In this document: piece after piece, positions 1 through 64,000 of the stretch
How the letters are laid out: every line of letters begins with the position of its first letter
Position numbering within the stretch: the first letter of the stretch is position 1
Source: an uncultured Microcaldota archaeon
GTDB taxonomy: Archaea; Micrarchaeota; Micrarchaeia; Burarchaeales; Fermentimicrarchaeaceae
Direction: 5' to 3'
Length of the DNA stretch: 64,000 bases
Assembly (NCBI GenBank): GCA_903884505.1
Contig: CAISET010000002.1
Span: 186,001-250,000, forward strand
Program-made: the position numbers and the translations under genes
Notes under the pieces: model-generated
Databases searched by the model: none
What the model was told of the DNA's origin: nothing
The model's input: only the letters and a program-made list of their open reading frames with translations

Positions 1-1
1 C

Positions 2-2299
2 TCGTTCGAAACGGAGGTCGCTCCTGCGCACGCAACTGCCATCGCGGTCAGCCTGACGCCGGTGCGTGCCGCGTGTGTGAGAGCGCAGCCGGCAGTCGAG
101 ATCCTGCCCAGGGATCGGGCGGGCGAGGTGGGAACGCCCCTGTTTTACCAGGTGGTTGTAACCAACAACGACGGCAGGGAATGCCCTCCGACAGAATTCT
201 CAATGCTTGCGGCCGGGCTAAGGACGGGCTGGGGCTATTCGTTCTCATCCTCACGCCTCATCGTTTCGCCCGGCAAGTCGAACATCACTTTCGTTTCCGT
301 TGAGCCACCTCTCGGGGAGCAGCCCGGCAGCTATAACTTCAAGGTAGAGGTTGCAGACCCGGACGTGCATACCGGCCCGCAGTTCGGCGCGCCGCCGCAG
401 GCCGAGGCGGCCTACAACGTCACGTCGCCCAAGCTTTTCGCGGGACTCGAAGCGGGCCTTCTCGGCAACAGCACCATGCCCGCAGGCCCCCGGGCAGTCT
501 TCGAATTCTACGCACGATATTACGACATCACCAACAGCTCGATAGGTTCCTGCATCATAATAACCGACCTCATAGGCACAAAAGGCGTGCGCATGGCGCC
601 CGACGGTGCGCGCTTCACCCTCCCGCTTAACTTCTCCAGCCGCAGCCCAGGCACATACATGTACCTTATAGAATGCGAGGCGGCGGAGCACAAGCCCCTC
701 GCTTTCACGGGAAACATTACAATCGCTGCACATGCCACCCAGATGCGCTACCCGTCGCTCTCGCTAGCCCCTGCGGCACAGCACGCATCAGGCAACTCAA
801 CCCTGGCGTTTATCGCCCGCACCTCAAACAATGAGATTTGCAACGGGACAAGGCAATTCCTGCTGCGGGCCCAGCCGCCCGAAGGATGGGCTGTGGAATT
901 GGAGGGCAATGCCCCGCGCATCCAATGCGGCGCGGATGCCGACTCGCTCGCACGAATCACGCCGCCCGCAGGCCTCCCGCGCGGCCTCTACTTTATCCCA
1001 GTAACCGCATCCTACTCATCCGGCCCAGGCTTCACGGCAACCTCCTACGCGCTGGTCGCGTCCTCCCAATCGCAGCAGCGCGTCCTCTCATGCCTCTCGG
1101 GGGACGCGGAGGAATCCGCGCAGAACCTCGAGCTTGGCGGCGACCCATGCTCGAACTGGAACGCAGCCCACACTTACCCGCTAAACGCAACAAGCGGGGA
1201 AATCATTTTCGCAGGAAGGACGGCGCTGGAGAACTGCTCAAGCACGGTCGAAATCGAGGCGAGCACGGACAGCGCATCGTTCACAAAAGTCGCAGAGGTT
1301 AAGGCAAACTCCTCAGCCGACTTCAGCGTTGCGATAAACAACACGGGCTACGTGCGGGTGAGGATAGCTGATGACAAGTGCAGGCTCGCCCGCACAGCGC
1401 TCATGTATGGCCCGGATTCCAGCGGCTCGCCGGAGCTTTCGGTCGCAGGCGCGGACTTCCCGGTGCTCGTGCAGGGAAGCAGGGCGGTCGTCACGGCATC
1501 AATCAGGAACTCCGGCCAGTCAACCTATTCTTCCTACACCGCAGGCATTGCGCTGAGGTCGCCCGAAGGCGATACCACGCCTCTTGATTTCAAGACCCTG
1601 CACTCGCATGCTTCCGGCTCGGACCAGGTGGTCACCTTCGGCTTTACGCCGGCCTCCGCAGGCACGTTCGACCTCGTGATAACCGCGGACTACGCGAACG
1701 AGATAAACGAGTCCGACAAGTCGGATAATTCGCTCGTAATCCCCGTCGAGATACTTCCGGCCCCGCAAGCCATCCGCGCAAGCCTTTCGCCCGGCTGGAA
1801 CCTCGTCCCGTTCATCAACGGCATCTCCCCGGCAAATGGCTGCAACCTATCCGACGCCTACGCTTTCGACGCGTCCTCGGCGCGCGCAATCCCGCTCAAC
1901 TCCAGCACGCTCGCATTCATTTCCGATGCAGATTTCAGCAATTTCACAGCCGCCCACGGGGTATCCTCCAGCCCGCGGGATGCAGGCGCATTCGGAGGCG
2001 CCTGGGCCTATTCAGAGGGCGCGTGCGATATCACCTACCCGCTCGAAAACGCATCATCCCAGTCAAGGCAGGCCTTCTCACAACTCGAAGTCCCGCAGGG
2101 CGACAGCCTCATCACAATTCTTCCCTGGATGGCCGGCAACACGCCCCAGAATGTGATGGGCGCCTGCGGCAGCAACACCTGGGAATGGGATGCCACACAG
2201 CAGCGCTGGGCAAAACACGACGCAGATGCCCCATTCTCGGCTGATGATGTGGGCAAGGTCGTCCTCGTCAGGGCAGCCGCCGCGTGCCATCTAGGCTGA
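2..2299 (+). CDS. Large secreted surface protein, 5' end outside window
   Basis: The reading frame is open to the left edge, so the listed start is not the true one; the ORF-track GTG at 62 is internal. About 765 residues are visible. They are rich in Asn-X-Ser/Thr sequons and Ser/Thr/Ala, typical of a glycosylated archaeal exoprotein. A CARDB-like adhesion fold lies at roughly residues 495-600 of the track protein (GSRAVVTASIRNSGQS to NEINESDKSDNSLVIPV). The last ~170 residues start at PGWNLVPFINGI and form a module also found at the C terminus of the 1277-codon surface protein at 5.4-9.2 kb. No C-terminal membrane anchor is visible. Ligand and partner are unknown. An S-layer-associated or adhesin role is inferred from composition and domains. 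Confidence 0.8.
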   Translation, partial: SFETEVAPAHATAIAVSLTPVRAACVRAQPAVEILPRDRAGEVGTPLFYQVVVTNNDGRECPPTEFSMLAAGLRTGWGYSFSSSRLIVSPGKSNITFVSVEPPLGEQPGSYNFKVEVADPDVHTGPQFGAPPQAEAAYNVTSPKLFAGLEAGLLGNSTMPAGPRAVFEFYARYYDITNSSIGSCIIITDLIGTKGVRMAPDGARFTLPLNFSSRSPGTYMYLIECEAAEHKPLAFTGNITIAAHATQMRYPSLSLAPAAQHASGNSTLAFIARTSNNEICNGTRQFLLRAQPPEGWAVELEGNAPRIQCGADADSLARITPPAGLPRGLYFIPVTASYSSGPGFTATSYALVASSQSQQRVLSCLSGDAEESAQNLELGGDPCSNWNAAHTYPLNATSGEIIFAGRTALENCSSTVEIEASTDSASFTKVAEVKANSSADFSVAINNTGYVRVRIADDKCRLARTALMYGPDSSGSPELSVAGADFPVLVQGSRAVVTASIRNSGQSTYSSYTAGIALRSPEGDTTPLDFKTLHSHASGSDQVVTFGFTPASAGTFDLVITADYANEINESDKSDNSLVIPVEILPAPQAIRASLSPGWNLVPFINGISPANGCNLSDAYAFDASSARAIPLNSSTLAFISDADFSNFTAAHGVSSSPRDAGAFGGAWAYSEGACDITYPLENASSQSRQAFSQLEVPQGDSLITILPWMAGNTPQNVMGACGSNTWEWDATQQRWAKHDADAPFSADDVGKVVLVRAAAACHLG

Positions 2300-2346
2300 G
2301 TATGCAAGCAATCCTCCACGCCTGCCATGCTGTCGTCTCGGCTGAA

Positions 2347-3657
2347 CTAGAATTTCTCGAGCACCTTCTCAATAGTCAGAGGCCCCTTCTCCTTCAGGTC
2401 ATACTTCACGCGCACAACGGGCTTGTTTATCTGGAGCAGCTTCCCCAGGTCAATCGGCGTCCCGACAATGACCGAGTCGCAGTCGGCAGCATTGATTGTC
2501 GCCTCAAGCTCCTTTATCTGCTTCAGGCTGTAGCCCATTGCAGGCAGGATTTTCTCGAGGTGCGGGTACTTCGCGTAAGTCCCCTTTATCGAGCCAATCG
2601 CCCATTTCCTGGCGTCAACAACCTCCTTCGCGCCAAACCTAACCGCAGCAACGGAGCCCGCCCCGTATTTCATCCCCCCATGAGTGAGCGTCGGCCCGTC
2701 TTCGACCACCAGCACCCTCTTCCCCTTAATCATCGATGGGTTCGCCACGCTTATTTCCGAGTCCGCGAGCAGGATTTTCGCCCGCGGGTTCATCCTCGCA
2801 ATATTGTTCTTTACGGTTTCCACATCCTCCGGCTTCGCGGAATCGACCTTGTTTATCACGACAACATCGGCCATCCTCACGTTCGTCTCCCCGGGGTAAT
2901 ACTTCATCTCGTGCCCTGCCCTGTGCGGGTCAGCGACAACAATGAGCAGGTCGGGCTTGTAGAAAGAAGTGTCGTTGTTCCCGCCGTCCCATACAACCAC
3001 GTCAGCCTCCTTCTCCGCCTCGCGCAGGATAGCGCCATAATCCACTCCAGCGTAAAGCACGGTCCCGCTCGCTATGTGCAGCTCGTACTCCTCCCTCTCC
3101 TCAATCGTGCACTTGTACTTGTCCATGTCCTTCAGCGCAGCGAACCTCTCAACCGCCTGCTCAGCGAGGTCGCCGTAGGGCATCGGGTGCCTCACAACGA
3201 CCGGCTTCAGCCCCTTCTTCTTCAAAACCTCCACAACCTTCCGAGTGGTCTGACTTTTTCCGGAGCCCGTGCGCACGGCGCAGACGGCAATCACCGGCTT
3301 CGTCGACTTCAGCATTGTCTGCCCCACGCCCATGAGCCAGAAGTCCGCCCCAGCAGCATTGCAGATGCTCGCCTTGTGCATCACTTCCTCATGCGGCAGG
3401 TCGCTGTAAGCCATCACGCATACGTCCGCCTTCAGCCTCGCAATCAAGGCGGGCAGTTCGGCCTCGTCATAAATCGCAATGCCCCCTGGATACTGCTTCC
3501 CCGCGAGCACGGCGGGGTATTTCCTTCCTGCAATATCCGGAATCTGTGCCGCTGTGAAGGCAACAACCCTGTACTCGCTGTTCTCCCTGAAAAAAAGGTT
3601 GAAGTTGTGGAAGTCCCTCCCAGCTGCGCCGATTATAATTACATCTCGTTTTGCCAT
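2347..3657 (-). CDS. cpgS: Cyclic 2,3-diphosphoglycerate synthetase-like P-loop protein
   Basis: The 436-residue product matches the cyclic 2,3-diphosphoglycerate synthetase family along its length: an N-terminal AAGRDFHNFN Rossmann-like motif, a central P-loop AVRTGSGKSQTTRKV, VVRHPMPYGDL, the WDGGNND block, PGETNVRMADVVVINKVD and VLVVEDGPTLTHGGM. In methanogens this enzyme makes cyclic 2,3-bisphosphoglycerate from 2,3-bisphosphoglycerate with ATP. In other lineages homologues are annotated by similarity only, so the exact substrate here is uncertain. I chose the internal ATG at 3657 over the track start (3720) because AAGRDF normally sits near the N terminus and because a TTTAAA box lies ~26 bases upstream, which implies a leaderless mRNA. 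It is transcribed divergently from the gene at 3709 from the same TTTAAA. Confidence 0.85.
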   Translation of the reverse strand: MAKRDVIIIGAAGRDFHNFNLFFRENSEYRVVAFTAAQIPDIAGRKYPAVLAGKQYPGGIAIYDEAELPALIARLKADVCVMAYSDLPHEEVMHKASICNAAGADFWLMGVGQTMLKSTKPVIAVCAVRTGSGKSQTTRKVVEVLKKKGLKPVVVRHPMPYGDLAEQAVERFAALKDMDKYKCTIEEREEYELHIASGTVLYAGVDYGAILREAEKEADVVVWDGGNNDTSFYKPDLLIVVADPHRAGHEMKYYPGETNVRMADVVVINKVDSAKPEDVETVKNNIARMNPRAKILLADSEISVANPSMIKGKRVLVVEDGPTLTHGGMKYGAGSVAAVRFGAKEVVDARKWAIGSIKGTYAKYPHLEKILPAMGYSLKQIKELEATINAADCDSVIVGTPIDLGKLLQINKPVVRVKYDLKEKGPLTIEKVLEKF

Positions 3658-3679
3658 GCTAAAAGTTTTCCCGCAATGC

Positions 3680-3685
3680 TTTAAA
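3680..3685. promoter_or_regulatory. Shared palindromic TATA box TTTAAA for a divergent pair
   Basis: TTTAAA is its own reverse complement. It lies ~26 bases from the ATG at 3657 on the minus strand and ~27 bases from the ATG at 3709 on the plus strand. This is archaeal TATA-to-start spacing for leaderless transcripts in both directions. No other TATA-like sequence fits either gene in the 51-bp interval. Confidence 0.7.
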
Positions 3686-3708
3686 TCTAGAACGCCCAAT
3701 CCACTTCC

Positions 3709-4779
3709 ATGCGCCTGCAAACCGCGTTCATACTCCTCCTGCTGGCATCCATATTCGCCTACGCAGACCCGATGCCGCCAGTCCTTCCGGAGAATTCAGT
3801 CAGCTACGATTTCATCGCATATGAGTCATCGCAGGGAGCCCCAATCTCAAACGCAGTCATCCTGCTGAAATCATCCAGCGGCGATTTTCTCGCAGTCACG
3901 GATGAGGCGGGCGCATTCTCAGCAAGCCTTCCTTCAGCGATTTCAACTGTTGACATAGGCGCTGACTACGACTCAACCCCCGGCTATGATCTCATGGCTT
4001 CCAATATCCGCCTCTCCAATGCTTCAGCCCAGCGCGTTAGCTTCATCCCGGCAGGAACTATCTCAGGCAGCATCAGGGACGCAAATGGCGTTCCGGTTCC
4101 TGGGGCCCTGGTCTCCATAGCATGCCAAGGCTACTCGGAATCCACCTCATCCGATTCCGCTGGCATTTTCGGGTTCGACTTTGCGCCTGCCGGGGATTGC
4201 GAAGTCTCATCCCAGCCAGTGGGCAGAACCGCAGCAATCCGCGTAATCCAGGGCCAAATTTCATCCATTGAGCTCACGCCGCCCATTCCAGCACCACCTG
4301 CAGCAACGCCTGCCCCGCAGCAGAGCAGCACATGGCTGGTAATAGGCGCATTGTTCGCGGGCATCATAGTTGCGGTAATCATCATAATCGGACTCGTCCT
4401 CGCCGCATTCTGGCTCCTCCGCAATTCCATGGGCCAGATGGAAGAAACCGCGGCAAAAGAGGTGGAGGAACTGCCGTTCGTCCCCGCAGAAAAGCCGAGG
4501 CCCGCAGCACGGGCCCACGCCGCTCCGGCGGCAACGGAACCAACGCCAGGCCAGCTCGACATAATGCAGACCCTTTCAAAGCGCGAGTACGACATTACAA
4601 GCCTGCTGATTAAGAGCGGCGGGAGGATGCGCGCATCCAAGATACGCTACTCCCTATTAATCCCGAAGACCTCCTTCTTCCGCATCCTAAATTCCCTTCA
4701 GGCAAAGATGATAATAGAGAAAGAAAAATACGAAAATAGCCCTGAAATCCGGCTTACCAGTTGGTTCATGTCCAAATAG
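3709..4779 (+). CDS. Membrane-tethered winged-helix protein with carboxypeptidase-regulatory-like ectodomain
   Basis: The 356-residue protein has an N-terminal signal peptide (MRLQTAFILLLLASIFAYA), then an ectodomain with two carboxypeptidase-regulatory-like beta-sandwich stretches (the second around GTISGSIRDANGVPVPGALVS). A Pro/Ala linker leads to one strong transmembrane helix at about residues 208-236. An acidic/Pro-rich cytoplasmic linker ends in a C-terminal winged helix (TLSKREYDITSLLIKSGGRMRAS to the end), resembling MarR/IclR-like HTHs of archaeal membrane regulators. The layout suggests an outside sensor passing a signal to a DNA-binding domain. The start is supported by the TTTAAA 27 bases upstream. 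The signal sensed and target genes are unknown. Confidence 0.75.
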   Translation: MRLQTAFILLLLASIFAYADPMPPVLPENSVSYDFIAYESSQGAPISNAVILLKSSSGDFLAVTDEAGAFSASLPSAISTVDIGADYDSTPGYDLMASNIRLSNASAQRVSFIPAGTISGSIRDANGVPVPGALVSIACQGYSESTSSDSAGIFGFDFAPAGDCEVSSQPVGRTAAIRVIQGQISSIELTPPIPAPPAATPAPQQSSTWLVIGALFAGIIVAVIIIIGLVLAAFWLLRNSMGQMEETAAKEVEELPFVPAEKPRPAARAHAAPAATEPTPGQLDIMQTLSKREYDITSLLIKSGGRMRASKIRYSLLIPKTSFFRILNSLQAKMIIEKEKYENSPEIRLTSWFMSK

Positions 4780-4840
4780 CCAATTGGAACGATTTTCTTC
4801 CGATTTAAGCCAAACCAAGCCAACTGGAACGTTTTCTTCC
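4757..4840. repeat. Three CCARYTGG elements and a 21-bp near-direct repeat
   Basis: CCAGTTGG (4757-4764, inside the 3' end of the membrane-HTH gene), CCAATTGG (4780-4787) and CCAACTGG (4820-4827) are three near-palindromic octamers. The last two extend into a near-direct repeat, CCAAyTGGAACG(a)TTTTCTTCC, 40 bp apart. The T-rich halves could also act as transcription terminators for the upstream gene. Operator function for the adjacent winged-helix protein is inference. Confidence 0.45.
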
Positions 4841-5360
4841 CACTTTTCCCACCCAAACTATAAGTAGGAGTTTCGGCACAATATAGCTGGAAGTGCGCAA
4901 AGCACAGGGCTTCTGCGCATGAAATAAATTGTCTGGAACGTGTGCGCGAGCAACATGCGCAAAGCGCATGTTTGGAAATGAACGCACAAACCAGCCAGGC
5001 AAAAACCGCAACAATCATGTGCAGGCAAACAAAATCTGAGCATGCAAGCAGACAGCAAAAAACACACAACAAGCATGCGCAGGCAAACAGCAAAAAATGC
5101 GCAACCAGGCAAGCATGCCTGGGATGAACGCACGAAACAAAAACATTTGCGCGAACAGGCATGCAAACTTTGCGCAAGAACTTGCAGCCAAAAAACCGCA
5201 AGCAAAAGACTTGCACAAAAAATGTGCGCGGCCCTGTGATAAAAGCCGCAAGCGCAAACCGCGCATGGCTGCACATAATCGTGGTCCCGGAATGCGAGTG
5301 CAAAGCCCCCGGGTCCGCGCAATCGCGCAGTAATAGGATATTAGAAACGTGGTGGTGAAA
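4841..5360 (+). other. Long non-coding, T-poor leader region upstream of the surface-layer-like gene
   Basis: No convincing gene lies here, although the track shows long overlapping minus-strand ORFs; these arise because the plus strand from ~4920 to 5230 is almost free of T. The stretch contains recurring words (GCGCAA, GCATGC, CAGGCAAACA, AAAACCGCAA, GAACGCACRAA). It also holds two clean hairpins, AACATGCGC-aaa-GCGCATGTT (4952-4972) and CCAGGCA-agca-TGCCTGG (5105-5122). A TATA-like ACTATAAGTA at ~4857-4866 could start a ~470-nt leader reaching the gene at 5361; a weaker box, TGATAAAAG, lies near 5237. A structured 5' UTR or a separate non-coding RNA are both possible. Confidence 0.4.
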
Positions 5361-8300
5361 ATGGCAGGAAAAAATGCAGTCGTATGTCTCGTAGCCCTGG
5401 TAGCATTAGCCGGGCTCGTTTTCGCTACAAGCGACGGCTCGCCGCTTCAGTTCTCGCAGGCCGTGAAGAAGTTCACCGCCAGCGACTTCCCTACGCTAGC
5501 GACCGGCGCCATCACGGACACTTATGCGAACGTCGCCTACACCGAGGAGCAGTCTCTTTGGGTCAGGGCGCTAACGAAGTACGATAGCAATGTAAAGCGT
5601 GTTATCAGCAATAATGCCGACCTCGCCTACCAGCTGAAGTTCACCCAAGACCAGTATGGCATTCCGGTCGCAACCTGCAATCCGAGCAACGGCGCTATCC
5701 GCGGGGACGACCCGCTTTATGATTCGGCCAGCTGCTCCGAATCCGACAGGACCGACAGGCACCGCGTCCAGATAAAGTTCCTGAGCGGTCTGCTTGACAA
5801 CTATATAATCTCGGAGATGAGCCCGCCGTTTTCGACTGTGACGACCGCGAATGATGACAGCAGCGGCATGGCAACCGGAGGCTCGGTGCAGCTGGCTAAG
5901 GAGTCGGCATACGGTGTCGTCCATGTTAACGAGAGCCTTTCAACCGGCTCCTACTATGTGGAGCTAGCAGACATTACGGTTCCGACTACGACAATCCCGG
6001 ACGGCCTGGCTTCAATCCAGATATACGATATGAGCAACAACCTGCTAAAAGAGGACCACGTCGCAGAAGGTCAGACCTATGTCTGGACCGCGCCAGACGG
6101 CTCAAAGGTTTACGTCCATGTATACAAAAACAATCCAGGCATCTATCCGATCGCCAGGTGGTCTGAGATGGCAATCTTCTCCAAAGTCTTCAATCTTATA
6201 GACGGGCAATCCGTTTCGGATGACTGCTCGACTTGGAAGGTCTCGCTGGCATGGAAGAACAAAGACCCATCTAAGAATTCGAAGTACGTAGACTCGCTCA
6301 GGCAAATCATCCTTAGGAGCGAGGGCAACAACCAGAACACGAACATGGTCGACGGAGACACGCTGAACATAATCTGCAGCCCGGTCGTTTGGCAGCTCCA
6401 GTACAACGGCCTGACGTGCAGTGACCCAGGCGACTACGATGCACTCGGGTTTAGCATCGTGCAAAGAAGCTTCCATCTGAGCAAGAGCCCGGGCGTTTCG
6501 GACTGCGCCGGCAACACCAGGCTGTTTAACGCCACCGTGCTGCGCGTAACGAGCGGACTGAGCCAGCCATTTACCCTAACAGGCCCGCAGAGCGACCAGG
6601 TCTCGACCTTCTATGTGAATCTCGGAAGCAACCTCCTCAACACATCCTACGGAGGCAGCATCAACGTGGGCGGCGCACAGTCAGTGGCCCTAACGCCAAT
6701 CGGCACATGGGGCTCGCAGACAAAGTTCACAGTTGTTGGCCTCGACCAGAACGGCGACCTTGTCTACAGCACTGAAACGGCATCAACAACCGGCTCCGAC
6801 CCGGTGATTCTACTTCCGTCAGAACAGGGCAAGAGCTTCGCATCCGTCACTTCGCTCACTGCAACCGGCGGAACGGGCGGGACGAATTTCATCCTGAACT
6901 GGAGCGGCGGCACCAATAGGATGAGAATAGGTGCGTACAATGATGCCGGCGAGGTCATCTGGGTGCAGATGGGCCAGGCGGACTGTGACTTCCGCATGCA
7001 GCCCACCGGCATAGAGTATGACTCCGGTGACGGCTATGGGCAGCCGTTCGGTTTCGGCTCAGGTGCAGCCGGCTCCAGCCTCGGCTGGTGCAGCGCGGGT
7101 GCGGGCTGCCAGACCGGCAACCATAACGGCGTGCAGAATGGACGGCAGCTCGCCCTCCGGGAGAGCGCAGACAACGACCTCGCCCACTACGACTACCTGA
7201 GGCTTGGCATTAGCGAGACTGACGCTGCGAACCCGTCCTACCAATTCACAAATCCCAATTCAATAAGCTACGCCGACACGGGCGTGGGCCCGGGCCAATA
7301 CGACGGCCAGCAAACAACGGGGTTCATAACCGAGAGAGGCACCAAATTCACCTCAATCTCTACGACGTCTGCTACTCTGAAATCAGCAAAAAAAGTCTGC
7401 GAAGCGCAGTACTTCGTCAAGACCTCCGGGACGCAGATAAATGAGCCGGTGCAGGTCGGCCCGCTCGGGGAAGGCGAGTCAAGCGCAGGCCTTACCGGCG
7501 GCACCGCCATACAGGTGACCCAAATCGCCGAGGACGTTGGCACCTGTACAGCCTGCGCAGGAGGGGCCTTTGGGACATGTGCAATCAGCAACGAGAAGGT
7601 ATGGCTCAACGTCCAAGAATCCGGGTCTGCGCCCTTCTCCGTAGGCCCGCTTGCCGAGGGCGAAAGCACTGTAGGCCTTCCGGACGGCGTAGTAATAAAA
7701 GTCACGCAAATCAGCGAGGACGTCGGCACCTGCACCGCTTCAGGCAATTGCGGCGAAGGGGGCAGTGCAGGAACATGCGCAATCACCAACGAGAAGGTGT
7801 GGCTGAACGTCACCCTGCCCGGGCAGTTCCCGGGCGCAGTCGAGTTCAGGACCCTTATCAACGATTGGGTTGACCGAAAGCTCGAGAACAGGGACCAGGC
7901 GGGCTCGGTGGATATATACCCATGGTCGTACAGCCCGTATCCTACCCCGACTCCGACACCACGCCCGTCACCAACGCCAACCCCCACACCAACACCACGT
8001 CCCTCACCAACGGCAACGCCCACGGTGACGCCCTTGCCAACAACCCCACCCATCGCGAACGAATTCGCGATCGGCAGCTATATCCACCTGCTTTCCGGTG
8101 ACATCAACGGGCAGAGTGTCCAGATGGGAATACACGTTGCACCTGGCCAGCATCTTTCCGGGTCCTTCACAGTGGATGTGCAGAACAACGCCGGTGGAAA
8201 CGCCGTTTTCCTCACTGAGGCTACCCCGAACTGGGGCAACCCCGCGACTTCCTATTGGCAGCTGAACGGTCCTGACCAAGGCGTCAATACCGTGACCGTG

Positions 8301-9182
8301 GGGCTGGACGCGCCGCAAGAGGAAGGAACATACTACATCATAGTTGTTGGCGGCTGGGAGCTCGGAAGCGGAAGGGTCGCCTCAGGCACCAACTGGGACT
8401 ATGGCGAGAACGTGTGGGGAGACGGGAACGACATCGCAGCCTGGAGCCAGAGCCAAATAGACACGGCGCTGTCGAGCAGCCTCGTGCTCTCGCCGAAGCT
8501 CGAGAAGACTGGATACTTCTGGCATTATTATCCGGCGACGGCGGTGAAGGTGGTTGTAGAAACGAATTCCGAGCCGACTCCAACTCCGACACCAGGGCCA
8601 ACGTCTACCCCCTACCCGACCGTGACCCCGACCCCGGAATACCCGCCAACGCCCCCACAGCCGGAGATAAGGATGTCCGTCCAGTTGAACCGGGGCTGGA
8701 ACCTCATACCATACCTCTCCGGGATTGTGCCGCAGTCAAGCTGCGGGTACATACGGCAGGCGTGGATATACTCGCCAACTGAGAGGAGGTTCATCTCCGC
8801 GAACACAGGAACTCTCGTCCCATCCTCATCACAGGACGAGGCAGCCTACTCAGCCGCTTACGGGATATTCTCATCACCAAGCAATGCAGCCGCATTTGGC
8901 GGGATGTGGGCGTTCTCCCTGCGCCCATGTGCAGTCACCTACGTCCTTGCGAACCAGACTTCGCCAAGCGCCCCAGCGTCAGCAGGCTGGAACTTCATAA
9001 CCGTGCTTCCAGGGCAGGGAGGGAGCACGCTGCAGGTGCTGGAAGGGACCTGCGCGGCCTCCAAAGCTTATCTCTGGGACGCGCAGAGTCAGAAGTGGAA
9101 CGTGCTGGCTAATTCAGCAACGCTTAATGAAGGAAGCGTCGTAGCGGTAAAGCTGGCCGGAAGCTGCCAGTGGGGAGGATAG
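5361..9182 (+). CDS. Very large secreted surface (S-layer-like) protein
   Basis: The product is ~1273 residues with an N-terminal signal peptide (NAVVCLVALVALAGLVFAT). I prefer the ATG at 5361 to the track GTG at 5349 because GGTGGTGA lies just upstream as a Shine-Dalgarno sequence. The body is Ser/Thr/Asn/Gly-rich. Two adjacent ~65-residue repeats share VGPL.EGES..GL and VTQI.EDVGTCTA and end in NEKVWLNV. Two Pro-Thr linkers (PTPTPTPRPSPTP and PTPTPTPGPTSTP) separate a middle beta-domain from the C-terminal GWNLIPYLSGIVP module shared with the protein at the left edge. Size, secretion and genomic position fit an S-layer or major surface protein; that is inference. It heads a co-directional run ending near 10594. 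Confidence 0.8.
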   Translation: MAGKNAVVCLVALVALAGLVFATSDGSPLQFSQAVKKFTASDFPTLATGAITDTYANVAYTEEQSLWVRALTKYDSNVKRVISNNADLAYQLKFTQDQYGIPVATCNPSNGAIRGDDPLYDSASCSESDRTDRHRVQIKFLSGLLDNYIISEMSPPFSTVTTANDDSSGMATGGSVQLAKESAYGVVHVNESLSTGSYYVELADITVPTTTIPDGLASIQIYDMSNNLLKEDHVAEGQTYVWTAPDGSKVYVHVYKNNPGIYPIARWSEMAIFSKVFNLIDGQSVSDDCSTWKVSLAWKNKDPSKNSKYVDSLRQIILRSEGNNQNTNMVDGDTLNIICSPVVWQLQYNGLTCSDPGDYDALGFSIVQRSFHLSKSPGVSDCAGNTRLFNATVLRVTSGLSQPFTLTGPQSDQVSTFYVNLGSNLLNTSYGGSINVGGAQSVALTPIGTWGSQTKFTVVGLDQNGDLVYSTETASTTGSDPVILLPSEQGKSFASVTSLTATGGTGGTNFILNWSGGTNRMRIGAYNDAGEVIWVQMGQADCDFRMQPTGIEYDSGDGYGQPFGFGSGAAGSSLGWCSAGAGCQTGNHNGVQNGRQLALRESADNDLAHYDYLRLGISETDAANPSYQFTNPNSISYADTGVGPGQYDGQQTTGFITERGTKFTSISTTSATLKSAKKVCEAQYFVKTSGTQINEPVQVGPLGEGESSAGLTGGTAIQVTQIAEDVGTCTACAGGAFGTCAISNEKVWLNVQESGSAPFSVGPLAEGESTVGLPDGVVIKVTQISEDVGTCTASGNCGEGGSAGTCAITNEKVWLNVTLPGQFPGAVEFRTLINDWVDRKLENRDQAGSVDIYPWSYSPYPTPTPTPRPSPTPTPTPTPRPSPTATPTVTPLPTTPPIANEFAIGSYIHLLSGDINGQSVQMGIHVAPGQHLSGSFTVDVQNNAGGNAVFLTEATPNWGNPATSYWQLNGPDQGVNTVTVGLDAPQEEGTYYIIVVGGWELGSGRVASGTNWDYGENVWGDGNDIAAWSQSQIDTALSSSLVLSPKLEKTGYFWHYYPATAVKVVVETNSEPTPTPTPGPTSTPYPTVTPTPEYPPTPPQPEIRMSVQLNRGWNLIPYLSGIVPQSSCGYIRQAWIYSPTERRFISANTGTLVPSSSQDEAAYSAAYGIFSSPSNAAAFGGMWAFSLRPCAVTYVLANQTSPSAPASAGWNFITVLPGQGGSTLQVLEGTCAASKAYLWDAQSQKWNVLANSATLNEGSVVAVKLAGSCQWGG

Positions 9183-9183
9183 G

Positions 9184-9633
9184 GTGGGAAACGGGCTTGC
9201 AGCAACGGCATACGCGGCGAACATACTCCCGTTCGGGTTCCTGGGCTTCGCCAGCGGGCTTATCGTGATGCTCTTCGCGAGGAATGACAAGATTGCGAGG
9301 TTCCACGGGGCACAGGCGATGCTCCTTGGCGTCACGGCGATGATAACGGGGTTCGCCCTAGCTTTCGTGACCATCATCCTTGAATCCCTGATATTCCCGT
9401 TCATCTTGCTACCGGCTATGTTCACCGTGTTCGCAGGAGGCGGCAGCTTCTGGATGATGCTTTCAGGAATGCTGCTCTCCTGGCTGCTTATGCTGCTCCC
9501 GTTCATCCCGATGCTGCTGTTCCTGCTCCTGAACTTTGCAATCTCAGCTTGGCTGGCGGTCGAGGCGTCGAGAAGCAGGACGCCGCGCCTGCCAGTGCTC
9601 GGGCGCGCGGCAGAACTATGCGTGGGTTGCTAA
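9184..9633 (+). CDS. Small DUF4870-like membrane protein
   Basis: The 149-residue protein has three to four hydrophobic segments (AANILPFGFLGFASGLIVMLF; MLLGVTAMITGFALAFVTII; LLSWLLMLLPFIPMLLFLLL). The conserved motif R-ND-KIARFHGAQA is typical of DUF4870/Tic20-like small membrane proteins. GTG follows the surface-protein stop by one base and has a GGGGAGG ribosome site, so it is translated in an operon. The gene at 10706-11080 on the other strand is a paralogue sharing KDDKVARFHGLQS. The molecular role of the family is not known. The C terminus (SRTPRLPVLGRAAELCVGC) is polar and probably cytoplasmic. Confidence 0.75.
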   Translation: MGNGLAATAYAANILPFGFLGFASGLIVMLFARNDKIARFHGAQAMLLGVTAMITGFALAFVTIILESLIFPFILLPAMFTVFAGGGSFWMMLSGMLLSWLLMLLPFIPMLLFLLLNFAISAWLAVEASRSRTPRLPVLGRAAELCVGC

Positions 9634-9635
9634 TT

Positions 9636-10253
9636 ATGAAAGTTCATGCGACAATCGCAATCGCTGCTGCGCTGCTTGTGCTTTCAGGCTGCTGCGGGCT
9701 GGAGGGGCTCGCAAACATAGCCCAGCCTCAAGTCCAGGTGTTCAGCAAGCCTGCGCCGCAAGCCGATGCAAACTCCATGGACATGCTCCCGGCCAGTCCC
9801 GCAGGCCTCAGCCTCGGTCGTGTCACCATCATGGATGGCTATTACGTCATCGATGGTGACGAGTCGCGGGGCGTGATGGGAGACTACGGGCGGGCGCGAA
9901 TCATAATCGTGCAATTCCGAAGCAACGAGTCCGCGAGGAAGATGGTGCGGTTCTACACGGACAAGATAGGGAGCTTCACGGGAAACATGAAATACATCGG
10001 CTCTCTCAGCGCAGAAAGGCCGTGGATGGAGTATTCCGTGCTCCTGGTCTCGCTCATTGACTGGCCTGAGGTGCAATCCAGCCTGCCAAGCGATGACGAG
10101 CCGCCAACGCCATTCAGCCTGAACGACACATCCACCCTGTTTGGGGGCTCAGCGGGCATGGCATGGGCGAGAGGCAACTGGTTCTTCATGGTCGAGGCGG
10201 AAGGGGCTGACGAAGCGCTGCGCAACCAGGTGGTTGACGCAGTGGGGCATTAG
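9636..10253 (+). CDS. Predicted lipoprotein, unknown function
   Basis: Starting at the ATG at 9636, two bases after the previous stop, the product (~205 residues) opens with a lipoprotein signal, HATIAIAAALLVLSGCCG, whose Cys would be lipidated. The mature part has GYYVIDGDESRGVMGDYGRARIIIVQF, then MVRFYTDKIG and WFFMVEAEGADEALRNQVV. This alternating pattern suggests a small alpha/beta domain on the cell surface. The track start at 9549 overlaps the upstream gene and reads through non-conserved sequence, so I rejected it; the ATG at 9618 is another option. It lies in the same operon-like run as the surface protein. I do not recognise the family. Confidence 0.7.
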   Translation: MKVHATIAIAAALLVLSGCCGLEGLANIAQPQVQVFSKPAPQADANSMDMLPASPAGLSLGRVTIMDGYYVIDGDESRGVMGDYGRARIIIVQFRSNESARKMVRFYTDKIGSFTGNMKYIGSLSAERPWMEYSVLLVSLIDWPEVQSSLPSDDEPPTPFSLNDTSTLFGGSAGMAWARGNWFFMVEAEGADEALRNQVVDAVGH

Positions 10254-10262
10254 GGTGTTTGC

Positions 10263-10594
10263 ATGAGATTCCGCATAATCGCAGCAATCCTCTTCTCCGT
10301 TCTGCTCTTCGGCTGCACGGTCAAGACGTGGCCCCGGCCTACGTAGGGATGTGCGAGCAGTTCGGGGACAGGGCTTCGGGAACCAACGGTGCTGACACGC
10401 ACACGAAATCAGAATGCTATTCCTATTTCGCGGTGATGAACAGTGACGTCTCACTCTGCGGAAAGGTTGACAACACTTACCAGTGGCAATACTGCATCTC
10501 CGGAGTAGCGGTGAAAATGAAGAATCCGTCCCTCTGCGCGCAGGTGATTGAGGGGCGTGCTAGGGAGACGTGTGTAAACGCCTCTGCGCCCTAA
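10263..10594 (+). pseudogene. Cys-rich lipoprotein disrupted by a frameshift
   Basis: ATG at 10263 starts an ideal lipoprotein signal, MRFRIIAAILFSVLLFGC, but this frame stops at the TAG near 10344. The rest of the protein continues in the frame two bases on: DVAPAYVGMCEQFGDRAS, then CYSYFAVMNSDVSLCGKV, WQYCISGVAVKMKNPSLC and RETCV. These regularly spaced C-Y...A..-D-x-SLC repeats are the form seen in small archaeal surface lipoproteins. The track ORF start (TTG at 10259) misses the signal peptide. The join needs one missing base or two extra bases near 10318-10335. Either the gene is broken or this is a sequencing/assembly error. Confidence 0.7.
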
Positions 10595-10705
10595 GGCGGC
10601 GTAGGAGCCAAGGCCATCCCGGGCTTTTTCTGGCAACAAACCAGCGCATCAGGCAATGCTCCGCTAAGCCCGAAAATTAAAAGAAAACGAAAGGAAATGG
10701 CCGGC

Positions 10706-11080
10706 TTAAGCCGACCACTTCTCTGCGAGCCCGCCGATGAACGGCAGCTTGAACATCCTGTCGTTGTATGCCTGCCACATGGTCCAGAGCCACACGAGGA
10801 ATATCAGGACCATGACGAGCAGCAGCAGAGCCCATGGGATGAACACAAGCAGCGCCCCTATCGCGCCGAGGTTCAGCGCAGCAGCGACAATCCCGAGCAC
10901 TATAACAAGGATGAACGCCACTATCGCCAGGATGACGAAGATTATGAAGTACACGATAGTGAACAGTATCGACTGCAAGCCATGGAACCTCGCCACCTTG
11001 TCGTCCTTCGCGACTATGAACACGATGAGCCCGCTAACCCAGTTGAGCAGGTACGCGAACGCAGCCATTATGTTTCCCAT
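10706..11080 (-). CDS. DUF4870-family membrane protein
   Basis: The 124-residue, very hydrophobic protein has about four transmembrane segments (FAYLLNWVSGLIVFIVA; LFTIVYFIIFVILAIVAFILVIVLGIVAA; ALLVFIPWALLLLVMVLIFLVWLW). It carries the family motif KDDKVARFHGLQS and ends with MFKLPFIGGLAEKWSA. It is a paralogue of the protein at 9184-9633. The start has a ribosome site (AGGTGA, 6 bases before ATG), and a TATA-like AATAAATA lies ~36 bases upstream, so it is probably leadered. It is divergent from gyrB; the intervening 150 bp hold the Z-DNA-prone tract. Function is unknown; the family occurs widely as a small helical membrane protein. Confidence 0.8.
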   Translation of the reverse strand: MGNIMAAFAYLLNWVSGLIVFIVAKDDKVARFHGLQSILFTIVYFIIFVILAIVAFILVIVLGIVAAALNLGAIGALLVFIPWALLLLVMVLIFLVWLWTMWQAYNDRMFKLPFIGGLAEKWSA

Positions 11081-11138
11081 GGAAAATCACCTGTTTGGAT
11101 TTGCGCGGCGGGTATTTATTCCTTTGCTGCAGCCCCCT

Positions 11139-11165
11139 CGCGCGCGCACGCGCGCACGCGCGCGT
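11139..11165. promoter_or_regulatory. 27-bp perfectly alternating purine-pyrimidine (Z-DNA-prone) tract
   Basis: Every base from 11139 to 11165 alternates pyrimidine and purine, nearly all CG with two CA steps. This is the sequence class with the strongest known tendency to form left-handed DNA under negative supercoiling. It lies 9 bp upstream of the gyrB TATA element. Its proximity to a gyrase promoter makes a supercoiling-responsive role plausible, but that role is inference. Confidence 0.6.
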
Positions 11166-11173
11166 TCGAAACC

Positions 11174-11181
11174 TTTTTAAA
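11174..11181 (+). promoter_or_regulatory. TATA element of gyrB
   Basis: TTTTTAAA lies ~53 bases before the gyrB ATG. With ~26 bases to the transcription start this predicts a leader of roughly 25-30 nt, unlike the many leaderless genes in this window. Confidence 0.55.
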
Positions 11182-11215
11182 TGCGGGAAGGGAAAATTTA
11201 CTGCTAAACCTTTAG

Positions 11216-13144
<1,929 letters not shown>

Positions 13145-13150
13145 GGGAAT

Positions 13151-13228
13151 GGAGTGAGAAACAGTGGCATCTAACGGCAGAGGAGCAGGACACGCGAAGG
13201 AAGTGTGAGAACTTGGCATCTAACGGCA
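13151..13228 (+). repeat. Duplicated translation-initiation region before gyrA
   Basis: TGGCATCTAACGGCA occurs at 13165-13179 and again at 13214-13228, each preceded by a similar purine-rich ribosome site (GGAGTGAGAAACAG versus GGAAGTGTGAGAACT). The first copy starts with GTG behind the better GGAGTGA and would encode only [14 protein letters not shown] before TGA. The second starts with TTG and opens the true gyrA frame ([13 protein letters not shown]). The two copies are in different frames, so the first may be a leader peptide or a decayed duplicate. Confidence 0.65.
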
Positions 13229-16200
13229 ACTACCGCGACAGGGAAATCCGCGACGAGATGAAGGAGTCCTACCTGGGCTACGCGATGAGTGTAATCGTGG
13301 GCAGGGCCCTTCCCGACGTGAGGGACGGGCTGAAGCCGGTCCACAGGCGCGTGCTCCACACCATGAACGAATTGGGGAACGCGAGCGACAAGCCCTACAA
13401 GAAGAGCGCAAGGGTTGTCGGTGACTGCCTGGGCAAATACCACCCGCACGGCGATCTTGCGGTCTATGATACGATAGTTAGGATGGCGCAGGACTTCTCG
13501 CTCCGCTACCCACTCGTAGACGGGCAAGGAAATTTTGGTTCTGTCGACGGGGATTCTGCAGCGGCCATGAGGTACTGCGTAACCGGCGATTCACTTGTAA
13601 TAACTGAACTAGGCATGGAAGCCATAGGCAGTCTTTCAGCCAGTGAAGATATCAGCCGGCACGTCTTATCCGCGGGCAATAAGGTAAATTCCGCAAGCAA
13701 GTGGTTCGATTCCGGCGAACACCCTACCAAGACCGTGAGAACACATAGGGGCTTTGAGCTGACTGGTACGCCAAACCACCCAGTGCTCACCCTGCAGAAG
13801 GGTTCAGGCGGCTGTCCCAGGCTCAAATGGAAGCTGCTCTCAGAATTGAAGGCTGGAGAATATGCGGTCATAAGCCGCGCTCCGCTGCTTTTCCCGGAAA
13901 CCGAGCCGTCGTTGCTGGAATACCATCCACAGCTAAGCGGCAGAACGAAGCCGCATCACCTGCCTTTGTCGATGAGTCCGGAACTGGCATTCATCCTAGG
14001 GGCTCTTGTCGCTGAGGGTAGCATATCGAAAGAACAGATAGGCTTCTGCAATAGTGACGCCGAGTTTTTGGAAGAATTCAAGCGCTGTTTTAAAGAAGTC
14101 TTTCCGGACTGCCGCCTCCACGAGTATGCGCGCTTGCCAGTAGGCTTCACGAGAAAGCCATACATCTCGCTGGAAATCCATGCTAGGCACGTCATAATGT
14201 TTTTGCATAACGTCGGACTTGCTCCGGTAAGAGCCGCGCAAAAAGACATACCGGAAACAGTGCTTGCTTCTACAAAAAATAGCCTCGCCGCATTCGTAAG
14301 AGGCTATGCGGAAGGGGACGGCAGCGTTTACAGGTCAGGGGCACCGGAGATTGCCTTCGTCTCTGCCAGCGCCAGGCTGATGAAGAGGTTCCTGCCGCTG
14401 CTGCTGAGGTTCGGGATCGATTCTTCCTACCGCTGGCAGCCATCAAAACGGATATATAAGCTGCTAATCCGGGGCGTCGGAAATCTCAGCCTGTTCAAAA
14501 ACCAAATAGGCTTTGCAACAATAAGAAAAAGCACAAAACTGGGCGAGGTCTGTGCCCTTAACAATAACCAGCGCATAATGTCCAAGACTGATTTTGTGCC
14601 GTACCTGGCAGACCACATTCGGAACAATGGCTACGCGGCAAAGCCGAAAGAGTGGCTGAGAAGGCACAACATCGACAGGCTTCCGAAGGTGAAGGCATAC
14701 TGGAAAATAATGGCAGGACTGTTGAACGATGCGGACAGGGCCCTCTATGAGGATTTGCTCAGGAATAACTACCTCTTCGACAAAGTTATGGCGGTCGAAG
14801 ACTCAGGCAGGCAACGCGTGTATTCCATACGAGTTGACAGCGCCTGCCACTCATTCGTTTCGAACGGATTCATAAGCCACAATACGGAAGTGCGCATGGC
14901 AAAGACAGCGGAGGAAATGCTCGAGGACATCGACAAGGAGACGGTTGATTTCACCCCCAATTTCGACGGCTCGCTCAAGGAGCCCACCCTGCTTCCTGCT
15001 CGCCTTCCCAACCTCCTGATTAACGGCTCGAGCGGAATCGCGGTCGGAATGGCAACCAACATGCCCCCGCACAACCTCTCAGAAGTCTGCGACGCGATTG
15101 CGCATTTCATCGACAACCCGAACTCCACTGTGCAGGACCTGATGATGTACGTCCAGGGGCCGGACTTCCCGACTGCGGGGATAATCTGCGGGAAGAGTGG
15201 CATAACGCAGGCCTACGCCATGGGGAAAGGCGCGCTGAAAGTCCGTGCGAAGGCCGAGATTAAGGACGCGAAGGACCGCAAGCGCATAATCGTCACGGAG
15301 CTTCCCTACATGGTGAACAAGGCGAAGCTCGTCGAGCAGATGGCCGACCTCGTGAACGCGAAGAAGCTGGAGGGCATCTCCGACCTGCGCGACGAGTCGG
15401 ACCGCGAGGGAATAAGGGTCGTCATAGAGCTGAAGCGCGACGCGAATGCCGAGGTCGTGCTGAACCAGCTCTACGAGCACACCACGATGCAGACAACTTT
15501 CGGAGTGATAAACCTCGCCCTCGTTGACGGGCAGCCGCGCGTGCTCACGCTCCGCGATTTGGTGGAGCAGTTCGTGAAGCACAGGCAGGAGATAATAACG
15601 CGCAGGAGCAGGTTCGAGCTGCGGCAGGCCGAGGACAGGGCGCACCTCATCGAGGGGCTCAAGGTCGCGGTCGGGAACATAGACGCGGTCGTGCAGCTCG
15701 TGAAGAAATCCGAGGACCCGCAGGCGGCGAAGCAGGGCCTCATGTCAAGGTTCAATCTTTCGGAAAAGCAGGCGCAGGCAATACTCGAGATGCGGCTGCA
15801 GAGGCTCACCGGGCTCGAGCGGGGAAAGCTCGAGGCCGAGCATAAGGAACTCCTCGAGAAGATTACGTTCCTGAAGAATCTTCTTTCGGATGTCGCCCTC
15901 ATACTGAAGGTGGTGAAGGACGAGACGCTGCGCATCAAGCAGAAATACGGCGATGCGCGCAGGACGCAGATTTCCGAGGAGGTCGGCGAGATACTCGTCG
16001 AGGACCTCATACCCCACGAGAAGGTCGTGGTCACCATCACTAACAGCGGCTACATAAAGAGGATGCCCCTCGCGGAATACGAGATTCAGAAGCGCGGCGG
16101 GAGGGGAATAATCGGGGTCGAGGCCAAGGAGGAGGACTTCGCAACGGACATGCTCATCGCCGACACGCACGACTACCTCCTGTTCTTCACGGATAAGGGC

Positions 16201-17052
16201 CGCGTGCACTGGCTGAAGGTCTACCGCGTGCCGGAGGCAGGAAGATATGCCGCAGGGAAAGCCATCGTAAACCTTCTCGAGATACAGGAAGAGAAGGTGC
16301 GCGCCATCATACCCGTTTCAGAATTCGGCGAGAAGGACTACCTGATAATCGCGACGAAAAACGGCATCGTGAAGAAGACCTCCCTTGCCGAGTACTCGAA
16401 CCCGAGGCGCGGCGGGATAATCGCGGTCACGCTGCGCGAGGACGATGACCTCATAGACGTGAAGAGGACGACGGGCAACCAGGACGTGATACTCGCATCG
16501 CGCGAGGGAATGGCCATCCGCTTCAATGAGAATGACGCGCGCTCAATCGGCAGGACGGGGATGGGCGTAATCGGGATGAGGCTGCGCGACAAGGACGAAG
16601 TCGTCGGAATGGCAATCGCGGAGCCGGGCGAGACGCTCCTGACAATATGCGAGAACGGCCATGGGAAGAGGACTTCGATGGAGGAATACCGGCAGCAGTC
16701 GCGCGGAGGGCTCGGCGTAATCAACATCCAGGTGACCGAGCGCAACGGCAAGACCGTGGACGTCCGCTCGGTGAAGGACGATGACGAGCTGATGATAGTA
16801 AACTCCAGTGGCGTGATAATCCGCATACCCGTGCACGGCATCTCGGCGATAGGGAGGAACACGCAGGGGGTAAGGCTCATGAAGCTCGAGAAGGGGCAGA
16901 AGGTCGTCGCAGTCGCGCGGATTGCGCACGAGGCCCAGCCTCCGGCGCAGCCGCCAGGGCACCCGCTAGAGTCTATACCTATGATAAGCTCTGGCCATGA
17001 GCGAGAGCAGCCCAAGAACAAGCCGAACGTAGGGGACATCGAAATACTGTAA
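13213..17052 (+). CDS. gyrA: DNA gyrase subunit A precursor with intein
   Basis: The precursor is 1279 residues; removing the 436-residue intein leaves ~843, normal for GyrA. The N-extein has [29 protein letters not shown] and [20 protein letters not shown], whose last Tyr (residue 121) is the DNA-cleaving residue. The C-extein resumes with [13 protein letters not shown]. Downstream are the tower and coiled-coil regions and a C-terminal beta-propeller with a GyrA box (QKRGGRG at [14 protein letters not shown]) needed for DNA wrapping. Start is TTG at 13213, the second copy of a duplicated initiation region. The gene follows gyrB as an operon. The enzyme is inactive until the intein is spliced out because the active-site loop is interrupted. 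Confidence 0.96.
13576..14883 (+). mobile_element. GyrA intein with LAGLIDADG homing endonuclease
   Basis: In-frame insertion of 436 codons between Tyr121 and the following Thr. Splicing motifs are complete: Cys1 in CVTGDSLV (block A), GTPNHPVLT (block B), and the end [22 protein letters not shown], with the terminal His-Asn followed by extein Thr. The middle carries two LAGLIDADG-like helices, [11 protein letters not shown] and [11 protein letters not shown], both with an acidic catalytic position, so the endonuclease could be active. Mycobacterial GyrA inteins use the same site (Tyr/Thr) but are often mini-inteins lacking the endonuclease. The AT content is somewhat higher than in the exteins, consistent with later arrival. 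Confidence 0.93.
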
Positions 17053-17054
17053 TA

Positions 17055-17060
17055 TTTAAA
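17055..17060 (+). promoter_or_regulatory. TATA box TTTAAA of the lipoprotein gene at 17083
   Basis: TTTAAA sits ~26 bases before the ATG at 17083, within 10 bases of the gyrA stop. It marks the end of the gyr operon and a separate leaderless transcript. Confidence 0.65.
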
Positions 17061-17082
17061 TATCCGCGAACAAATTCTAGCC

Positions 17083-18279
17083 ATGGCGACCATGGGAAGG
17101 AAACTCATACTCTACTTGTCAGTCTGCGCAGCCGTTCTGCTGCTCGCGGGCTGCGTCCTGCCGCGCACGAGCGAGGCCCCGCTGATAAGCTCGGCGAACC
17201 CGACCAGGAATTTCAACATCTCGGAGGGCCAGACGGCGAGCTTCAGGATAGAGAAGAACGGGACGACGCCCGAATACTCGATTTACGCCGCGAGCGTCAT
17301 CAACCTCACCGCGCTGTTCATAATAAACCCCGGCGACATCGTCTTCGCGCTCGGCGAGGGGCAGGCAAAGGCCATCGATTTCGACAGGGACGGGGCGCCC
17401 GAAGCAGTGATAGTGCTCCAAAATACGACCGGAACTACGGCGTACCTCACAATCTCCCTCGCCGGCGCAGCGCAGGTATGCACCAACACCTGCCCAACCG
17501 GGCAGCTCCAATATGCCTACCCCAACTGCGCGTGCTACTCGCCGGTCCAGCAATGTGCAACCAATTGCTCGGGCAACCAGTCGCAGCACCCATACCCCGA
17601 CTGCACGTGTTTCACTCCGACCCAGTTCTGCTCGGACAACACCGCTTATGGCGCATGCTCGCTTACAAAGCCGAAATACTGCGACACCGGCACGCTCGTA
17701 AACAGGTGCGCCACGTGCGGATGCCCCTCCGGGATGAGCTGCAACCCCGTGAGCGGCGCGTGCAGCGTTCCAGCAAGCCCGACTCCCGGCGCAAGCCCGA
17801 CAGCAACCGCGACAGCACCTCCTGCCGACGCGGCTACGCAGGCAATCGCAGCCGCAAACGCGACAACCGAAGGGAGCATGGTCGCGCGCTACAGCGCCCT
17901 CTACCTGAAGAACTCCAACTGCGGCGAGAGCGAATTCAGCTCAATCTTCCAGTCGCGGAAGGGGAGGGCCCCGAACCCGACAGAGCTCGGCGGGTACCAC
18001 TCGACAAAGAACTATCTGCCGACGGGGGTTGCGGTAAACGCGACGCTGAACGGGACAAACTACGATGTGCTTTACAGGGCGACTGGCGGAAGCCTTCCTG
18101 GGCCGATGCTCAAGGTCATCATCGCGCCCCCGAGCAACGTCCTCTCGTCCACCTGGCAGGGCGTCTATTCCAGCGGGTGCGGGGGCGGGACTGCCACGGA
18201 ATGCAATACGGACCTCATTTCCGGAGCAGAAGCAATCTCGGGGAACTGCGGGCTCATCATCAAGCTGAACGGCTGGTAG
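17083..18279 (+). CDS. Cys-rich lipoprotein
   Basis: The 398-residue protein has a lipobox (LILYLSVCAAVLLLAGC). An N-terminal beta-domain includes FDRDGAPEAVIVLQN, which resembles an FG-GAP/VCBS-like calcium-loop fragment. A Cys-rich middle follows with repeats of the form C...CP.GQ..YAYPNCACYSPVQQC and CATNCSGNQSQHPYPDCTCF. After a Pro/Thr/Ala linker comes a ~140-residue C-terminal domain with SNCGESEFSSIFQSRKGRAP and YSSGCGGGTATEC. Paired cysteines suggest disulfides on the cell surface. It is transcribed from its own TTTAAA and ends 3 bases from the convergent HMG-CoA reductase stop. Function is unknown. Confidence 0.8.
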   Translation: MATMGRKLILYLSVCAAVLLLAGCVLPRTSEAPLISSANPTRNFNISEGQTASFRIEKNGTTPEYSIYAASVINLTALFIINPGDIVFALGEGQAKAIDFDRDGAPEAVIVLQNTTGTTAYLTISLAGAAQVCTNTCPTGQLQYAYPNCACYSPVQQCATNCSGNQSQHPYPDCTCFTPTQFCSDNTAYGACSLTKPKYCDTGTLVNRCATCGCPSGMSCNPVSGACSVPASPTPGASPTATATAPPADAATQAIAAANATTEGSMVARYSALYLKNSNCGESEFSSIFQSRKGRAPNPTELGGYHSTKNYLPTGVAVNATLNGTNYDVLYRATGGSLPGPMLKVIIAPPSNVLSSTWQGVYSSGCGGGTATECNTDLISGAEAISGNCGLIIKLNGW

Positions 18280-18282
18280 TTC

Positions 18283-19548
18283 CTACCCTTTCTTCAATTC
18301 TTCCAAAATTTCCTTAGCCCTATCCACCCTGACCTTTTTTTCTTCCGCCATCTTTGCGGCAACCTTGTCAATAAGCTCGCCGGTGGCCCCGGCCATTATA
18401 GCGATGTTCCGCGCGTGAAGGCCCATGTGCCCCCGCTGTATCCCCTCGGTTGCCAGCGCCCTGAGCGCGGCGAAATTCTGCGCGAGCCCGACGCTCGCAA
18501 TAATCTCCGCCAGCTCGCCGGCAGTCTTCACGCCGAGCAGCTTCACGCACGCCCTTGCCGTAGGGTGAGTCTTAGTCGCCCCGCCGACAAGCCCGACAGC
18601 CATGGGCAGCTCAATCTCGCCTTCCAAGTCGCCGTCGGAATTTTTGCGGTAAGTTGTAAGTGGCCTGTACCTCCCGCTCCTCGCCGCATATGCGTGCGCG
18701 CCGGCCTCTATTGCGCGCCAGTCGTTCCCCGCAGCAACCACGACAGCATCGATGCCGTTCATCACTCCCTTGTTGTGCGTGGCCGCGCGATATGGGTCGT
18801 TAGCCGCAAACTCGTAGGCGGAGACAATAGCATCAACCGCCTCCTCTCCGCCAACCGCCTCTTTCGCGAACATGGCCTTCGCTTTCACGAGCCTCCTGTC
18901 CGCGAGGTTCGATATTATCCTGAGAAGGACTTTTCCGCCGCTAATTTCCCCAACGGGCCCTGCGAGCGCCTCGCACATCGTATTGACCGCGTTCGCGCCC
19001 ATGGCATCGCGCACGTCGACAAGAAGATGGATTATGAGCATCTTCCCCTTCGCAGTGGCAATCACCCTTGCCTCGACATCGCGCGCCCCGCCTCCGAATT
19101 TCACGAGCGTGGGGTCGCAGGCGTTTGCGAGCGCGAGGAGCCTGCCCTTCTCGGCAACCACCTTCTTCGCAGCACCTTCCGCATCAGCCAATCCTACTAC
19201 TTGCATCTGCCCAATCATAATCGGCTCGCCCGCTTTGGCAGTGAAGCCGCCCTTCATTCTCGCAACTTTCGCGGCGTTGCTCGCAGCAGCGACAACGCTC
19301 GGCTCCTCAATTGCCATCGGAACGAGGCGGTCAATGCCATTAATCCTGAAATTCACCGCAATTCCGAGCGGGAGCGGCAGTGTGCCGACAACGTTTTCTA
19401 TCATCCTGTCCGCAGTCGCCTTGTCAAGTGAGGAGAATGATGATAGCAGCGCGGCCTCCTCGTCCGTCAGCCCCCCGAACTCCTTGACCTCCGCTACACG
19501 TTTTTCAATTGGCAGTTTGTAGAACCCGGAAAACTCGCTCGTTTTCAT
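18283..19548 (-). CDS. Hydroxymethylglutaryl-CoA reductase, class II
   Basis: The enzyme (~421 residues) reduces HMG-CoA to mevalonate, feeding archaeal isoprenoid lipid synthesis. Class II signatures are clear: ENVVGTLPLPLGIAVNF, INGIDRLVPMAIEEPSVVAAAS, GNDWRAIEAGAHAYAARSGRYRPLT, GLVGGATKTHPTA and the C-terminal catalytic His in GHMGLHARNIA. Most archaea have class I; class II is mainly bacterial and found in a few archaea such as Archaeoglobus. The ATG at 19548 (MKTSEFSGFYKLPIEKR) is preferred to the track start because a TTTAA element lies ~25 bases upstream and the family N terminus aligns there. Cofactor preference (NADH or NADPH) cannot be read by eye. Confidence 0.92.
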   Translation of the reverse strand: MKTSEFSGFYKLPIEKRVAEVKEFGGLTDEEAALLSSFSSLDKATADRMIENVVGTLPLPLGIAVNFRINGIDRLVPMAIEEPSVVAAASNAAKVARMKGGFTAKAGEPIMIGQMQVVGLADAEGAAKKVVAEKGRLLALANACDPTLVKFGGGARDVEARVIATAKGKMLIIHLLVDVRDAMGANAVNTMCEALAGPVGEISGGKVLLRIISNLADRRLVKAKAMFAKEAVGGEEAVDAIVSAYEFAANDPYRAATHNKGVMNGIDAVVVAAGNDWRAIEAGAHAYAARSGRYRPLTTYRKNSDGDLEGEIELPMAVGLVGGATKTHPTARACVKLLGVKTAGELAEIIASVGLAQNFAALRALATEGIQRGHMGLHARNIAIMAGATGELIDKVAAKMAEEKKVRVDRAKEILEELKKG

Positions 19549-19649
19549 GGATAAGTTATGCGTGCGAACATTTAACAGCGTTTCAATCATTCCGAACAAA
19601 ACCAATAGCCTTTAAATCAGCCGAGCACCCAGCACTATCCGGTGATGCG

Positions 19650-21077
19650 ATGAGGAAATATGTCATTCTGCTCGCGCTGGCACTGGTTGCCATTGCAGCA
19701 TCAGCAGCGAACGTTACCGTTTCCGCGCCGGTCACGAGCGCAGTCCTCTACTCGAACGGCTTCAGCTACATAACGCGCTCCGGGACAGCGCAGCTTGCCG
19801 GCGAAGACACCACGCTCCACATAATCAACCTCACCCGCAGCGCATTCACCTCATCAATCTCGGCAGCCGATTCCGCAGGCGCGGTCTCGGAGATATACGG
19901 CTACGATATGAGCTGGAACGAGACGAAGAACACCACCGAGCTCCTCTCCTTCGCGCAAATCCTCAACAAGAGCCTGGATTCCGAAATCCAATTCACGGTG
20001 GGCACCGCGGCGAAGACAGGGAAGCTCGTCTGGTACGACACGGAGAGGATAGGCGTTCTTGCGAACAACGCCTTCTCAATATACTCGATATCCTCAATCA
20101 CAAACCTCGATTCGCCTGTTGCGCAGTTCAATGAAACACACGAGGAGAACGAGACGAAATCGGAATATGGCCTCGCGGTCCGCGAGAAGAACGCAACCGC
20201 AGGCGAGCACAGCCTCAGGCTAAACTACCTGGTCTCAGGCGCGACCTGGTCGCCGAACTACAAGTACTACATCACGAGCGAGGCAGCGTCCGGAAACGGC
20301 ACGCTCCAGGGCTGGGCCGAGGTGCTGAACAATGCCGGCGAGGACTGGAACGGGATAAACCTGACTCTTGTCGTCGGCTACCCCCGCATCGCGAGGTACA
20401 CGTCTTATTACGACACCTACAAGTCATACGCCGGAGCTGCGGAAAGCGCCGCAGTCCCAACCCCGAACGCGGCGCCCGAATTCACATACTCGCCTTTCAG
20501 CGCCTACGTAATCTACCGCCTCTCATCGCCAGCAACAATAAAGGATGGCGAAACCAGGGAGCTTCCGCTATTCGAGAGGCAGGGGCAGGAATACAAGCGC
20601 GAATACTTCTGGGACACCTCCAACAGCGCGCCCGAGAAAATCTTCATCCTTAACAACACGAGCACCACCCCGAGGGCGGCTGGCATAGTCTCGGTCTACC
20701 TGAACGGCGAGCTGCTCGGCGAGGAATCGATAGGCTACACGCCAAGGAACCAAGAGATGCGCGTGACTGTCGCGGACCTGCCGGACATCCACGTGAAGAA
20801 GGAGTCGCTGAACCAGACCACTAGCCAGGACGGGAATACGCGCGTGACGCGCTACGAGTACCGCCTGACGGTCGAGAACACGATGAACGAGGACGTGGAC
20901 CTGAGGATAAACGACCAGATGTATTACGGCGACAGGGTGCGGCTCGTAAGCTCAACGCTTCCTGCAACAATAAAGCCGAACAGCATCCTGGAGTGGAATG
21001 CGCACATCGCGAAGGGGCAAAAACTGGAAATAGGCTATATCTACGAGGTAACGAACTATATCTCCCCACCCTACTAG
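19650..21077 (+). CDS. DUF4139-type secreted protein
   Basis: From the ATG at 19650 the product is ~475 residues with signal peptide MRKYVILLALALVAIAASA. The body matches DUF4139 (mucoidy-inhibitor-A-like) proteins: an early region with TLHIINLTRS, then NYLVSGATWSPNYKYYI, GWAEVLNNAGEDWNGINLTLVVG, SPATIKDGETRELPLFE, the VTRYEYRLTVENTMNEDVDL stretch and the closing WNAHIAKGQKLEIGYIYEV. Start choice is supported by TTTAAA at 19611-19616 and a GGTGATG ribosome site, giving a short (~10-nt) leader. The track start at 19509 runs into the opposite gene. The family is exported in bacteria and archaea, but its biochemical role is not established. Confidence 0.85.
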   Translation: MRKYVILLALALVAIAASAANVTVSAPVTSAVLYSNGFSYITRSGTAQLAGEDTTLHIINLTRSAFTSSISAADSAGAVSEIYGYDMSWNETKNTTELLSFAQILNKSLDSEIQFTVGTAAKTGKLVWYDTERIGVLANNAFSIYSISSITNLDSPVAQFNETHEENETKSEYGLAVREKNATAGEHSLRLNYLVSGATWSPNYKYYITSEAASGNGTLQGWAEVLNNAGEDWNGINLTLVVGYPRIARYTSYYDTYKSYAGAAESAAVPTPNAAPEFTYSPFSAYVIYRLSSPATIKDGETRELPLFERQGQEYKREYFWDTSNSAPEKIFILNNTSTTPRAAGIVSVYLNGELLGEESIGYTPRNQEMRVTVADLPDIHVKKESLNQTTSQDGNTRVTRYEYRLTVENTMNEDVDLRINDQMYYGDRVRLVSSTLPATIKPNSILEWNAHIAKGQKLEIGYIYEVTNYISPPY

Positions 21078-21093
21078 GGCTCCGGCTCGTCCC

Positions 21094-21114
21094 CTTCTTC
21101 TTTCCTTTTTCTCC
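21094..21114 (+). terminator. Pyrimidine-rich terminator after the DUF4139 gene
   Basis: A run CCCCTTCTTCTTTCCTTTTT starts ~17 bases past the stop codon. Archaeal RNA polymerase terminates at such T-rich runs without needing a hairpin. Confidence 0.5.
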
Positions 21115-21173
21115 AACCCCTAACCTTAGCGCCAGCTGACATACCGTTCCCCCCAATTGTTATTAGTTATGGG

Positions 21174-21223
21174 ATAAGTAATATAAATACTTATGCTTTT
21201 ATGCGTCTAAATAATTATTTAGA
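21174..21223. repeat. Two adjacent AT-rich inverted repeats between convergent genes
   Basis: ATAAGTA-atataaa-TACTTAT (21174-21194) is a 7-bp stem with a 7-base loop. TCTAAATAATTATTTAGA (21206-21223) is a perfect 18-bp palindrome. Both lie in the AT-rich 206-bp gap between two genes that converge, so a bidirectional terminator is the simplest reading; a binding site for the neighbouring double-HTH regulators is an alternative. No gene is visible in 21078-21283. Confidence 0.5.
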
Positions 21224-21283
21224 TATGGAAGGCGCGCTAATAGGCAAAAAAGTATAAAAATCGCCCTTCCCAAGCCGAAATCG

Positions 21284-22369
21284 TTAAATTGGCGTTCCGG
21301 GCGGCGTAAAATGCACGTCGAAGAGCTGCTCAAGGAAGTAGGGGGTATATTCCGTAGAAAGGTGCGCGCATGGCACGACCTTGAAATTGAAGCTCTTTAT
21401 GTTGTCCCCGAAAATCTCAAGGAGCTTCAGGTGCGATGTTTCGGCCTTCTCAAGGGAATGGAAGTAGCAGTTCATTAGCGCGAACGTCTTCGTGTAGTAA
21501 AGCTTGAAGACCTGTGGCGTAGTGTCGACCAGCGTCTCCATGAGCTTTGCGCCCTGCTCACCGAGCATGGGCTGGGTCAGGTCTATCCACGCAAACGTGG
21601 CAACCTCCAGCCCAGGGAGCTTGGTCGGGTCTATCGTCCGCACGTAGTTTATCACGCCCTTCTTCTGCAGCTGCCCGAATACCTCAGAAAGAGAGCTCTG
21701 CTTTATCCCGACTTTCACCGCAATCTCGCTCTTCCTAAGGCTCGGGAACCGCCGCATCGCGACAAGGACCTTCTTTTCAGTTGAATTCAGGGAAGGGATG
21801 TTTCCAGGAGATTCGGGAAGCTCGCACTCGCCGCCAGTGCTGGCAGGCGCCATCTCGGCCTTGCTGACCTGGCGCATGAGCGCGTGCTCGACGAGCCTTC
21901 CCATGAACGTGCAGGTTACAAGGTGTGACATCGGCAGCGTCTTCCACGTGTAGGCTGAGATGTCTGCGGCAAAATCCTGCAGCTGCTCGGCGAGGTGCAG
22001 CCGCGAGTTCTCCGCATCTTCGAAAGATGAGAAGTAGTCCACGTTCAGGCTCCAGTCCGAAGTGCCGAACGTGTACGCAACAGGCATGCCGCTCCTTATC
22101 CTCGACATCTTCTCCCTGAGCGCGGCTCTTACGGCACGGTTGTATTCAAGCCAGATGAAGGCAGCGACCTGGGCCTGCCCTACCCTCTGCATGTTAACCC
22201 GTATCTGCTCGAGCAGCACACCCTTCTCGATGAGCCTCCGCTTCACGACCGCGAAGTTGCTCGGCGCCATCCCGAGCCTCTCAGCTATGCTCTTGTCGCT
22301 CTCTCTCTGTCGTCTCACCAACTCTAGGAGAACGTTCGACTCAGTGCCAGTGAGCTTCTCTCCTCCCAT
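21284..22369 (-). CDS. Double-HTH regulator, Lrp-like, second of a tandem pair
   Basis: The 361-residue protein appears built from two similar halves, each a winged HTH followed by an alpha/beta domain. Half 1: LTGTESNVLLELVRRQRESD with recognition helix region RLGMAPSNFAVVKRRL. Half 2: LNSTEKKVLVAMRRFPSLRK with KVGIKQSSLSEVFGQLQKKGV. The domains after each HTH, with VAAFIWLEYN and VATFAWIDLT strands, recall the effector-binding RAM fold of Lrp/AsnC regulators, but this is a by-eye similarity. The neighbour at 22385-23449 is a close paralogue; both end with PCAHLSTEY..YFLEQLF. Only 15 bp separate them, so they are probably co-transcribed. Target genes are unknown. Confidence 0.75.
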   Translation of the reverse strand: MGGEKLTGTESNVLLELVRRQRESDKSIAERLGMAPSNFAVVKRRLIEKGVLLEQIRVNMQRVGQAQVAAFIWLEYNRAVRAALREKMSRIRSGMPVAYTFGTSDWSLNVDYFSSFEDAENSRLHLAEQLQDFAADISAYTWKTLPMSHLVTCTFMGRLVEHALMRQVSKAEMAPASTGGECELPESPGNIPSLNSTEKKVLVAMRRFPSLRKSEIAVKVGIKQSSLSEVFGQLQKKGVINYVRTIDPTKLPGLEVATFAWIDLTQPMLGEQGAKLMETLVDTTPQVFKLYYTKTFALMNCYFHSLEKAETSHLKLLEIFGDNIKSFNFKVVPCAHLSTEYTPYFLEQLFDVHFTPPGTPI

Positions 22370-22384
22370 CGAACCACACCGACC

Positions 22385-23449
22385 TCAGCCCTTCTGCTCG
22401 AAAAGCTGCTCAAGGAAATAAGAATGGTATTCCGTAGAAAGGTGCGCGCACGGGACTATCTTGAAGTTTAGGGCCTTCACATTGTCGCCGAGGATTCCAA
22501 GCAGGGCGAGGTGCGCGCTCTCGGCCTTGTCGAGCGAGCTGAAGAGGCTCTCGACGAGCATGAACGTCCGCGTATAGTATATGCGGTAAAGCTGGGGTAT
22601 CTTCATGGCAAGCTGCCCGACGCTTTCCTCCATATCCTCTACGATGGGCCGCTTCATCTCGACCCAGGTGATGGTTGCTATCTCGCTGCCGGGCAGCATC
22701 TTCGGGTCTATGGTCCTTACGTGGCTTATCACTCCCTTCCTCTGGAGCGTCTTGAATATCTCGGAAAGCGTGCTCTGCTGTATGCCGACCTTCGCCGCAA
22801 TCTCGCTCTTCTTCAGCTGCGGGTGCTTCCTCAGCGCTATTAGCACGCGCTTCTCCGTATCGTTGAGCCTTGCGACCTGCTCCGGCGCGACAGGATACTG
22901 GCAGTTCGCGAACAGGACCTTATGGTCGAAGTGCTTCTCGTGCCCGACCGCCTGCGCCACGAACCTGCCCATGAAGTCGCACCTTGCGAGGTGCGCGATG
23001 GGAACGGTCTTCCAGACGTGGCTGCTGATGAGGGGCCTGAACACTTCTGAAGTGAAGAGCTTCTCAGCCATCCTCAGCCTCGCGCTCTCGGACGCCTCGA
23101 ACGAGCTATAGTAAGAGACATTCAGGCTCCAGTCGAGCGAGCCGTGCGTGTAGGCGTGCGGATAGGTTTCCCTTATCTTCGTCAGGTTGGCGGCAAAGGC
23201 TTTCCTTATGGGCTTGTTATACTCAATCCAGACGAAGGCGGCCACCTTTATGTCCGGGATGCGGTGGGGGTTCATCCTTATGTGCTCGAGCAGGACCCCC
23301 TTGTCCTGAAGCCTCCGCTTCACGACCGCGAAGTTGCTCGGCGCCATCCCCAGCCTCGTCGCTATGGCCTTGTCGCTGTCCTTCTGGCTGCTTACGAGCT
23401 CAAGCAGCGCCTTTGCCTCAGTTGCAGTTAGGGCCTTTCCTTCAGGCAT
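22385..23449 (-). CDS. Double-HTH regulator, Lrp-like, first of a tandem pair
   Basis: The 354-residue paralogue of the downstream gene shares the near-identical recognition stretch RLGMAPSNFAVVKRRL in HTH 1 and KVGIQQSTLSEIFKTLQRKGV in HTH 2. Each HTH is followed by an alpha/beta segment (VAAFVWIEYNKPIRKAF; IATITWVEMKRPIVEDM). Length and domain order equal those of its partner, so the pair arose by gene duplication after an older internal duplication. An AT-rich element (ATTAAAAAATTA) lies 14-25 bases upstream and TTTAAA lies ~51 bases upstream. The gene is divergent from the unknown protein at 23571, a likely regulatory target by position only. Confidence 0.75.
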   Translation of the reverse strand: MPEGKALTATEAKALLELVSSQKDSDKAIATRLGMAPSNFAVVKRRLQDKGVLLEHIRMNPHRIPDIKVAAFVWIEYNKPIRKAFAANLTKIRETYPHAYTHGSLDWSLNVSYYSSFEASESARLRMAEKLFTSEVFRPLISSHVWKTVPIAHLARCDFMGRFVAQAVGHEKHFDHKVLFANCQYPVAPEQVARLNDTEKRVLIALRKHPQLKKSEIAAKVGIQQSTLSEIFKTLQRKGVISHVRTIDPKMLPGSEIATITWVEMKRPIVEDMEESVGQLAMKIPQLYRIYYTRTFMLVESLFSSLDKAESAHLALLGILGDNVKALNFKIVPCAHLSTEYHSYFLEQLFEQKG

Positions 23450-23541
23450 CCAAGCACCATAATTTTTTAATCAGCGCAGAGAATTCGCCATAACAAGTAT
23501 TTAAACCATGGCCCTTATTCAGCAAATCATTAAAACTACGC

Positions 23542-23548
23542 TTTTATA
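23542..23548 (+). promoter_or_regulatory. TATA element TTTTATA for the gene at 23571
   Basis: Centre is 26 bases before the ATG at 23571, implying a leaderless mRNA and ruling against the track ATG at 23508, which lies upstream of this box. A second box, TTTAAA at 23498-23503, could serve the divergent regulator gene. Confidence 0.6.
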
Positions 23549-23570
23549 CTTGAAACGGGATAATCGGCGC

Positions 23571-25247
23571 ATGGCAGCCAGAGCGGAGAAGGTAGCGGAG
23601 CGTACCGCCCCACTGGTGGTCCTCACGCCGCCGAAGGTTGAAAAGGACTATATCGTCCCACTAGGCAAATTTGACTTCGAAGAGGCCTTCTCCCGTGCCC
23701 AGACGAAAGAGGGATACTGGTTCAGGGCGCAGTCCGACGACATGTTCGTGCTTTTTGTCGGAATGGACAGGAAAGGCGGGACAGATGTGCAGGAGAGAGT
23801 ATCAGCCTCGCTCTACATGGTCACCCATGATTTCAAGCTGAGGCTCGTCGGCTTCCTTGATGTGCAGCACATTTCCGGGCAGGAAGGGCTCAAGGCAGCC
23901 TGCTTCGAGCCGGCGCTCGCCACAGCCAGCGGAAATCCTTACATCGAGGCCGCGGACCCCGTAAGGGAGACAAAGGTAAGCACCAAGGTCGGATACTGGA
24001 TTGATGAGGAGCTTTCAAAGACCCGGGGTCCTGGCAAATACGGCGGAATGGGGAGGTTCCTTCTGACCGTGCATGGCCTCCACGCGCAGAGAAGCGGCAT
24101 TAGGAAATTCGAGATGAAGACCCCGACAATCGAGGAATTCGAGACGCTTCGTGACTTCTACTGCAGCAAGGGGGCCAAGGCGCTAACAGTCACCGCGCCG
24201 GAGAAGAAGGGCGAGCCCTACAGCCTCGGCGTCGATTTGGATGAAGTAAAATTCAGCGGGGCGCCCGCGATAGGGAAGAACGGCTTCACATTCGGCCCAA
24301 CCGAACTTCCCCCGTCCATCGAGGCCTTTAAGGTCCAGGGCGGGGGGACGGATTCCGAGAAGATAGTCATCCCGTTCCGTGACTTCCGCGTGGATAACGT
24401 GACCATCTCCCTCGCGAAATCAAAGGAAGGCCTCCGCATCAGGATGAGCAGCGGGGACGTCTTCGCCGTGTTCATCCGCGAGAACGAGCTGGACCTGGGC
24501 CTTGAGTCGAACAAGCCCCTTAAGTCGGAGTACAGCCGCTTCAGGGAGGTGACAGTGAACATCTTCCACGAGCAGCACGGCGAGCTCGTGCCTGCCGCGT
24601 TCTGCGACCGCACGCTCTTCAATATCGACGAGGAGCTGTTCACCGTGCCAAGCGCCGCCGAGATGCTGGAGGAGTTCAAGGAAAGGCAGATAGAGCTGAT
24701 AGGCGAGAAGAAGTCAAGCGAGTCATGGGAGCTAAAGGATGCGAACGGGAAGGAATACTATGGCTTAATCAGCAGCAGGAACGGCACTATCACAATATTC
24801 CGCAAGGGCGTGACGCATGCGGAGACCAGCGGCCCGCCGCTGGTCGGGAGTGACCTGGAAAGCCCAGCCATCAGGGACATGGACGCGCAGCTCAGGGAAA
24901 AGATGCCCGTGGAGCCGGGCATCGGTCGCCTCGGCTACGGGGCAGCCGCCAACTATTCGAGCCACTCGAAAGGGAGGTTCAGCGGGGCAAGGCGCTTCGC
25001 GCTGGTGCTCCAGGACCTGGTGTCAAAGCATCTGGGCGTTGAAACAGTGGAGGTCTACGTACCTGAGAGGAAGGGCGAGGAGGGCTCGGCCCTGCGCTGG
25101 GCCCAGGGAGTTTACGGGGACGCAGTCACATCCCATCCGAGCGGGCAGAGGAAGGGGTTCTACGGGGCGAACCTTCTTGCGGCAAACCTGGTCCTGCGCG
25201 AGATAACGCGCACCGGCAAGCAGAAAACCCTGAAGGAGCTGCAGTAG
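23571..25247 (+). CDS. Large uncharacterised protein
   Basis: About 558 residues from the ATG chosen by TATA spacing. No signal peptide or membrane segment is visible, so it is probably cytoplasmic. Two regions look like diverged copies of a beta-rich unit: one near DYIVPLGKFDFEEAFSRAQ to RERVSASLYMVTHDFKLRLV-like strands, the other near KIVIPFRDFRVDNVTISLAK to YSRFREVTVNIFHEQHGELV. A third, helical part follows (IRDMDAQLREKMPVEPG to the end). I do not recognise the family. It is followed after 49 bp by another giant unknown gene whose TATA element and start spacing are the same, suggesting a shared expression programme. Function unassigned. Confidence 0.75.
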   Translation: MAARAEKVAERTAPLVVLTPPKVEKDYIVPLGKFDFEEAFSRAQTKEGYWFRAQSDDMFVLFVGMDRKGGTDVQERVSASLYMVTHDFKLRLVGFLDVQHISGQEGLKAACFEPALATASGNPYIEAADPVRETKVSTKVGYWIDEELSKTRGPGKYGGMGRFLLTVHGLHAQRSGIRKFEMKTPTIEEFETLRDFYCSKGAKALTVTAPEKKGEPYSLGVDLDEVKFSGAPAIGKNGFTFGPTELPPSIEAFKVQGGGTDSEKIVIPFRDFRVDNVTISLAKSKEGLRIRMSSGDVFAVFIRENELDLGLESNKPLKSEYSRFREVTVNIFHEQHGELVPAAFCDRTLFNIDEELFTVPSAAEMLEEFKERQIELIGEKKSSESWELKDANGKEYYGLISSRNGTITIFRKGVTHAETSGPPLVGSDLESPAIRDMDAQLREKMPVEPGIGRLGYGAAANYSSHSKGRFSGARRFALVLQDLVSKHLGVETVEVYVPERKGEEGSALRWAQGVYGDAVTSHPSGQRKGFYGANLLAANLVLREITRTGKQKTLKELQ

Positions 25248-25267
25248 GCTGCCGACGGGCCGCACGC

Positions 25268-25274
25268 TTTTATA
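25268..25274 (+). promoter_or_regulatory. TATA element TTTTATA-type for the gene at 25297
   Basis: TTTTATA-like element (cgctTTTATAg) centred 26 bases before GTG 25297, copying the arrangement at 23542. It lies only ~10 bases before the track ATG at 25282, too close for that start. Confidence 0.6.
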
Positions 25275-25296
25275 GTGAAGAATGCAAAATTTACCT

Positions 25297-27861
25297 GTGG
25301 CAGAAACGAAGCACCTGAAAGGCCCAGCTGTCAGCAGGGACGAGGTAGGGCAGGCGCTGAGTCTGCTCCAGAGCCCGAAAACGCGCCCCCTCGCAGTGGA
25401 GAGGCTCAAGTCCCTGACGAAGGACACGGAACAGTTCATAGAGGCGCTCTGGCAGCACTCGAAGCAGCGCACGAGGGTTTTTTCACAGAGCCTGGATTTC
25501 ATAAAGCGGAAGATGGCGACAGCACCACCAAACACCTCGATATCAGAGACCGCCTCGCTCATCCTCGAGCGGCTGGATGGGGTTGAGCAGTCCATCAGTT
25601 CCAGAATACGGGCGGAGAAGGCATTCCTGGCCCTGAGCAGCGGAAGGGAGTGCGCGAATCCAGCGGTGCTGCGCGCCAAGGTGCGCGAAGCAGTCGACTC
25701 GGGGAAGCCGCTCGAGATAGTGGCCTTATGGGAGCCTGCCGAGGCTGCTGCTGAGCAGCAGGGCAAGAGGGACCCTCTCATCCTTTTCATGCAGATGCTG
25801 GCCAGGGCAGGCTGCAAGTTCAACGCCCGTTTCATACTCAACGACATGGGCGCCGCATCGCCTGAGGCCAGCCAAAAGTCCTACGAGCGCCTGCGGCAGT
25901 TCATCGAAAGCAAGCACAACGAATCATTCTCACTCGAGAAGGCCAGCGAGATGACACAAGACATGCTCCTCTACGACGCAGCCCTCCGGGGCTACACGGG
26001 ATTAACCTCATTCCTTCAGGGCGCGGGCGCGCTCAAGCTGCAGGGCGAAGAGCCAGTGCTTGTAACCAACATATCGCTGAGGGCAGATGCTGTGCCCATC
26101 GCGGTCCCGGCACTGTTCCTGCAGAGCAGGGCAGCGTCCATCTCAGAAACAAGGCGCAAGATAGCCGGCTGCGCAAGGCTGATACAGAATCCGCGTTCGC
26201 GCAAGAATGGCATAAACGCGATACTTAACCTCGCGCTTTCGGACCAGGGGCATTTCCAGGAGGCGTGGGCATCCACCAGGGACAGCGCTGTGAGGCGCAA
26301 CAGGCTGGAATTGGTCAGAGGTGCGGCAAGAAGCTTCTTGGACGGCTCGCGGGCGCGCGCCACAGCCGACAAGCTCATTGAAGTGCTCACAGCCGCAGAA
26401 AAGGCCGCTGCGGAAGTGGATGCGCGCAGGATATGCGCAGCCCTCGCGAAGAGGAACTTCCGCAGCGCCTGGCCAGCGAACCTTGAGGAGATGCGGGCGA
26501 GGGTCCGCGCTGCAGTCGAGGCAGGCAACCCGATTACGCTCGCCATCCGCTGGGGAGGGTACAAGGAAACCCGAGGGGGAAGGGCGGATGCATTCGACAT
26601 GAAGGCGCTCCGGCGCATCCAGGAATGGGCGGGCTCCATCGGATATCCAGTCAGGCTCCTAATAGTATTCTGCGACATGCATGCAACCATCCTGAACGGG
26701 AAGTCAGTGAAGGCAACGCAGCTCTACCGTGCGGACCTGGAGGACGTGCTGCGCACGTCCATCGTGCGCACAGACAGGCCAGCGTTTGAGATCACTAACC
26801 TATCAGCACTCTACAAATCATGGCGCTCAAATCCAGCAAACGCACAAACTGTCCAGCAGGTGCAGGAAAAAGCCAAGGAGTTCGCGGCCGGAACTGACCT
26901 TAAGCCCCTGCGCATCATGGCTAAAAAGCATTCGGACCTTGTGCGGAGCAAAAAGAAGACCATCGATGAGGTCGTGGCAAGGTATTCTGAAATGCAGTAT
27001 ACTGATGATGTGGTGTTTGATGCAATGCTTCCAGGCTCGATCTCCGTCATTCTTGGCGGCAGCCTTGCGAGGAAGACATACGCCTCCAAGCGCCCCGCCG
27101 TCTTTATTGCATCGAGCGCAAGGGGCTTTGCAGATGTGCCATGGTACCTCGACGCTAACGCAGCAGTAGCAGTTGAAGGGAAGCCAATCTACGACAGGAA
27201 TGTGCTGGACGCGGAGAAGCGTCTCCGAGCAGTCTACCTGGACTATGCAGCCGCCCAGCCAGGCGCTTCCAGAATCATGACTGATGTGCGCACGCAGGAG
27301 GCAATCACGATGCTGGAGCAGGCAGGGATGCCAATGGCAGCATCGTGGAGCGTCGCATTCCTCTACGTACTTGGCGACCTGGCCTACGTGAAAGCAGTGC
27401 AAGACGTCTTCAAGGTGCTTGAAGCAGAGCGTCCGGAAGACCTTGCAACTGCAATGCAGCTGGCGGACGCAGCCATGGTCCGGATTTTCGAGGCCGCGGT
27501 TGATGGGGCCCCGCTTTTCATAACTGCCGATGTGCTTTCAGCTGCGCTGGAAGCGCCTCTCAAGCCAGGCGACAACAAGAGCATAGCAAGCCTGCTGGAT
27601 TCCGAAGTGGTGAATCCGCTCAGGCGCGCCGTGCGCGCCAGGCTTGCCCAAAAGCTCCAGGATAGCGTTCCGCTGCCGGACTATGAAGCGATGGAAGTGG
27701 AGATGCTAACAGAGGCAACCTACCTGTCGTTTGAAAGGTGCCTTAGCACGGCCGCGCAGCGCAAGGTTCTTGCGGAACTCCTTATAATGTACGGCAAGGA
27801 TTTCCTCCCTACGTTCTCGGCCCTGTATGGCACCGAGCGAAAACCTGAAGTGGCACAATGA
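25297..27861 (+). CDS. Giant uncharacterised helical protein with internal duplication
   Basis: About 854 residues from GTG 25297 (chosen by the TATA box 26 bases upstream). No signal peptide or membrane helix is visible. Two related segments occur: RAKVREAVDSGKPLEIVALWEP...ARFILNDMGA and, later, RARVRAAVEAGNPITLAIRWGG...LLIVFCDMHATILNG. The second includes a striking motif block, WGGYKETRGGRADAFDMKAL plus FCDMHA, with acidic and His residues that look catalytic. A further region, GSLARKTYASKRPAVFIASS with DVPWYLDANAAVAVEGKPIY, is also distinctive. I do not recognise the family. The first segment lacks most of the polar motif residues and may be a degenerate copy. The HEAT-repeat gene overlaps its stop, indicating an operon. 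Confidence 0.75.
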   Translation: MAETKHLKGPAVSRDEVGQALSLLQSPKTRPLAVERLKSLTKDTEQFIEALWQHSKQRTRVFSQSLDFIKRKMATAPPNTSISETASLILERLDGVEQSISSRIRAEKAFLALSSGRECANPAVLRAKVREAVDSGKPLEIVALWEPAEAAAEQQGKRDPLILFMQMLARAGCKFNARFILNDMGAASPEASQKSYERLRQFIESKHNESFSLEKASEMTQDMLLYDAALRGYTGLTSFLQGAGALKLQGEEPVLVTNISLRADAVPIAVPALFLQSRAASISETRRKIAGCARLIQNPRSRKNGINAILNLALSDQGHFQEAWASTRDSAVRRNRLELVRGAARSFLDGSRARATADKLIEVLTAAEKAAAEVDARRICAALAKRNFRSAWPANLEEMRARVRAAVEAGNPITLAIRWGGYKETRGGRADAFDMKALRRIQEWAGSIGYPVRLLIVFCDMHATILNGKSVKATQLYRADLEDVLRTSIVRTDRPAFEITNLSALYKSWRSNPANAQTVQQVQEKAKEFAAGTDLKPLRIMAKKHSDLVRSKKKTIDEVVARYSEMQYTDDVVFDAMLPGSISVILGGSLARKTYASKRPAVFIASSARGFADVPWYLDANAAVAVEGKPIYDRNVLDAEKRLRAVYLDYAAAQPGASRIMTDVRTQEAITMLEQAGMPMAASWSVAFLYVLGDLAYVKAVQDVFKVLEAERPEDLATAMQLADAAMVRIFEAAVDGAPLFITADVLSAALEAPLKPGDNKSIASLLDSEVVNPLRRAVRARLAQKLQDSVPLPDYEAMEVEMLTEATYLSFERCLSTAAQRKVLAELLIMYGKDFLPTFSALYGTERKPEVAQ

Positions 27862-28328
27862 TGGAATTGGAAGAGGCATTGAAGTTCCTGCGGAGCAAAA
27901 ATTCCGGCGAGAGGATAGAGGCCATCCTGGAGCTCGGGAGGATAAGCAATGCAGGCGCAGTGCCCGCTCTCCTAAAGGCGGTTTCAGATGACGAGACCGG
28001 CGCCCTTGCCTGCTGGGCGCTGGGAAAAATAGGTGACAAAGCAGCTGTCCCGAAGCTCCTCGAATGCCTCGCATCGAGCGACCCTCAAATCAGGCACGAG
28101 GCAGCGCTCGCGCTCGGGCGGATTGGGGACAGCCGCGCGCTGAAGCCGCTGATGAAGCTGATGAAGACCGACGACGTAGCAAAGGTGCGCGAGGAGTGCG
28201 CGGAAGCGCTCGCGTATTTTGATTCACCCGAATCTCTCCACGCCCTCAAATCTGCCGCGGCCGAGGATAAGAGCAAGGCGGTGCGCGAGCAGGCAACAAA
28301 ATCAGTACTCATTCTTCTGTCGAAGTAA
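27858..28328 (+). CDS. HEAT-repeat (PBS-lyase-like) protein
   Basis: The 156-residue protein is almost wholly four to five HEAT-like repeats: SGERIEAILELGRISNAGAVPALLKAV, ETGALACWALGKIGDKAAVPKLLECL, PQIRHEAALALGRIGDSRALKPLMKLM and AKVREECAEALAYFDSPESLHALKSA. Such solenoids bind proteins or phycobilins/metal cofactors; in archaea they are usually protein-interaction scaffolds. ATG 27858 overlaps the upstream TGA by 4 bases (ATGA), so translation is coupled to the giant unknown protein. A role as its partner is inferred from coupling. Confidence 0.85.
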   Translation: MMELEEALKFLRSKNSGERIEAILELGRISNAGAVPALLKAVSDDETGALACWALGKIGDKAAVPKLLECLASSDPQIRHEAALALGRIGDSRALKPLMKLMKTDDVAKVREECAEALAYFDSPESLHALKSAAAEDKSKAVREQATKSVLILLSK

Positions 28329-28362
28329 GATTATGCTATCGCGGGTCCATCCTGCCCGCCGC

Positions 28363-28572
28363 TCACTTCCCCTTTTTCGTCGGCTTTTTCTCCTTCTCCG
28401 CATCAATTCCTTCTACCCTACTGTCAGCATCGCGCTCCGCAGTCCATCCGGAGCTCGCGCTCTCTGCCTCAACAAGCGTCTCCTCAAGCTCCTCCTTGTA
28501 AAGGTTAACATCCTTCTCAGCGGTCTCGACACGGCTGATGCCCTTGCCTTCGGGTTTTTTCGCTTTCGCCAT
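28363..28572 (-). CDS. Small highly charged protein, probably disordered
   Basis: From the ATG at 28572 (preceded by a GTGGTGG ribosome site 4 bases upstream) the product has 69 residues. It is dominated by Lys, Glu, Asp and Ala: MAKAKKPEGKG at the start, an acidic centre (YKEELEETLVEAESA) and a basic tail (KEKKPTKKGK). No fold is recognisable. The track start at 28665 would reach over the divergent promoter, so I rejected it. Its TATA would lie near 28611-28618, the same AT-rich element used by the divergent CPBP gene. Confidence 0.6.
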   Translation of the reverse strand: MAKAKKPEGKGISRVETAEKDVNLYKEELEETLVEAESASSGWTAERDADSRVEGIDAEKEKKPTKKGK

Positions 28573-28610
28573 TAAACCACCACTTGCAGCAAAACTTTTG
28601 CGCCAGCCTA

Positions 28611-28618
28611 TTATATTA
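28611..28618. promoter_or_regulatory. TATA element TTATATTA between divergent genes
   Basis: Centre is 26 bases before ATG 28640 (leaderless) and 42 bases from ATG 28572 on the other strand, which has a ribosome site and so needs a short leader. The element could serve both genes. Confidence 0.5.
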
Positions 28619-28639
28619 CTATCCCGCCAACCCAACTTC

Positions 28640-29263
28640 ATGAAGCGGGCAGCATTGGCATTCATTTCGGCCTCTCTCCTGCTCCTCGCCCGTTATTACT
28701 TTTTCCCATACTTCCTCTCGCAAATCCCCCTTGCCCGCGATTTCACCTTTCTCTTCGCGCTCCCGCTTCTCATCCTGCTGCTCCTCAGGGTGCGCCTCTC
28801 AGATTTCGGGCTGCAGTTCGGGGAGGCGAAGAAGCAGATGCCATTCGTCACGCTCGCCCTCCTAATCGCAACGCCTTTCATGTTCGTCGCGGCCACGCTC
28901 CCGGTCTTCAACAACTACTACCCAATTTTCGGCTGGGCAAGGTTTGGCGTGGCTAATTTCGTCGCCTATGAATCCCTCATCCTCCTCTTCATGTTCGCAA
29001 CCGAATTCTTCTTCCGCGGCTACCTACTGATGGGCATGAAAGGGCTCGGCGGGCCCGCGGCAATCCTGCTGCAAAACATACCCTACACGCTCGTGCATCT
29101 CGGGAAGCCGCCCCTTGAAATTCCCGCAAGCTTCTTCGCAGGCCTTTTCTTCGGCTGGGCTGACTGGCGGGCAAAAAGCATACTTCCCAGCGTCATCCTC
29201 CACTGGTGCATCAACATCCTGATGGACGTGTTCTGCATCTACTTCTACTTCAGAGCTTCTTGA
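28640..29263 (+). CDS. CPBP-family (CAAX/Abi) intramembrane metalloprotease
   Basis: The ~207-residue polytopic protein has six or so hydrophobic stretches. CPBP motifs are present late in the chain: TEFFFRGYLLMGMKG (motif 1, though the usual EE pair is TE here), NIPYTLVHLGKP (His of motif 2) and SVILHWCINILMD (motif 3). CAAX-prenyl protease/Rce1-type enzymes cleave membrane peptides; in prokaryotes members also process or protect against bacteriocins. Replacement of the first Glu of the EE pair may alter activity. ATG 28640 is fixed by the TATA 26 bases upstream. Its 3' end overlaps the end of the convergent gene by 14 bp. Confidence 0.8.
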   Translation: MKRAALAFISASLLLLARYYFFPYFLSQIPLARDFTFLFALPLLILLLLRVRLSDFGLQFGEAKKQMPFVTLALLIATPFMFVAATLPVFNNYYPIFGWARFGVANFVAYESLILLFMFATEFFFRGYLLMGMKGLGGPAAILLQNIPYTLVHLGKPPLEIPASFFAGLFFGWADWRAKSILPSVILHWCINILMDVFCIYFYFRAS

Positions 29264-29756
29264 GCCAAGTGTCATCATCCTGCGCGAAATCCCTCGACCT
29301 GAGGAGCTCTGCCATCCTGGGTCTTGGGGAGAAGAACATTGCCCAGTCGAACTTCTCAGACAGCTTCTCAAGGAGGAGGTCTAGCGCCTTACCCCCCATC
29401 CCGTGCTCCCAGAACTCCGTCTCGACCTCCTCGAGAGGGTAGAAAAAGTTCACATCCGCGACACGGTCATCGTCGCCAGCGCCCATCTTCTTCAGCCAGG
29501 CGCCCTTGTCGCCAACGAGATCCTTCACACTGCCCGCCTCGACCGTAATATCGCCGAGATATTTCGGGGACGGGCCCGGCTCGCCAAAAAGTTCAGGTGA
29601 TCTGGAGTAGACATAAAAGCGCACTCCTTCGTCACTGCCCCCGCTAAGGTTCTTGAATCCCGTCCCGCCAGGAAGGGGCTTTTCCGAGACTATAACGCTG
29701 CTCTTGAACTTCTCGCGGACCTCCGGAGGCACCATCATTCTGGCTTTTACCTGCAT
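29250..29756 (-). CDS. Uncharacterised protein, possibly GNAT-like
   Basis: The 168-residue product begins at ATG 29756; the ATG at 29762 abuts the GGAGGCG ribosome site and so cannot be used well. The C-terminal half contains EHGMGGKALDLLLEKLSEK followed by PRPRMAELLRSRDF, which resembles the acyl-CoA-binding loop and last strand region of GNAT acetyltransferases, but the usual R/Q-x-x-G-x-G/A form is imperfect. The N-terminal half (VRFYVYSRSPELFGEPGPSP) is not recognised. It is the last gene of a minus-strand operon of three orphans (30562 to 29250) with 12 bp between it and the gene before. Confidence 0.6.
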   Translation of the reverse strand: MQVKARMMVPPEVREKFKSSVIVSEKPLPGGTGFKNLSGGSDEGVRFYVYSRSPELFGEPGPSPKYLGDITVEAGSVKDLVGDKGAWLKKMGAGDDDRVADVNFFYPLEEVETEFWEHGMGGKALDLLLEKLSEKFDWAMFFSPRPRMAELLRSRDFAQDDDTWLKKL

Positions 29757-29768
29757 CGTCATCGCCTC

Positions 29769-30155
29769 CTATCCAGAAAGCTTGGCAGAAAGGGCGACAA
29801 CATTCTCTCCCTTCTTATTCTTCTTCGTCACCCCGATGCGCTCGAGCAGCGCAACAAGCTTATCAACGGTCCCCGTGCTGTCGCTGCCTTCCGCAGCATA
29901 CGCGTGAATCGCCCTCACAGCTTCATCAACGCCATTCTTGTTCTCCTTGTATTTCTTCATCCACGCACCCAGGTAAATCCGGTCAGCCTCGCTTTCGCTG
30001 CCGGTTTCCTTCTGGACGTCCTCATAGGCAAAGTAGAATGCCTTCGCAGAGCCGACCGGGTTTGGCCCACAGCGCAAATCCTCCATGTGGCGCCCCAGCT
30101 TCTGCACCACGACCCTGGGCAGCTCCTTCTCGTTATTCACCCTGATCCTGCGCAT
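29769..30155 (-). CDS. Orphan small protein, paralogue of the adjacent upstream gene
   Basis: The 128-residue, helix-rich soluble protein shares a clear pattern with its neighbour at 30137-30562: an aromatic FYFAYEDVQKETG helix, then WMKKYKENKNGVDEAVRAIHAYAAEGS, then VDKLVALLERIGV. It starts 19 bp inside the upstream gene, so the two are translationally coupled. No enzyme motif, signal peptide or membrane helix is visible. The tail (KKNKKGENVVALSAKLSG) is basic. Function unknown; an interaction or regulatory module is the most that can be inferred. Confidence 0.65.
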   Translation of the reverse strand: MRRIRVNNEKELPRVVVQKLGRHMEDLRCGPNPVGSAKAFYFAYEDVQKETGSESEADRIYLGAWMKKYKENKNGVDEAVRAIHAYAAEGSDSTGTVDKLVALLERIGVTKKNKKGENVVALSAKLSG

Positions 30156-30562
30156 AATGCCGCCTCGCCGCTTTTGTCGAGCATCTTGCCGATTTCCTCC
30201 TTGATGCCGCCGCCTTCCAGCGCCTTGAGCACCCCCGTGCGCTCAAGCACATCCAGCACCTTCTCCGCCATCGGGCTGTAGAACGTCCCCTCGTTGGCGA
30301 TGGTGCGCATTTTGGCGACTGCGCGCTCAACCCCCGTCCTATCCTCCCCGCCCTTCTCCAGGCGTTTCATAAAGCTCTTCTTGAAGAGCTCATCCGCCTT
30401 CTTCGTGCCGAATTTCTTGCAGAGGTCATCGTAGATGAAGTAGAGGTTCCTCGTGGGCATGGACGCGCCTCCGATATGCTGCATCCCGCTTAGGCAGGTT
30501 CCGACCGTCTTGCCGACGGTCCAGAGCAGTTCGTCCCTCTTCTTGCCGGCAAACCTGTTCAT
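30137..30562 (-). CDS. Orphan small protein, first gene of a three-gene operon
   Basis: The 141-residue soluble protein opens the operon. Shared core with the next gene: YFIYDDLCKKFG, SFMKRLEKGGEDRTGVERAVAKMRTIANEG and AEKVLDVLERTGVL. The N terminus has two Cys (GTCLSGMQH and DDLCKK), and the C terminus is GEAALCAGSG. A TATATA box at 30585-30590 is ~26 bases before the ATG, giving a leaderless mRNA. The pairing of two diverged copies in one operon suggests a heteromeric complex; this is inference. Family not recognised. Confidence 0.7.
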   Translation of the reverse strand: MNRFAGKKRDELLWTVGKTVGTCLSGMQHIGGASMPTRNLYFIYDDLCKKFGTKKADELFKKSFMKRLEKGGEDRTGVERAVAKMRTIANEGTFYSPMAEKVLDVLERTGVLKALEGGGIKEEIGKMLDKSGEAALCAGSG

Positions 30563-30584
30563 GCAGAAGATTGCTCGCCCAGAG

Positions 30585-30590
30585 TATATA
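30585..30590 (-). promoter_or_regulatory. TATA box of the 30562-29250 operon
   Basis: TATATA centred ~26 bases upstream of ATG 30562; leaderless spacing. Confidence 0.6.
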
Positions 30591-30678
30591 AGATTAAATT
30601 AACTCCCCCAAACCGCCGTAGGTGGCAAGGTGCGCCCTCGCCGCAAATTCCGCATCTAGGTATAAAAGCGATTTTCCC

Positions 30679-31344
30679 TCAGCCCGCCTCGGCTGCATCC
30701 GCGAGCACGGCAAGCGCGTCCGCGATTTTCTGCATCTCGGCCGGGCCAACGCCACTCGCTTCCCTCTCCACGTAAACCTTGTTGTCCCCGATGGAGAGCC
30801 CGTACCTGAGCTCGGTGACGAGCACGTCAACTGCTTTTCGCGCCTCCGGCTGAAGCAGCCTCTTCGTCCTCGCGGCGTCCTCGGAATTTATCACATACCT
30901 GGAGTCGAAGTCCGGCACCCCAATCTCTACCTCCTTCGTGATGCCGACGGCCTTGCCAAGCCCGCTCCAAATCCCCTCTTTCGAAATCCCAAGCCTGTAC
31001 GCGCCTATCTTCGGCGCGAGAATGTGCGCATAGAAGAAGAGCTTCGTGCGCGTGCGCTGGAAGCCCTGGCGGTCCCTCCCATGCGAATATTCCCGTGAGA
31101 AATATCCCATCTCAGCCTCGTGCCCGTTGTAGTTGCCGGTCACGGTCCCCCGGAAGCTCTTGTTCTCGTTGAAAGTGAGCCCGGTCATCGCGCAAAAGGC
31201 CTTCATCTTGTCGTTGCAGTCATTCACGGCCCTGTTCCTGAAGAAAAAGCCGATAACGGCAATAACGGCGAAAAACGCCACTATGCCAAAACATATCGCA
31301 GGGCACATGAGCGCCCCGATAAGATCCGCGACAGCGTCTGCCAT
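30679..31344 (-). CDS. Membrane-anchored uncharacterised protein
   Basis: From ATG 31344 the product is ~221 residues: an N-terminal helical hairpin or single long hydrophobic segment (IGALMCPAICFGIVAFFAVIAVIGFFF, about residues 10-35) followed by a soluble domain. The domain has FCAMTGLTFNENKSFRGTVTGNYNGHEAEMGYF, which resembles the start of DUF3137-like domains, and YGLSIGDNKVYVEREASGV near the end. The track start 14 codons upstream lies across the TATA element, so I rejected it. ATTTTAAT at 31366-31373 is ~26 bases upstream and also serves the divergent polX gene. Function unknown. Confidence 0.7.
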   Translation of the reverse strand: MADAVADLIGALMCPAICFGIVAFFAVIAVIGFFFRNRAVNDCNDKMKAFCAMTGLTFNENKSFRGTVTGNYNGHEAEMGYFSREYSHGRDRQGFQRTRTKLFFYAHILAPKIGAYRLGISKEGIWSGLGKAVGITKEVEIGVPDFDSRYVINSEDAARTKRLLQPEARKAVDVLVTELRYGLSIGDNKVYVEREASGVGPAEMQKIADALAVLADAAEAG

Positions 31345-31365
31345 GCCATAAATTTGCGCCAAGGC

Positions 31366-31373
31366 ATTAAAAT
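31366..31373. promoter_or_regulatory. Shared TATA element for the divergent pair 31344-/31397+
   Basis: ATTAAAAT, flanked by GGCA and TGCC arms, lies ~26 bases from ATG 31344 on minus and ~28 bases from ATG 31397 on plus. Start codons are 53 bp apart. Confidence 0.6.
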
Positions 31374-31396
31374 AGTGCCGGCCCAAGAGCAGAGCG

Positions 31397-33124
31397 ATGG
31401 CGAAGAACGCCCTGTGCGCGAAAATCTTCTACGAGATTGCCGACATCCTGGAGATACAGGACGTCCAGTGGAAGCCAATCGCATACAGGAAAGCGGCGAG
31501 AACCATCGAAGGCCTGAGCGAGGATGTGGAGGAAATCTACGCGCGCGGGGGAGCCAAGGCGCTGATGGAGCTCCCGGGGATAGGCGAGGCGCTTGCGAAA
31601 AAAATCGAGGAGCTAATCAAGACCGGAACGCTGCGCTATTACGAAGAGCTGAAGAAAGAGGCGCCCTTCGATTTGGAGGCAATCACCGCGATTCCAGGGA
31701 TGGGGCCGAAGAAGGCGAAGAGGCTCTACGATGGATTGGGAATCAAGACGCTTGATGACCTGAAGAAGGCGGCTGAGAAGCACGGGATTGCGGGCATCCC
31801 AGGCTTCGACGAGAAGAGCGAGGGGAACATTTTGAAGGGAATCGCGCTCCTTGAGAAGACGAAGGGCCGCGCGCTGCTCGGCAATGCCCTTCCCGAGGCG
31901 GAGAAGCTCGTTGAGGCGCTGGGGAAGAGCGGCGCAGTGAAGAGAATCGCATACGCGGGCTCGCTGCGCAGGATGAAGGAGACGATAGGCGACATAGACA
32001 TCCTCGTCACTTCGAGCAAGCCCGCGAAGGTCGCGGATTTCTTCACCAAACTCCCGCAGGTCGATGAGGTTGTAGCGAAAGGGGAGACGAAAAGCGCTGT
32101 CCGGCTGAAGGGCGGGATGAGCTGCGACCTGCGCGTGGTCGAGGACGATTCCTTCGGTGCGGCGTTGCAGTACTTCACCGGCAACAAGGAGCACAACATC
32201 GAGCTGCGGAGGATAGCGATTGCCAAGGGCTGGAAGCTGAACGAGTACGGAATTTTCAAGGGGGCGAAGAGGATTGCGGGAAAGGAAGAGGAGGAGGTTT
32301 ATGCGAAGCTTGGGCTTGGATGGATTCCGCCCGAATTGCGTGAGAACACTGGCGAAGTGGAGGCCGCGCAGATGAGGAAGCTGCCGAAGCTCGTTGAGAT
32401 GAAGGACATCAAGGGCGACTTCCACGCGCACACCAAATGGAGCGACGGGAACTATTCGATTGGAGAGATGGCAATTGCGGCGGAGAAGCTGGGCTACGAG
32501 TATCTCGCCATAACCGACCACGCGAGCCCGATGAAGGTTGCCAACGGCATGGATGCGAAGAGGAAGGAGAAGCACTCGAAGGAAATCTCAGGCGTGCAGA
32601 AGAAGCTGGAAAAGGAAGGGCGCAAGATACGGCTGCTGGACGGTTGCGAGCTGGACATACTGAAGGACGGGACCCTCGCCCTGCCCGCGCCCTCGCTGAA
32701 AAAGCTTGACGTCGTTGTCGGCGCGGTCCATTCGAACTTCAACATGGGAAGGGACGAGATGACGAAGAGGGTTGTAACTGCCCTGGGCAGCGGCCTAATC
32801 ACCATCCTCGCGCACCCGAGCGGGAGGCTCATAGGTGAGCGCGACGCGTACCAGCTCGACTACGACAAAATCTATGATGCGGCCGAGAGGAACGGGGTTG
32901 CGATGGAGATAAACGCATTCCCAGAGCGGCTTGACCTCGTTGATACGGAAGTGAAGAGGGCGGCAGGAAGGGGGCTGAAGCTTGCAATAGGCACGGATTC
33001 GCACTCGACCGAGCACCTGAGGTTCATGCGCTATGGTGTCGCGGTCGCGAGAAGGGGATGGTGCGAGAAGAAGGACCTGCTAAATAGCTTCGGTATCCGC
33101 GCCCTGGAGAAATTCCTGGAGTAG
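31397..33124 (+). CDS. polX: Family X DNA polymerase with PHP exonuclease domain
   Basis: The 575-residue enzyme has the full PolX-PHP layout. N-terminal helix-hairpin-helix 8-kDa region (ELPGIGEALAKKIEEL and AIPGMGPKKAKRLYD), then the nucleotidyltransferase palm with AGSLRRMKETIGDIDILV, where the paired Asp residues bind metal. It continues with the finger/thumb around FTGNKEHNIELRRIAIAKGWKLNEYG. The C-terminal PHP domain shows DFHAHTKWSDGN, LAITDHA, GCELDI, VVGAVHSNF, ILAHPSGRL and GTDSHSTEHL, all metal-ligand motifs. Such enzymes fill short gaps in base-excision repair and proofread 3' to 5'. Length is standard (~570). It is expressed from the shared TATA at 31366-31373. Confidence 0.95.
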   Translation: MAKNALCAKIFYEIADILEIQDVQWKPIAYRKAARTIEGLSEDVEEIYARGGAKALMELPGIGEALAKKIEELIKTGTLRYYEELKKEAPFDLEAITAIPGMGPKKAKRLYDGLGIKTLDDLKKAAEKHGIAGIPGFDEKSEGNILKGIALLEKTKGRALLGNALPEAEKLVEALGKSGAVKRIAYAGSLRRMKETIGDIDILVTSSKPAKVADFFTKLPQVDEVVAKGETKSAVRLKGGMSCDLRVVEDDSFGAALQYFTGNKEHNIELRRIAIAKGWKLNEYGIFKGAKRIAGKEEEEVYAKLGLGWIPPELRENTGEVEAAQMRKLPKLVEMKDIKGDFHAHTKWSDGNYSIGEMAIAAEKLGYEYLAITDHASPMKVANGMDAKRKEKHSKEISGVQKKLEKEGRKIRLLDGCELDILKDGTLALPAPSLKKLDVVVGAVHSNFNMGRDEMTKRVVTALGSGLITILAHPSGRLIGERDAYQLDYDKIYDAAERNGVAMEINAFPERLDLVDTEVKRAAGRGLKLAIGTDSHSTEHLRFMRYGVAVARRGWCEKKDLLNSFGIRALEKFLE

Positions 33125-33127
33125 CGC

Positions 33128-33548
<421 letters not shown>

Positions 33549-33555
33549 CATATCA

Positions 33556-34590
33556 TCACTCCGGCGCAAGTAGCCAGATGAGCCGCTCCCCGCCGCCCAT
33601 GTCCACCACTACCCTCTTAGCCGCCTGTATGACCGTCAGCCCCCCGGGATAATAGTATATGAGCCCGGTGCGCTCCTCACCTGGGGCGTAATCCGCATTA
33701 ACAAGGAAGAAGTCGGAATCGCGCAGGTAGCAGTCCGTACCTGTCGGGTTCGAAGCAGTGTATGTCCTCCCCGACTCCATATCCACAATCGTGACATTCT
33801 GCGGTGTGAAATGGATGCTGGCGTTCCCGTTATTCTGGAGCGTCAGCCTGAGCGCGAGCCACTCCTTTTCACTGCCGGTTGTCGGGATGCAGCCGCGCCT
33901 ATAGAGCGCATCCGCGGAAACCGTGAACCCGTTCTTCGCCCTGGCCGGCTGCCCTTTGCTCTGCGCCGGGCAGTCGTTGTCTGTCATATAGTCGCAGCCG
34001 GACGGGCAGCACCCGTCGTCGTTGAAGCAGGTCTTCTGGATATGCTGGCACGTCGCAGAACAGGTCCCGTTGCTCACGCACACATCCCGAGTGCACGCGT
34101 TGTTGTCATTGCACTGCGCGTCATTCCTGCAGGTGGGCGCGACGCAATGGTTCTCGCAGCAGCTCAGCCCTCCCCCGCACGGGCAATCAAGCGCGCACGT
34201 CCCGCATCCCTCCCCGCTTTCGCATACGGCATTTCCGCAGCAGGGGACCTTCGGCCTGGTGCCGCACGTCCCGTTCAGGCACGTCATCTCGGTGCAGTTT
34301 CCAGCATCTCCGCTGCAGCCCGTCTGCGGCCCTGTAAGCGGCATGTGCTCGCACTGGAAGTCCGTCCTCGCGGCGCAGTCATCAGAGGTGCACGGGTTGC
34401 CGTCGCTGCAGTTCGCAGGGCACTGCATTTCAGGCGTGGGGGTGGCCGTGGGGGCCGGAGTCGCAGTGGGTGTCGCGGTCGGCGCCGGAGTAGGCGTGGG
34501 TGTCGGATTTGAAATCACGCAGCCTACCAGGAGCCATGCCCCGATTATGAGCACTACTATAGTGATGAGGTCATTCTTCGAGATTGCCAT
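33556..34590 (-). CDS. Cys-rich lipoprotein with beta-sandwich C terminus
   Basis: The 344-residue protein has a lipobox (VLIIGAWLLVGC) followed by a Pro-Thr spacer (PTPTPTPAPTATPTATP). A Cys-rich region with repeated C...C..D.PCTSDDC / NNACTRDVCVSNGTC patterns follows, then a ~120-residue C-terminal domain (GFTVSADALYRRGCIPTTGS ... NNGNASIHFTPQNVTIVD) like the immunoglobulin-type DUF4352 fold. The extracellular Cys pattern implies disulfides. A TTTTTAAA box at 34612-34619 is ~26 bases before the ATG. It is probably a surface receptor or adhesin; the ligand is unknown. Confidence 0.8.
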   Translation of the reverse strand: MAISKNDLITIVVLIIGAWLLVGCVISNPTPTPTPAPTATPTATPAPTATPTPEMQCPANCSDGNPCTSDDCAARTDFQCEHMPLTGPQTGCSGDAGNCTEMTCLNGTCGTRPKVPCCGNAVCESGEGCGTCALDCPCGGGLSCCENHCVAPTCRNDAQCNDNNACTRDVCVSNGTCSATCQHIQKTCFNDDGCCPSGCDYMTDNDCPAQSKGQPARAKNGFTVSADALYRRGCIPTTGSEKEWLALRLTLQNNGNASIHFTPQNVTIVDMESGRTYTASNPTGTDCYLRDSDFFLVNADYAPGEERTGLIYYYPGGLTVIQAAKRVVVDMGGGERLIWLLAPE

Positions 34591-34633
34591 GGGGCTAAAT
34601 GAAGCGCCCGCTCTTTAAAAACCCTACCAACTT

Positions 34634-35854
34634 TCAGAAAAGGCCCAGCCCGAAAACGCGGTCGAAGTCCCGCATCGCGGAAAGGACGAGCGCCGCCTCG
34701 CTTTTCCTCAGCCCATCCCGCCCGTTCGCAAACTTGACGAGCGCGCACGCGGTGTCGTGCGCCTTCTGGGTCTGGAAGTCGTCGTCCATCGCCTTTTCAA
34801 AACTCCTTCTCGCCTTCTCAACAGCCGCCCGGGCCTCCTTCCCGGCTTCCCCGGATTCCTTCGCAGCCTTCAGCTTCCCCACGCACTTTCGGCACTCGCC
34901 GAAACGCTCCTGCGCCTTCTTAGCCTTCTCCCAGGTGAAGCTTATCCTCCTGCGGTAGTGCGCGGTAAGGTAAAACAGCCTGAGGGCGCCGGGTTCGATG
35001 CCGCGCCTCCCCAAATCATCAAGGTAAATGGCGTTTCCGAGCGACTTGCTCATCTTCCTGCCGTTTATGAGCAGGTGCTTCACGTGGATGAAATACTTCG
35101 CGAAAATCCTTCCGCTCGCGCCCCATCCCTGGGCAATCTCGTTCTCGTGGTGGCAGAAGATGTTGTCAACACCGCCCATCTTCACATCGAACCTGTCCCC
35201 CAAAAACTTCCTGCCCATGGCAGTGCACTCTATGCTCCAGCCCGGCCTCCCCTTCCCGAGCCGCGTGTTCCAGAAGGCCTTCCCATCCGCCTCTCTCCAT
35301 CTCCTCCAGAGGATGAAGTCGCCCGCCTGCCACTTGTAGTAATCGTCGAAGGAAATCCGCCTTCCCTTCCCAATTTTGTGCCCAAGCCCAGAGAGCATCC
35401 CGTATCTCCTGAACTTGGAGATGTCGAAATACCAGTCCCCGCCAACCTCATACGCATACCCCTTTTTCGCAAGGAGCGCGACAAGGCCAGCAATCTCCGG
35501 AATCGTCCCGCTCGCGCGCGGGTAAAAGTCCGCAGGAAGGATGTCCAGTTTCTTAATATCGGAAAAGAAGATGCGGGAATAGTGCGAAGTCAGCTCCTTC
35601 AAGCTTTTTCCCTGCCTCCTCGCCTCGGCAATCGCCTTGTTCTCCACATCCGTAAGGTTCATCACGTGCCTGGCGTGATAGCCCTTCCAAATGAGGTAAC
35701 GCTTGAAAACGTCCTCGAAAACATAAGTGCGGTAGTTGCCGATGTGGGGCCGCTGGTATACTGAAGGGCCGCAGGTGTAAATCCCGACCGCCTTTCCCCT
35801 GAGCGGCCTGAACTCCTCCTTGCGCCGCGAGAGCGTATTGAAGACTCTCATCAT
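34634..35854 (-). CDS. cysS: Cysteinyl-tRNA synthetase, short form
   Basis: The ~406-residue class I synthetase has VYQRPHIGNYRTYVFEDV (HIGH motif within the first 45 residues), the zinc-site region with HHENEIAQ, WSIECTAMGRKFLG, and KMSKSLGNAIYLDD (KMSKS). Most CysRS have ~460 residues; here the anticodon-binding C-terminal part is short, ending in DFDRVFGLGLF. Start is ATG 35854, which overlaps the preceding gene's TGA as ATGA and has GGGTGGGAG as ribosome site; ATG 35851 is the alternative. No TATA box is evident directly upstream, so expression likely comes from the promoter of the orphan gene at 36249. It charges tRNA-Cys. Confidence 0.93.
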   Translation of the reverse strand: MMRVFNTLSRRKEEFRPLRGKAVGIYTCGPSVYQRPHIGNYRTYVFEDVFKRYLIWKGYHARHVMNLTDVENKAIAEARRQGKSLKELTSHYSRIFFSDIKKLDILPADFYPRASGTIPEIAGLVALLAKKGYAYEVGGDWYFDISKFRRYGMLSGLGHKIGKGRRISFDDYYKWQAGDFILWRRWREADGKAFWNTRLGKGRPGWSIECTAMGRKFLGDRFDVKMGGVDNIFCHHENEIAQGWGASGRIFAKYFIHVKHLLINGRKMSKSLGNAIYLDDLGRRGIEPGALRLFYLTAHYRRRISFTWEKAKKAQERFGECRKCVGKLKAAKESGEAGKEARAAVEKARRSFEKAMDDDFQTQKAHDTACALVKFANGRDGLRKSEAALVLSAMRDFDRVFGLGLF

Positions 35855-36249
35855 CTCTCCCACCCTCTAATTTCCGGATGAAAATCAATTTGATGCTCTG
35901 GAATACCTAGAGCGAGCCCGTATTCCTTAGCTTCATCATATTGATTCTGGCTAGTCCTATCAATGAAGAAGATTTTGTTTCTGAATATGATGTACGCGTG
36001 AGTTTTATTTTTGAAGTCGGCATACCACGCATGTTTTCCATCTAATGAGTTACTTATCTCTTCTGCGATCTCATTTGCTCTCCTTTTTGGCACTTCAACG
36101 GTATGTATAGTCCATTGTGACAGCCAAGGAGTTTGATGTTTCTTGGTAACCTTTTCTATTTTTGTTGAAACAAGTTTTACTTTCCTTAGAACAGACTTAT
36201 CCTCAAGGCTTTCTTCGATTATTACACCTACGAAATTGCCATTTGGCAT
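35851..36249 (-). CDS. AT-rich orphan protein coupled to cysS
   Basis: The 132-residue soluble protein is clearly richer in A/T (many Lys, Ile, Asn codons) than its neighbours, suggesting recent import. Sequence landmarks: MPNGNFVGVIIEESLEDKS, TPWLSQWTIHTVEVPKRRA, WYADFKNKTHAYIIFRNKIFFID and the end IDFHPEIRGWER. The compact alternating strands suggest a small alpha/beta fold, but I do not recognise the family. TTATAAAG at ~36271-36278 lies ~26 bases before the ATG (leaderless). The gene ends as ATGA with cysS, so cysS translation is coupled to it. It is divergent from the Fic gene. Confidence 0.7.
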   Translation of the reverse strand: MPNGNFVGVIIEESLEDKSVLRKVKLVSTKIEKVTKKHQTPWLSQWTIHTVEVPKRRANEIAEEISNSLDGKHAWYADFKNKTHAYIIFRNKIFFIDRTSQNQYDEAKEYGLALGIPEHQIDFHPEIRGWER

Positions 36250-36304
36250 GCATCTCGATTATAAGCAGAACTTTATAAGGCTCAGAGGTGCAGAGCCGGG
36301 GGTA

Positions 36305-36351
36305 GTTGTGCCTACAGTTTTTAGAAATGTTTAAATATAAGTAGGCACAAC
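36305..36351. promoter_or_regulatory. 11-bp inverted repeat bracketing the fic TATA box
   Basis: GTTGTGCCTAC (36305-36315) and GTAGGCACAAC (36341-36351) are exact reverse complements separated by 25 bp. The TATA element TTTAAATATA (36330-36339) of the fic gene lies inside, and the right arm covers the region just before its transcription start. A dimeric repressor at this site would block TBP/TFB or polymerase, so autoregulation by Fic or by its neighbour is plausible. Confidence 0.7.
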
Positions 36352-36359
36352 AATAGTAC

Positions 36360-37283
36360 GTGGCGTATATCCGGGCTAAAGTGAAGGGCAATGCAGTATT
36401 TTACGAGCTAGTGGAGGGAAGACGCGTTGGTGGGAAAGTGAGGCAGAAGGTGATTAGGTATTTGGGCGCGCTCGAGCAAGCCAATCGATATGCGCGTGGG
36501 CATGGGATTGAACCTGTACCGACTCCGGGGTTATTGGACCCTAACCTGGCAAAGCTCATAAACCGCAAGCTGCGCGAACTTGATGCGCTACGCCCACTCC
36601 AACCCGAAACGCTTGCAAGCCTCAGGGAGAAGCTCACTGTTGATCTGGCTTACAATTCAAACGCGATTGAAGGGAATACGCTGACCTTGGGGGAAACTAA
36701 ACTTGTCGTGCTTGATGGAATAACTGTCGGGGGCCACCCGATAAGGGAGATCTTCGAGGCACGCAACCATAAAGAGGCATTGGATCTCGTGTATAAGATA
36801 GCCGAGCGTAAGAATCTGATACGTGAACGTGATGTATTGGCGCTCCATGGTGCGATAACGCACGACACCCTACCTGAGGAGCGGAGCGGAGTCTACAGGC
36901 TCGGGAATGTGATGATTACTGGATCCAAACATAAGCCGCCTGATTGGAAAGACGCTCCCGAAATGATGCAAAAGATAGTTTACCCTGAGCTAAACTCGCA
37001 AACTAAGGGGGCTGCCGCAGTTGAATCTGCCGCGAAGATCCACTATTGGACTGTGAATATCCACCCTTTCGCGGATGGTAATGGGCGCCTTGCAAGGCTG
37101 CTTATGAACTTCCGGTTGATACGGGGGGGCCTGCCGCCCGCGGTAACTTTGGTTAGGGAAAGAGCCAAGTATTATGGGGTTTTGGAGCATGGACACCTAA
37201 AAAAGGACCTTTCGCCTTTTGCCAATTTCGTAGGCAGGGATGTGCTGCGCGCCCTAGACTTGTGGCTGAGTGTCGCAAGATAG
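36360..37283 (+). CDS. Fic-family AMPylating protein
   Basis: The 307-residue protein contains the Fic core motif HPFADGNGRLARLLMN (about residues 235-250), with the catalytic His and phosphate-binding loop complete. It has an inhibitory-helix motif SNAIEGN near residue 99, the S/T-x3-E-G/N form of class II Fic proteins that self-inhibit. Fic proteins transfer AMP or other phosphate groups to hydroxyls of target proteins. The first ~36 residues (MAYIRAKVKGNAVFYELVEG then KVRQKVIRYLG) resemble the small N-terminal beta-domain of IS1634-type transposases. GTG 36360 lies ~26 bases after TTTAAATATA. The AT-rich neighbourhood suggests horizontal gain. Confidence 0.93.
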   Translation: MAYIRAKVKGNAVFYELVEGRRVGGKVRQKVIRYLGALEQANRYARGHGIEPVPTPGLLDPNLAKLINRKLRELDALRPLQPETLASLREKLTVDLAYNSNAIEGNTLTLGETKLVVLDGITVGGHPIREIFEARNHKEALDLVYKIAERKNLIRERDVLALHGAITHDTLPEERSGVYRLGNVMITGSKHKPPDWKDAPEMMQKIVYPELNSQTKGAAAVESAAKIHYWTVNIHPFADGNGRLARLLMNFRLIRGGLPPAVTLVRERAKYYGVLEHGHLKKDLSPFANFVGRDVLRALDLWLSVAR

Positions 37284-37425
37284 TTGCACCCAGCCTTTGA
37301 TTTCGCGAAGTAAGCTATAATCCAGCACCTGGTATGCCACGTTGTCGGCGGCGCGGAGCTACAACTCCCGCGTCCCTCCCTTTTTGAGCATCAGGTCATC
37401 CGCCCGTGCATTTGGCATTAATCGC
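37284..37425. other. Spacer after fic with a possible decayed minus-strand gene
   Basis: No intact gene is visible. Read on the minus strand, a short stretch (LRAADNVAYQVLDYSLLREIKGWVQ) looks protein-like but lacks a start, is preceded in frame by a stop, and runs into the 3' end of fic. It may be a remnant of a lost gene. Confidence 0.25.
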
Positions 37426-38178
37426 TCAGATTTTGCCCATCCTCTCGAACGCGCTCGCGCCCATCCATATCGTCACGAGCGTGAAGATGCCGAGCACGAG
37501 CAGGTCTATCTCGAGCGGCATCTTGCCCATCCCCAGCATCACGCCGCGCATCGCATCCACGCCGTAGGTGAGCGGGTCGAAGTAGGTCAGCGAGGCAAGC
37601 CAGCCAGGCAGGTTATCGAGCGGAAACAGCGCGCCCGAAAAGAAGAACAGGGGCCAGAGCACGAACTGCATCACCAGCTGGAAGCTCTCGAAGCTGGAGA
37701 AGACTGCGCCGAAGAAAAGCCCGATGCTCGTCATGCACACCGTGATGAGCAGCATCGCAGGAAGCGCCATGAGCGCCCCGTACGGGGTCACCGGTATTCC
37801 GAGCACCCCGGCGAGTATGAGAAGCACCACCACCTGTATCATCGCGTCCGTAACTCCGCCGAGCATCTTCCCTATGAAAACATTCCGCCTTGAGATCGGG
37901 GCGACGAGCACCTCCTTCAGGAAGTCGAGCTTCCTGTCCCAGATGACATACATCCCGTAGAATATCGAGGTGAACATAAGCGTCATCGCGACTATGCCCG
38001 GAAAGATGAAGAGCTGGTAGTTCACCCCCGCAATCGCAACGCTCGCACCGAGCCCCGTGCCGAATGCGAACAGCCAGAGCAGGGGCGACACTATGGATGA
38101 GATGGCGCGCTCCTTCTCCCTCAGGTAGACGCGGAACTCGCGCAACCATATCGCGTAAATCCCTTCAAGCTCGCTCAT
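37426..38178 (-). CDS. ABC-2 type exporter permease
   Basis: The 250-residue protein has six predicted transmembrane helices. The N terminus EGIYAIWLREFRVYLREKERAISSIVSPLLWLFAFGTGL is the typical ABC-2 entry helix, followed by FPGIVAMTLMFTSIFYGMYVIWDRKLDFLKEVLVAPISRR, the conserved cytoplasmic loop that contacts the ATPase. It ends with the pattern PLFFFSGALFPLDNLPGWLASLTYFDPLTYGVDAMRG, diagnostic of the DrrB/NodJ group. Partner is the ATPase at 38230-39201, 51 bp upstream in the same direction. Substrate unknown; related systems export drugs, polyketides or lipids. It is paralogous to the permease at 39730-40482. Confidence 0.92.
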   Translation of the reverse strand: MSELEGIYAIWLREFRVYLREKERAISSIVSPLLWLFAFGTGLGASVAIAGVNYQLFIFPGIVAMTLMFTSIFYGMYVIWDRKLDFLKEVLVAPISRRNVFIGKMLGGVTDAMIQVVVLLILAGVLGIPVTPYGALMALPAMLLITVCMTSIGLFFGAVFSSFESFQLVMQFVLWPLFFFSGALFPLDNLPGWLASLTYFDPLTYGVDAMRGVMLGMGKMPLEIDLLVLGIFTLVTIWMGASAFERMGKI

Positions 38179-38229
38179 GGCTCAATCCCTCTCCGCAGCG
38201 CACAGCCCGTTCTTCCCGCCTCATCATCC

Positions 38230-39201
38230 TCAATCCCTCTGCGACTCGGCATGCATGGTCCTTTCGGCCCAGCCGCCCTCGGCACCTTCCTCTTCCTCCC
38301 TGTACTTCCTTCCGGTGTATTTCAGGAACACGTCGTTGAGCGAGGCCTCCCTCACCTCAACGGACTTCACCTTCCCGACGGCCGCGAGCAGCCTCTGGAG
38401 GTTCTCGTGCGCGTGCTCCACAGTAAGGAACACCTCGTCCCCTTCAACTTTCACTTTCTTCACGAGCTTGAGGCCTTTGAGGCAGGACCTGTCGAACCCA
38501 TCCTGCCTAATGATTACCACGTCCCCGCCCACCTCATGCTTCAGCTTTTTCGGAGTGCCCAGCGCCACAATCTTCCCGCGGTCCATTATCCCTATCCTGC
38601 TGCAGAGCAGGTCCGCCTCTTCCATGTAATGCGTAGTGAGCACCACGGTCATGTTTTCTTCCTTCGCGAGCCTCGCGATGTACTTCCAGATATGCTGCCT
38701 TGTCTGTGGGTCAAGCCCCAAGGTCGGCTCATCGAGGAACAGCACCTTCGGGTGGTGCATCAGCCCCCTCGCAAGCTCAAGCCTCCTCCGCATGCCGCCG
38801 GAATAAGTCTTAACCCAGTCATCCTTGCGGTCCGTGAGCTCCACAAGCTCCAGCACCTCCTCAACGCGCTTCCTCCTCAGCTCGCCCGGCATGCTGTAAA
38901 GCATGGCATGCATCTCCAGGTTCTCCTTCCCGCTAAGCAGGTCATCTACGCTGGGCTCCTGGAAAACGACGCCTATATTCTTCCTCACTTGCGCGGGATT
39001 CTTCACTACGTCAATTCCATTCACGGTCGCGGTCCCGGAGGTAGGCTTCAGCAAAGTGATGAGCAGGTTTATGGTGGTGGTTTTCCCCGCGCCGTTCGGC
39101 CCGAGCAGCCCGAAGACCTCGCCCTCCTCTATATTGAGGTTCAGGTTATCCACTGCCGCGAGCTTGTCGAACCTCTTCGTTAGGTGGGAGGTGGTTATCA
39201 T
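38230..39201 (-). CDS. ABC-2 exporter ATP-binding protein with DUF4162 tail
   Basis: About 323 residues from ATG 39201 (TATA TTTAATAA ~27 bases upstream). Walker A GLLGPNGAGKTTTINLL, signature YSGGMRRRLELARGL, Walker B KVLFLDEPTLGLDPQTRQHI and the switch His in VVLTTHYMEEADLL are all intact. The C-terminal ~90 residues (VVIIRQDGFDRSCLKGLKLV to EASLNDVFLKYTGRKYREEE) form the DUF4162 domain of DrrA/CcmA-type exporters. It works as a homodimer with the downstream permease. The first eight codons of the track ORF are upstream of the likely transcript and were left out. Confidence 0.94.
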   Translation of the reverse strand: MITTSHLTKRFDKLAAVDNLNLNIEEGEVFGLLGPNGAGKTTTINLLITLLKPTSGTATVNGIDVVKNPAQVRKNIGVVFQEPSVDDLLSGKENLEMHAMLYSMPGELRRKRVEEVLELVELTDRKDDWVKTYSGGMRRRLELARGLMHHPKVLFLDEPTLGLDPQTRQHIWKYIARLAKEENMTVVLTTHYMEEADLLCSRIGIMDRGKIVALGTPKKLKHEVGGDVVIIRQDGFDRSCLKGLKLVKKVKVEGDEVFLTVEHAHENLQRLLAAVGKVKSVEVREASLNDVFLKYTGRKYREEEEGAEGGWAERTMHAESQRD

Positions 39202-39293
39202 TTGAGCATTGTTGCCGGCCAGCATTTAATAAAACCGCTGCCGCAGGCGAATTCCTCTGCAGCATTAATATATGCGAATCACGTAATTTTCAT

Positions 39294-39632
39294 ATGTCGC
39301 CTAAAACTGCAGTTAAGTCACGCATCAGCACTCTGGCAATCGATGAAGTATTTACCCCAGAGGTAGCTGACCTCGTGAAAGGATTTGCGAATGGCAAAGA
39401 GGGCACGACAAGGTTCCAAGTCGGCAATGATGGCACCGTCACCTGCAGCAGGGTGGCCGAGAACAAGACCCTGGAAGTAAAATGCCAGCTCAAGATGTAC
39501 GAAGAAATATCCCACTTCGTATTTGATGAGAATCTCAAGCTGAAAGAGGTAAAAGGGGACTTCGGCCACTTATTGGCAGCTGGCTGGATTAACATGGATA
39601 ATTTATCTGAGATAATCGATTTATCCTCTTAA
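39294..39632 (+). CDS. Small uncharacterised protein
   Basis: The 112-residue soluble protein starts at ATG 39294, ~26 bases after an ATATAT-type TATA (TTAATATATG). Sequence: a basic start (MSPKTAVKSRISTL), then VADLVKGFANGKEGTTRFQVGNDGTVTCSRV and KTLEVKCQLKMYEEISHFVFD, ending WINMDNLSEIIDLSS. The alternating pattern suggests a small beta-rich fold. It lies alone between two ABC exporter operons on the opposite strand. No family is recognised. Confidence 0.6.
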   Translation: MSPKTAVKSRISTLAIDEVFTPEVADLVKGFANGKEGTTRFQVGNDGTVTCSRVAENKTLEVKCQLKMYEEISHFVFDENLKLKEVKGDFGHLLAAGWINMDNLSEIIDLSS

Positions 39633-39679
39633 GGCCCGACATGGGGAGCTGCTACGTCCGTGCATCTCATTCCATAAAC

Positions 39680-39750
39680 TGACGTCTTTTTGAAACGCAG
39701 CCGGTGAATGCAAAGCCTGCCTCGCCGGGCTAAATTGACGTCTTGTTGAA
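39680..39750. repeat. 15-bp direct repeat at the end of the second permease gene
   Basis: TGACGTCTTTTTGAA (39680-39694) and TGACGTCTTGTTGAA (39736-39750) differ at one base and are 56 bp apart. The second copy encodes the last codons of the permease (FFNKTSI on minus). The first copy would encode a similar QKDVS and may be a scar of a tandem duplication. Confidence 0.5.
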
Positions 39751-40471
39751 GAAGTAGGAGGCAGCGAGGAAGGCGACCAGCAGGACGGCGAGGGACACGC
39801 CGAAGTCGTAGGCGATGGTGAAAGTGCTCGTGCCGATTAGCATCCCGCGCATGCCGTCAACCGCGTAGCTCACCGGGTTCAGGCCGCTTATGTCCTGGAG
39901 CCATGAAGGCATCTGGTTGATGGGAAAGAGCGCGCTGGAAAGGAAGAACAGGGGCATCACTAGGAAGTTCATCAGGAGTTGGAACGTCTCCACCTCCTGC
40001 ACGACGGATGCGATGGCTATGCCCGCAGCCACCAAGTAGCAGGAGAATATAGTCATAAGTACGAAGATGCCGATGATGCCCATAAGCGGGGGAATCGGGA
40101 CTCCGGTGAAGAGCATGCCGAGGATGAACATGACCGTGCCCTGGAAGACTGCCGTGGTGGCCCCGCCCAGGATGCGGCCCAGGACGATGGTTTCGCGGCT
40201 CGTTGGCGCGGCAAGCATCTCCTTCAGGAAGCCGAACTCCCTGTCCCAGATAATCGAGACGCCGGAGAAGATGGACGTGAACATGACCGTCATCGCCATT
40301 ATTCCCGGCAGTATGAACGCCAGGTAGTTGAATCCCGGCAGCATGGCTGAGAGGCCTCCGCCGAGCGCCACCAGGAAGAGGATGGGCTGGCCCAAGCTGC
40401 TCACTATGCGCGCCTTGGAATTCGTGAAGCGCTTGACCTCGCGCAGCCACACTGCGTAAATCTTCCCGGGT

Positions 40472-40482
<11 letters not shown>
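39730..40482 (-). CDS. ABC-2 type exporter permease (second system)
   Basis: The 250-residue protein has six transmembrane helices and is paralogous to the permease at 37426-38178: GKIYAVWLREVKRFTNSKARIVSSLGQPILFLVALGGGL, then ILPGIMAMTVMFTSIFSGVSIIWDREFGFLKEMLAAPTSRE, then LFFLSSALFPINQMPSWLQDISGLNPVSYAVDGMRG. Its start overlaps the ATPase gene by 11 bp, so subunits are made in a coupled way. Substrate unknown. It belongs to the dinB-ATPase-permease operon on the minus strand. Confidence 0.93.
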
Positions 40483-41452
<970 letters not shown>

Positions 41453-41455
41453 AAG

Positions 41456-42529
41456 CTAAAACTCTTCCAATTTCTTTTGCCCCTTCTCTCTCTTTAAATC
41501 CGCCAGTCTTACACCTACCAGCCTCACCGGTCTCCCCTCTTCCAAGAACGGCATCGCAAGCTCGTGCACGACCTTCTTCAATTCCTCCAAACTTCCGCAC
41601 GGCTTCCGCAGCTCCCTTGCTTTCGTGTGCGTCTCAAAACCGGTGAATCGGATGACGATACCGATGTTCTTGAATGCCACATCCTCCTCGCCAGCCCTGC
41701 CCCAAACCTCATCGCTCAGCTCGTCCAATTTCGCAAAAATCTCTTTCTCATCACTAGTATCGTTCTCAAAAGTCCTCTGGTTGCCGATTGATTTAGCCTC
41801 CCATGTCTCAATAAGCGGCGATTCATCAATCCCCTGCGCCATGAGCCTGAGCTGCGGGCCCATCTTCCCGAATTCCTCGAACAGGACGGTCGGGTCAGCC
41901 TCCGCAAGCTCACCCACCCGTTCGATTCCAATGGCCTTCAGCGCCTCAGCCGTCTTCGGCCCAATCCAAAGAAGCTTGCGGACCGGCATGGGGGAGAGGA
42001 ACTGGCGGACTTCAGTAGGTTTCACAACCGTAATGCCATCAGGCTTCCTGAAGTCGCTCGCAACTTTTGCAACCAGCTTGTTCGGCCCAACGCCAATAGA
42101 GCAGCTCAATCCAGTCTTCGCTTTCACCGCCTTTTTTATTTCCTTTGCAAGCTTTTCCGCCCCAGTAAAATCGTCTACCTTTCCAGTAACCTCGAGAAAT
42201 GCCTCATCAATTCCCCAGATTTCAAACTTCACTGCAAATTTACGCAGGACTTCCATCACTTCATTCGAAAGTTTCACATACAGCTCAAAATTCAAAGGCA
42301 GATAAACGCACTGCGGGCACAGCTTCCACGCCTGCGAGATTGGCATCCCTGATTTCACTCCGAATTTCCGCGCAGGATAGCTCGCGGTGCTGACCACCCC
42401 GCGCCCCTTCCCGCCCTTCGGGTCCGCGCCGACAACTATGGGCTTCCCCTTCAGCTCAGGCCGTTCCCTCTCCTCGCAGGCCGCGAAGAACTGGTCCATG
42501 TCAACGTGAATGACTATGCGCTGTGCCAT
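41456..42529 (-). CDS. dinB: Y-family DNA polymerase IV (Dpo4-like)
   Basis: The 357-residue translesion polymerase has the N-terminal IVIHVDMDQFFAACEERE with catalytic acids, VVSTASYPARKFGVKSGMP (steric-gate region), WGIDEAFLEVTG with the second catalytic pair, and GVGPNKLVAKVASDFRKPDG. Thumb and little-finger domains follow. It ends QKKLEEF, a PCNA-interacting-peptide form (Q-x-x-L-x-x-F) at the extreme C terminus, as in archaeal Pol IV. It copies past DNA lesions with low fidelity. The gene is first in an operon with an ABC exporter, and its TATA (42553-42563) is shared with the divergent HExxH gene. Confidence 0.95.
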   Translation of the reverse strand: MAQRIVIHVDMDQFFAACEERERPELKGKPIVVGADPKGGKGRGVVSTASYPARKFGVKSGMPISQAWKLCPQCVYLPLNFELYVKLSNEVMEVLRKFAVKFEIWGIDEAFLEVTGKVDDFTGAEKLAKEIKKAVKAKTGLSCSIGVGPNKLVAKVASDFRKPDGITVVKPTEVRQFLSPMPVRKLLWIGPKTAEALKAIGIERVGELAEADPTVLFEEFGKMGPQLRLMAQGIDESPLIETWEAKSIGNQRTFENDTSDEKEIFAKLDELSDEVWGRAGEEDVAFKNIGIVIRFTGFETHTKARELRKPCGSLEELKKVVHELAMPFLEEGRPVRLVGVRLADLKREKGQKKLEEF

Positions 42530-42552
42530 CGGAAGAAAGTGGCGCCGACCTT

Positions 42553-42563
42553 AATTATATATT
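42553..42563. promoter_or_regulatory. Shared TATA element for dinB and the HExxH gene
   Basis: AATTATATATT lies ~28 bases from the dinB ATG (42529) and ~29 bases from ATG 42587 on the other strand. Start codons are 58 bp apart. No second TATA-like element is present between them. Confidence 0.6.
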
Positions 42564-42586
42564 CACCAGAGGGCGAAGTTTCTAGT

Positions 42587-43087
42587 ATGGCAGAATTTGC
42601 CGCAAGGCTCGCGTCCGCCAAGGGGCTTCCGGAGATTTTCGAGCTCGTGAAGGACGGGGCAAGGGTCGCGGCCGGAAAGCACCGCGCAGGCCTGATGCTC
42701 GGGCTCGCGGAAATGGGCGTGGGAAACGGCTACTGGATAGGCGCGTTCTACACCGTGGGCACGAACATGATTGTGATGAACGAGACGCCCTGGAGGGTAG
42801 TCCAGAAGACCAGGCCGAAGCTCGCGAACGCCTATGCCTTCATGGTGCTGCTGCACGAATACCTCCATAGCCTGGGCAACCTGGATGAGGCGAACGACCG
42901 CGCAGAGACGGTCGAGGTCTGCGAGGCGCTGTTCGGCCATGAGTCAGTGGTAACCGAGATGGCCTACGATGTCACCAAGTTCTTCCCGGAGCTGCACTTC
43001 GCGAGCATCTACATGTCGCCCAAGCCGAACATGGAGATTAAGCTGGTGAAAGGATTCGATGAGGGTAGCGTGGATTACATCGCTTAG
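42587..43087 (+). CDS. Small HExxH putative metalloprotease-like protein
   Basis: From ATG 42587 the product has 166 residues. It carries FMVLLHEYLHSLGNLDEAND, a zincin HExxH motif followed by a Gly turn and an acidic stretch that could supply the third ligand, and NMIVMNETPWRVV, a beta-strand that would border the active site. There is no signal peptide, so it is cytoplasmic. Archaeal minimal zincins of this size occur, but substrates are unknown. The track start at 42506 lies upstream of the TATA element and overlaps dinB, so I rejected it. Co-regulation with dinB through the shared TATA is inference. Confidence 0.75.
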   Translation: MAEFAARLASAKGLPEIFELVKDGARVAAGKHRAGLMLGLAEMGVGNGYWIGAFYTVGTNMIVMNETPWRVVQKTRPKLANAYAFMVLLHEYLHSLGNLDEANDRAETVEVCEALFGHESVVTEMAYDVTKFFPELHFASIYMSPKPNMEIKLVKGFDEGSVDYIA

Positions 43088-43122
43088 TTAAGCTAATATG
43101 CAGGGAATGAGGAAGAACAAGC

Positions 43123-43461
43123 ATGGTCACGAAACAAAGGAAGCACATTCCTGCAGACGAGCCGAGGTCCAGTCCTATCCAACATCCAGTAGTGCCAGGC
43201 AGCATCCTAAGAAATATCGGCATTTCAAATACTCGTATACTGTCCAAAGAACGCGAACTGGACAGAAATTCCGGCATACCGAAAGGGGGCCTCGGTATCC
43301 GTGACCTGCAAAATCCTCCAGAAAAAAAGAGGGCAAGCGTATCCAGGGAATTCGGCAAGGATGTATTAACGAACGTGGGCAGCCCGATTACGGGCGAGGA
43401 CCTGCGGCGTGCCGAGCAAGAGGCCCACAAAGATAAAAAGGGAAAAGAAAAACGGGGATAA
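43123..43461 (+). CDS. Small basic hydrophilic protein, hypothetical
   Basis: The 112-residue reading frame starts at ATG 43123 with a GAGGAAG ribosome site 8 bases before it. The protein is very polar (HIPADEPRSSPIQHP; SNTRILSKERELDRNSG; GEDLRRAEQEAHKDKKGKEK) and probably disordered. It follows the HExxH gene by 35 bases and ends two bases from the convergent response-regulator stop. An overlapping ORF from 43098 is less likely because it lacks a ribosome site. Coding status is moderately supported only. Confidence 0.45.
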   Translation: MVTKQRKHIPADEPRSSPIQHPVVPGSILRNIGISNTRILSKERELDRNSGIPKGGLGIRDLQNPPEKKRASVSREFGKDVLTNVGSPITGEDLRRAEQEAHKDKKGKEKRG

Positions 43462-43463
43462 CC

Positions 43464-44666
43464 TCATTTCTTCGGCTTGGAGATGTTGATGCTCACATTA
43501 TCCGGCGTCGCCCTCACAGTCAAATCAATGTTCGAGCTGCCGAGCATGTCCTGCAACTCGGAAAGAGTGTAGGAGCCGATGTCCGGCTTGGGCTTCTTCT
43601 CCTGGATTTCCTCCCTCTTCCCCATCAGCTTGTCAGCAGGGATTGAGCTCGCAAGGAGCTTCAGCCTCTTCGGGTCCGCGAGCTTCCCTTCCCCGAAAAT
43701 GTCCTCGAGCTCGAGCGGCCCTGCCTGGGCAGCGCGCTGTGCCTTGGTCTGGTAGATGAACGGCAAAACCCTCTCGAATTCGGCGATGGCCTCGGTGACT
43801 ATCATGTCCGTCTCGTTCTTCCCGCCGCCGACAACGAACTCGCCCTCCCCGATGTAGCCGACGAACCCCTTCCTCGAGTCCCATTCGCCCACCTTGTCCT
43901 GCAGAATCTGGGAGACGAGACGGATTGCGCCGGCTGCGGACTCCTTCCCGTAGGATGACGTGAAGTCGCCGAGGTGCAGCAGGTGGAGGTTGCTTATCTC
44001 AAAGTCGCCGTCAGCAATCACGTGCTCGACCTCGCGCGACAGGCGCGCGGCATCGGGCAGGTCTGTGAGCGGGTCGAACTTCCTCCCGCGCTTCCTCAAG
44101 AATATGTTCGTGAGCGAGCGGAGGACCTTCGGCTCGAACGGCTTCTTCACGTAATAATCCGCGCCGTATTTCAGCCCCTGGAACCGGTTGCGCCTCTCAT
44201 CGGCAGCGGAAACGATTATGACCACGGCATTCCTGAGCTCCGGGTCCGCCTTGACTGCCTGGCATATCTCGAGGCCGTTTATCCCCGGCATCATCAGGTC
44301 GAGAAGAATCAGGTCGGGCCTGAACTCCCGCACAAGCCTCATCCCTTCAGTGCCATCGAAAGCCTGCCTCACATCATAGCCTGAGCCGAGGCTCGCCTTC
44401 ATCAGCCTGTTGATGTTCGCGTCATCCTCGACTATGAGAACCTTCCTGACCGCATCCTTGTCGAGCGGATAGAGCGTGGCCATGTTGCCAACGCGCTTCT
44501 CGCCTATGATCCCTGTCTCGAGCATCGCGCGCAGGCCTGCCTCGAACTCGTCCTTGTCCTCAGCCCCTAGCTTCGCTGCAAGCTCTTTCCTTGTAATCCC
44601 ATCAGCATTCTCCTCAATGAGCTGGAGCAGCCTCGCACCAGTGCTCAGTGCGTCGTGTTCGTCCAT
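43464..44666 (-). CDS. Response regulator with winged-helix N terminus and degenerate GGDEF-like domain
   Basis: The 400-residue protein begins with a winged HTH (ARLLQLIEENADGITRKELAAKLG, residues ~5-70). A full receiver follows: VLIVEDDANINRLM, the phospho-acceptor Asp in LILLDLMMPGINGLEI, VSAADE and KKPFEP (about residues 76-195). The third domain starts DPLTDLPDAARLSREVEHVI and contains FVGYIGEGEFVVGG. This is the GGDEF fold pattern with GEGEF in place of GGDEF, so it is probably not a cyclase. A Pro/Lys linker and a short C-terminal module (YTLSELQDMLGSSNIDLTVR) close the chain. It is divergent from the histidine kinase at 44745, the likely partner. A GGAGGCG ribosome site precedes ATG 44666. 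Confidence 0.85.
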   Translation of the reverse strand: MDEHDALSTGARLLQLIEENADGITRKELAAKLGAEDKDEFEAGLRAMLETGIIGEKRVGNMATLYPLDKDAVRKVLIVEDDANINRLMKASLGSGYDVRQAFDGTEGMRLVREFRPDLILLDLMMPGINGLEICQAVKADPELRNAVVIIVSAADERRNRFQGLKYGADYYVKKPFEPKVLRSLTNIFLRKRGRKFDPLTDLPDAARLSREVEHVIADGDFEISNLHLLHLGDFTSSYGKESAAGAIRLVSQILQDKVGEWDSRKGFVGYIGEGEFVVGGGKNETDMIVTEAIAEFERVLPFIYQTKAQRAAQAGPLELEDIFGEGKLADPKRLKLLASSIPADKLMGKREEIQEKKPKPDIGSYTLSELQDMLGSSNIDLTVRATPDNVSINISKPKK

Positions 44667-44744
44667 TCTGGTCGCCTCCGTTCGAAATCCAAACTTATAT
44701 TAATGGGGCGATATAATAGCCTTTCGGCGAGCCAGTTGAGTCCA

Positions 44745-47354
44745 ATGAAGGCAGAAGCGAGGAGCGCGAGCAGTTTCCCGCCCTCGGAGCCTGCGAAGCC
44801 TGCATCAGGCGAGCGGAGCGCAAAAGGGCAACCCTTTCCTGCGGAGCTTGCGGAGGCAATTTCCAACGAGCGGAGCGCCGAGGGCCTGCTCGCAAAGCTC
44901 GCAACATTCAAGGAGCAGCTCGGCTGCGGCACGGTATCATTGGCGCTGTTCAATGGCTCGGCCGCGCGCCTATTCTCGCCTGGCGAAGGCGGTAAGGTCC
45001 TGGAATCGGAGGGCGCGCTCTCGGGAAGCTCGCTTTCGGCTGTCGCGGCCTCGGGCGAGGCCTATGTTGAGAACAGAATCGGAAAATACTCGGACTTCTT
45101 CGACGAGCGGCAGCTAGCCGAGCAGGGCTACAGGCACTACATGTGCGTCCCAATCAGGTTCAACGGAAAGGTTGCCGGCGCCATCTCTTTCGCAAGCAGG
45201 GAGGAGTCGTTCGGGCAGCAGAGGCTGCAGCAGGCAAGGCTCATCTCAACCCTTGCCGCGCTCGCCCTCAATTCCGCATCGGCAACCGAGAAGGCCGCGA
45301 GCAGCGAGGCGGTCTCGCGCGCTCTTTTCGAGAACGCCGCAGAGGTAATCCTGCTCGCGGATGCGGATAGCGGGAGGCTCATTGCAGCGAACAGCGGCGC
45401 GGAGATAGCGACAGGCTACGGGCAGGATGAGCTTCTGCGGCTTTCCCTTTCGAACCTTTTCGGGGAGAAGGAGGCGGGGCAGATTTCATCGGGCGGCGGC
45501 GAGGCGGCTTTCAGGCTGAAGAGGAAGAACGGGGAGGAGCGCCTGCTGCAGGCGAAGCACGCCGCAGTCGAGGACAATGGGCGATGGCTCCTCGTTGTCA
45601 CTGGCGCGGACGTGACCGAGAAGGTCGCCTCAGAAAGCAACTACCGCGACGTTGTCGAGAGCATATCCGACATAGTCTTCTCGCTGAATGGCTACGGCGA
45701 AATAGCGGCAATCAACGACGAGGTCGAGAATGTCCTGGGAAGAAGGAGGGACTCGCTTACAGGCGCGCCTTTCGGAAGCATTGTCTATGACCAGGACTAC
45801 AAGAGGCTCAGCTCCGTGCTGCAGGACATACGCGCAGGAAGCCGCACAATCAGGGGCCTGGAGCTGAGGCTGCTCACGAGCACGGGCGAGCCGCGCTGGT
45901 TCGAGATGAACGGCAGGGGCTACTACGACGCAGCGGGCGAGCTGCTGAAGATAACCGGCGTGCTGAGGGACGTCGATGAGCGCAAGGAATCCTTCGAGTC
46001 CGACCAGCTCTCGGCCAACCTTTTCGCCAACTCATCGGATGCGTTTATTGCCATCGACACTATGGGCCTGGTCAAGGTCTGGAACCGCTCGGCGGAGTCC
46101 ATGCTCGGTTTCAAGCGCGACGAGGTTCGCGGCAGGGACGTGCGCATAATTTACCCGGATGACCGGCGCGGCGAGCTCGACGCGCTTGTCAAGAAGCTCA
46201 ACGATTCGGGCAGCGTGCTCGACTTTCCCACCGCGCGCATGAGGAAGGACGGGCAGCAGGTCTTCGTCCGCATCTCGGCATTCGCAATCAAGGACGAGGA
46301 GGGGCGCGTCATCGGCTATGCGGAGATGCTGAAGGACATGACCGAGCAGCACAACGCGGAGGAGGCCGAGCGCGCAAGGAAGAAGCTCGAGGAGAGGAAC
46401 CGCTACCTGCAGGAGCTGAACGAGATGAAGTCAGTCTTCGTCTCGAACGTCTCCCATGAATTGCGCACGCCGCTCACGAACATACACGGCTATTCCTCGC
46501 TCCTGCTCGACGGCACCGCTGGCAGGCTCGCGGACGAGCAGAAGGAGTTCGTGGAGATAATACATTCCGAGACAGACAGGCTCACCAGGCTGATAAACGA
46601 CCTTCTCGACCTCTCGCGCATGGAGCGCGGCAAGTTCAGGCTCAGCCCCAGGCTCTTCGATTTGCGCGACCTCGCGGAGAAATGCTCGTGCCAGGCAATG
46701 GCGGACGCGAAAGGCCTTCCGGTCCAGTGGAACTTCGAGCCGGGCCTTCCGCAGATTTACGGTGACCCGGCGCGCATCTCGCAGGTGCTGATAAACCTCA
46801 TTTCGAATGCGGTGAAATTCACGGACAGGGGAGGCATAACCGTGACCGTCGCCAGGAAGGGAAGGAATTTCGTGCAGGTCGATGTGGCGGACACGGGGCA
46901 CGGGATTTCCGAAGAGGACCAGCGCAGCCTGTTCAAGCGCTTCTACCAGGTCCCCAGGCCCGACGGGCAGAAGCGCGAGGGCACGGGGCTCGGCCTCGCA
47001 ATCACAAAAGAAATAGTGAAGCTTCACGGCGGGAAGATATGGGTGGAGTCGAAATTGGGCGAAGGCTCCAGGTTCTCGTTCACAATCCGCACGGTCCCGA
47101 AGAGGCAGCGCGGGGCCGCGGAGGAGCAGGCGCAGCCTGCCGCACAGCCTGATGGCGCACAGGACGGCGCGCAGCCAACAGGGGCCCGGCAGCAGCCGGT
47201 CGCGCAAGGCGAATCCTCGCCAGCCGGAACTCAGCAGCAGCCGGGCGCGCAAGGCGAATCCTCGCCAGCAGGGGCCATGCAGCAGGTTCCTTCCGAAGAG
47301 CAGCCGGGCGAGGATAATACGCCGGACAGCCAAACTCCGGATGTGGTCCGATGA
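44745..47354 (+). CDS. Sensor histidine kinase with GAF and multiple PAS domains
   Basis: From ATG 44745 the protein has ~869 residues; the TTG at 44736 and ATG at 44703 are alternatives. Order: GAF (LATFKEQLGCGTVSLALFNG to YRHYMCVPIRFNGKVAG), PAS 1 (ALFENAAEVILLADADSGRL), PAS 2 (VVESISDIVFSLNGYGEI) with PAC, PAS 3 (FANSSDAFIAIDTMGLVKVW), a helical linker, HisKA with the phospho-His in VSNVSHELRTPLTNIHGYSS, and HATPase_c (LISNAVKFTDRGGI, DTGHGISEEDQ, GTGLGLAITKEIVKLHGGK). No transmembrane segment is seen, so it senses in the cytoplasm. A low-complexity tail with two AQGESSPAG repeats follows. Its stop overlaps the protease gene start (ATGA). Confidence 0.93.
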   Translation: MKAEARSASSFPPSEPAKPASGERSAKGQPFPAELAEAISNERSAEGLLAKLATFKEQLGCGTVSLALFNGSAARLFSPGEGGKVLESEGALSGSSLSAVAASGEAYVENRIGKYSDFFDERQLAEQGYRHYMCVPIRFNGKVAGAISFASREESFGQQRLQQARLISTLAALALNSASATEKAASSEAVSRALFENAAEVILLADADSGRLIAANSGAEIATGYGQDELLRLSLSNLFGEKEAGQISSGGGEAAFRLKRKNGEERLLQAKHAAVEDNGRWLLVVTGADVTEKVASESNYRDVVESISDIVFSLNGYGEIAAINDEVENVLGRRRDSLTGAPFGSIVYDQDYKRLSSVLQDIRAGSRTIRGLELRLLTSTGEPRWFEMNGRGYYDAAGELLKITGVLRDVDERKESFESDQLSANLFANSSDAFIAIDTMGLVKVWNRSAESMLGFKRDEVRGRDVRIIYPDDRRGELDALVKKLNDSGSVLDFPTARMRKDGQQVFVRISAFAIKDEEGRVIGYAEMLKDMTEQHNAEEAERARKKLEERNRYLQELNEMKSVFVSNVSHELRTPLTNIHGYSSLLLDGTAGRLADEQKEFVEIIHSETDRLTRLINDLLDLSRMERGKFRLSPRLFDLRDLAEKCSCQAMADAKGLPVQWNFEPGLPQIYGDPARISQVLINLISNAVKFTDRGGITVTVARKGRNFVQVDVADTGHGISEEDQRSLFKRFYQVPRPDGQKREGTGLGLAITKEIVKLHGGKIWVESKLGEGSRFSFTIRTVPKRQRGAAEEQAQPAAQPDGAQDGAQPTGARQQPVAQGESSPAGTQQQPGAQGESSPAGAMQQVPSEEQPGEDNTPDSQTPDVVR

Positions 47355-48547
47355 GGCGCGCAATCCTGCTCATCATCTTTTTGGCATTCGCGCAATTCGC
47401 ATCCGCGCAGGGCATCGAACAGATGCAGGAGGCAGTCGCGTTAGCGCAGGAGCTGAACCTCACAAACGAGTCGATAATGGTGGTGGGCTCGAACCTTGAT
47501 GCCCCGGAAACGGCGATGCTCGAGCTCGCAAAGTCGCGCATACCCCCAGCCCTCGCACCCGAATACCTAGATGATTCAAACGCAACCCTCGCGCTGCTCG
47601 AGAACGAAACGCACAGGAACATAATCCTCGTGGGCGGGCCGAGCCAGAACAGCGTAAGTGAGGTGTACTACCAACGGGGCTGGATTTCAAATGAGACCAA
47701 GCGGTCCTACATGGGCTTCGACCTCAAGGTCGGAAGGACCGCCAACGGGGCGCCGCTCCTGCTGGTCAGCGACGCGCGCGGGTTCCTGGACATAAAGAAG
47801 GAGGGGGTCAGCGCCTCGCCGCTGAGATTCGTTATAGATGAGAAGTATGTGCCTGCAGCAGCGACCGGGGTCACTCTCTCGCTGATGGCGCTCCTCTCCC
47901 TTGTGCGGACCGTACTGGAGCGCTTCTTCCTCGGGCTCGGGAGGCGCGAGAAGAAAATCAAGGAGCAGGCGGTGAAAATCTTCGGGATAAAGGTGCGCGA
48001 GGCTGCATCACTTCTCCTTGCCGCAGTAGTCCTCGCAGCCTCGATAACCTGGGTATTCACGGGCCCCACGGCCGCCTTCTTCCCGCTCCTGCTCGTAAAC
48101 ATACTGGTCGCGCTGATAACCGTCGTCGGCCACGAGCTCGTCCACCTGGTCTTCGGAAGGATGTTCGGGATAAAGATGGAGTACGTGTTCTGGCCGGCAG
48201 GCTCTCTCTTCACCCTGCTCTCGGGCTACCTGGGCAACCCGTTCGGCATGGCTGGCTTCCTCGTCGAGGAAGGGGATGCCGGGATGCGGAGGAAGATAGG
48301 GCTGATGAAGCTTGCCGGGCCCCTCGCGTCCAGCCTTTTCGCGCTCATCTTCGCCGCGATAAACGTGTTCGCGCCCTGGGAGATATTCCAGATGGTCTAT
48401 ACCATGGCATCCACGCTGGCGCTCGTGGAGCTCCTGCCGTTCGAGCCATTCGATGGGGTGTCCATAAGGAAGTGGAACGTGTTCACCTGGTTCTTCGTAT
48501 TCTGCGCAGTGGCGCTGCTGTACATCATAATCAACTTTATTTTCTGA
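47351..48547 (+). CDS. Site-2-protease-like (M50) membrane metalloprotease
   Basis: The 398-residue protein has a signal peptide (AILLIIFLAFAQFASA). An extracellular domain follows, with ILVGGPSQNSVSEVYYQRGW and SYMGFDLKVGRT resembling archaeal S-layer or cell-wall-binding repeats. One transmembrane helix (~residues 172-190), a basic cytoplasmic loop, then a polytopic region complete the chain. The region carries the zinc motif GHELVHLVFGRM and the distal LLPFEPFDGVSI, matching the M50 N/D-P-x-x-x-x-D-G form. S2P enzymes cut transmembrane helices of regulators. ATG 47351 overlaps the histidine-kinase TGA, so the two are translated together, linking a sensor kinase to intramembrane proteolysis. 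Confidence 0.85.
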   Translation: MRRAILLIIFLAFAQFASAQGIEQMQEAVALAQELNLTNESIMVVGSNLDAPETAMLELAKSRIPPALAPEYLDDSNATLALLENETHRNIILVGGPSQNSVSEVYYQRGWISNETKRSYMGFDLKVGRTANGAPLLLVSDARGFLDIKKEGVSASPLRFVIDEKYVPAAATGVTLSLMALLSLVRTVLERFFLGLGRREKKIKEQAVKIFGIKVREAASLLLAAVVLAASITWVFTGPTAAFFPLLLVNILVALITVVGHELVHLVFGRMFGIKMEYVFWPAGSLFTLLSGYLGNPFGMAGFLVEEGDAGMRRKIGLMKLAGPLASSLFALIFAAINVFAPWEIFQMVYTMASTLALVELLPFEPFDGVSIRKWNVFTWFFVFCAVALLYIIINFIF

Positions 48548-48550
48548 AAA

Positions 48551-49228
48551 TCAGAGCGGCTTCCACTCCAAATCCGCTTCCGCGCCGGGCAGCTTCTTTA
48601 TCCTCACGAACTCCCCGTCCTCGGTCTTCAGCTCTACCACGCAGTCGGCGAGGGGCTCTATCGAGGTTATGTTCGCCTTCGCGGTCGCATCGGGGTCTAT
48701 CGTGAAAAGCAGGTATGCGCCTTTCTTCCTCGTCTTCTCGGAGTTGAACCTGACGAACTCCATTATGTTCTCCAGCTTCTCGTTCACGAGCAGGACCGAA
48801 AGTGCGGGGATATAGACCGCCCCCGCCCCCCAGCTCAGCGCATCGGAAACGAGGACGCCCATCTCCGTCAGGTTGCGCGCAGCCTCGACTACCTCCACGT
48901 TCTCGAGCAGCTCCTTCTTCAAATTCTTCTCGAACCAGGGCATGTGCTCGGAAGGGGTCGCGGAGATTATCGCGCCCTTTCCCCCCGCCTCAATGACGCC
49001 CTTCAAAAAGCCGCTGCAGACAATCCCCTTCCTGCTGTCGAGCGGCCCCTCGACGAGTATGAGCGAGCCCGGGGGCAGTTTCGGAAGCGCGAACCCCCTC
49101 CTCACGCGCGAGGTGTAGAGGAAATAGACTGCCCCGAGGATGGCGATAAGCACCACCACGGCAGCCAGAAGTATGAAGGCATACCTATCCTGCACCCACC
49201 CCTCGCTTCCCACCTGCAGTAGCATCAT
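48551..49228 (-). CDS. Membrane-anchored RecA/KaiC-like protein with degenerate P-loop
   Basis: The 225-residue protein has one N-terminal transmembrane helix (FILLAAVVVLIAILGAVYFLY, ~residues 18-38) and a cytoplasmic domain of the RecA/KaiC-like fold: LPPGSLILVEGPLDSRKGIVCSGFLKGV, where Walker A is GPLDSRKG instead of G-x4-GK-S/T. It continues with GAIISATPSEHMPWF and AVYIPALSVLLVNEK. This form recalls archaeal DUF835/HTR-like proteins, which are often regulatory rather than ATP-hydrolysing. It converges with the protease gene (3-base gap) and is divergent from the gene at 49283 with a shared TATA (49252-49258). Confidence 0.7.
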   Translation of the reverse strand: MMLLQVGSEGWVQDRYAFILLAAVVVLIAILGAVYFLYTSRVRRGFALPKLPPGSLILVEGPLDSRKGIVCSGFLKGVIEAGGKGAIISATPSEHMPWFEKNLKKELLENVEVVEAARNLTEMGVLVSDALSWGAGAVYIPALSVLLVNEKLENIMEFVRFNSEKTRKKGAYLLFTIDPDATAKANITSIEPLADCVVELKTEDGEFVRIKKLPGAEADLEWKPL

Positions 49229-49251
49229 CGCTACTTTTCAGCCTGGAAGGG

Positions 49252-49258
49252 TTATTAA
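49252..49258. promoter_or_regulatory. Shared TATA element for the divergent pair 49228-/49283+
   Basis: TTATTAA (TTAATAA on minus) is ~27 bases from ATG 49228 and ~28 bases from ATG 49283. Start codons are 55 bp apart, like the other shared-TATA pairs. Confidence 0.6.
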
Positions 49259-49282
49259 GCCTTCAAGAAAAAACGGTTTCCC

Positions 49283-50353
49283 ATGGCTTGCGCGAAGCTG
49301 GCATTCCTCCTGCTGCTCATTCCGATAGCTTCCGCCGGCTTCGCGGACATGATTCTCACATCTCCGCAGGACGGGCAGGCAGTCCGCCAGGGAGGCAACA
49401 TCACGCTCGCACTGGTAATCAGGAACGCGGGGCTTTCGGACGGGAACGCGGTCTATGTCACGGGCGTCACGCTCATCCCGAGCTCGTGCATAAACAACGG
49501 CACACCCGTCACCTGGCGCGGCGCGGTTATAGCCTGCCCCGAGGGCACGAGCGATGCGACCTGCGCATTCCGTTTCAGGAACGCGACAGTGAACGACACG
49601 TTCGCGTTCGAGAACATACCCACGATGGAGACCTGCGACAACGGCGGATACTCCTACTCGTTCTACGTAGAAGGAAACTCGGAGGTCGGGAGCGGCGCCT
49701 CCTTCTCGCGCACCCCGAAGAACGCCACAACGGCCTTCAGCGTCCGGTTCACCGGGCCTTTCTACTGCGGTGATGGGATATGCACGGCATGGAAGGGCGA
49801 GAACTGCTCGGGCTGCCCGCGCGACTGCGGAAGGTGCCCGGAATGCACCCCGGAGAAGATAGCGTGCGTGAACGATTCGGTGGCAACCTGCAACTCGGCC
49901 GGCTTCTGGGAGACCACGCAGTTCTGCGAGGCGGGATGCCAGCTCGACAGGAGGGGCGACCCGGCCTGCACAGCGCCCTGCCCAGAGAGCGACCGCGAGT
50001 GCGTGGGGCTCAACACCGCGTCTGTCTGCGTGAACAAGAGGTGGAAGAACGAGACCTGCATGTTCGGCTGCCTGCTCGGGGAGTGCAAGGGGAATTGTGA
50101 CACGGAGGGATGCAACAGCAGCTGTTCGGAAAATGTCCGTTACTACAACGGCACCTGCGACCACGTGACCGGAAGGTGCTCATACTCGAAGGAGAACTGC
50201 TCGCTCGGCTGCGCGGGCGCCGGGTGCGCAGGCCCCGGAGGGAACGTGGGCGGCGGAATAAGCACCGTAACTATTGTCGCAGCCATCGCGCTAATCGCAG
50301 CCGCCGCGCTCGCCATCTACTTCAAATTCGTAAAAAAGAAACCGGCCTACTAA
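49283..50353 (+). CDS. Secreted Cys-rich protein with C-terminal membrane anchor
   Basis: The 356-residue protein has a signal peptide (KLAFLLLLIPIASAGFA), a ~130-residue beta domain (ILTSPQDGQAVRQGGNITLALVIRNAGLSD), then several Cys-rich repeats (CGDGICTAWKGENCSGCPRDCGRC; ACVNDSVATCNSAGFWETTQFC; CSENVRYYNGTCDHVTGRCSYSKENC). A Gly-rich spacer leads to a C-terminal transmembrane helix (TVTIVAAIALIAAAALAIYF) and a short basic tail (KFVKKKPAY). Type I membrane topology with the Cys-rich part outside is expected. CGDG-C motifs recur in other archaeal surface proteins, including the lipoprotein at 33556. Function is unknown. Confidence 0.85.
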   Translation: MACAKLAFLLLLIPIASAGFADMILTSPQDGQAVRQGGNITLALVIRNAGLSDGNAVYVTGVTLIPSSCINNGTPVTWRGAVIACPEGTSDATCAFRFRNATVNDTFAFENIPTMETCDNGGYSYSFYVEGNSEVGSGASFSRTPKNATTAFSVRFTGPFYCGDGICTAWKGENCSGCPRDCGRCPECTPEKIACVNDSVATCNSAGFWETTQFCEAGCQLDRRGDPACTAPCPESDRECVGLNTASVCVNKRWKNETCMFGCLLGECKGNCDTEGCNSSCSENVRYYNGTCDHVTGRCSYSKENCSLGCAGAGCAGPGGNVGGGISTVTIVAAIALIAAAALAIYFKFVKKKPAY

Positions 50354-50381
50354 TTGCCTAGAACCGCCTAGGCACTCCGCC

Positions 50382-52052
50382 TTACCCTGGGCATGAGCCG
50401 CAGTCGATGCCGCAACTGTTGCTGCTGCAGATGTTACCTCCCAAATCGGTCTGGCCTCCGCCGCAGTGCCACAGGTCCGAACTGGCGCCTGAGCATACGA
50501 CGTTGTCAGCAAAACTGTTCGGGCCACCCCAGAAATAGAATCCGTTCAGGTTTCCGTTCGCAGTGTTGCCCAAGAAGCTGTTGCCACTGTTCCCGCTACC
50601 TAAGATTCCCACCCACCAGTTAGTCACGTCGCAGTTCTCCACCGTGACGCCCGTCTTGCCATCGAGGATGTCCACGCCATGGATGTAGTTTCCCGTGCCG
50701 GGCCCGGTGAGGGTGTGGTGCTGGCAGTCGAGGGTCACGCTGCTCGCACCTATCACTATACCCGCCGTTATGCTGGTGCAGCCGTCGCAGTTGATGTCGC
50801 CGTTAATCACCCAGGTGCCGCCGCTGCTGATGGTTCCTCCGCAGCCGTCACAGACGCCGTCCACGCATGCGCCGGCGCAGTTCGGCGTCGGAGTCGGGCT
50901 CGGCGATGGGCTAGGGGATGGTGAAGGGGTCGGAGACGGCGGCGGCGCATACTCGTGGCTTCCCGGCGACTCCTCGATGCACACATGCGTCGACGTATCG
51001 CAAACCATCCCCCATTGGTCAGCGCTGTTGCAGTCCGAGGTTGCGTCGCAGGGGTAGCACCACTCGCACGTGTCACTGGTGCTCTCCGATATGCACATAA
51101 GGTCCGGATGTGCCGTCTGGTTCAGGAAAGACCAGCAATTGCGCGTATTGCAGTCATCTCCTATGGTGCATACGCCGCCAACCGCAGTCCCGTCAGGCCA
51201 TGTCTCGTACACGTCCCAGGTCATGTCGGTCATTGGACCGGTAATCTCGAACCACTGGTCTGTTATCAGCGCGTCATATCCGCTCTTCGCTATCCGCAGC
51301 GTGTAGTTGCCTGCAGGCACCTCAAGGCTGAACAGCCCTCCGCCTGAAGTCGTGTCCGTGTAGGTGCCACCCCCATATCGCCGCAGCGTAACGGTCGCGC
51401 CATCAAGTGTCGGTACATCGAGCGAAACCTCGCGCCCGGACTGTCCGGTGCTGAACAGCAGCTCCCGGGTTCCCCTGTCGCTCAACTCCACAGGATACTG
51501 ATAGAGCGTCCCGCTATACATGTAAAGCGGCCCGGGCGGCGCAGTCGGGCTTGCCCCCGGCCCCTCTCCGCCGTATCCTTCGAGCTGCGCAGCGATTTCA
51601 CCTGTTATGGTATGCGGCAGCCCGGTATCGACCTCGATATAACTTATCACAAGGTTCCCCTTGTAATACTGGGAGGAGGTCGCGGGAGTCACGTCATCGG
51701 TCTCGAGGCAGGTGATATCGCCTCCGGTAACCTCCTTGTGCGTGCCTGACCTTATCTCGACCGGAGAAGGAAGCGAAACCGGGGCCGGCGAGCCTGCCTT
51801 CGAGCACGCAATGCCCGTCACCCGTATCTTCTTGCCGGTTGCCTGGCCGATGTCGAGGGTTAAGGTCGCATTGCCGTCAATCTTGTAGGTGTAGCAGGAG
51901 ATGCCGGAAGGCAGGGTGCAGACGTTCGGCGCAACGCCCTGCGGGTTGAATACGCCCATGTAGAACAGGACGCCCAGGGTCACGGTCAGAACCAGTATCG
52001 CCCAGCCATACGTCATCAGGAATTCCAGCGCACTTTGCCCACGCATTTTCAT
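50382..52052 (-). CDS. Pilin-like protein with class III signal and beta-helix tail
   Basis: The 556-residue protein begins MKMRGQSALEFLMTYGWAILVL, a class III (type IV pilin) signal: a short basic head, processing site before QSALEF with the conserved Glu, and a hydrophobic assembly helix. The rest is far larger than a normal pilin. It has a beta domain, a carboxypeptidase-regulatory-like part (GLFSLEVPAGNYTLRIAKSGYDALI), a Cys-rich EGF-like part, a Pro-Ser linker (PTPSPSPSPSPSPTPTP), and a C-terminal right-handed beta-helix with NosD-type repeats (ITAGIVIGASSVTLDCQHHTLTGPGTG). A GGTGGT ribosome site precedes ATG 52052. It may be an adhesive pilin-anchored surface protein. Confidence 0.85.
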   Translation of the reverse strand: MKMRGQSALEFLMTYGWAILVLTVTLGVLFYMGVFNPQGVAPNVCTLPSGISCYTYKIDGNATLTLDIGQATGKKIRVTGIACSKAGSPAPVSLPSPVEIRSGTHKEVTGGDITCLETDDVTPATSSQYYKGNLVISYIEVDTGLPHTITGEIAAQLEGYGGEGPGASPTAPPGPLYMYSGTLYQYPVELSDRGTRELLFSTGQSGREVSLDVPTLDGATVTLRRYGGGTYTDTTSGGGLFSLEVPAGNYTLRIAKSGYDALITDQWFEITGPMTDMTWDVYETWPDGTAVGGVCTIGDDCNTRNCWSFLNQTAHPDLMCISESTSDTCEWCYPCDATSDCNSADQWGMVCDTSTHVCIEESPGSHEYAPPPSPTPSPSPSPSPSPTPTPNCAGACVDGVCDGCGGTISSGGTWVINGDINCDGCTSITAGIVIGASSVTLDCQHHTLTGPGTGNYIHGVDILDGKTGVTVENCDVTNWWVGILGSGNSGNSFLGNTANGNLNGFYFWGGPNSFADNVVCSGASSDLWHCGGGQTDLGGNICSSNSCGIDCGSCPG

Positions 52053-52129
52053 CCCAAACCACCAATGCTACCTTACTATATGGGACGGTTTAATATTATT
52101 TCCCTCCGAAGCAACTTCCGCGTGATACT

Positions 52130-53842
52130 ATGGAGTTCGAGAGAAACCAGCTAATTGCCGCAGCGGTTGCTGCAGTCGTAATCATCCTGGCCGCCGCGTA
52201 CTACGGCGGATTCATCGGTGCCCGCAGCCCGCCGGACCTGGCGCTCACGGCGTCGGTCTCGCCGCAGCCCCATTACGCCGGGGACGTTGTGGAGTTCTCG
52301 GTCCTGGTGACGAATGACGGGGGCGTGCCCATCAGCGACGCGGTCGTGAGCCTGTCCCTCGACGGGCAGCCGATGGCGCAGAAGTCGGTCACTCTCGAGC
52401 CCGGCGCCGCGGAGAACATAAGCATGCGCTGGCTCGCGGCGGAAGGAAGCCACGACGTGCGGATTGCTGCGGACTCCGGGAACCTCATCGCGGAATCGGA
52501 TGAAAGCAACAATGCCTTCTCGGCAAACGTAACCGTGCTTTCCGCAGAAGAGCCGGACCCATTCTCGCACCTTCCCGACGCGGGCATGGTGCGCGCCTAC
52601 TACTTCAACGCTACGCGGGGCGGCATGGACCAGCTCATCGGCATCTTCGCGAGCGGCAACCAATCAAATACGGCCTTCTATTCAGGCCTGACGGACAAGC
52701 TTTACGACGGCAGGCTCGCGATTCTCAACTACGCGAACGGCTCCGAGTCCGCAATGATGTACGTTGGGGCGGAGCTGGGAACAGATGAGTTCACCTCCGC
52801 GGTCGGCACAATGCTGGGGAGCAGCTACGTTGCCTCGCGCGAGCAGGCCGCAGGGATGGACGTGTCGTTCTTCTCGGAGCAGGGCGGCAATATCACGACC
52901 ATCTGTGCCTGGCACGAGAAGGGCTGGAACCGCGTCCTGATGTACAAGCAGAGCATGCCCGCGATAACCATCTTCAACAACACCGTCGGGGAGAGGACGA
53001 CCTGCCTCGACCTGGTCGCAGCGCAGTACAACGCCTCGAAGGCGAAGGAGTTCATGCTGCCGGTCGAGCCACTGGCAGCGCAGGTCAGCCTGAACGACTC
53101 GACGCTTCTCGAGGCGCTCGCGCGCTCAGGGGACGAGCTGCTCTATGCGCGTGGGTTCGAGGACAGCAACAGCGCATTCCTCCTGCTTGTCACGAGCAGC
53201 TCCGCCCTGATGCCGGAACGCTGCCTGGGAACCGTGCTGAACGGGACCGGCAACAGGAGCATCTGCAAGCTCGACCAGGCCGCGCTCATGGGCAAGGTGA
53301 ACATGGAGGCGTTCGAGAGGAAGCAGGGGACTTTCACGATAATGACGTTCATCGCGCCTTTCGGCAGCACCAATACCGCGCTCGCGGAGCAGACGGCGAA
53401 GAACGTCACGTCGGGCATCGTGTTCCCCGGAGTCCCGGAGTACAACTGGTCCTCGCAGCAGCAGCTCCAGCTCTCGCAGTGCAGGTTCCCGTCGGCATTC
53501 TGGTGCTCCAACTTCTCCTATACGAACGCGACGCTCTCCCTGAGCCTCACGCAGCTCACCGGGAACGGAATCCGCGTGAACGGGTTCAAGTGCACGCAGG
53601 AGGAGTCCGCCCCGAACGCGTCATTCTTCTTCCAGGCCCCGCTGCGGATGGGGGCGAACGAGACCATCGCGCTGAGCCAGCCATGCTACATGGATGCGAA
53701 CAACACGTTCTCCGGGGGCATCCTGTACCTGCAGGCGAACCTATACCTGAACTACACGGACCTTGCGACGAATGAGACGAAGCTCGTGAAAGGCTCGCTG
53801 CTCGTGAACAACATGGGCGGTGCGGCCCCGTCTGGCGGCTAG
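52130..53842 (+). CDS. Membrane-anchored CARDB-domain surface protein
   Basis: The 570-residue protein has an N-terminal anchor (LIAAAVAAVVIILAAAYYGGFIG, residues ~8-30), then a CARDB domain (PPDLALTASVSPQPHYAGDVVEFSVLVTN to LIAESDESNNAFSANVTV). A ~240-residue alpha/beta part follows, and a C-terminal beta region with QCRFPSAFWCSNFSYTNATLSLSL. The last region resembles the N-terminal core of the pilin-like protein upstream (FYTYKIDG.. and NLVISYIEV-type strands, with TGNGIRVNGFKC versus GKKIRVTGIAC), so the two genes share a domain. Many sequons suggest N-glycosylation. It is divergent from the pilin-like gene. Confidence 0.8.
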   Translation: MEFERNQLIAAAVAAVVIILAAAYYGGFIGARSPPDLALTASVSPQPHYAGDVVEFSVLVTNDGGVPISDAVVSLSLDGQPMAQKSVTLEPGAAENISMRWLAAEGSHDVRIAADSGNLIAESDESNNAFSANVTVLSAEEPDPFSHLPDAGMVRAYYFNATRGGMDQLIGIFASGNQSNTAFYSGLTDKLYDGRLAILNYANGSESAMMYVGAELGTDEFTSAVGTMLGSSYVASREQAAGMDVSFFSEQGGNITTICAWHEKGWNRVLMYKQSMPAITIFNNTVGERTTCLDLVAAQYNASKAKEFMLPVEPLAAQVSLNDSTLLEALARSGDELLYARGFEDSNSAFLLLVTSSSALMPERCLGTVLNGTGNRSICKLDQAALMGKVNMEAFERKQGTFTIMTFIAPFGSTNTALAEQTAKNVTSGIVFPGVPEYNWSSQQQLQLSQCRFPSAFWCSNFSYTNATLSLSLTQLTGNGIRVNGFKCTQEESAPNASFFFQAPLRMGANETIALSQPCYMDANNTFSGGILYLQANLYLNYTDLATNETKLVKGSLLVNNMGGAAPSGG

Positions 53843-53916
53843 CATCCAGCCTTAAATAGAGGAAATGCAAAAAATACTCATCTCGTTTCAGCGAGCTAAT
53901 ACTGGAGGGGATTTCA

Positions 53917-56136
53917 GTGGGAGGACCAGCACCTAATACTGTTTTAACTCAAAAGCCAACAGAAGCGCAAAACACATTCACAAACCAATTCCACAAGCTC
54001 GGGCTCGGACACATCCGTTTTGATGCATTCAAACACTGGGCAGGAAAGTCGCTCCCAGTCATCGAAGTTCCGAAAAACGCCACAGAAGCCCAGAAGAAGG
54101 AAATCCGGGAAGCCCTGCTCCAAAGCATACGGGACAGGAATCCTGCCTTTATCATTGGCGAGGGCACGATTTGCAAATCAGGCTGGAGAGCGGAGGCGCC
54201 GATGAGGATGCTTCTGCACAACATCCACCCTGACGTTGCCAAGGACAGGGAGAATCTCGAGCCATACAGAACCGGCCATGCGGTTAGGAGCTGGGAGTGC
54301 TTGGAGCCGACAGTAAAATGCCTGCTTAACCTGGAGACGGACGAAACCCTACTGATGCAGTCCGGGGCCCCGGCAACTGTTTTCAAAACATTCAAGCACA
54401 GCCCAGCCGTCTTTATCACAAATTCCAACATTGTCCCAAAGTGGGCAACTTACGAGTATTTCAGAAAGCTCGAGGCAGAAGGCCTTATCACTTATGGCCA
54501 GATGACTGCAGGCAGCTGGATATACATAGGCACGCAGGGGATTCTCCAGGGAACGTACGGCACCATCATGGAATTCGCGAGGCAGAATGGGTGGGCGGAC
54601 CTAAAAGGCAAAGTGCTGCTAAGCGCGGGCCTTGGCGCAATGAGCGGCGCGCAGCCGCTCGCAGCGACCTTTGCCAACGGTGTCGGGATAATCGCAGAAG
54701 TGAGGGAGGATAGGATAGACCGGGCGATTGCCAAGGGCTATTGTGACGCCAAGGCGAAGAGCGTGGACGAGGCCATAAAGCTTGCGAAACAAGCGGCTGC
54801 GGAAGGGCGCCCGCTTTCAATAGGGTTGCTCGGAAATGCCGCAGACGTTTACCCGGAAATGCTTAAGCGCGTGAAGAAAAGCGAAATCCATATCGACATG
54901 GTGACTGAGCAGACCGCTGCCCACGATCCGCTCAGGGGCTATACCCCGGCTGGGATAACTGCGGCAGATGGCGACAGGCTCAGATGGATTACTTCGAGGA
55001 TGCGTTCTCTTGTAATGGAAGCCGAGAAGAAGCTCGGCAAGGAGGTTAAGACGGATGGCACACCCTTGGAGATTCTTGGGTCCGAGGCAGGAACAGCTTG
55101 CGACTGGCTTGTTAAGCGCCAGAACTCCGTTGTGCTCGCGCTGTTGGAGCCTGCCGATACCAACAATCCCAAAGTTGAGGCAGAATTAAAAACAGCGGGT
55201 TTTGATGTAGCCGAGTTGAAGCGTTTGGCAGCAAGTAAATACGCCCAACTCAGCGTTAGAGACCTTAGGGCGCCCGCGCTTCTGAAGAAGCTAAGCCAGA
55301 CGATAGAGCAAGACTACATCGAGCGGGCGAAGGCAAGCATGCGGGCCGAAGTTGAAGTGATGGCCGAGTTCAAGAAGATGGGAATAACTACGTTCGATTA
55401 TGGCAACTTCATCAGGGTGCGCGCAGAAGAGGCAGGCCTTGATGCTGCGATTGCGCAGTCATTCCCGGGTTTCGTCGCAGGCGCAATAAGGCCGATGTTC
55501 TGCGAGGGACTTGGCCCATTCAGATGGGTTGCCCTTTCAGGCAACGAAGAGGATATACGGAAAATTGACAGGAAGATTCTCAAAGTATTTACGGGGGACA
55601 AATACGCACAACTCAGGAACTGGATTGAAAAGGCAGGCAAAGGCGTCCAATTCCAGGGCTTGCCCTCCAGGATATGCTGGTTCGACGTGAAGGACCGGGC
55701 GAGAATGGGAAAAATAGTCAATGACATGGTTGCAAGTGGCGAGCTGAGCGGGCCAATCGCAATCGGAAGAGACCACCTGGATACCGGATCTGTTGCGTCA
55801 CCGCAGAGGGAGACAGAAGGGATGCTCGATGGAAGCGACGCAATTTCGGACTGGGTTTTCCTGAACCTCATGCTGAGCACTGCCGGAGGCGCAAACTGGG
55901 TTTCCCTCCATCACGGCGGAGGCGTAGGAATTGGCAATTCACAGCACGCCGGCTTGGTTATAGTCGCTGATGGAACCAAGGATGCTGCGAAGCGGATGGG
56001 AGTTGTCTTGAAGAACGATTCGGCCATAGGTGTGGTCAGGCACGCGAGCGCAGGGTATCCAATAGCCATAGAAGCTGCTCGCAAAAACGGGCTGCCACTG
56101 CCGATGGCAGGCATCAAGATAACACCGCTGCACTAA
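53917..56136 (+). CDS. hutU: Urocanate hydratase
   Basis: The 739-residue protein carries the urocanase signatures YGQMTAGSWIYIGTQGILQ, the NAD-binding SAGLGAMSGAQPLAATFANG, NAADVYPEMLKR and the C-terminal HHGGGVGIGNSQHAG. The enzyme hydrates urocanate to imidazolonepropionate in histidine breakdown using bound NAD as an electrophile. Bacterial forms have ~550 residues and animal forms ~676, so this one is extended, mostly at the N terminus and around residues 470-520. GTG 53917 follows a GGAGGGGA ribosome site. No histidine ammonia-lyase, imidazolonepropionase or other hut gene is visible in the window, so its pathway context here is unclear. Confidence 0.92.
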   Translation: MGGPAPNTVLTQKPTEAQNTFTNQFHKLGLGHIRFDAFKHWAGKSLPVIEVPKNATEAQKKEIREALLQSIRDRNPAFIIGEGTICKSGWRAEAPMRMLLHNIHPDVAKDRENLEPYRTGHAVRSWECLEPTVKCLLNLETDETLLMQSGAPATVFKTFKHSPAVFITNSNIVPKWATYEYFRKLEAEGLITYGQMTAGSWIYIGTQGILQGTYGTIMEFARQNGWADLKGKVLLSAGLGAMSGAQPLAATFANGVGIIAEVREDRIDRAIAKGYCDAKAKSVDEAIKLAKQAAAEGRPLSIGLLGNAADVYPEMLKRVKKSEIHIDMVTEQTAAHDPLRGYTPAGITAADGDRLRWITSRMRSLVMEAEKKLGKEVKTDGTPLEILGSEAGTACDWLVKRQNSVVLALLEPADTNNPKVEAELKTAGFDVAELKRLAASKYAQLSVRDLRAPALLKKLSQTIEQDYIERAKASMRAEVEVMAEFKKMGITTFDYGNFIRVRAEEAGLDAAIAQSFPGFVAGAIRPMFCEGLGPFRWVALSGNEEDIRKIDRKILKVFTGDKYAQLRNWIEKAGKGVQFQGLPSRICWFDVKDRARMGKIVNDMVASGELSGPIAIGRDHLDTGSVASPQRETEGMLDGSDAISDWVFLNLMLSTAGGANWVSLHHGGGVGIGNSQHAGLVIVADGTKDAAKRMGVVLKNDSAIGVVRHASAGYPIAIEAARKNGLPLPMAGIKITPLH

Positions 56137-56205
56137 GCCGGCAGCCTTCGTGATATCTTCTATTTTCCACCCTCTTTATTAAGGGGGAAATGCACAATAC
56201 AGTCA

Positions 56206-56500
56206 GTGAGAAAGATGGCAGGGAATTTGCTTCACGCAACGGAATCCTGGTTCTAGCGAGCGCAAGCCAATCCCACCGCCCAAGCCTGAAACGAAGAGGA
56301 AAAGGCGCCAGTGGATTTGCCGCCTGGACCGCAAAAGGCGCTTCGTGCTTCCGGAAGAAGCAAGGAGCGAGCTCGGGCTGGAAGAGTTCGTAGTCTTCGA
56401 AGTGCGAGGCAGCGAAATCATAATCAAAAAAGCGAACGGCGAGCGGAAGCAGGCTAGGGCGATTTCGAGGAATTTGTTCGAGGTAGTTGATGATTTGGAT
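56206..56500 (+). pseudogene. AbrB-like small gene, apparently frameshifted, truncated by tRNA-His
   Basis: The coding signal RQWICRLDRKRRFVLPEEARSELGLEEFVVFEVRGSEIIIKK resembles a SpoVT/AbrB swapped-hairpin DNA-binding domain. This frame has no start codon between its upstream stop (56207) and the signal other than an internal GTG at 56345. The likely start is GTG 56206, ~26 bases after TTTATTAA (56173-56181). It reads MRKMAGNLLHATESWF and then stops, one frame away. No in-frame stop occurs before the tRNA gene, so the 3' end runs into it. Frameshift plus overrun point to decay. Confidence 0.4.
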
Positions 56501-56621
56501 GGCCTCCGTAGTGTAGTGGATTGCACGGCAGCTTGTGGAGCAACCCTTTTGCCTGCGGGCAAAAGCGTTGACGGAAAGCCGCAAAAAGCTGCAGGACCGG
56601 GTTCAATTCCCGGCGAAGGCC
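56501..56621 (+). tRNA. tRNA-His (GTG anticodon) with a 48-nt intron
   Basis: Exons are 56501-56538 and 56587-56621. Acceptor GCCTCCG pairs with CGAAGGC with a single C5-A68 mismatch. The extra G at 56501 (G-1) faces C73 at 56621, the identity pair of tRNA-His. D arm GTGT/GCAC, anticodon stem GCAGC/GCTGC, anticodon GTG at 56535-56537, T arm CCGGG-TTCAATT-CCCGG. The intron (56539-56586) lies after position 37. Exon TTGT pairs with intron GCAA, leaving 3-base bulges GG|A and AA|A, the bulge-helix-bulge cut by archaeal splicing endonuclease. The intron holds an 8-bp hairpin, CTTTTGCC-tgcg-GGCAAAAG. CCA is not encoded. Confidence 0.92.
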
Positions 56622-56649
56622 CTTTCCCGAAAGGGAGGAGGTTTTGGAA

Positions 56650-56712
56650 ATGAATAATGTGAAAACTGAGGTGAAAACGGGAAGGGATGGGCTTCACTTC
56701 GCAGGAGCTTGA
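56650..56712 (+). promoter_or_regulatory. Short leader ORF overlapping the first twin gene
   Basis: ATG 56650 opens a 20-codon frame (MNNVKTEVKTGRDGLHFAGA) ending 25 bases inside the gene at 56687, in another frame. The same arrangement and related sequence (MNKVKEVTTGRVGFHPRRNEAV) precede the second twin gene at 57583. The shared core is GTGA(A/C)AACGGGAAGGG(A/T)TGGG. Confidence 0.5.
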
Positions 56713-57586
56713 GGCAGCGCTTCGGCTAAGGGAGTTCAGCCTGCGCGAAGAGGCAGTAACCCGCGCTGGGTGGGGCGGGCAGGCCAAAGACGAGCGGATA
56801 TTTGCAATCGGAGGCGAGCGCGGCGCATACCTTAAGCGCCTGCCTTCGGGAATGGCCGAGAAGGCAAAATCTGCCAGTGAGGCGGATTTGGCGCGCGCAG
56901 AGTGGCGAGCCCTAAGCATCAAGACAACCTCGCAACTGGAAAGCCTTTCGCTCGGGGAAAGTGAACTGTTCGGGGAATGGTTTGCTGCGAGCAAGGAGAT
57001 GAAGCGGCTCAATGGTAGGTTCCTGCTGGAGCGCCTCGAGGGCAGCGGAAGGGCTTTTGATGGTGAAGGCGAGCTGGAGCGTGCTGCCGAGCGCTATGCC
57101 GAGCTGGATAAAAGATGCAGCACGATAAGGGGCGAGGCAAGCGACCTGCTGAAGAACATGATTGAGTCCGCGGAAAGCGACCTCCGCGTGACCAGGCCTC
57201 AGCCTACAAACGAGCAGCTCACCGCTGCGCTCAGCCGCGCCGCCGAGGAAATCCTCGCCAAAAGAGAATTTGCGCTGTCGTCCAGTGAGTGGCGCGCCGA
57301 GAGGGAAACACGGTTTTACCCGTTTGGGGTGGCTGACGGGGCCAAGCAGCGCGAGCTAAACAAGTTCAGGGATTCGGTCGACAAGCGCCTAACCCTGGAA
57401 AAGACCACGGTTGCACTGGAGATAGCAAGGGCGCAGCGCGAGATTGTGGACGAAATTTACGTCTCGCCGCGCTATAGCGGGAACCTCACTGATAGCGTGA
57501 AGAACGACTGCATCTACTTCCTGCTGGAGGCTGCGGAAAAGGGCCTGGAGGAGAAGATCGCCCAGCTGAAGGGGGTGAGCGGATGA
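56687..57586 (+). CDS. Coiled-coil protein, first of a twin pair
   Basis: The 299-residue protein is soluble and helix-rich, with heptad-like stretches (ELERAAERYAELDKRCSTI; LEKTTVALEIARAQREIV). It starts MGFTSQELEAALRLREF, matching MGFTPEEMKQFEDWLQL of the next gene. No catalytic motif, signal peptide or membrane helix is visible. It lies just after tRNA-His. Start is ATG 56687, directly behind GGGAAGGG and overlapping a short leader ORF. If a -1/+1 shift joined the leader frame, the N terminus would be MNNVKTEVKTGR-GFTSQE. Function unknown; structural or partner-binding role only by inference. Confidence 0.65.
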   Translation: MGFTSQELEAALRLREFSLREEAVTRAGWGGQAKDERIFAIGGERGAYLKRLPSGMAEKAKSASEADLARAEWRALSIKTTSQLESLSLGESELFGEWFAASKEMKRLNGRFLLERLEGSGRAFDGEGELERAAERYAELDKRCSTIRGEASDLLKNMIESAESDLRVTRPQPTNEQLTAALSRAAEEILAKREFALSSSEWRAERETRFYPFGVADGAKQRELNKFRDSVDKRLTLEKTTVALEIARAQREIVDEIYVSPRYSGNLTDSVKNDCIYFLLEAAEKGLEEKIAQLKGVSG

Positions 57587-57652
57587 ACAAGGTGAAAGAG
57601 GTGACAACGGGAAGGGTTGGGTTTCACCCCAGAAGAAATGAAGCAGTTTGAG
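57583..57652 (+). promoter_or_regulatory. Short leader ORF overlapping the second twin gene
   Basis: ATG 57583 overlaps the stop of the first twin gene (ATGA) and encodes MNKVKEVTTGRVGFHPRRNEAV in a frame different from the main gene at 57617. Sequence and geometry repeat the leader at 56650, including GTGACAACGGGAAGGGTTGGG around the main start. Confidence 0.5.
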
Positions 57653-58279
57653 GACTGGCTGCAGCTGCGCATGCAAATCCGCGCCTGGTCCCGGGATGTG
57701 CCCAAGCCCATCAACACACGAGTCGCATATGGGATAAACAAAGCCGGATTGATGCGCAAGGAACTGGATGACAGGTGCGACGAGATTGAGAAGAAGGCAA
57801 GCCCAAGCCTGAAGGCCAGGATTTCCGAGGCTAAACGAGAGCTCAACGAGGCTGCGGAATTCAAGCGCCTAATGGACAAGCTGTCATCCAGCGCCCAGAG
57901 CATCTTCGGTGAGAGCAAAGCCAGGCTGAATGAGGCGGAGTTGAAGTGCGAGCGGCGCTGTGACATTTCCGGCTTCCTAAACATGCCTGCCGAAGAGAAG
58001 GAGAAGGCGGCACAGGCTGTGCGGAACGACGCGAACGAGAAGCTGTTCGCGGAACGGCTGCGGGTGATAAAGGAGGTTCTTGACGCGCAGTGGAAACTTC
58101 TTGAGGAGGAGCTAGAGCTCCCGCGGCCGGTCTCAAGCGTGTTTGACGAGGCGGAGTTCTCATGCGTGAGGCTGATGGTCGCAATCGCACAGGATGCGGT
58201 TGCCCAGCGGCTGGAATCACTGAACAGCGAATCTGCAGCCAAGCTTTCCCGAGATGGAGAGGGATCTGTATGCAAATAA
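57617..58279 (+). CDS. Coiled-coil protein, second of a twin pair
   Basis: The 220-residue helical protein starts at TTG 57617 (MGFTPEEMKQFEDWLQLRMQI); an ATG eight codons later is an alternative. Long charged helices follow (RISEAKRELNEAAEFKRLMDKL; ARLNEAELKCERRCD; VIKEVLDAQWKLLEEELELP). It resembles its neighbour in the N-terminal MGFT block, overall helix content and leader structure, more than in residue identity. No family is recognised. A third trace of the leader sequence (GGTGAAACAGGGAAGC) lies right after its stop at ~58280, suggesting that a further copy was lost. Confidence 0.6.
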   Translation: MGFTPEEMKQFEDWLQLRMQIRAWSRDVPKPINTRVAYGINKAGLMRKELDDRCDEIEKKASPSLKARISEAKRELNEAAEFKRLMDKLSSSAQSIFGESKARLNEAELKCERRCDISGFLNMPAEEKEKAAQAVRNDANEKLFAERLRVIKEVLDAQWKLLEEELELPRPVSSVFDEAEFSCVRLMVAIAQDAVAQRLESLNSESAAKLSRDGEGSVCK

Positions 58280-58370
58280 GGTGAAACAGGGAAGCTTAAT
58301 TAGCATCAACGCCGGAATACTCTTGCATATGGTTAGTGAGACATCACTGGAAACGCCGTGCTTGTTCTGC

Positions 58371-58378
58371 TTTTTAAG
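58371..58378 (+). promoter_or_regulatory. TATA element TTTTTAAG for the gene at 58400
   Basis: Centred ~26 bases before ATG 58400; leaderless spacing fixes this start. Confidence 0.6.
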
Positions 58379-58399
58379 GCATGATTACTACGTTAAGCT

Positions 58400-59638
58400 A
58401 TGATTTCTCTTTTTGATTTTCCAGAACGGAATGTTTTCTTGGCGGTTAAAGATGATTTTCGTAAATTCGTGTTTCAGAGTGCGGAAGAGATTGTTGGCGG
58501 CCGTCGTGAACTTGCACGCCATCTCGGAGTCAGCTATTCCGCTGTTTCTGAATGGGAGAACGGCTACAAAATGCGAATTAGCGGGACTGAAGAGGTACAT
58601 CACTGCCCCATATGCGTGTACAACAACCTCCTGCGCTTGCTGTCCGACCCGCAGCTAAAGGACGACCTGCAGGCGAGTATTTACTGCTACAAAGGAAATG
58701 GGCCGTCTGCATGCATTCGGGACCCGATTTTGCCCATATGCGATACGCGCAGTGTGCTAAATATGGTGGCACATATCTTCTCGGACGGTTGCGTTCCATC
58801 GGATCGGAAAGGTCCGCCATTCTACTGCAACTCCTCAGAGGAGCTTATTGATGAGTTTGCTTCGGACCTGCGCTCGTTCGGCGATGTTGAAACTCGCAAA
58901 GGCTTTAACTCGGAAACTGGCGTCCACAAACTATTCTTCCCACTGGTGCTGGCTAAGATTCTCGAGCACATTTATCATATGAACTTTCCACAGCATCGCT
59001 TCTTTCAGCCGTCGCAGGTCTGGGCCCTTTCTAATGAAGAGAAAGGCGCCTTCCTCCGCGGTTTCTTTGATGATGAGGGATACGTTCACGATAGCAACGT
59101 GCAGATTTGCTCCCTTCATGAAGAGACGCTTGATATGCTTAAAGCACTTCTGAACGACTTTGGAATTTTGGCGAGCAGGCAGGGCAAGTACCGCGACTAT
59201 GTGCGGGCAGACGGCACCATAAGTTCAGTGAAATACTTCGATATTCCCAGCAAGTCACTTCCTGCATTCGCCCAGTCTATCGGCTTCACGCATCCGAAGA
59301 AGCGGGAGCACCTGGCGCACATACTGCTAAGGCAACCGCGAGGCTGGAAGCATCCGGATGCGGGCAAAGTACGCGAGATAATCCTCTACGAGCTGGCAAA
59401 CGGTCCGGCTACTGCGCGCACGTTATCACACAAAACGCTGATAACTATGCGGAATGTGCGGGAAAGCTACCTGAAAGTGCTTGAAGATGAGGGAGTCATA
59501 TTAAAATTCGCAAAGCAAAAGGGTAAGGGCGGCGCGGTTTTATGGGCCTTGAACAGAATGCCTTCCAGTTGTTGCATCCAAACGTCCGGGACCTTGCAGT
59601 CGGACGATTCGGCGAGCCAACAGAAGTCCAGCAGTTAG
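58400..59638 (+). CDS. HTH plus LAGLIDADG homing-endonuclease-like protein
   Basis: The 412-residue protein starts with an XRE-like HTH (GGRRELARHLGVSYSAVSEWENGYK, ~residues 32-58). Two LAGLIDADG-type helices follow: LNMVAHIFSDGCV and FLRGFFDDEGYVHDSN, each with the acidic metal-binding residue, and a DNA-binding saddle between and after them. A second winged-helix part lies near the end (ELANGPATARTLSHKTLITMRNVRESYLKVLEDEGVI). No intein splicing motifs are present, so it is a free-standing protein. It may be a homing nuclease or a domesticated regulator. Base composition is more AT-rich than the flanks. The last 97 bp overlap the helicase gene in another frame. Confidence 0.85.
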   Translation: MISLFDFPERNVFLAVKDDFRKFVFQSAEEIVGGRRELARHLGVSYSAVSEWENGYKMRISGTEEVHHCPICVYNNLLRLLSDPQLKDDLQASIYCYKGNGPSACIRDPILPICDTRSVLNMVAHIFSDGCVPSDRKGPPFYCNSSEELIDEFASDLRSFGDVETRKGFNSETGVHKLFFPLVLAKILEHIYHMNFPQHRFFQPSQVWALSNEEKGAFLRGFFDDEGYVHDSNVQICSLHEETLDMLKALLNDFGILASRQGKYRDYVRADGTISSVKYFDIPSKSLPAFAQSIGFTHPKKREHLAHILLRQPRGWKHPDAGKVREIILYELANGPATARTLSHKTLITMRNVRESYLKVLEDEGVILKFAKQKGKGGAVLWALNRMPSSCCIQTSGTLQSDDSASQQKSSS

Positions 59639-62373
59639 CTATTCCTAGTTTGCTTAAAGGTGAAAATGCGCTTATTCTCGCCCCTACCGGATATGGAAAG
59701 ACCGAAGCGGCACTTTTGCCCATCTTATCACTGCTTCTACAAACGAAGAAAACACAGGGCATACGGGCTTTGTACGTATCCCCTCTTCGTGCGCTTGGGC
59801 GCGACATCCAAGAAAGGGTATTGTGGTGGGGAAAGCAGCTCGGCATCAGCGTTGGAATCAGACATGGCGACGTGCCGGTTTCCGAACGCGTGAAACAGCT
59901 TAAGAATCCCCCCGACCTTCTTGTCTTGACACCCGAAACCTTACAGGCCATTCTACCAGCTCCAAAGATGGGGCTACACCTTAAAACTGTCGAATATGTT
60001 GTTGTGGATGAGGTTCACGAGCTCTATTCAGATAAGCGGGGGGCGCAGCTTTCAATAGCGCTGGAAAGGCTGCTTGAGAAAAGGGGAAACCGGCCGTTCC
60101 AGCGAATCGGGCTGAGCGCGACAGTCGGGCAGCCGGAAAAAGTCGCAGCGTTTCTATGTGGTGACAGGGAATGCAAAATCGTGAGGCTGCCGGTTGAGCG
60201 GGCGATGCACCTGACTGTTGAGTCGCCGCAGCCCGACGAAGCGGACTATCAGCTAGGAGAGAGGCTTTTCATCGACGGGCCGGCAGCGGCAAGGCTAAGA
60301 CGGTTGGATGACCTCATCAGGCAGCACAAGGCGACGCTTGCGTTCGTGAACACGAGGAGCATTGCGGAAACGCTCGGCTCGAGGCTGCTCAGGCTGAGGA
60401 AGGCAGAGGACGAACTCCACCAGATTGCGGTGCACCACGGCTCGCTTTCAAAGGAGGCAAGAATCCGTGCGGAGGAGCGGTTCAAGGGGAACGAATTGAA
60501 AGGCCTGATATGCACTTCGAGCCTCGAGCTGGGGATGGACATAGGGCAGGTCGATTTGGTTGTCCAATACTCTTCTCCAAGGCAGGTGCAGAGGCTCGTG
60601 CAGCGGGTCGGGAGGAGCGGGCACTCAATCTTAAGGACGCCGAAAGGCGTTGTTATCGCAACAGACGAGGACGACGTGGCCGAGGCTGCAGTCATAGCGC
60701 GGCGCGCGTCAAAAGGCCTGCTGGAGGGCGAGGAGGAGCAGGCAGGCGCCCTCGACGTGCTCGCGCACCAGATTGCGGGAATGCTCCTTGAGAAGGAAGA
60801 AAGGAAAGTGAGTGAGGTTCTGGAGCCGGTGAAGAGGGCCCACCCGTTTGCCGCGATGGCCGTATCGGATGTAACCATGGTTACAAAGCAGCTCCACTCC
60901 GAAGGCCTCGTGTATTTCGATGAGAAGGAAGGCCTCATCCGCAAAAACGGCAGGACGCGCGACTACTACTACGAGAACCTCAGCATGATCCCGGACCGGA
61001 GGAAATACTTCGTCAAAAGCGCCGTCACAAATTCCAACGTCGCGATGCTGGATGAGGGCTTCGTCGCCAATTTCGTGGAAGTCGGGGCGACAATAATAAC
61101 GCGCGGCGTCCCCTGGAAGGTTCTCGACATCGGGGAAAAGGAGATAATAGTCGAGCCGAGCGAGGATATCTCAGCAGCGGTCCCGGACTGGGTGGGAGAA
61201 GAAATTCCCGTCCCCTACGAGATTGCGCAGGGAGTCGGGGAATTAAGAAGGAAGGTGAGTGGGGGAGAAAGTCTCTCCGACTACCACCTTTCCGAAGGGG
61301 CGGCAGCAAAGCTTTCCGCACTAATAAAGAAGCAGGAACCCGTTTTCCTCCCCGATGAAAAGAACCTACTAATTGAGCAGACGCCTGACGCAATAGTCAT
61401 CCATTCCCTCCTCGGCTCAAAGGGAAATGAAACCCTCTCCCGTCTTCTCTCAGCCGTCCTCCAGCTCCACACCGGGCACCCTGTCCGCGCAGAGGCAGAC
61501 CCATATCGCATATTCCTGCTGGCCCCCGGCGCGGACGCACAGGCGGTCGCAAGGCTCCTCCGCGAGACCTCGCCAGAATACGCGGAGACTGCAGTCCGCT
61601 CCTCAATCCCGAAATCAAACCTCTTCAAGTACAAGTTCATCCACGTCGCGAAGGCCTTCGGCCTCATCGCAAAAGATGCAGACTACACGTCATTCAGCCT
61701 CAGGCGCATAATGGACACCCTGGCCGACTCCCCGATTCATTCGGAGACAATGCGGCAGTTCATCCACGATTACATGGACTTCGCAGCAGTCAAAGCATTC
61801 CTCTCAGCGCTCCAGCGCAATGAAATCAAAATCCACACGCGCCGCCTGCCCGACCCCTCGCCGCTCGCCCGCCTCGCGCTCTCAAAGCTCTCCGCGGCAA
61901 GCGAGCTCATCGCGCCGATCGAGCCGGCAAGCGAAATCCTCCGCTCATTCAAGCATGCAACCCTGGCGAAGCAGGCAAAGCTATTCTGCACCTACTGCAG
62001 TACAGTCCAGTACCGGAAAATCGCGGACATCGCACCGAACGAGAAGATGAAGTGCAGCAGCTGCAGCTCGCCCCTGCTCGTGCTGGTCGACCCCCGCGAA
62101 AAGGCCTTCCCCTCGCTGCAGAAGAAGCTGAAGGGAGGAAAGAAAAACTTCACCGCAGACGAGGTGAAGCTGCGGAAAGAGCTTCTGAGAGGCGCAGGCC
62201 TCGTGCAGGCATATGGCAGGCGGGCAATCTCCGCGCTCTCGGTTTACGGTGTAGGAGTAGAGACCGCCTCCCGCATCCTCCAGCGCCTTCACAGGAACGA
62301 GGACCTTCTTTTCGTCGACCTCCTCGAGGCGCAGAAGCAGTTCATCCGCACGAAGAGATACTGGCAAGCATAA
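59542..62373 (+). CDS. Lhr-type DEAD/DEAH helicase
   Basis: The 943-residue superfamily 2 helicase has Q-like EPTEVQQLAIPSLL, motif I LILAPTGYGKTEAALLP, Ia YVSPLRALGRDIQ, II VVVDEVHELYSDKRGAQLS (DEVH), III GLSATVGQ, IV LAFVNTRSIAETLG, V CTSSLELGMDIGQVDLVVQY and VI QRVGRSGHS. The Lhr winged-helix and beta-barrel regions follow (FVEVGATIITRGVPWKVLDI). A C-terminal four-Cys zinc ribbon is present (CTYCSTVQYRK ... KCSSCSSPLL). Lhr proteins unwind DNA or RNA:DNA hybrids in repair. ATG 59542 lies inside the end of the upstream LAGLIDADG gene; an ATATTAAAATT box at ~59496-59506 probably starts its own transcript. Confidence 0.93.
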   Translation: MGLEQNAFQLLHPNVRDLAVGRFGEPTEVQQLAIPSLLKGENALILAPTGYGKTEAALLPILSLLLQTKKTQGIRALYVSPLRALGRDIQERVLWWGKQLGISVGIRHGDVPVSERVKQLKNPPDLLVLTPETLQAILPAPKMGLHLKTVEYVVVDEVHELYSDKRGAQLSIALERLLEKRGNRPFQRIGLSATVGQPEKVAAFLCGDRECKIVRLPVERAMHLTVESPQPDEADYQLGERLFIDGPAAARLRRLDDLIRQHKATLAFVNTRSIAETLGSRLLRLRKAEDELHQIAVHHGSLSKEARIRAEERFKGNELKGLICTSSLELGMDIGQVDLVVQYSSPRQVQRLVQRVGRSGHSILRTPKGVVIATDEDDVAEAAVIARRASKGLLEGEEEQAGALDVLAHQIAGMLLEKEERKVSEVLEPVKRAHPFAAMAVSDVTMVTKQLHSEGLVYFDEKEGLIRKNGRTRDYYYENLSMIPDRRKYFVKSAVTNSNVAMLDEGFVANFVEVGATIITRGVPWKVLDIGEKEIIVEPSEDISAAVPDWVGEEIPVPYEIAQGVGELRRKVSGGESLSDYHLSEGAAAKLSALIKKQEPVFLPDEKNLLIEQTPDAIVIHSLLGSKGNETLSRLLSAVLQLHTGHPVRAEADPYRIFLLAPGADAQAVARLLRETSPEYAETAVRSSIPKSNLFKYKFIHVAKAFGLIAKDADYTSFSLRRIMDTLADSPIHSETMRQFIHDYMDFAAVKAFLSALQRNEIKIHTRRLPDPSPLARLALSKLSAASELIAPIEPASEILRSFKHATLAKQAKLFCTYCSTVQYRKIADIAPNEKMKCSSCSSPLLVLVDPREKAFPSLQKKLKGGKKNFTADEVKLRKELLRGAGLVQAYGRRAISALSVYGVGVETASRILQRLHRNEDLLFVDLLEAQKQFIRTKRYWQA

Positions 62374-62398
62374 TAAAAACGCCTGTGAAATCCACCTT

Positions 62399-63202
62399 AT
62401 GCCCGCAATAGTCTATTCTTCGCTTGACCCCGCAGGATGCAACATCGCAGAACGCCTGCGCAAGCTCTACGGTTTCAAGCCAGCAGGCGACCCCGGCGGG
62501 AAATTCCCGTTTTGGAGGGACGAAAAAGGCGTCCTGCTCATCGAGATAGACACGCCAACCATCACCTCGGATTACGTTGATTCGCTGCTTAAAACAGACC
62601 TCATCGTCTTTGCAAGCAAGCACAAGAGCGAGAGCAAAACGCCAACGCTCACCGCCCACCCCTGCGGAAATTGGAGTGACAAGTCTGATTTTGGAGGGAA
62701 GCCGAGGACGCTGGCGCCTACCTCCGCGCTTGCGTTGAAGGCGGCGATGAAAGAGCTGGCAACGAACCCACTCCCTGGCTTCGAAGTTGTGATGGAATGC
62801 ACGCACCACGGCCCACTTCTAAAAACGCCCTTCATCTTCGTGGAAATAGGCAGCTCCGAAAAGGAGTGGGAAATTGCCGAGGCCGGGGAAATCGTCGCAA
62901 AGGCATGCTATGCCGCATGCGCCCAACAGTTGCCGCCGCAGAGAATCGCAATAGGCATAGGCGGAGTCCATTACCCCCATGAAATAACGAAGGAAATCCT
63001 GAGGACGGACATCGCGGTCGGCCACATCATCCCGAAGTACGCGATGGAATGGCTCGATGAGGAAATGGTGAAGCAGATGATTGGGAAAAGCGGGGGAAAA
63101 GTGGAGCTGGCGCTCATCGACTGGAAGAGCCTCAAGAAGGAGGAGCGGGAGAAGGCGCTCGCGCTGCTCAAGATATATAATATACCTTTCGCGAAGGTCT
63201 AA
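62399..63202 (+). CDS. dtdA: D-aminoacyl-tRNA deacylase (archaeal/plant DtdA type)
   Basis: The 267-residue protein matches DtdA/GEK1: AIVYSSLDPAGCNIAERL at the N terminus, DLIVFASKHKSESKTPTLTAHPCGNW, EVVMECTHHGPLLKTPFIFVEIGSSEKEW and IGIGGVHYPHEITKEIL. The ECTHHGP and GVHYP blocks supply the zinc/catalytic His residues. The enzyme hydrolyses D-amino acids mischarged onto tRNA. Length is normal. TAATAAAA at 62371-62378 lies ~26 bases before ATG 62399 (leaderless), overlapping the helicase stop. It is independent of the helicase in expression but tightly packed. Confidence 0.95.
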   Translation: MPAIVYSSLDPAGCNIAERLRKLYGFKPAGDPGGKFPFWRDEKGVLLIEIDTPTITSDYVDSLLKTDLIVFASKHKSESKTPTLTAHPCGNWSDKSDFGGKPRTLAPTSALALKAAMKELATNPLPGFEVVMECTHHGPLLKTPFIFVEIGSSEKEWEIAEAGEIVAKACYAACAQQLPPQRIAIGIGGVHYPHEITKEILRTDIAVGHIIPKYAMEWLDEEMVKQMIGKSGGKVELALIDWKSLKKEEREKALALLKIYNIPFAKV

Positions 63203-63213
63203 CAGGTGGTTTG

Positions 63214-63501
63214 ATGACAGGAGCAGGGTTGGATCCGACGCAGTTCGGCTTGCTGGTAAGGGCATTCACGGTGCTCTTCGCCACTGGGCTGGCATACATA
63301 GCCTTCGTGGCGTGGAGAACGCGCAAGCGCAGCATCATGTTCCTCATATGCATAGCCTTCCTCGCCTACCTTGCGCGCGACATACTTCGCCTCAGCGAGA
63401 TGCTCTACCCGCAGAGCACCTCCCCGATGCTTATCAGCATGGCGGACATACTCGACCTCGTGACGCTTGTGCTGATATTCTTCGCAGTGGTGAAGGAGTG
63501 A
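63214..63501 (+). CDS. Small three-helix membrane protein
   Basis: The 95-residue protein has three transmembrane segments (VRAFTVLFATGLAYIAFVAW; SIMFLICIAFLAYLARDIL; ISMADILDLVTLVLIFFAVV) with a short positively charged loop RTRKRS between the first two. ATG 63214 has AGGTGGT upstream; the track TTG at 63211 is too close to it. It precedes the dual-HTH regulator gene by 4 bases. A membrane partner or signal input for that regulator is inferred from position. Family not recognised. Confidence 0.7.
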   Translation: MTGAGLDPTQFGLLVRAFTVLFATGLAYIAFVAWRTRKRSIMFLICIAFLAYLARDILRLSEMLYPQSTSPMLISMADILDLVTLVLIFFAVVKE

Positions 63502-63505
63502 TGGC

Positions 63506-64000
63506 GTGAACATCCAGGCGCTCGAGACAAGGCAGCAGGTCCTCGAGTTCATCCAGCGCTTCCCGGGCTTCCACTTCCGCGAGCTCCAGCGCAGGCTCGG
63601 GCTTGCGGTGGGCACCCTGCAGTACCACCTCGCCCAGCTCGAGCAGGACAAGCTCATCATCGGCAGGAAGGACGGCGAGTACACTCGCTATTACGCAGTC
63701 GGAGTGGTCACGGAGCGCGACAGGATTCTTCTCCAGTTCATGAGGCAGACCCCGGTGCGCCACATACTGCTCCACTTGCTCGAGGCAAAGACGGCCAACC
63801 ACAAGCAGCTGACCGCCCGCATAGGCCTCTCCCCAGCGACCGCCTCATGGTACCTCGGGAAGCTCCTCGAGGCGAAGCTTGTCGTGAAGAAGAAGTCCGG
63901 CCGCGAGGTCTTCTACTCCCTTGCCGACCATTCCGAGATAGCCCGGACCATCGTGGCGTACCGCGCCAGCTTCCTCGACAAGCTCGTTGACAAGTTCGCG
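63506..64000 (+). CDS. Dual winged-helix transcription regulator, truncated by the window edge
   Basis: The frame is open at the right edge and therefore absent from the ORF track. GTG 63506 follows a GGAGTGATG ribosome site and lies 4 bases after the previous stop. Visible residues (~165) hold two winged HTHs: TRQQVLEFIQRFPGFHFRELQ with LGLAVGTLQYHLAQLEQDKLI, and VRHILLHLLEAKTANHKQLT with GLSPATASWYLGKLLEAKLV. This is the ArsR/MarR-like double-HTH form of several archaeal membrane-coupled regulators. The C-terminal part is not visible. A functional link to the small membrane protein upstream is likely from operon structure. Confidence 0.85.
   Translation, partial: MNIQALETRQQVLEFIQRFPGFHFRELQRRLGLAVGTLQYHLAQLEQDKLIIGRKDGEYTRYYAVGVVTERDRILLQFMRQTPVRHILLHLLEAKTANHKQLTARIGLSPATASWYLGKLLEAKLVVKKKSGREVFYSLADHSEIARTIVAYRASFLDKLVDKFA

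Follow-up and report, generated by a model that had tools for sequence, protein, structure and literature searches.

A probable divergent DIT1/PvcA-superfamily protein encoded with a duplicated partner in a Micrarchaeota gene cluster

A cluster of three genes in a 64,000-nt stretch of Micrarchaeota DNA (hereafter the window) encodes a protein, P2, whose central domain is, on sequence, profile and fold evidence, almost certainly homologous to the DIT1/PvcA superfamily (PF05141), the superfamily of the isonitrile synthases PvcA and IsnA. With considerably less assurance, we lean toward reading the cluster as an accessory locus for amino-acid metabolism in one Micrarchaeota family, in which P2 supplies a divergent DIT1/PvcA domain for a putative amino-acid modification. 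The host genome comprises 1.5 Mb in 37 contigs, and the features of the locus are as follows.

21284..22369, minus strand: R1, a 361-aa tandem winged-helix (Lrp/AsnC- or TrmB-like) regulator (HTH_24 1.3e-8, TrmB 5.9e-7)
22385..23449, minus strand: R2, a 354-aa paralogue of R1, divergent from P1 (HTH_24 3e-11, TrmB 3.6e-10)
23542..23548, plus strand: candidate TATA box TTTTATA; the P1 start at 23571 is 29 nt further on
23571..25247, plus strand: P1, 558 aa, ATG start; tandem duplication of a lineage-restricted domain
25268..25274, plus strand: candidate TATA box TTTTATA; the P2 GTG start at 25297 is 29 nt further on
25297..27861, plus strand: P2, 854 aa from GTG, with homologues in other genomes
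25654..25731, plus strand: P2 residues 120-145, beginning of a probable degenerate first copy (11/26 identical to residues 394-419)
26479..27159, plus strand: P2 residues 395-621, DIT1/PvcA-like (isonitrile-synthase-superfamily) domain
27858..28328, plus strand: P3, a 156-aa HEAT-repeat protein (HEAT_2 E=4.1e-48)

The original prediction, made from the letters of the window, had described three open reading frames, the third a HEAT-repeat gene overlapping the second, and a shared geometry between TTTTATA and the start codons of the first two. Both descriptions proved accurate: P2 and P3 overlap by the 4 nt ATGA, and the spacing is exactly 29 nt for P1 and P2 alike, an arrangement that would fit leaderless transcription in archaea. 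The 7-mer is itself not rare, and its four occurrences in the window against 1.9 expected do not amount to a significant enrichment. Alternative in-frame ATG codons are present for P1 at 23508 and for P2 at 25282, the latter yielding a protein of 859 aa; to call proteins of 558 and 854 aa giant was an overstatement. The genes of the region are arranged in the order HMG-CoA reductase (minus), DUF4139 protein (plus), R1 (minus), R2 (minus), P1, P2, HEAT and CAAX protease (all plus). Elsewhere in the window, two adjacent small minus-strand ORFs at 29769-30562 (128 and 141 aa) look like diverged paralogues.

The first two proteins had also been said to match no family. Neither has a significant match in Pfam or NCBIfam, and sub-threshold Pfam matches of P2 to DUF2164 and DUF4633 were discarded as noise; the claim gives way for the P2 domain, which profiles and fold identify as a remote DIT1/PvcA homologue. 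A protein search of 60 relatives recovered homologues of P2 residues 395-621 in the host genome itself (a 464-aa frame on contig C30, here L005) and in G003 (GenBank CAIXRF01), a Candidatus Micrarchaeota of the same family as the host and another genus, together with a homologue in G029 that covers residues 371-488. With a four-sequence profile, matches appeared in 14 of 295 Micrarchaeota genomes; a profile of 13 sequences extended the domain family to 25 of 301, more than half of them at E < 1e-20. Family A1 has no stretch conserved enough for a contig scan, and the scan with A2 matched only G003. An archaeal histone gene (L026:6533-6775) is situated directly upstream of the P2 paralogue in the host genome.

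The connection to the DIT1/PvcA superfamily comes through this group, since P2 alone gives no PF05141 score. It first appeared as PF05141 matches of two homologues at E=2e-4 and 1e-3; in all, 8 of the 13 members match the family (best E=2e-4), every score of the P2 group lying below the Pfam gathering threshold, and the only match to any other Pfam family among the 13 is a single one at E=0.096. Profile-profile comparison by hhalign of the P2 family with an isonitrile synthase alignment returned a probability of 96.5% (E=9e-10), against 0.3-0.5% for control comparisons of the P1 profile with PvcA and with the P2 family. The isonitrile synthase alignment consisted of a Micrarchaeota protein from genome G041 and six plasmid-borne homologues; three of these homologues carry an annotation as isonitrile or isocyanide synthase, and the remaining three lack a gene table. 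In reciprocal searches, the profile of each set detected members of the other at E values down to 3e-7 (Z set to 1000). The G041 protein is a genuine member of PF05141 (94 bits), the sole one found in 98 Micrarchaeota genomes; its matches to PDB sequences are at 1.7e-16 for PvcA (3e59) and about 1e-13 for 9dh4/9dhm, and the profile of family A1 matches it as well. Searching PDB sequences directly with A1 and L005 yielded chance matches only, and a plasmid tblastn search with the domain of a relative fused to asparagine synthetase gave no match. A 355-aa protein (L053:8017-9084) is a further candidate for a remote relative: it matched PF05141 below threshold (E=0.005) and by itself has no Pfam match at 0.01.

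Positions that are invariant or nearly so across the 13 members comprise W419-G420, K423, D460-x-H462-A463, N467, Y477, L502-S503, A542, Y563, an R (Q567 in P2), an E (D570 in P2), P600 and P615-W616, so that the polar block picked out by eye in the original prediction turns out to be the family signature. That prediction had further held that P2 carries a duplicated segment of which the second copy alone keeps WGGYK...FCDMHA, and had suggested on this ground that one unit is active and the other degenerate. The distribution of the motif is as described. Residues 120-145 are identical to residues 394-419 at 11 of 26 positions, a score equalled in 1 of 1000 shuffles. There is a further likeness between the N-terminal copy and the degenerate one in the G003 orthologue (8 of 1000 shuffles), but the family profile detects just the first 29 residues of the N-terminal copy, at E=0.04. 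These comparisons lend moderate support to a duplication in which the first copy is likely a degenerate relative of the second. In the G003 protein the order is reversed, the intact copy preceding the degenerate one.

The second half of that claim fares less well, as the supposedly active copy departs from the family at three conserved positions (R to Q567, E to D570 and F to S583), all of which are kept by the C30 paralogue L005; the missing R and E cast doubt on the predicted activity of P2. It is therefore conceivable, though we consider it unlikely, that P2 is a pseudoenzyme, a dead DIT1/PvcA-like amino-acid binder serving as sensor or scaffold while the C30 paralogue performs catalysis. 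A second and still more degenerate copy within the same protein would fit such a role, as would a HEAT partner and regulators suited to binding or signaling, but P2 has kept every one of the WGG-K, D-x-H-A, N, Y, LS, H and PW positions.

Fold comparisons lead to the same superfamily and raise a further alternative. An AlphaFold2 model of P2, built from only two sequences (the structure models overall rest on two to three), has a mean pLDDT of 49, rising to about 60-78 over most of the 395-621 domain. Foldseek with this model of moderate confidence put PIsnA with bound L-tyrosine (9dh4) at rank 1 (prob 1.00, E=2.7e-3); nearly all of the next matches are TyrRS and TrpRS, and a cyclodipeptide synthase comes lower. 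The class Ic synthetases and the cyclodipeptide synthases have a Rossmann amino-acid-binding fold in common with P2 and no Pfam-level sequence similarity to it. Their place after PIsnA in the fold search, together with a sub-threshold match of AlbC for the G041 PvcA protein, could be read as indicating a tRNA-using class-I-aaRS-like enzyme, whether cyclodipeptide-synthase-like or amino-acid-activating, instead of a C1-transfer enzyme. We regard this as improbable, given that PF05141 is the sole family matched by more than one of the 13 members and that no aaRS or CDPS Pfam family is matched by any. Structure and profile searches for a known enzyme family lead from P2 to PIsnA and the isonitrile synthases, at a remote level, and from P1 to no supported match.

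Although the P2 group resembles PvcA/IsnA (3e59, PvcA; 9dh4/9dhm/9dhn, PIsnA and relatives) in fold and motif order, its members are not canonical isonitrile synthases. In the joint alignment the PxFPxKSPNPxK loop is absent from 13 of 13 members, its place being taken by W-G-x-x-K and a deletion, and the RFLxED segment is missing from the whole group. At the position of SDG[RH]VF most members, P2 included, have D-x-H-A, which both groups follow with a Tyr and a terminal PWF/PWH. The domain is also about 80 residues shorter (~220 vs ~300), and the P2 group, unlike PvcA/IsnA, occurs in AsnB fusions and tandem copies and without a PvcB/TauD partner: PvcB/IsnB-type Fe/2OG dioxygenases (TauD, PF02668) were found in none of 15 genomes, the E. 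coli control being positive. Chemistry beyond isonitrile formation is on record in the superfamily, since Saccharomyces Dit1 most likely makes N-formyl-tyrosine and is not replaced by PvcA (PMC7345447). Dit1, likened here by description, shares the superfamily with the P2 group and differs in its eukaryotic spore-wall pathway and P450 partner. A survey of isocyanide synthases reports them from bacteria, fungi and a few other eukaryotes, leaves archaea unmentioned, and lists single, ICS-dioxygenase and ICS-NRPS architectures (Lim et al. 2018, PMC5974471). Domain recombination is common to those enzymes and the P2 group, whereas AsnB-ICS-like, AsnB-NMT1-ICS-like and tandem degenerate/intact arrangements are not among the surveyed architectures. 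No paper dealing with isonitrile synthases of archaea turned up in a literature text search of incomplete coverage.

The surroundings of the relatives point to amino-acid chemistry, by way of fusions to asparagine synthetase and adjacent tandem-Lrp/AsnC regulators. Asparagine synthetase B (glutaminase and synthetase domains) is fused N-terminal to the PvcA-like domain in G013, G230, G257, G085 and G008 (loci L033, L037, L032, L038 and L052), with an NMT1/THI5-like domain between the two in G008 (L052). A tandem-wHTH Lrp/AsnC regulator adjoins the PvcA-like gene in eight loci, seven divergent and one convergent (G207), and a TrmB-like regulator in two; R-type regulators occur in the window and in G003. 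Because Lrp-type regulators occur frequently in these genomes, each of which has 2-32 HTH matches, and several of the loci are phylogenetically related, the association is suggestive and unproven. In G178 the relative is part of a run with cystathionine-type/cysteine synthase PLP enzymes and cysteinyl-tRNA synthetase. Two further observations concern these neighborhoods: tandem proteins of 520-540 aa lie downstream of PvcA-like genes (L032:6590-9768, L034:7852-11084 and L033:91-1671), with starts like DxxWxxTCRVLFGxExG, a repeat-like middle and, in the two scanned, no Pfam match; and by eye, one or two PurP-like ORFs (formate-dependent purine synthesis) are found near AsnB-PvcA-like fusions (L038:2038-4253 and L037:6934-7986).

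The partner protein P1 is itself a tandem duplication, of residues 1-245 and 246-558, which the original prediction had overlooked; a profile of the N half and a paralogue matches the C half at E=1e-10. The paralogue (213 aa, G000:C2:86971-87495) adjoins an SRP54-like gene, G003 has a P1-like gene ahead of its P2-like gene, and a search of 295 genomes turned up no further clear relative. The GxGRFLL...FYCSKGAK look of P1 suggested a tandem GNAT, a reading that profiles did not support, as hhalign against Micrarchaeota GNATs gave 0.2-0.4% and no Pfam match was found. The P1 model has a pLDDT of 48, and its weak Foldseek matches, several to acetyltransferases, all have E > 0.3.

Conservation of the neighborhood was borne out in G003, where HMG-CoA reductase, DUF4139 protein, R, HEAT, R, P1-like and P2-like genes recur with relative orientations as in the window; one R is apparently frameshifted, and the HEAT gene lies between the regulators and does not adjoin the P2-like gene. 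The sister genome G002 has HMG-CoA reductase, DUF4139 protein, one R and CAAX protease, with P1, P2 and HEAT absent between them, which implies gain (or loss) of the P1-P2-HEAT block next to a regulator already in place. The two dedicated-looking regulators of the original prediction are real, R1 and R2 being paralogues 53% identical, and both G002 and G003 have an R1 homologue at this locus; since G002 keeps one R without the cluster, at least that regulator has another role and is not dedicated to it. R2 has weak homology (E=1e-4) to the tandem-Lrp regulators beside other PvcA-like genes. As for the proposal of an undescribed system, the conserved multi-gene locus is indeed undescribed, and P2 has a remote place in the DIT1/PvcA superfamily. 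That the cluster is a module of defense, toxin or mobile-element cargo with no link to amino-acid chemistry, as its patchy distribution and the insert-free syntenic locus of G002 might suggest, is very improbable in view of insert G+C close to that of the flanking DNA and relatives fused to asparagine synthetase, and an anti-phage defense system was rejected, PADLOC giving only generic HTH and HEAT matches.

In the accessory amino-acid-metabolism locus that we favor, residues 395-621 of P2, with their class-Ic-aminoacyl-tRNA-synthetase-like Rossmann fold, would bind a free amino acid where PIsnA and TyrRS bind tyrosine, a substrate suggested by the fold, the AsnB fusions and the Lrp context. 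By the precedent of PvcA and Dit1 chemistry, the domain would modify the alpha-amino group, most simply by transferring a C1 unit to give an isonitrile or an N-formyl product. The type of the divergent tandem-wHTH (Lrp-like) regulators suggests that they may sense the amino acid and switch the operon, and the degenerate P2 copy and the HEAT protein may have a structural role. More tentatively, Micrarchaeota may harbor a separate archaeal clade of the DIT1/PvcA fold, with or without an AsnB module and with amino-acid-sensing regulators, that makes a putative undescribed isonitrile, N-formyl or otherwise N-modified amino acid, the cluster in the window being a lineage-specific elaboration with duplicated partners.

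If true, a divergent branch of the isonitrile synthases would exist in reduced-genome DPANN archaea, built into AsnB fusions and set beside amino-acid-type regulators. Such a branch would broaden the chemistry and evolutionary span of the fold common to isonitrile synthases, cyclodipeptide synthases and Tyr/Trp-tRNA synthetases, and it would give a testable function to proteins now without family annotation. In the literature found, isonitrile synthases are rare natural-product enzymes of bacteria and fungi; tiny-genome archaea may possess amino-acid-modifying chemistry as yet undescribed.
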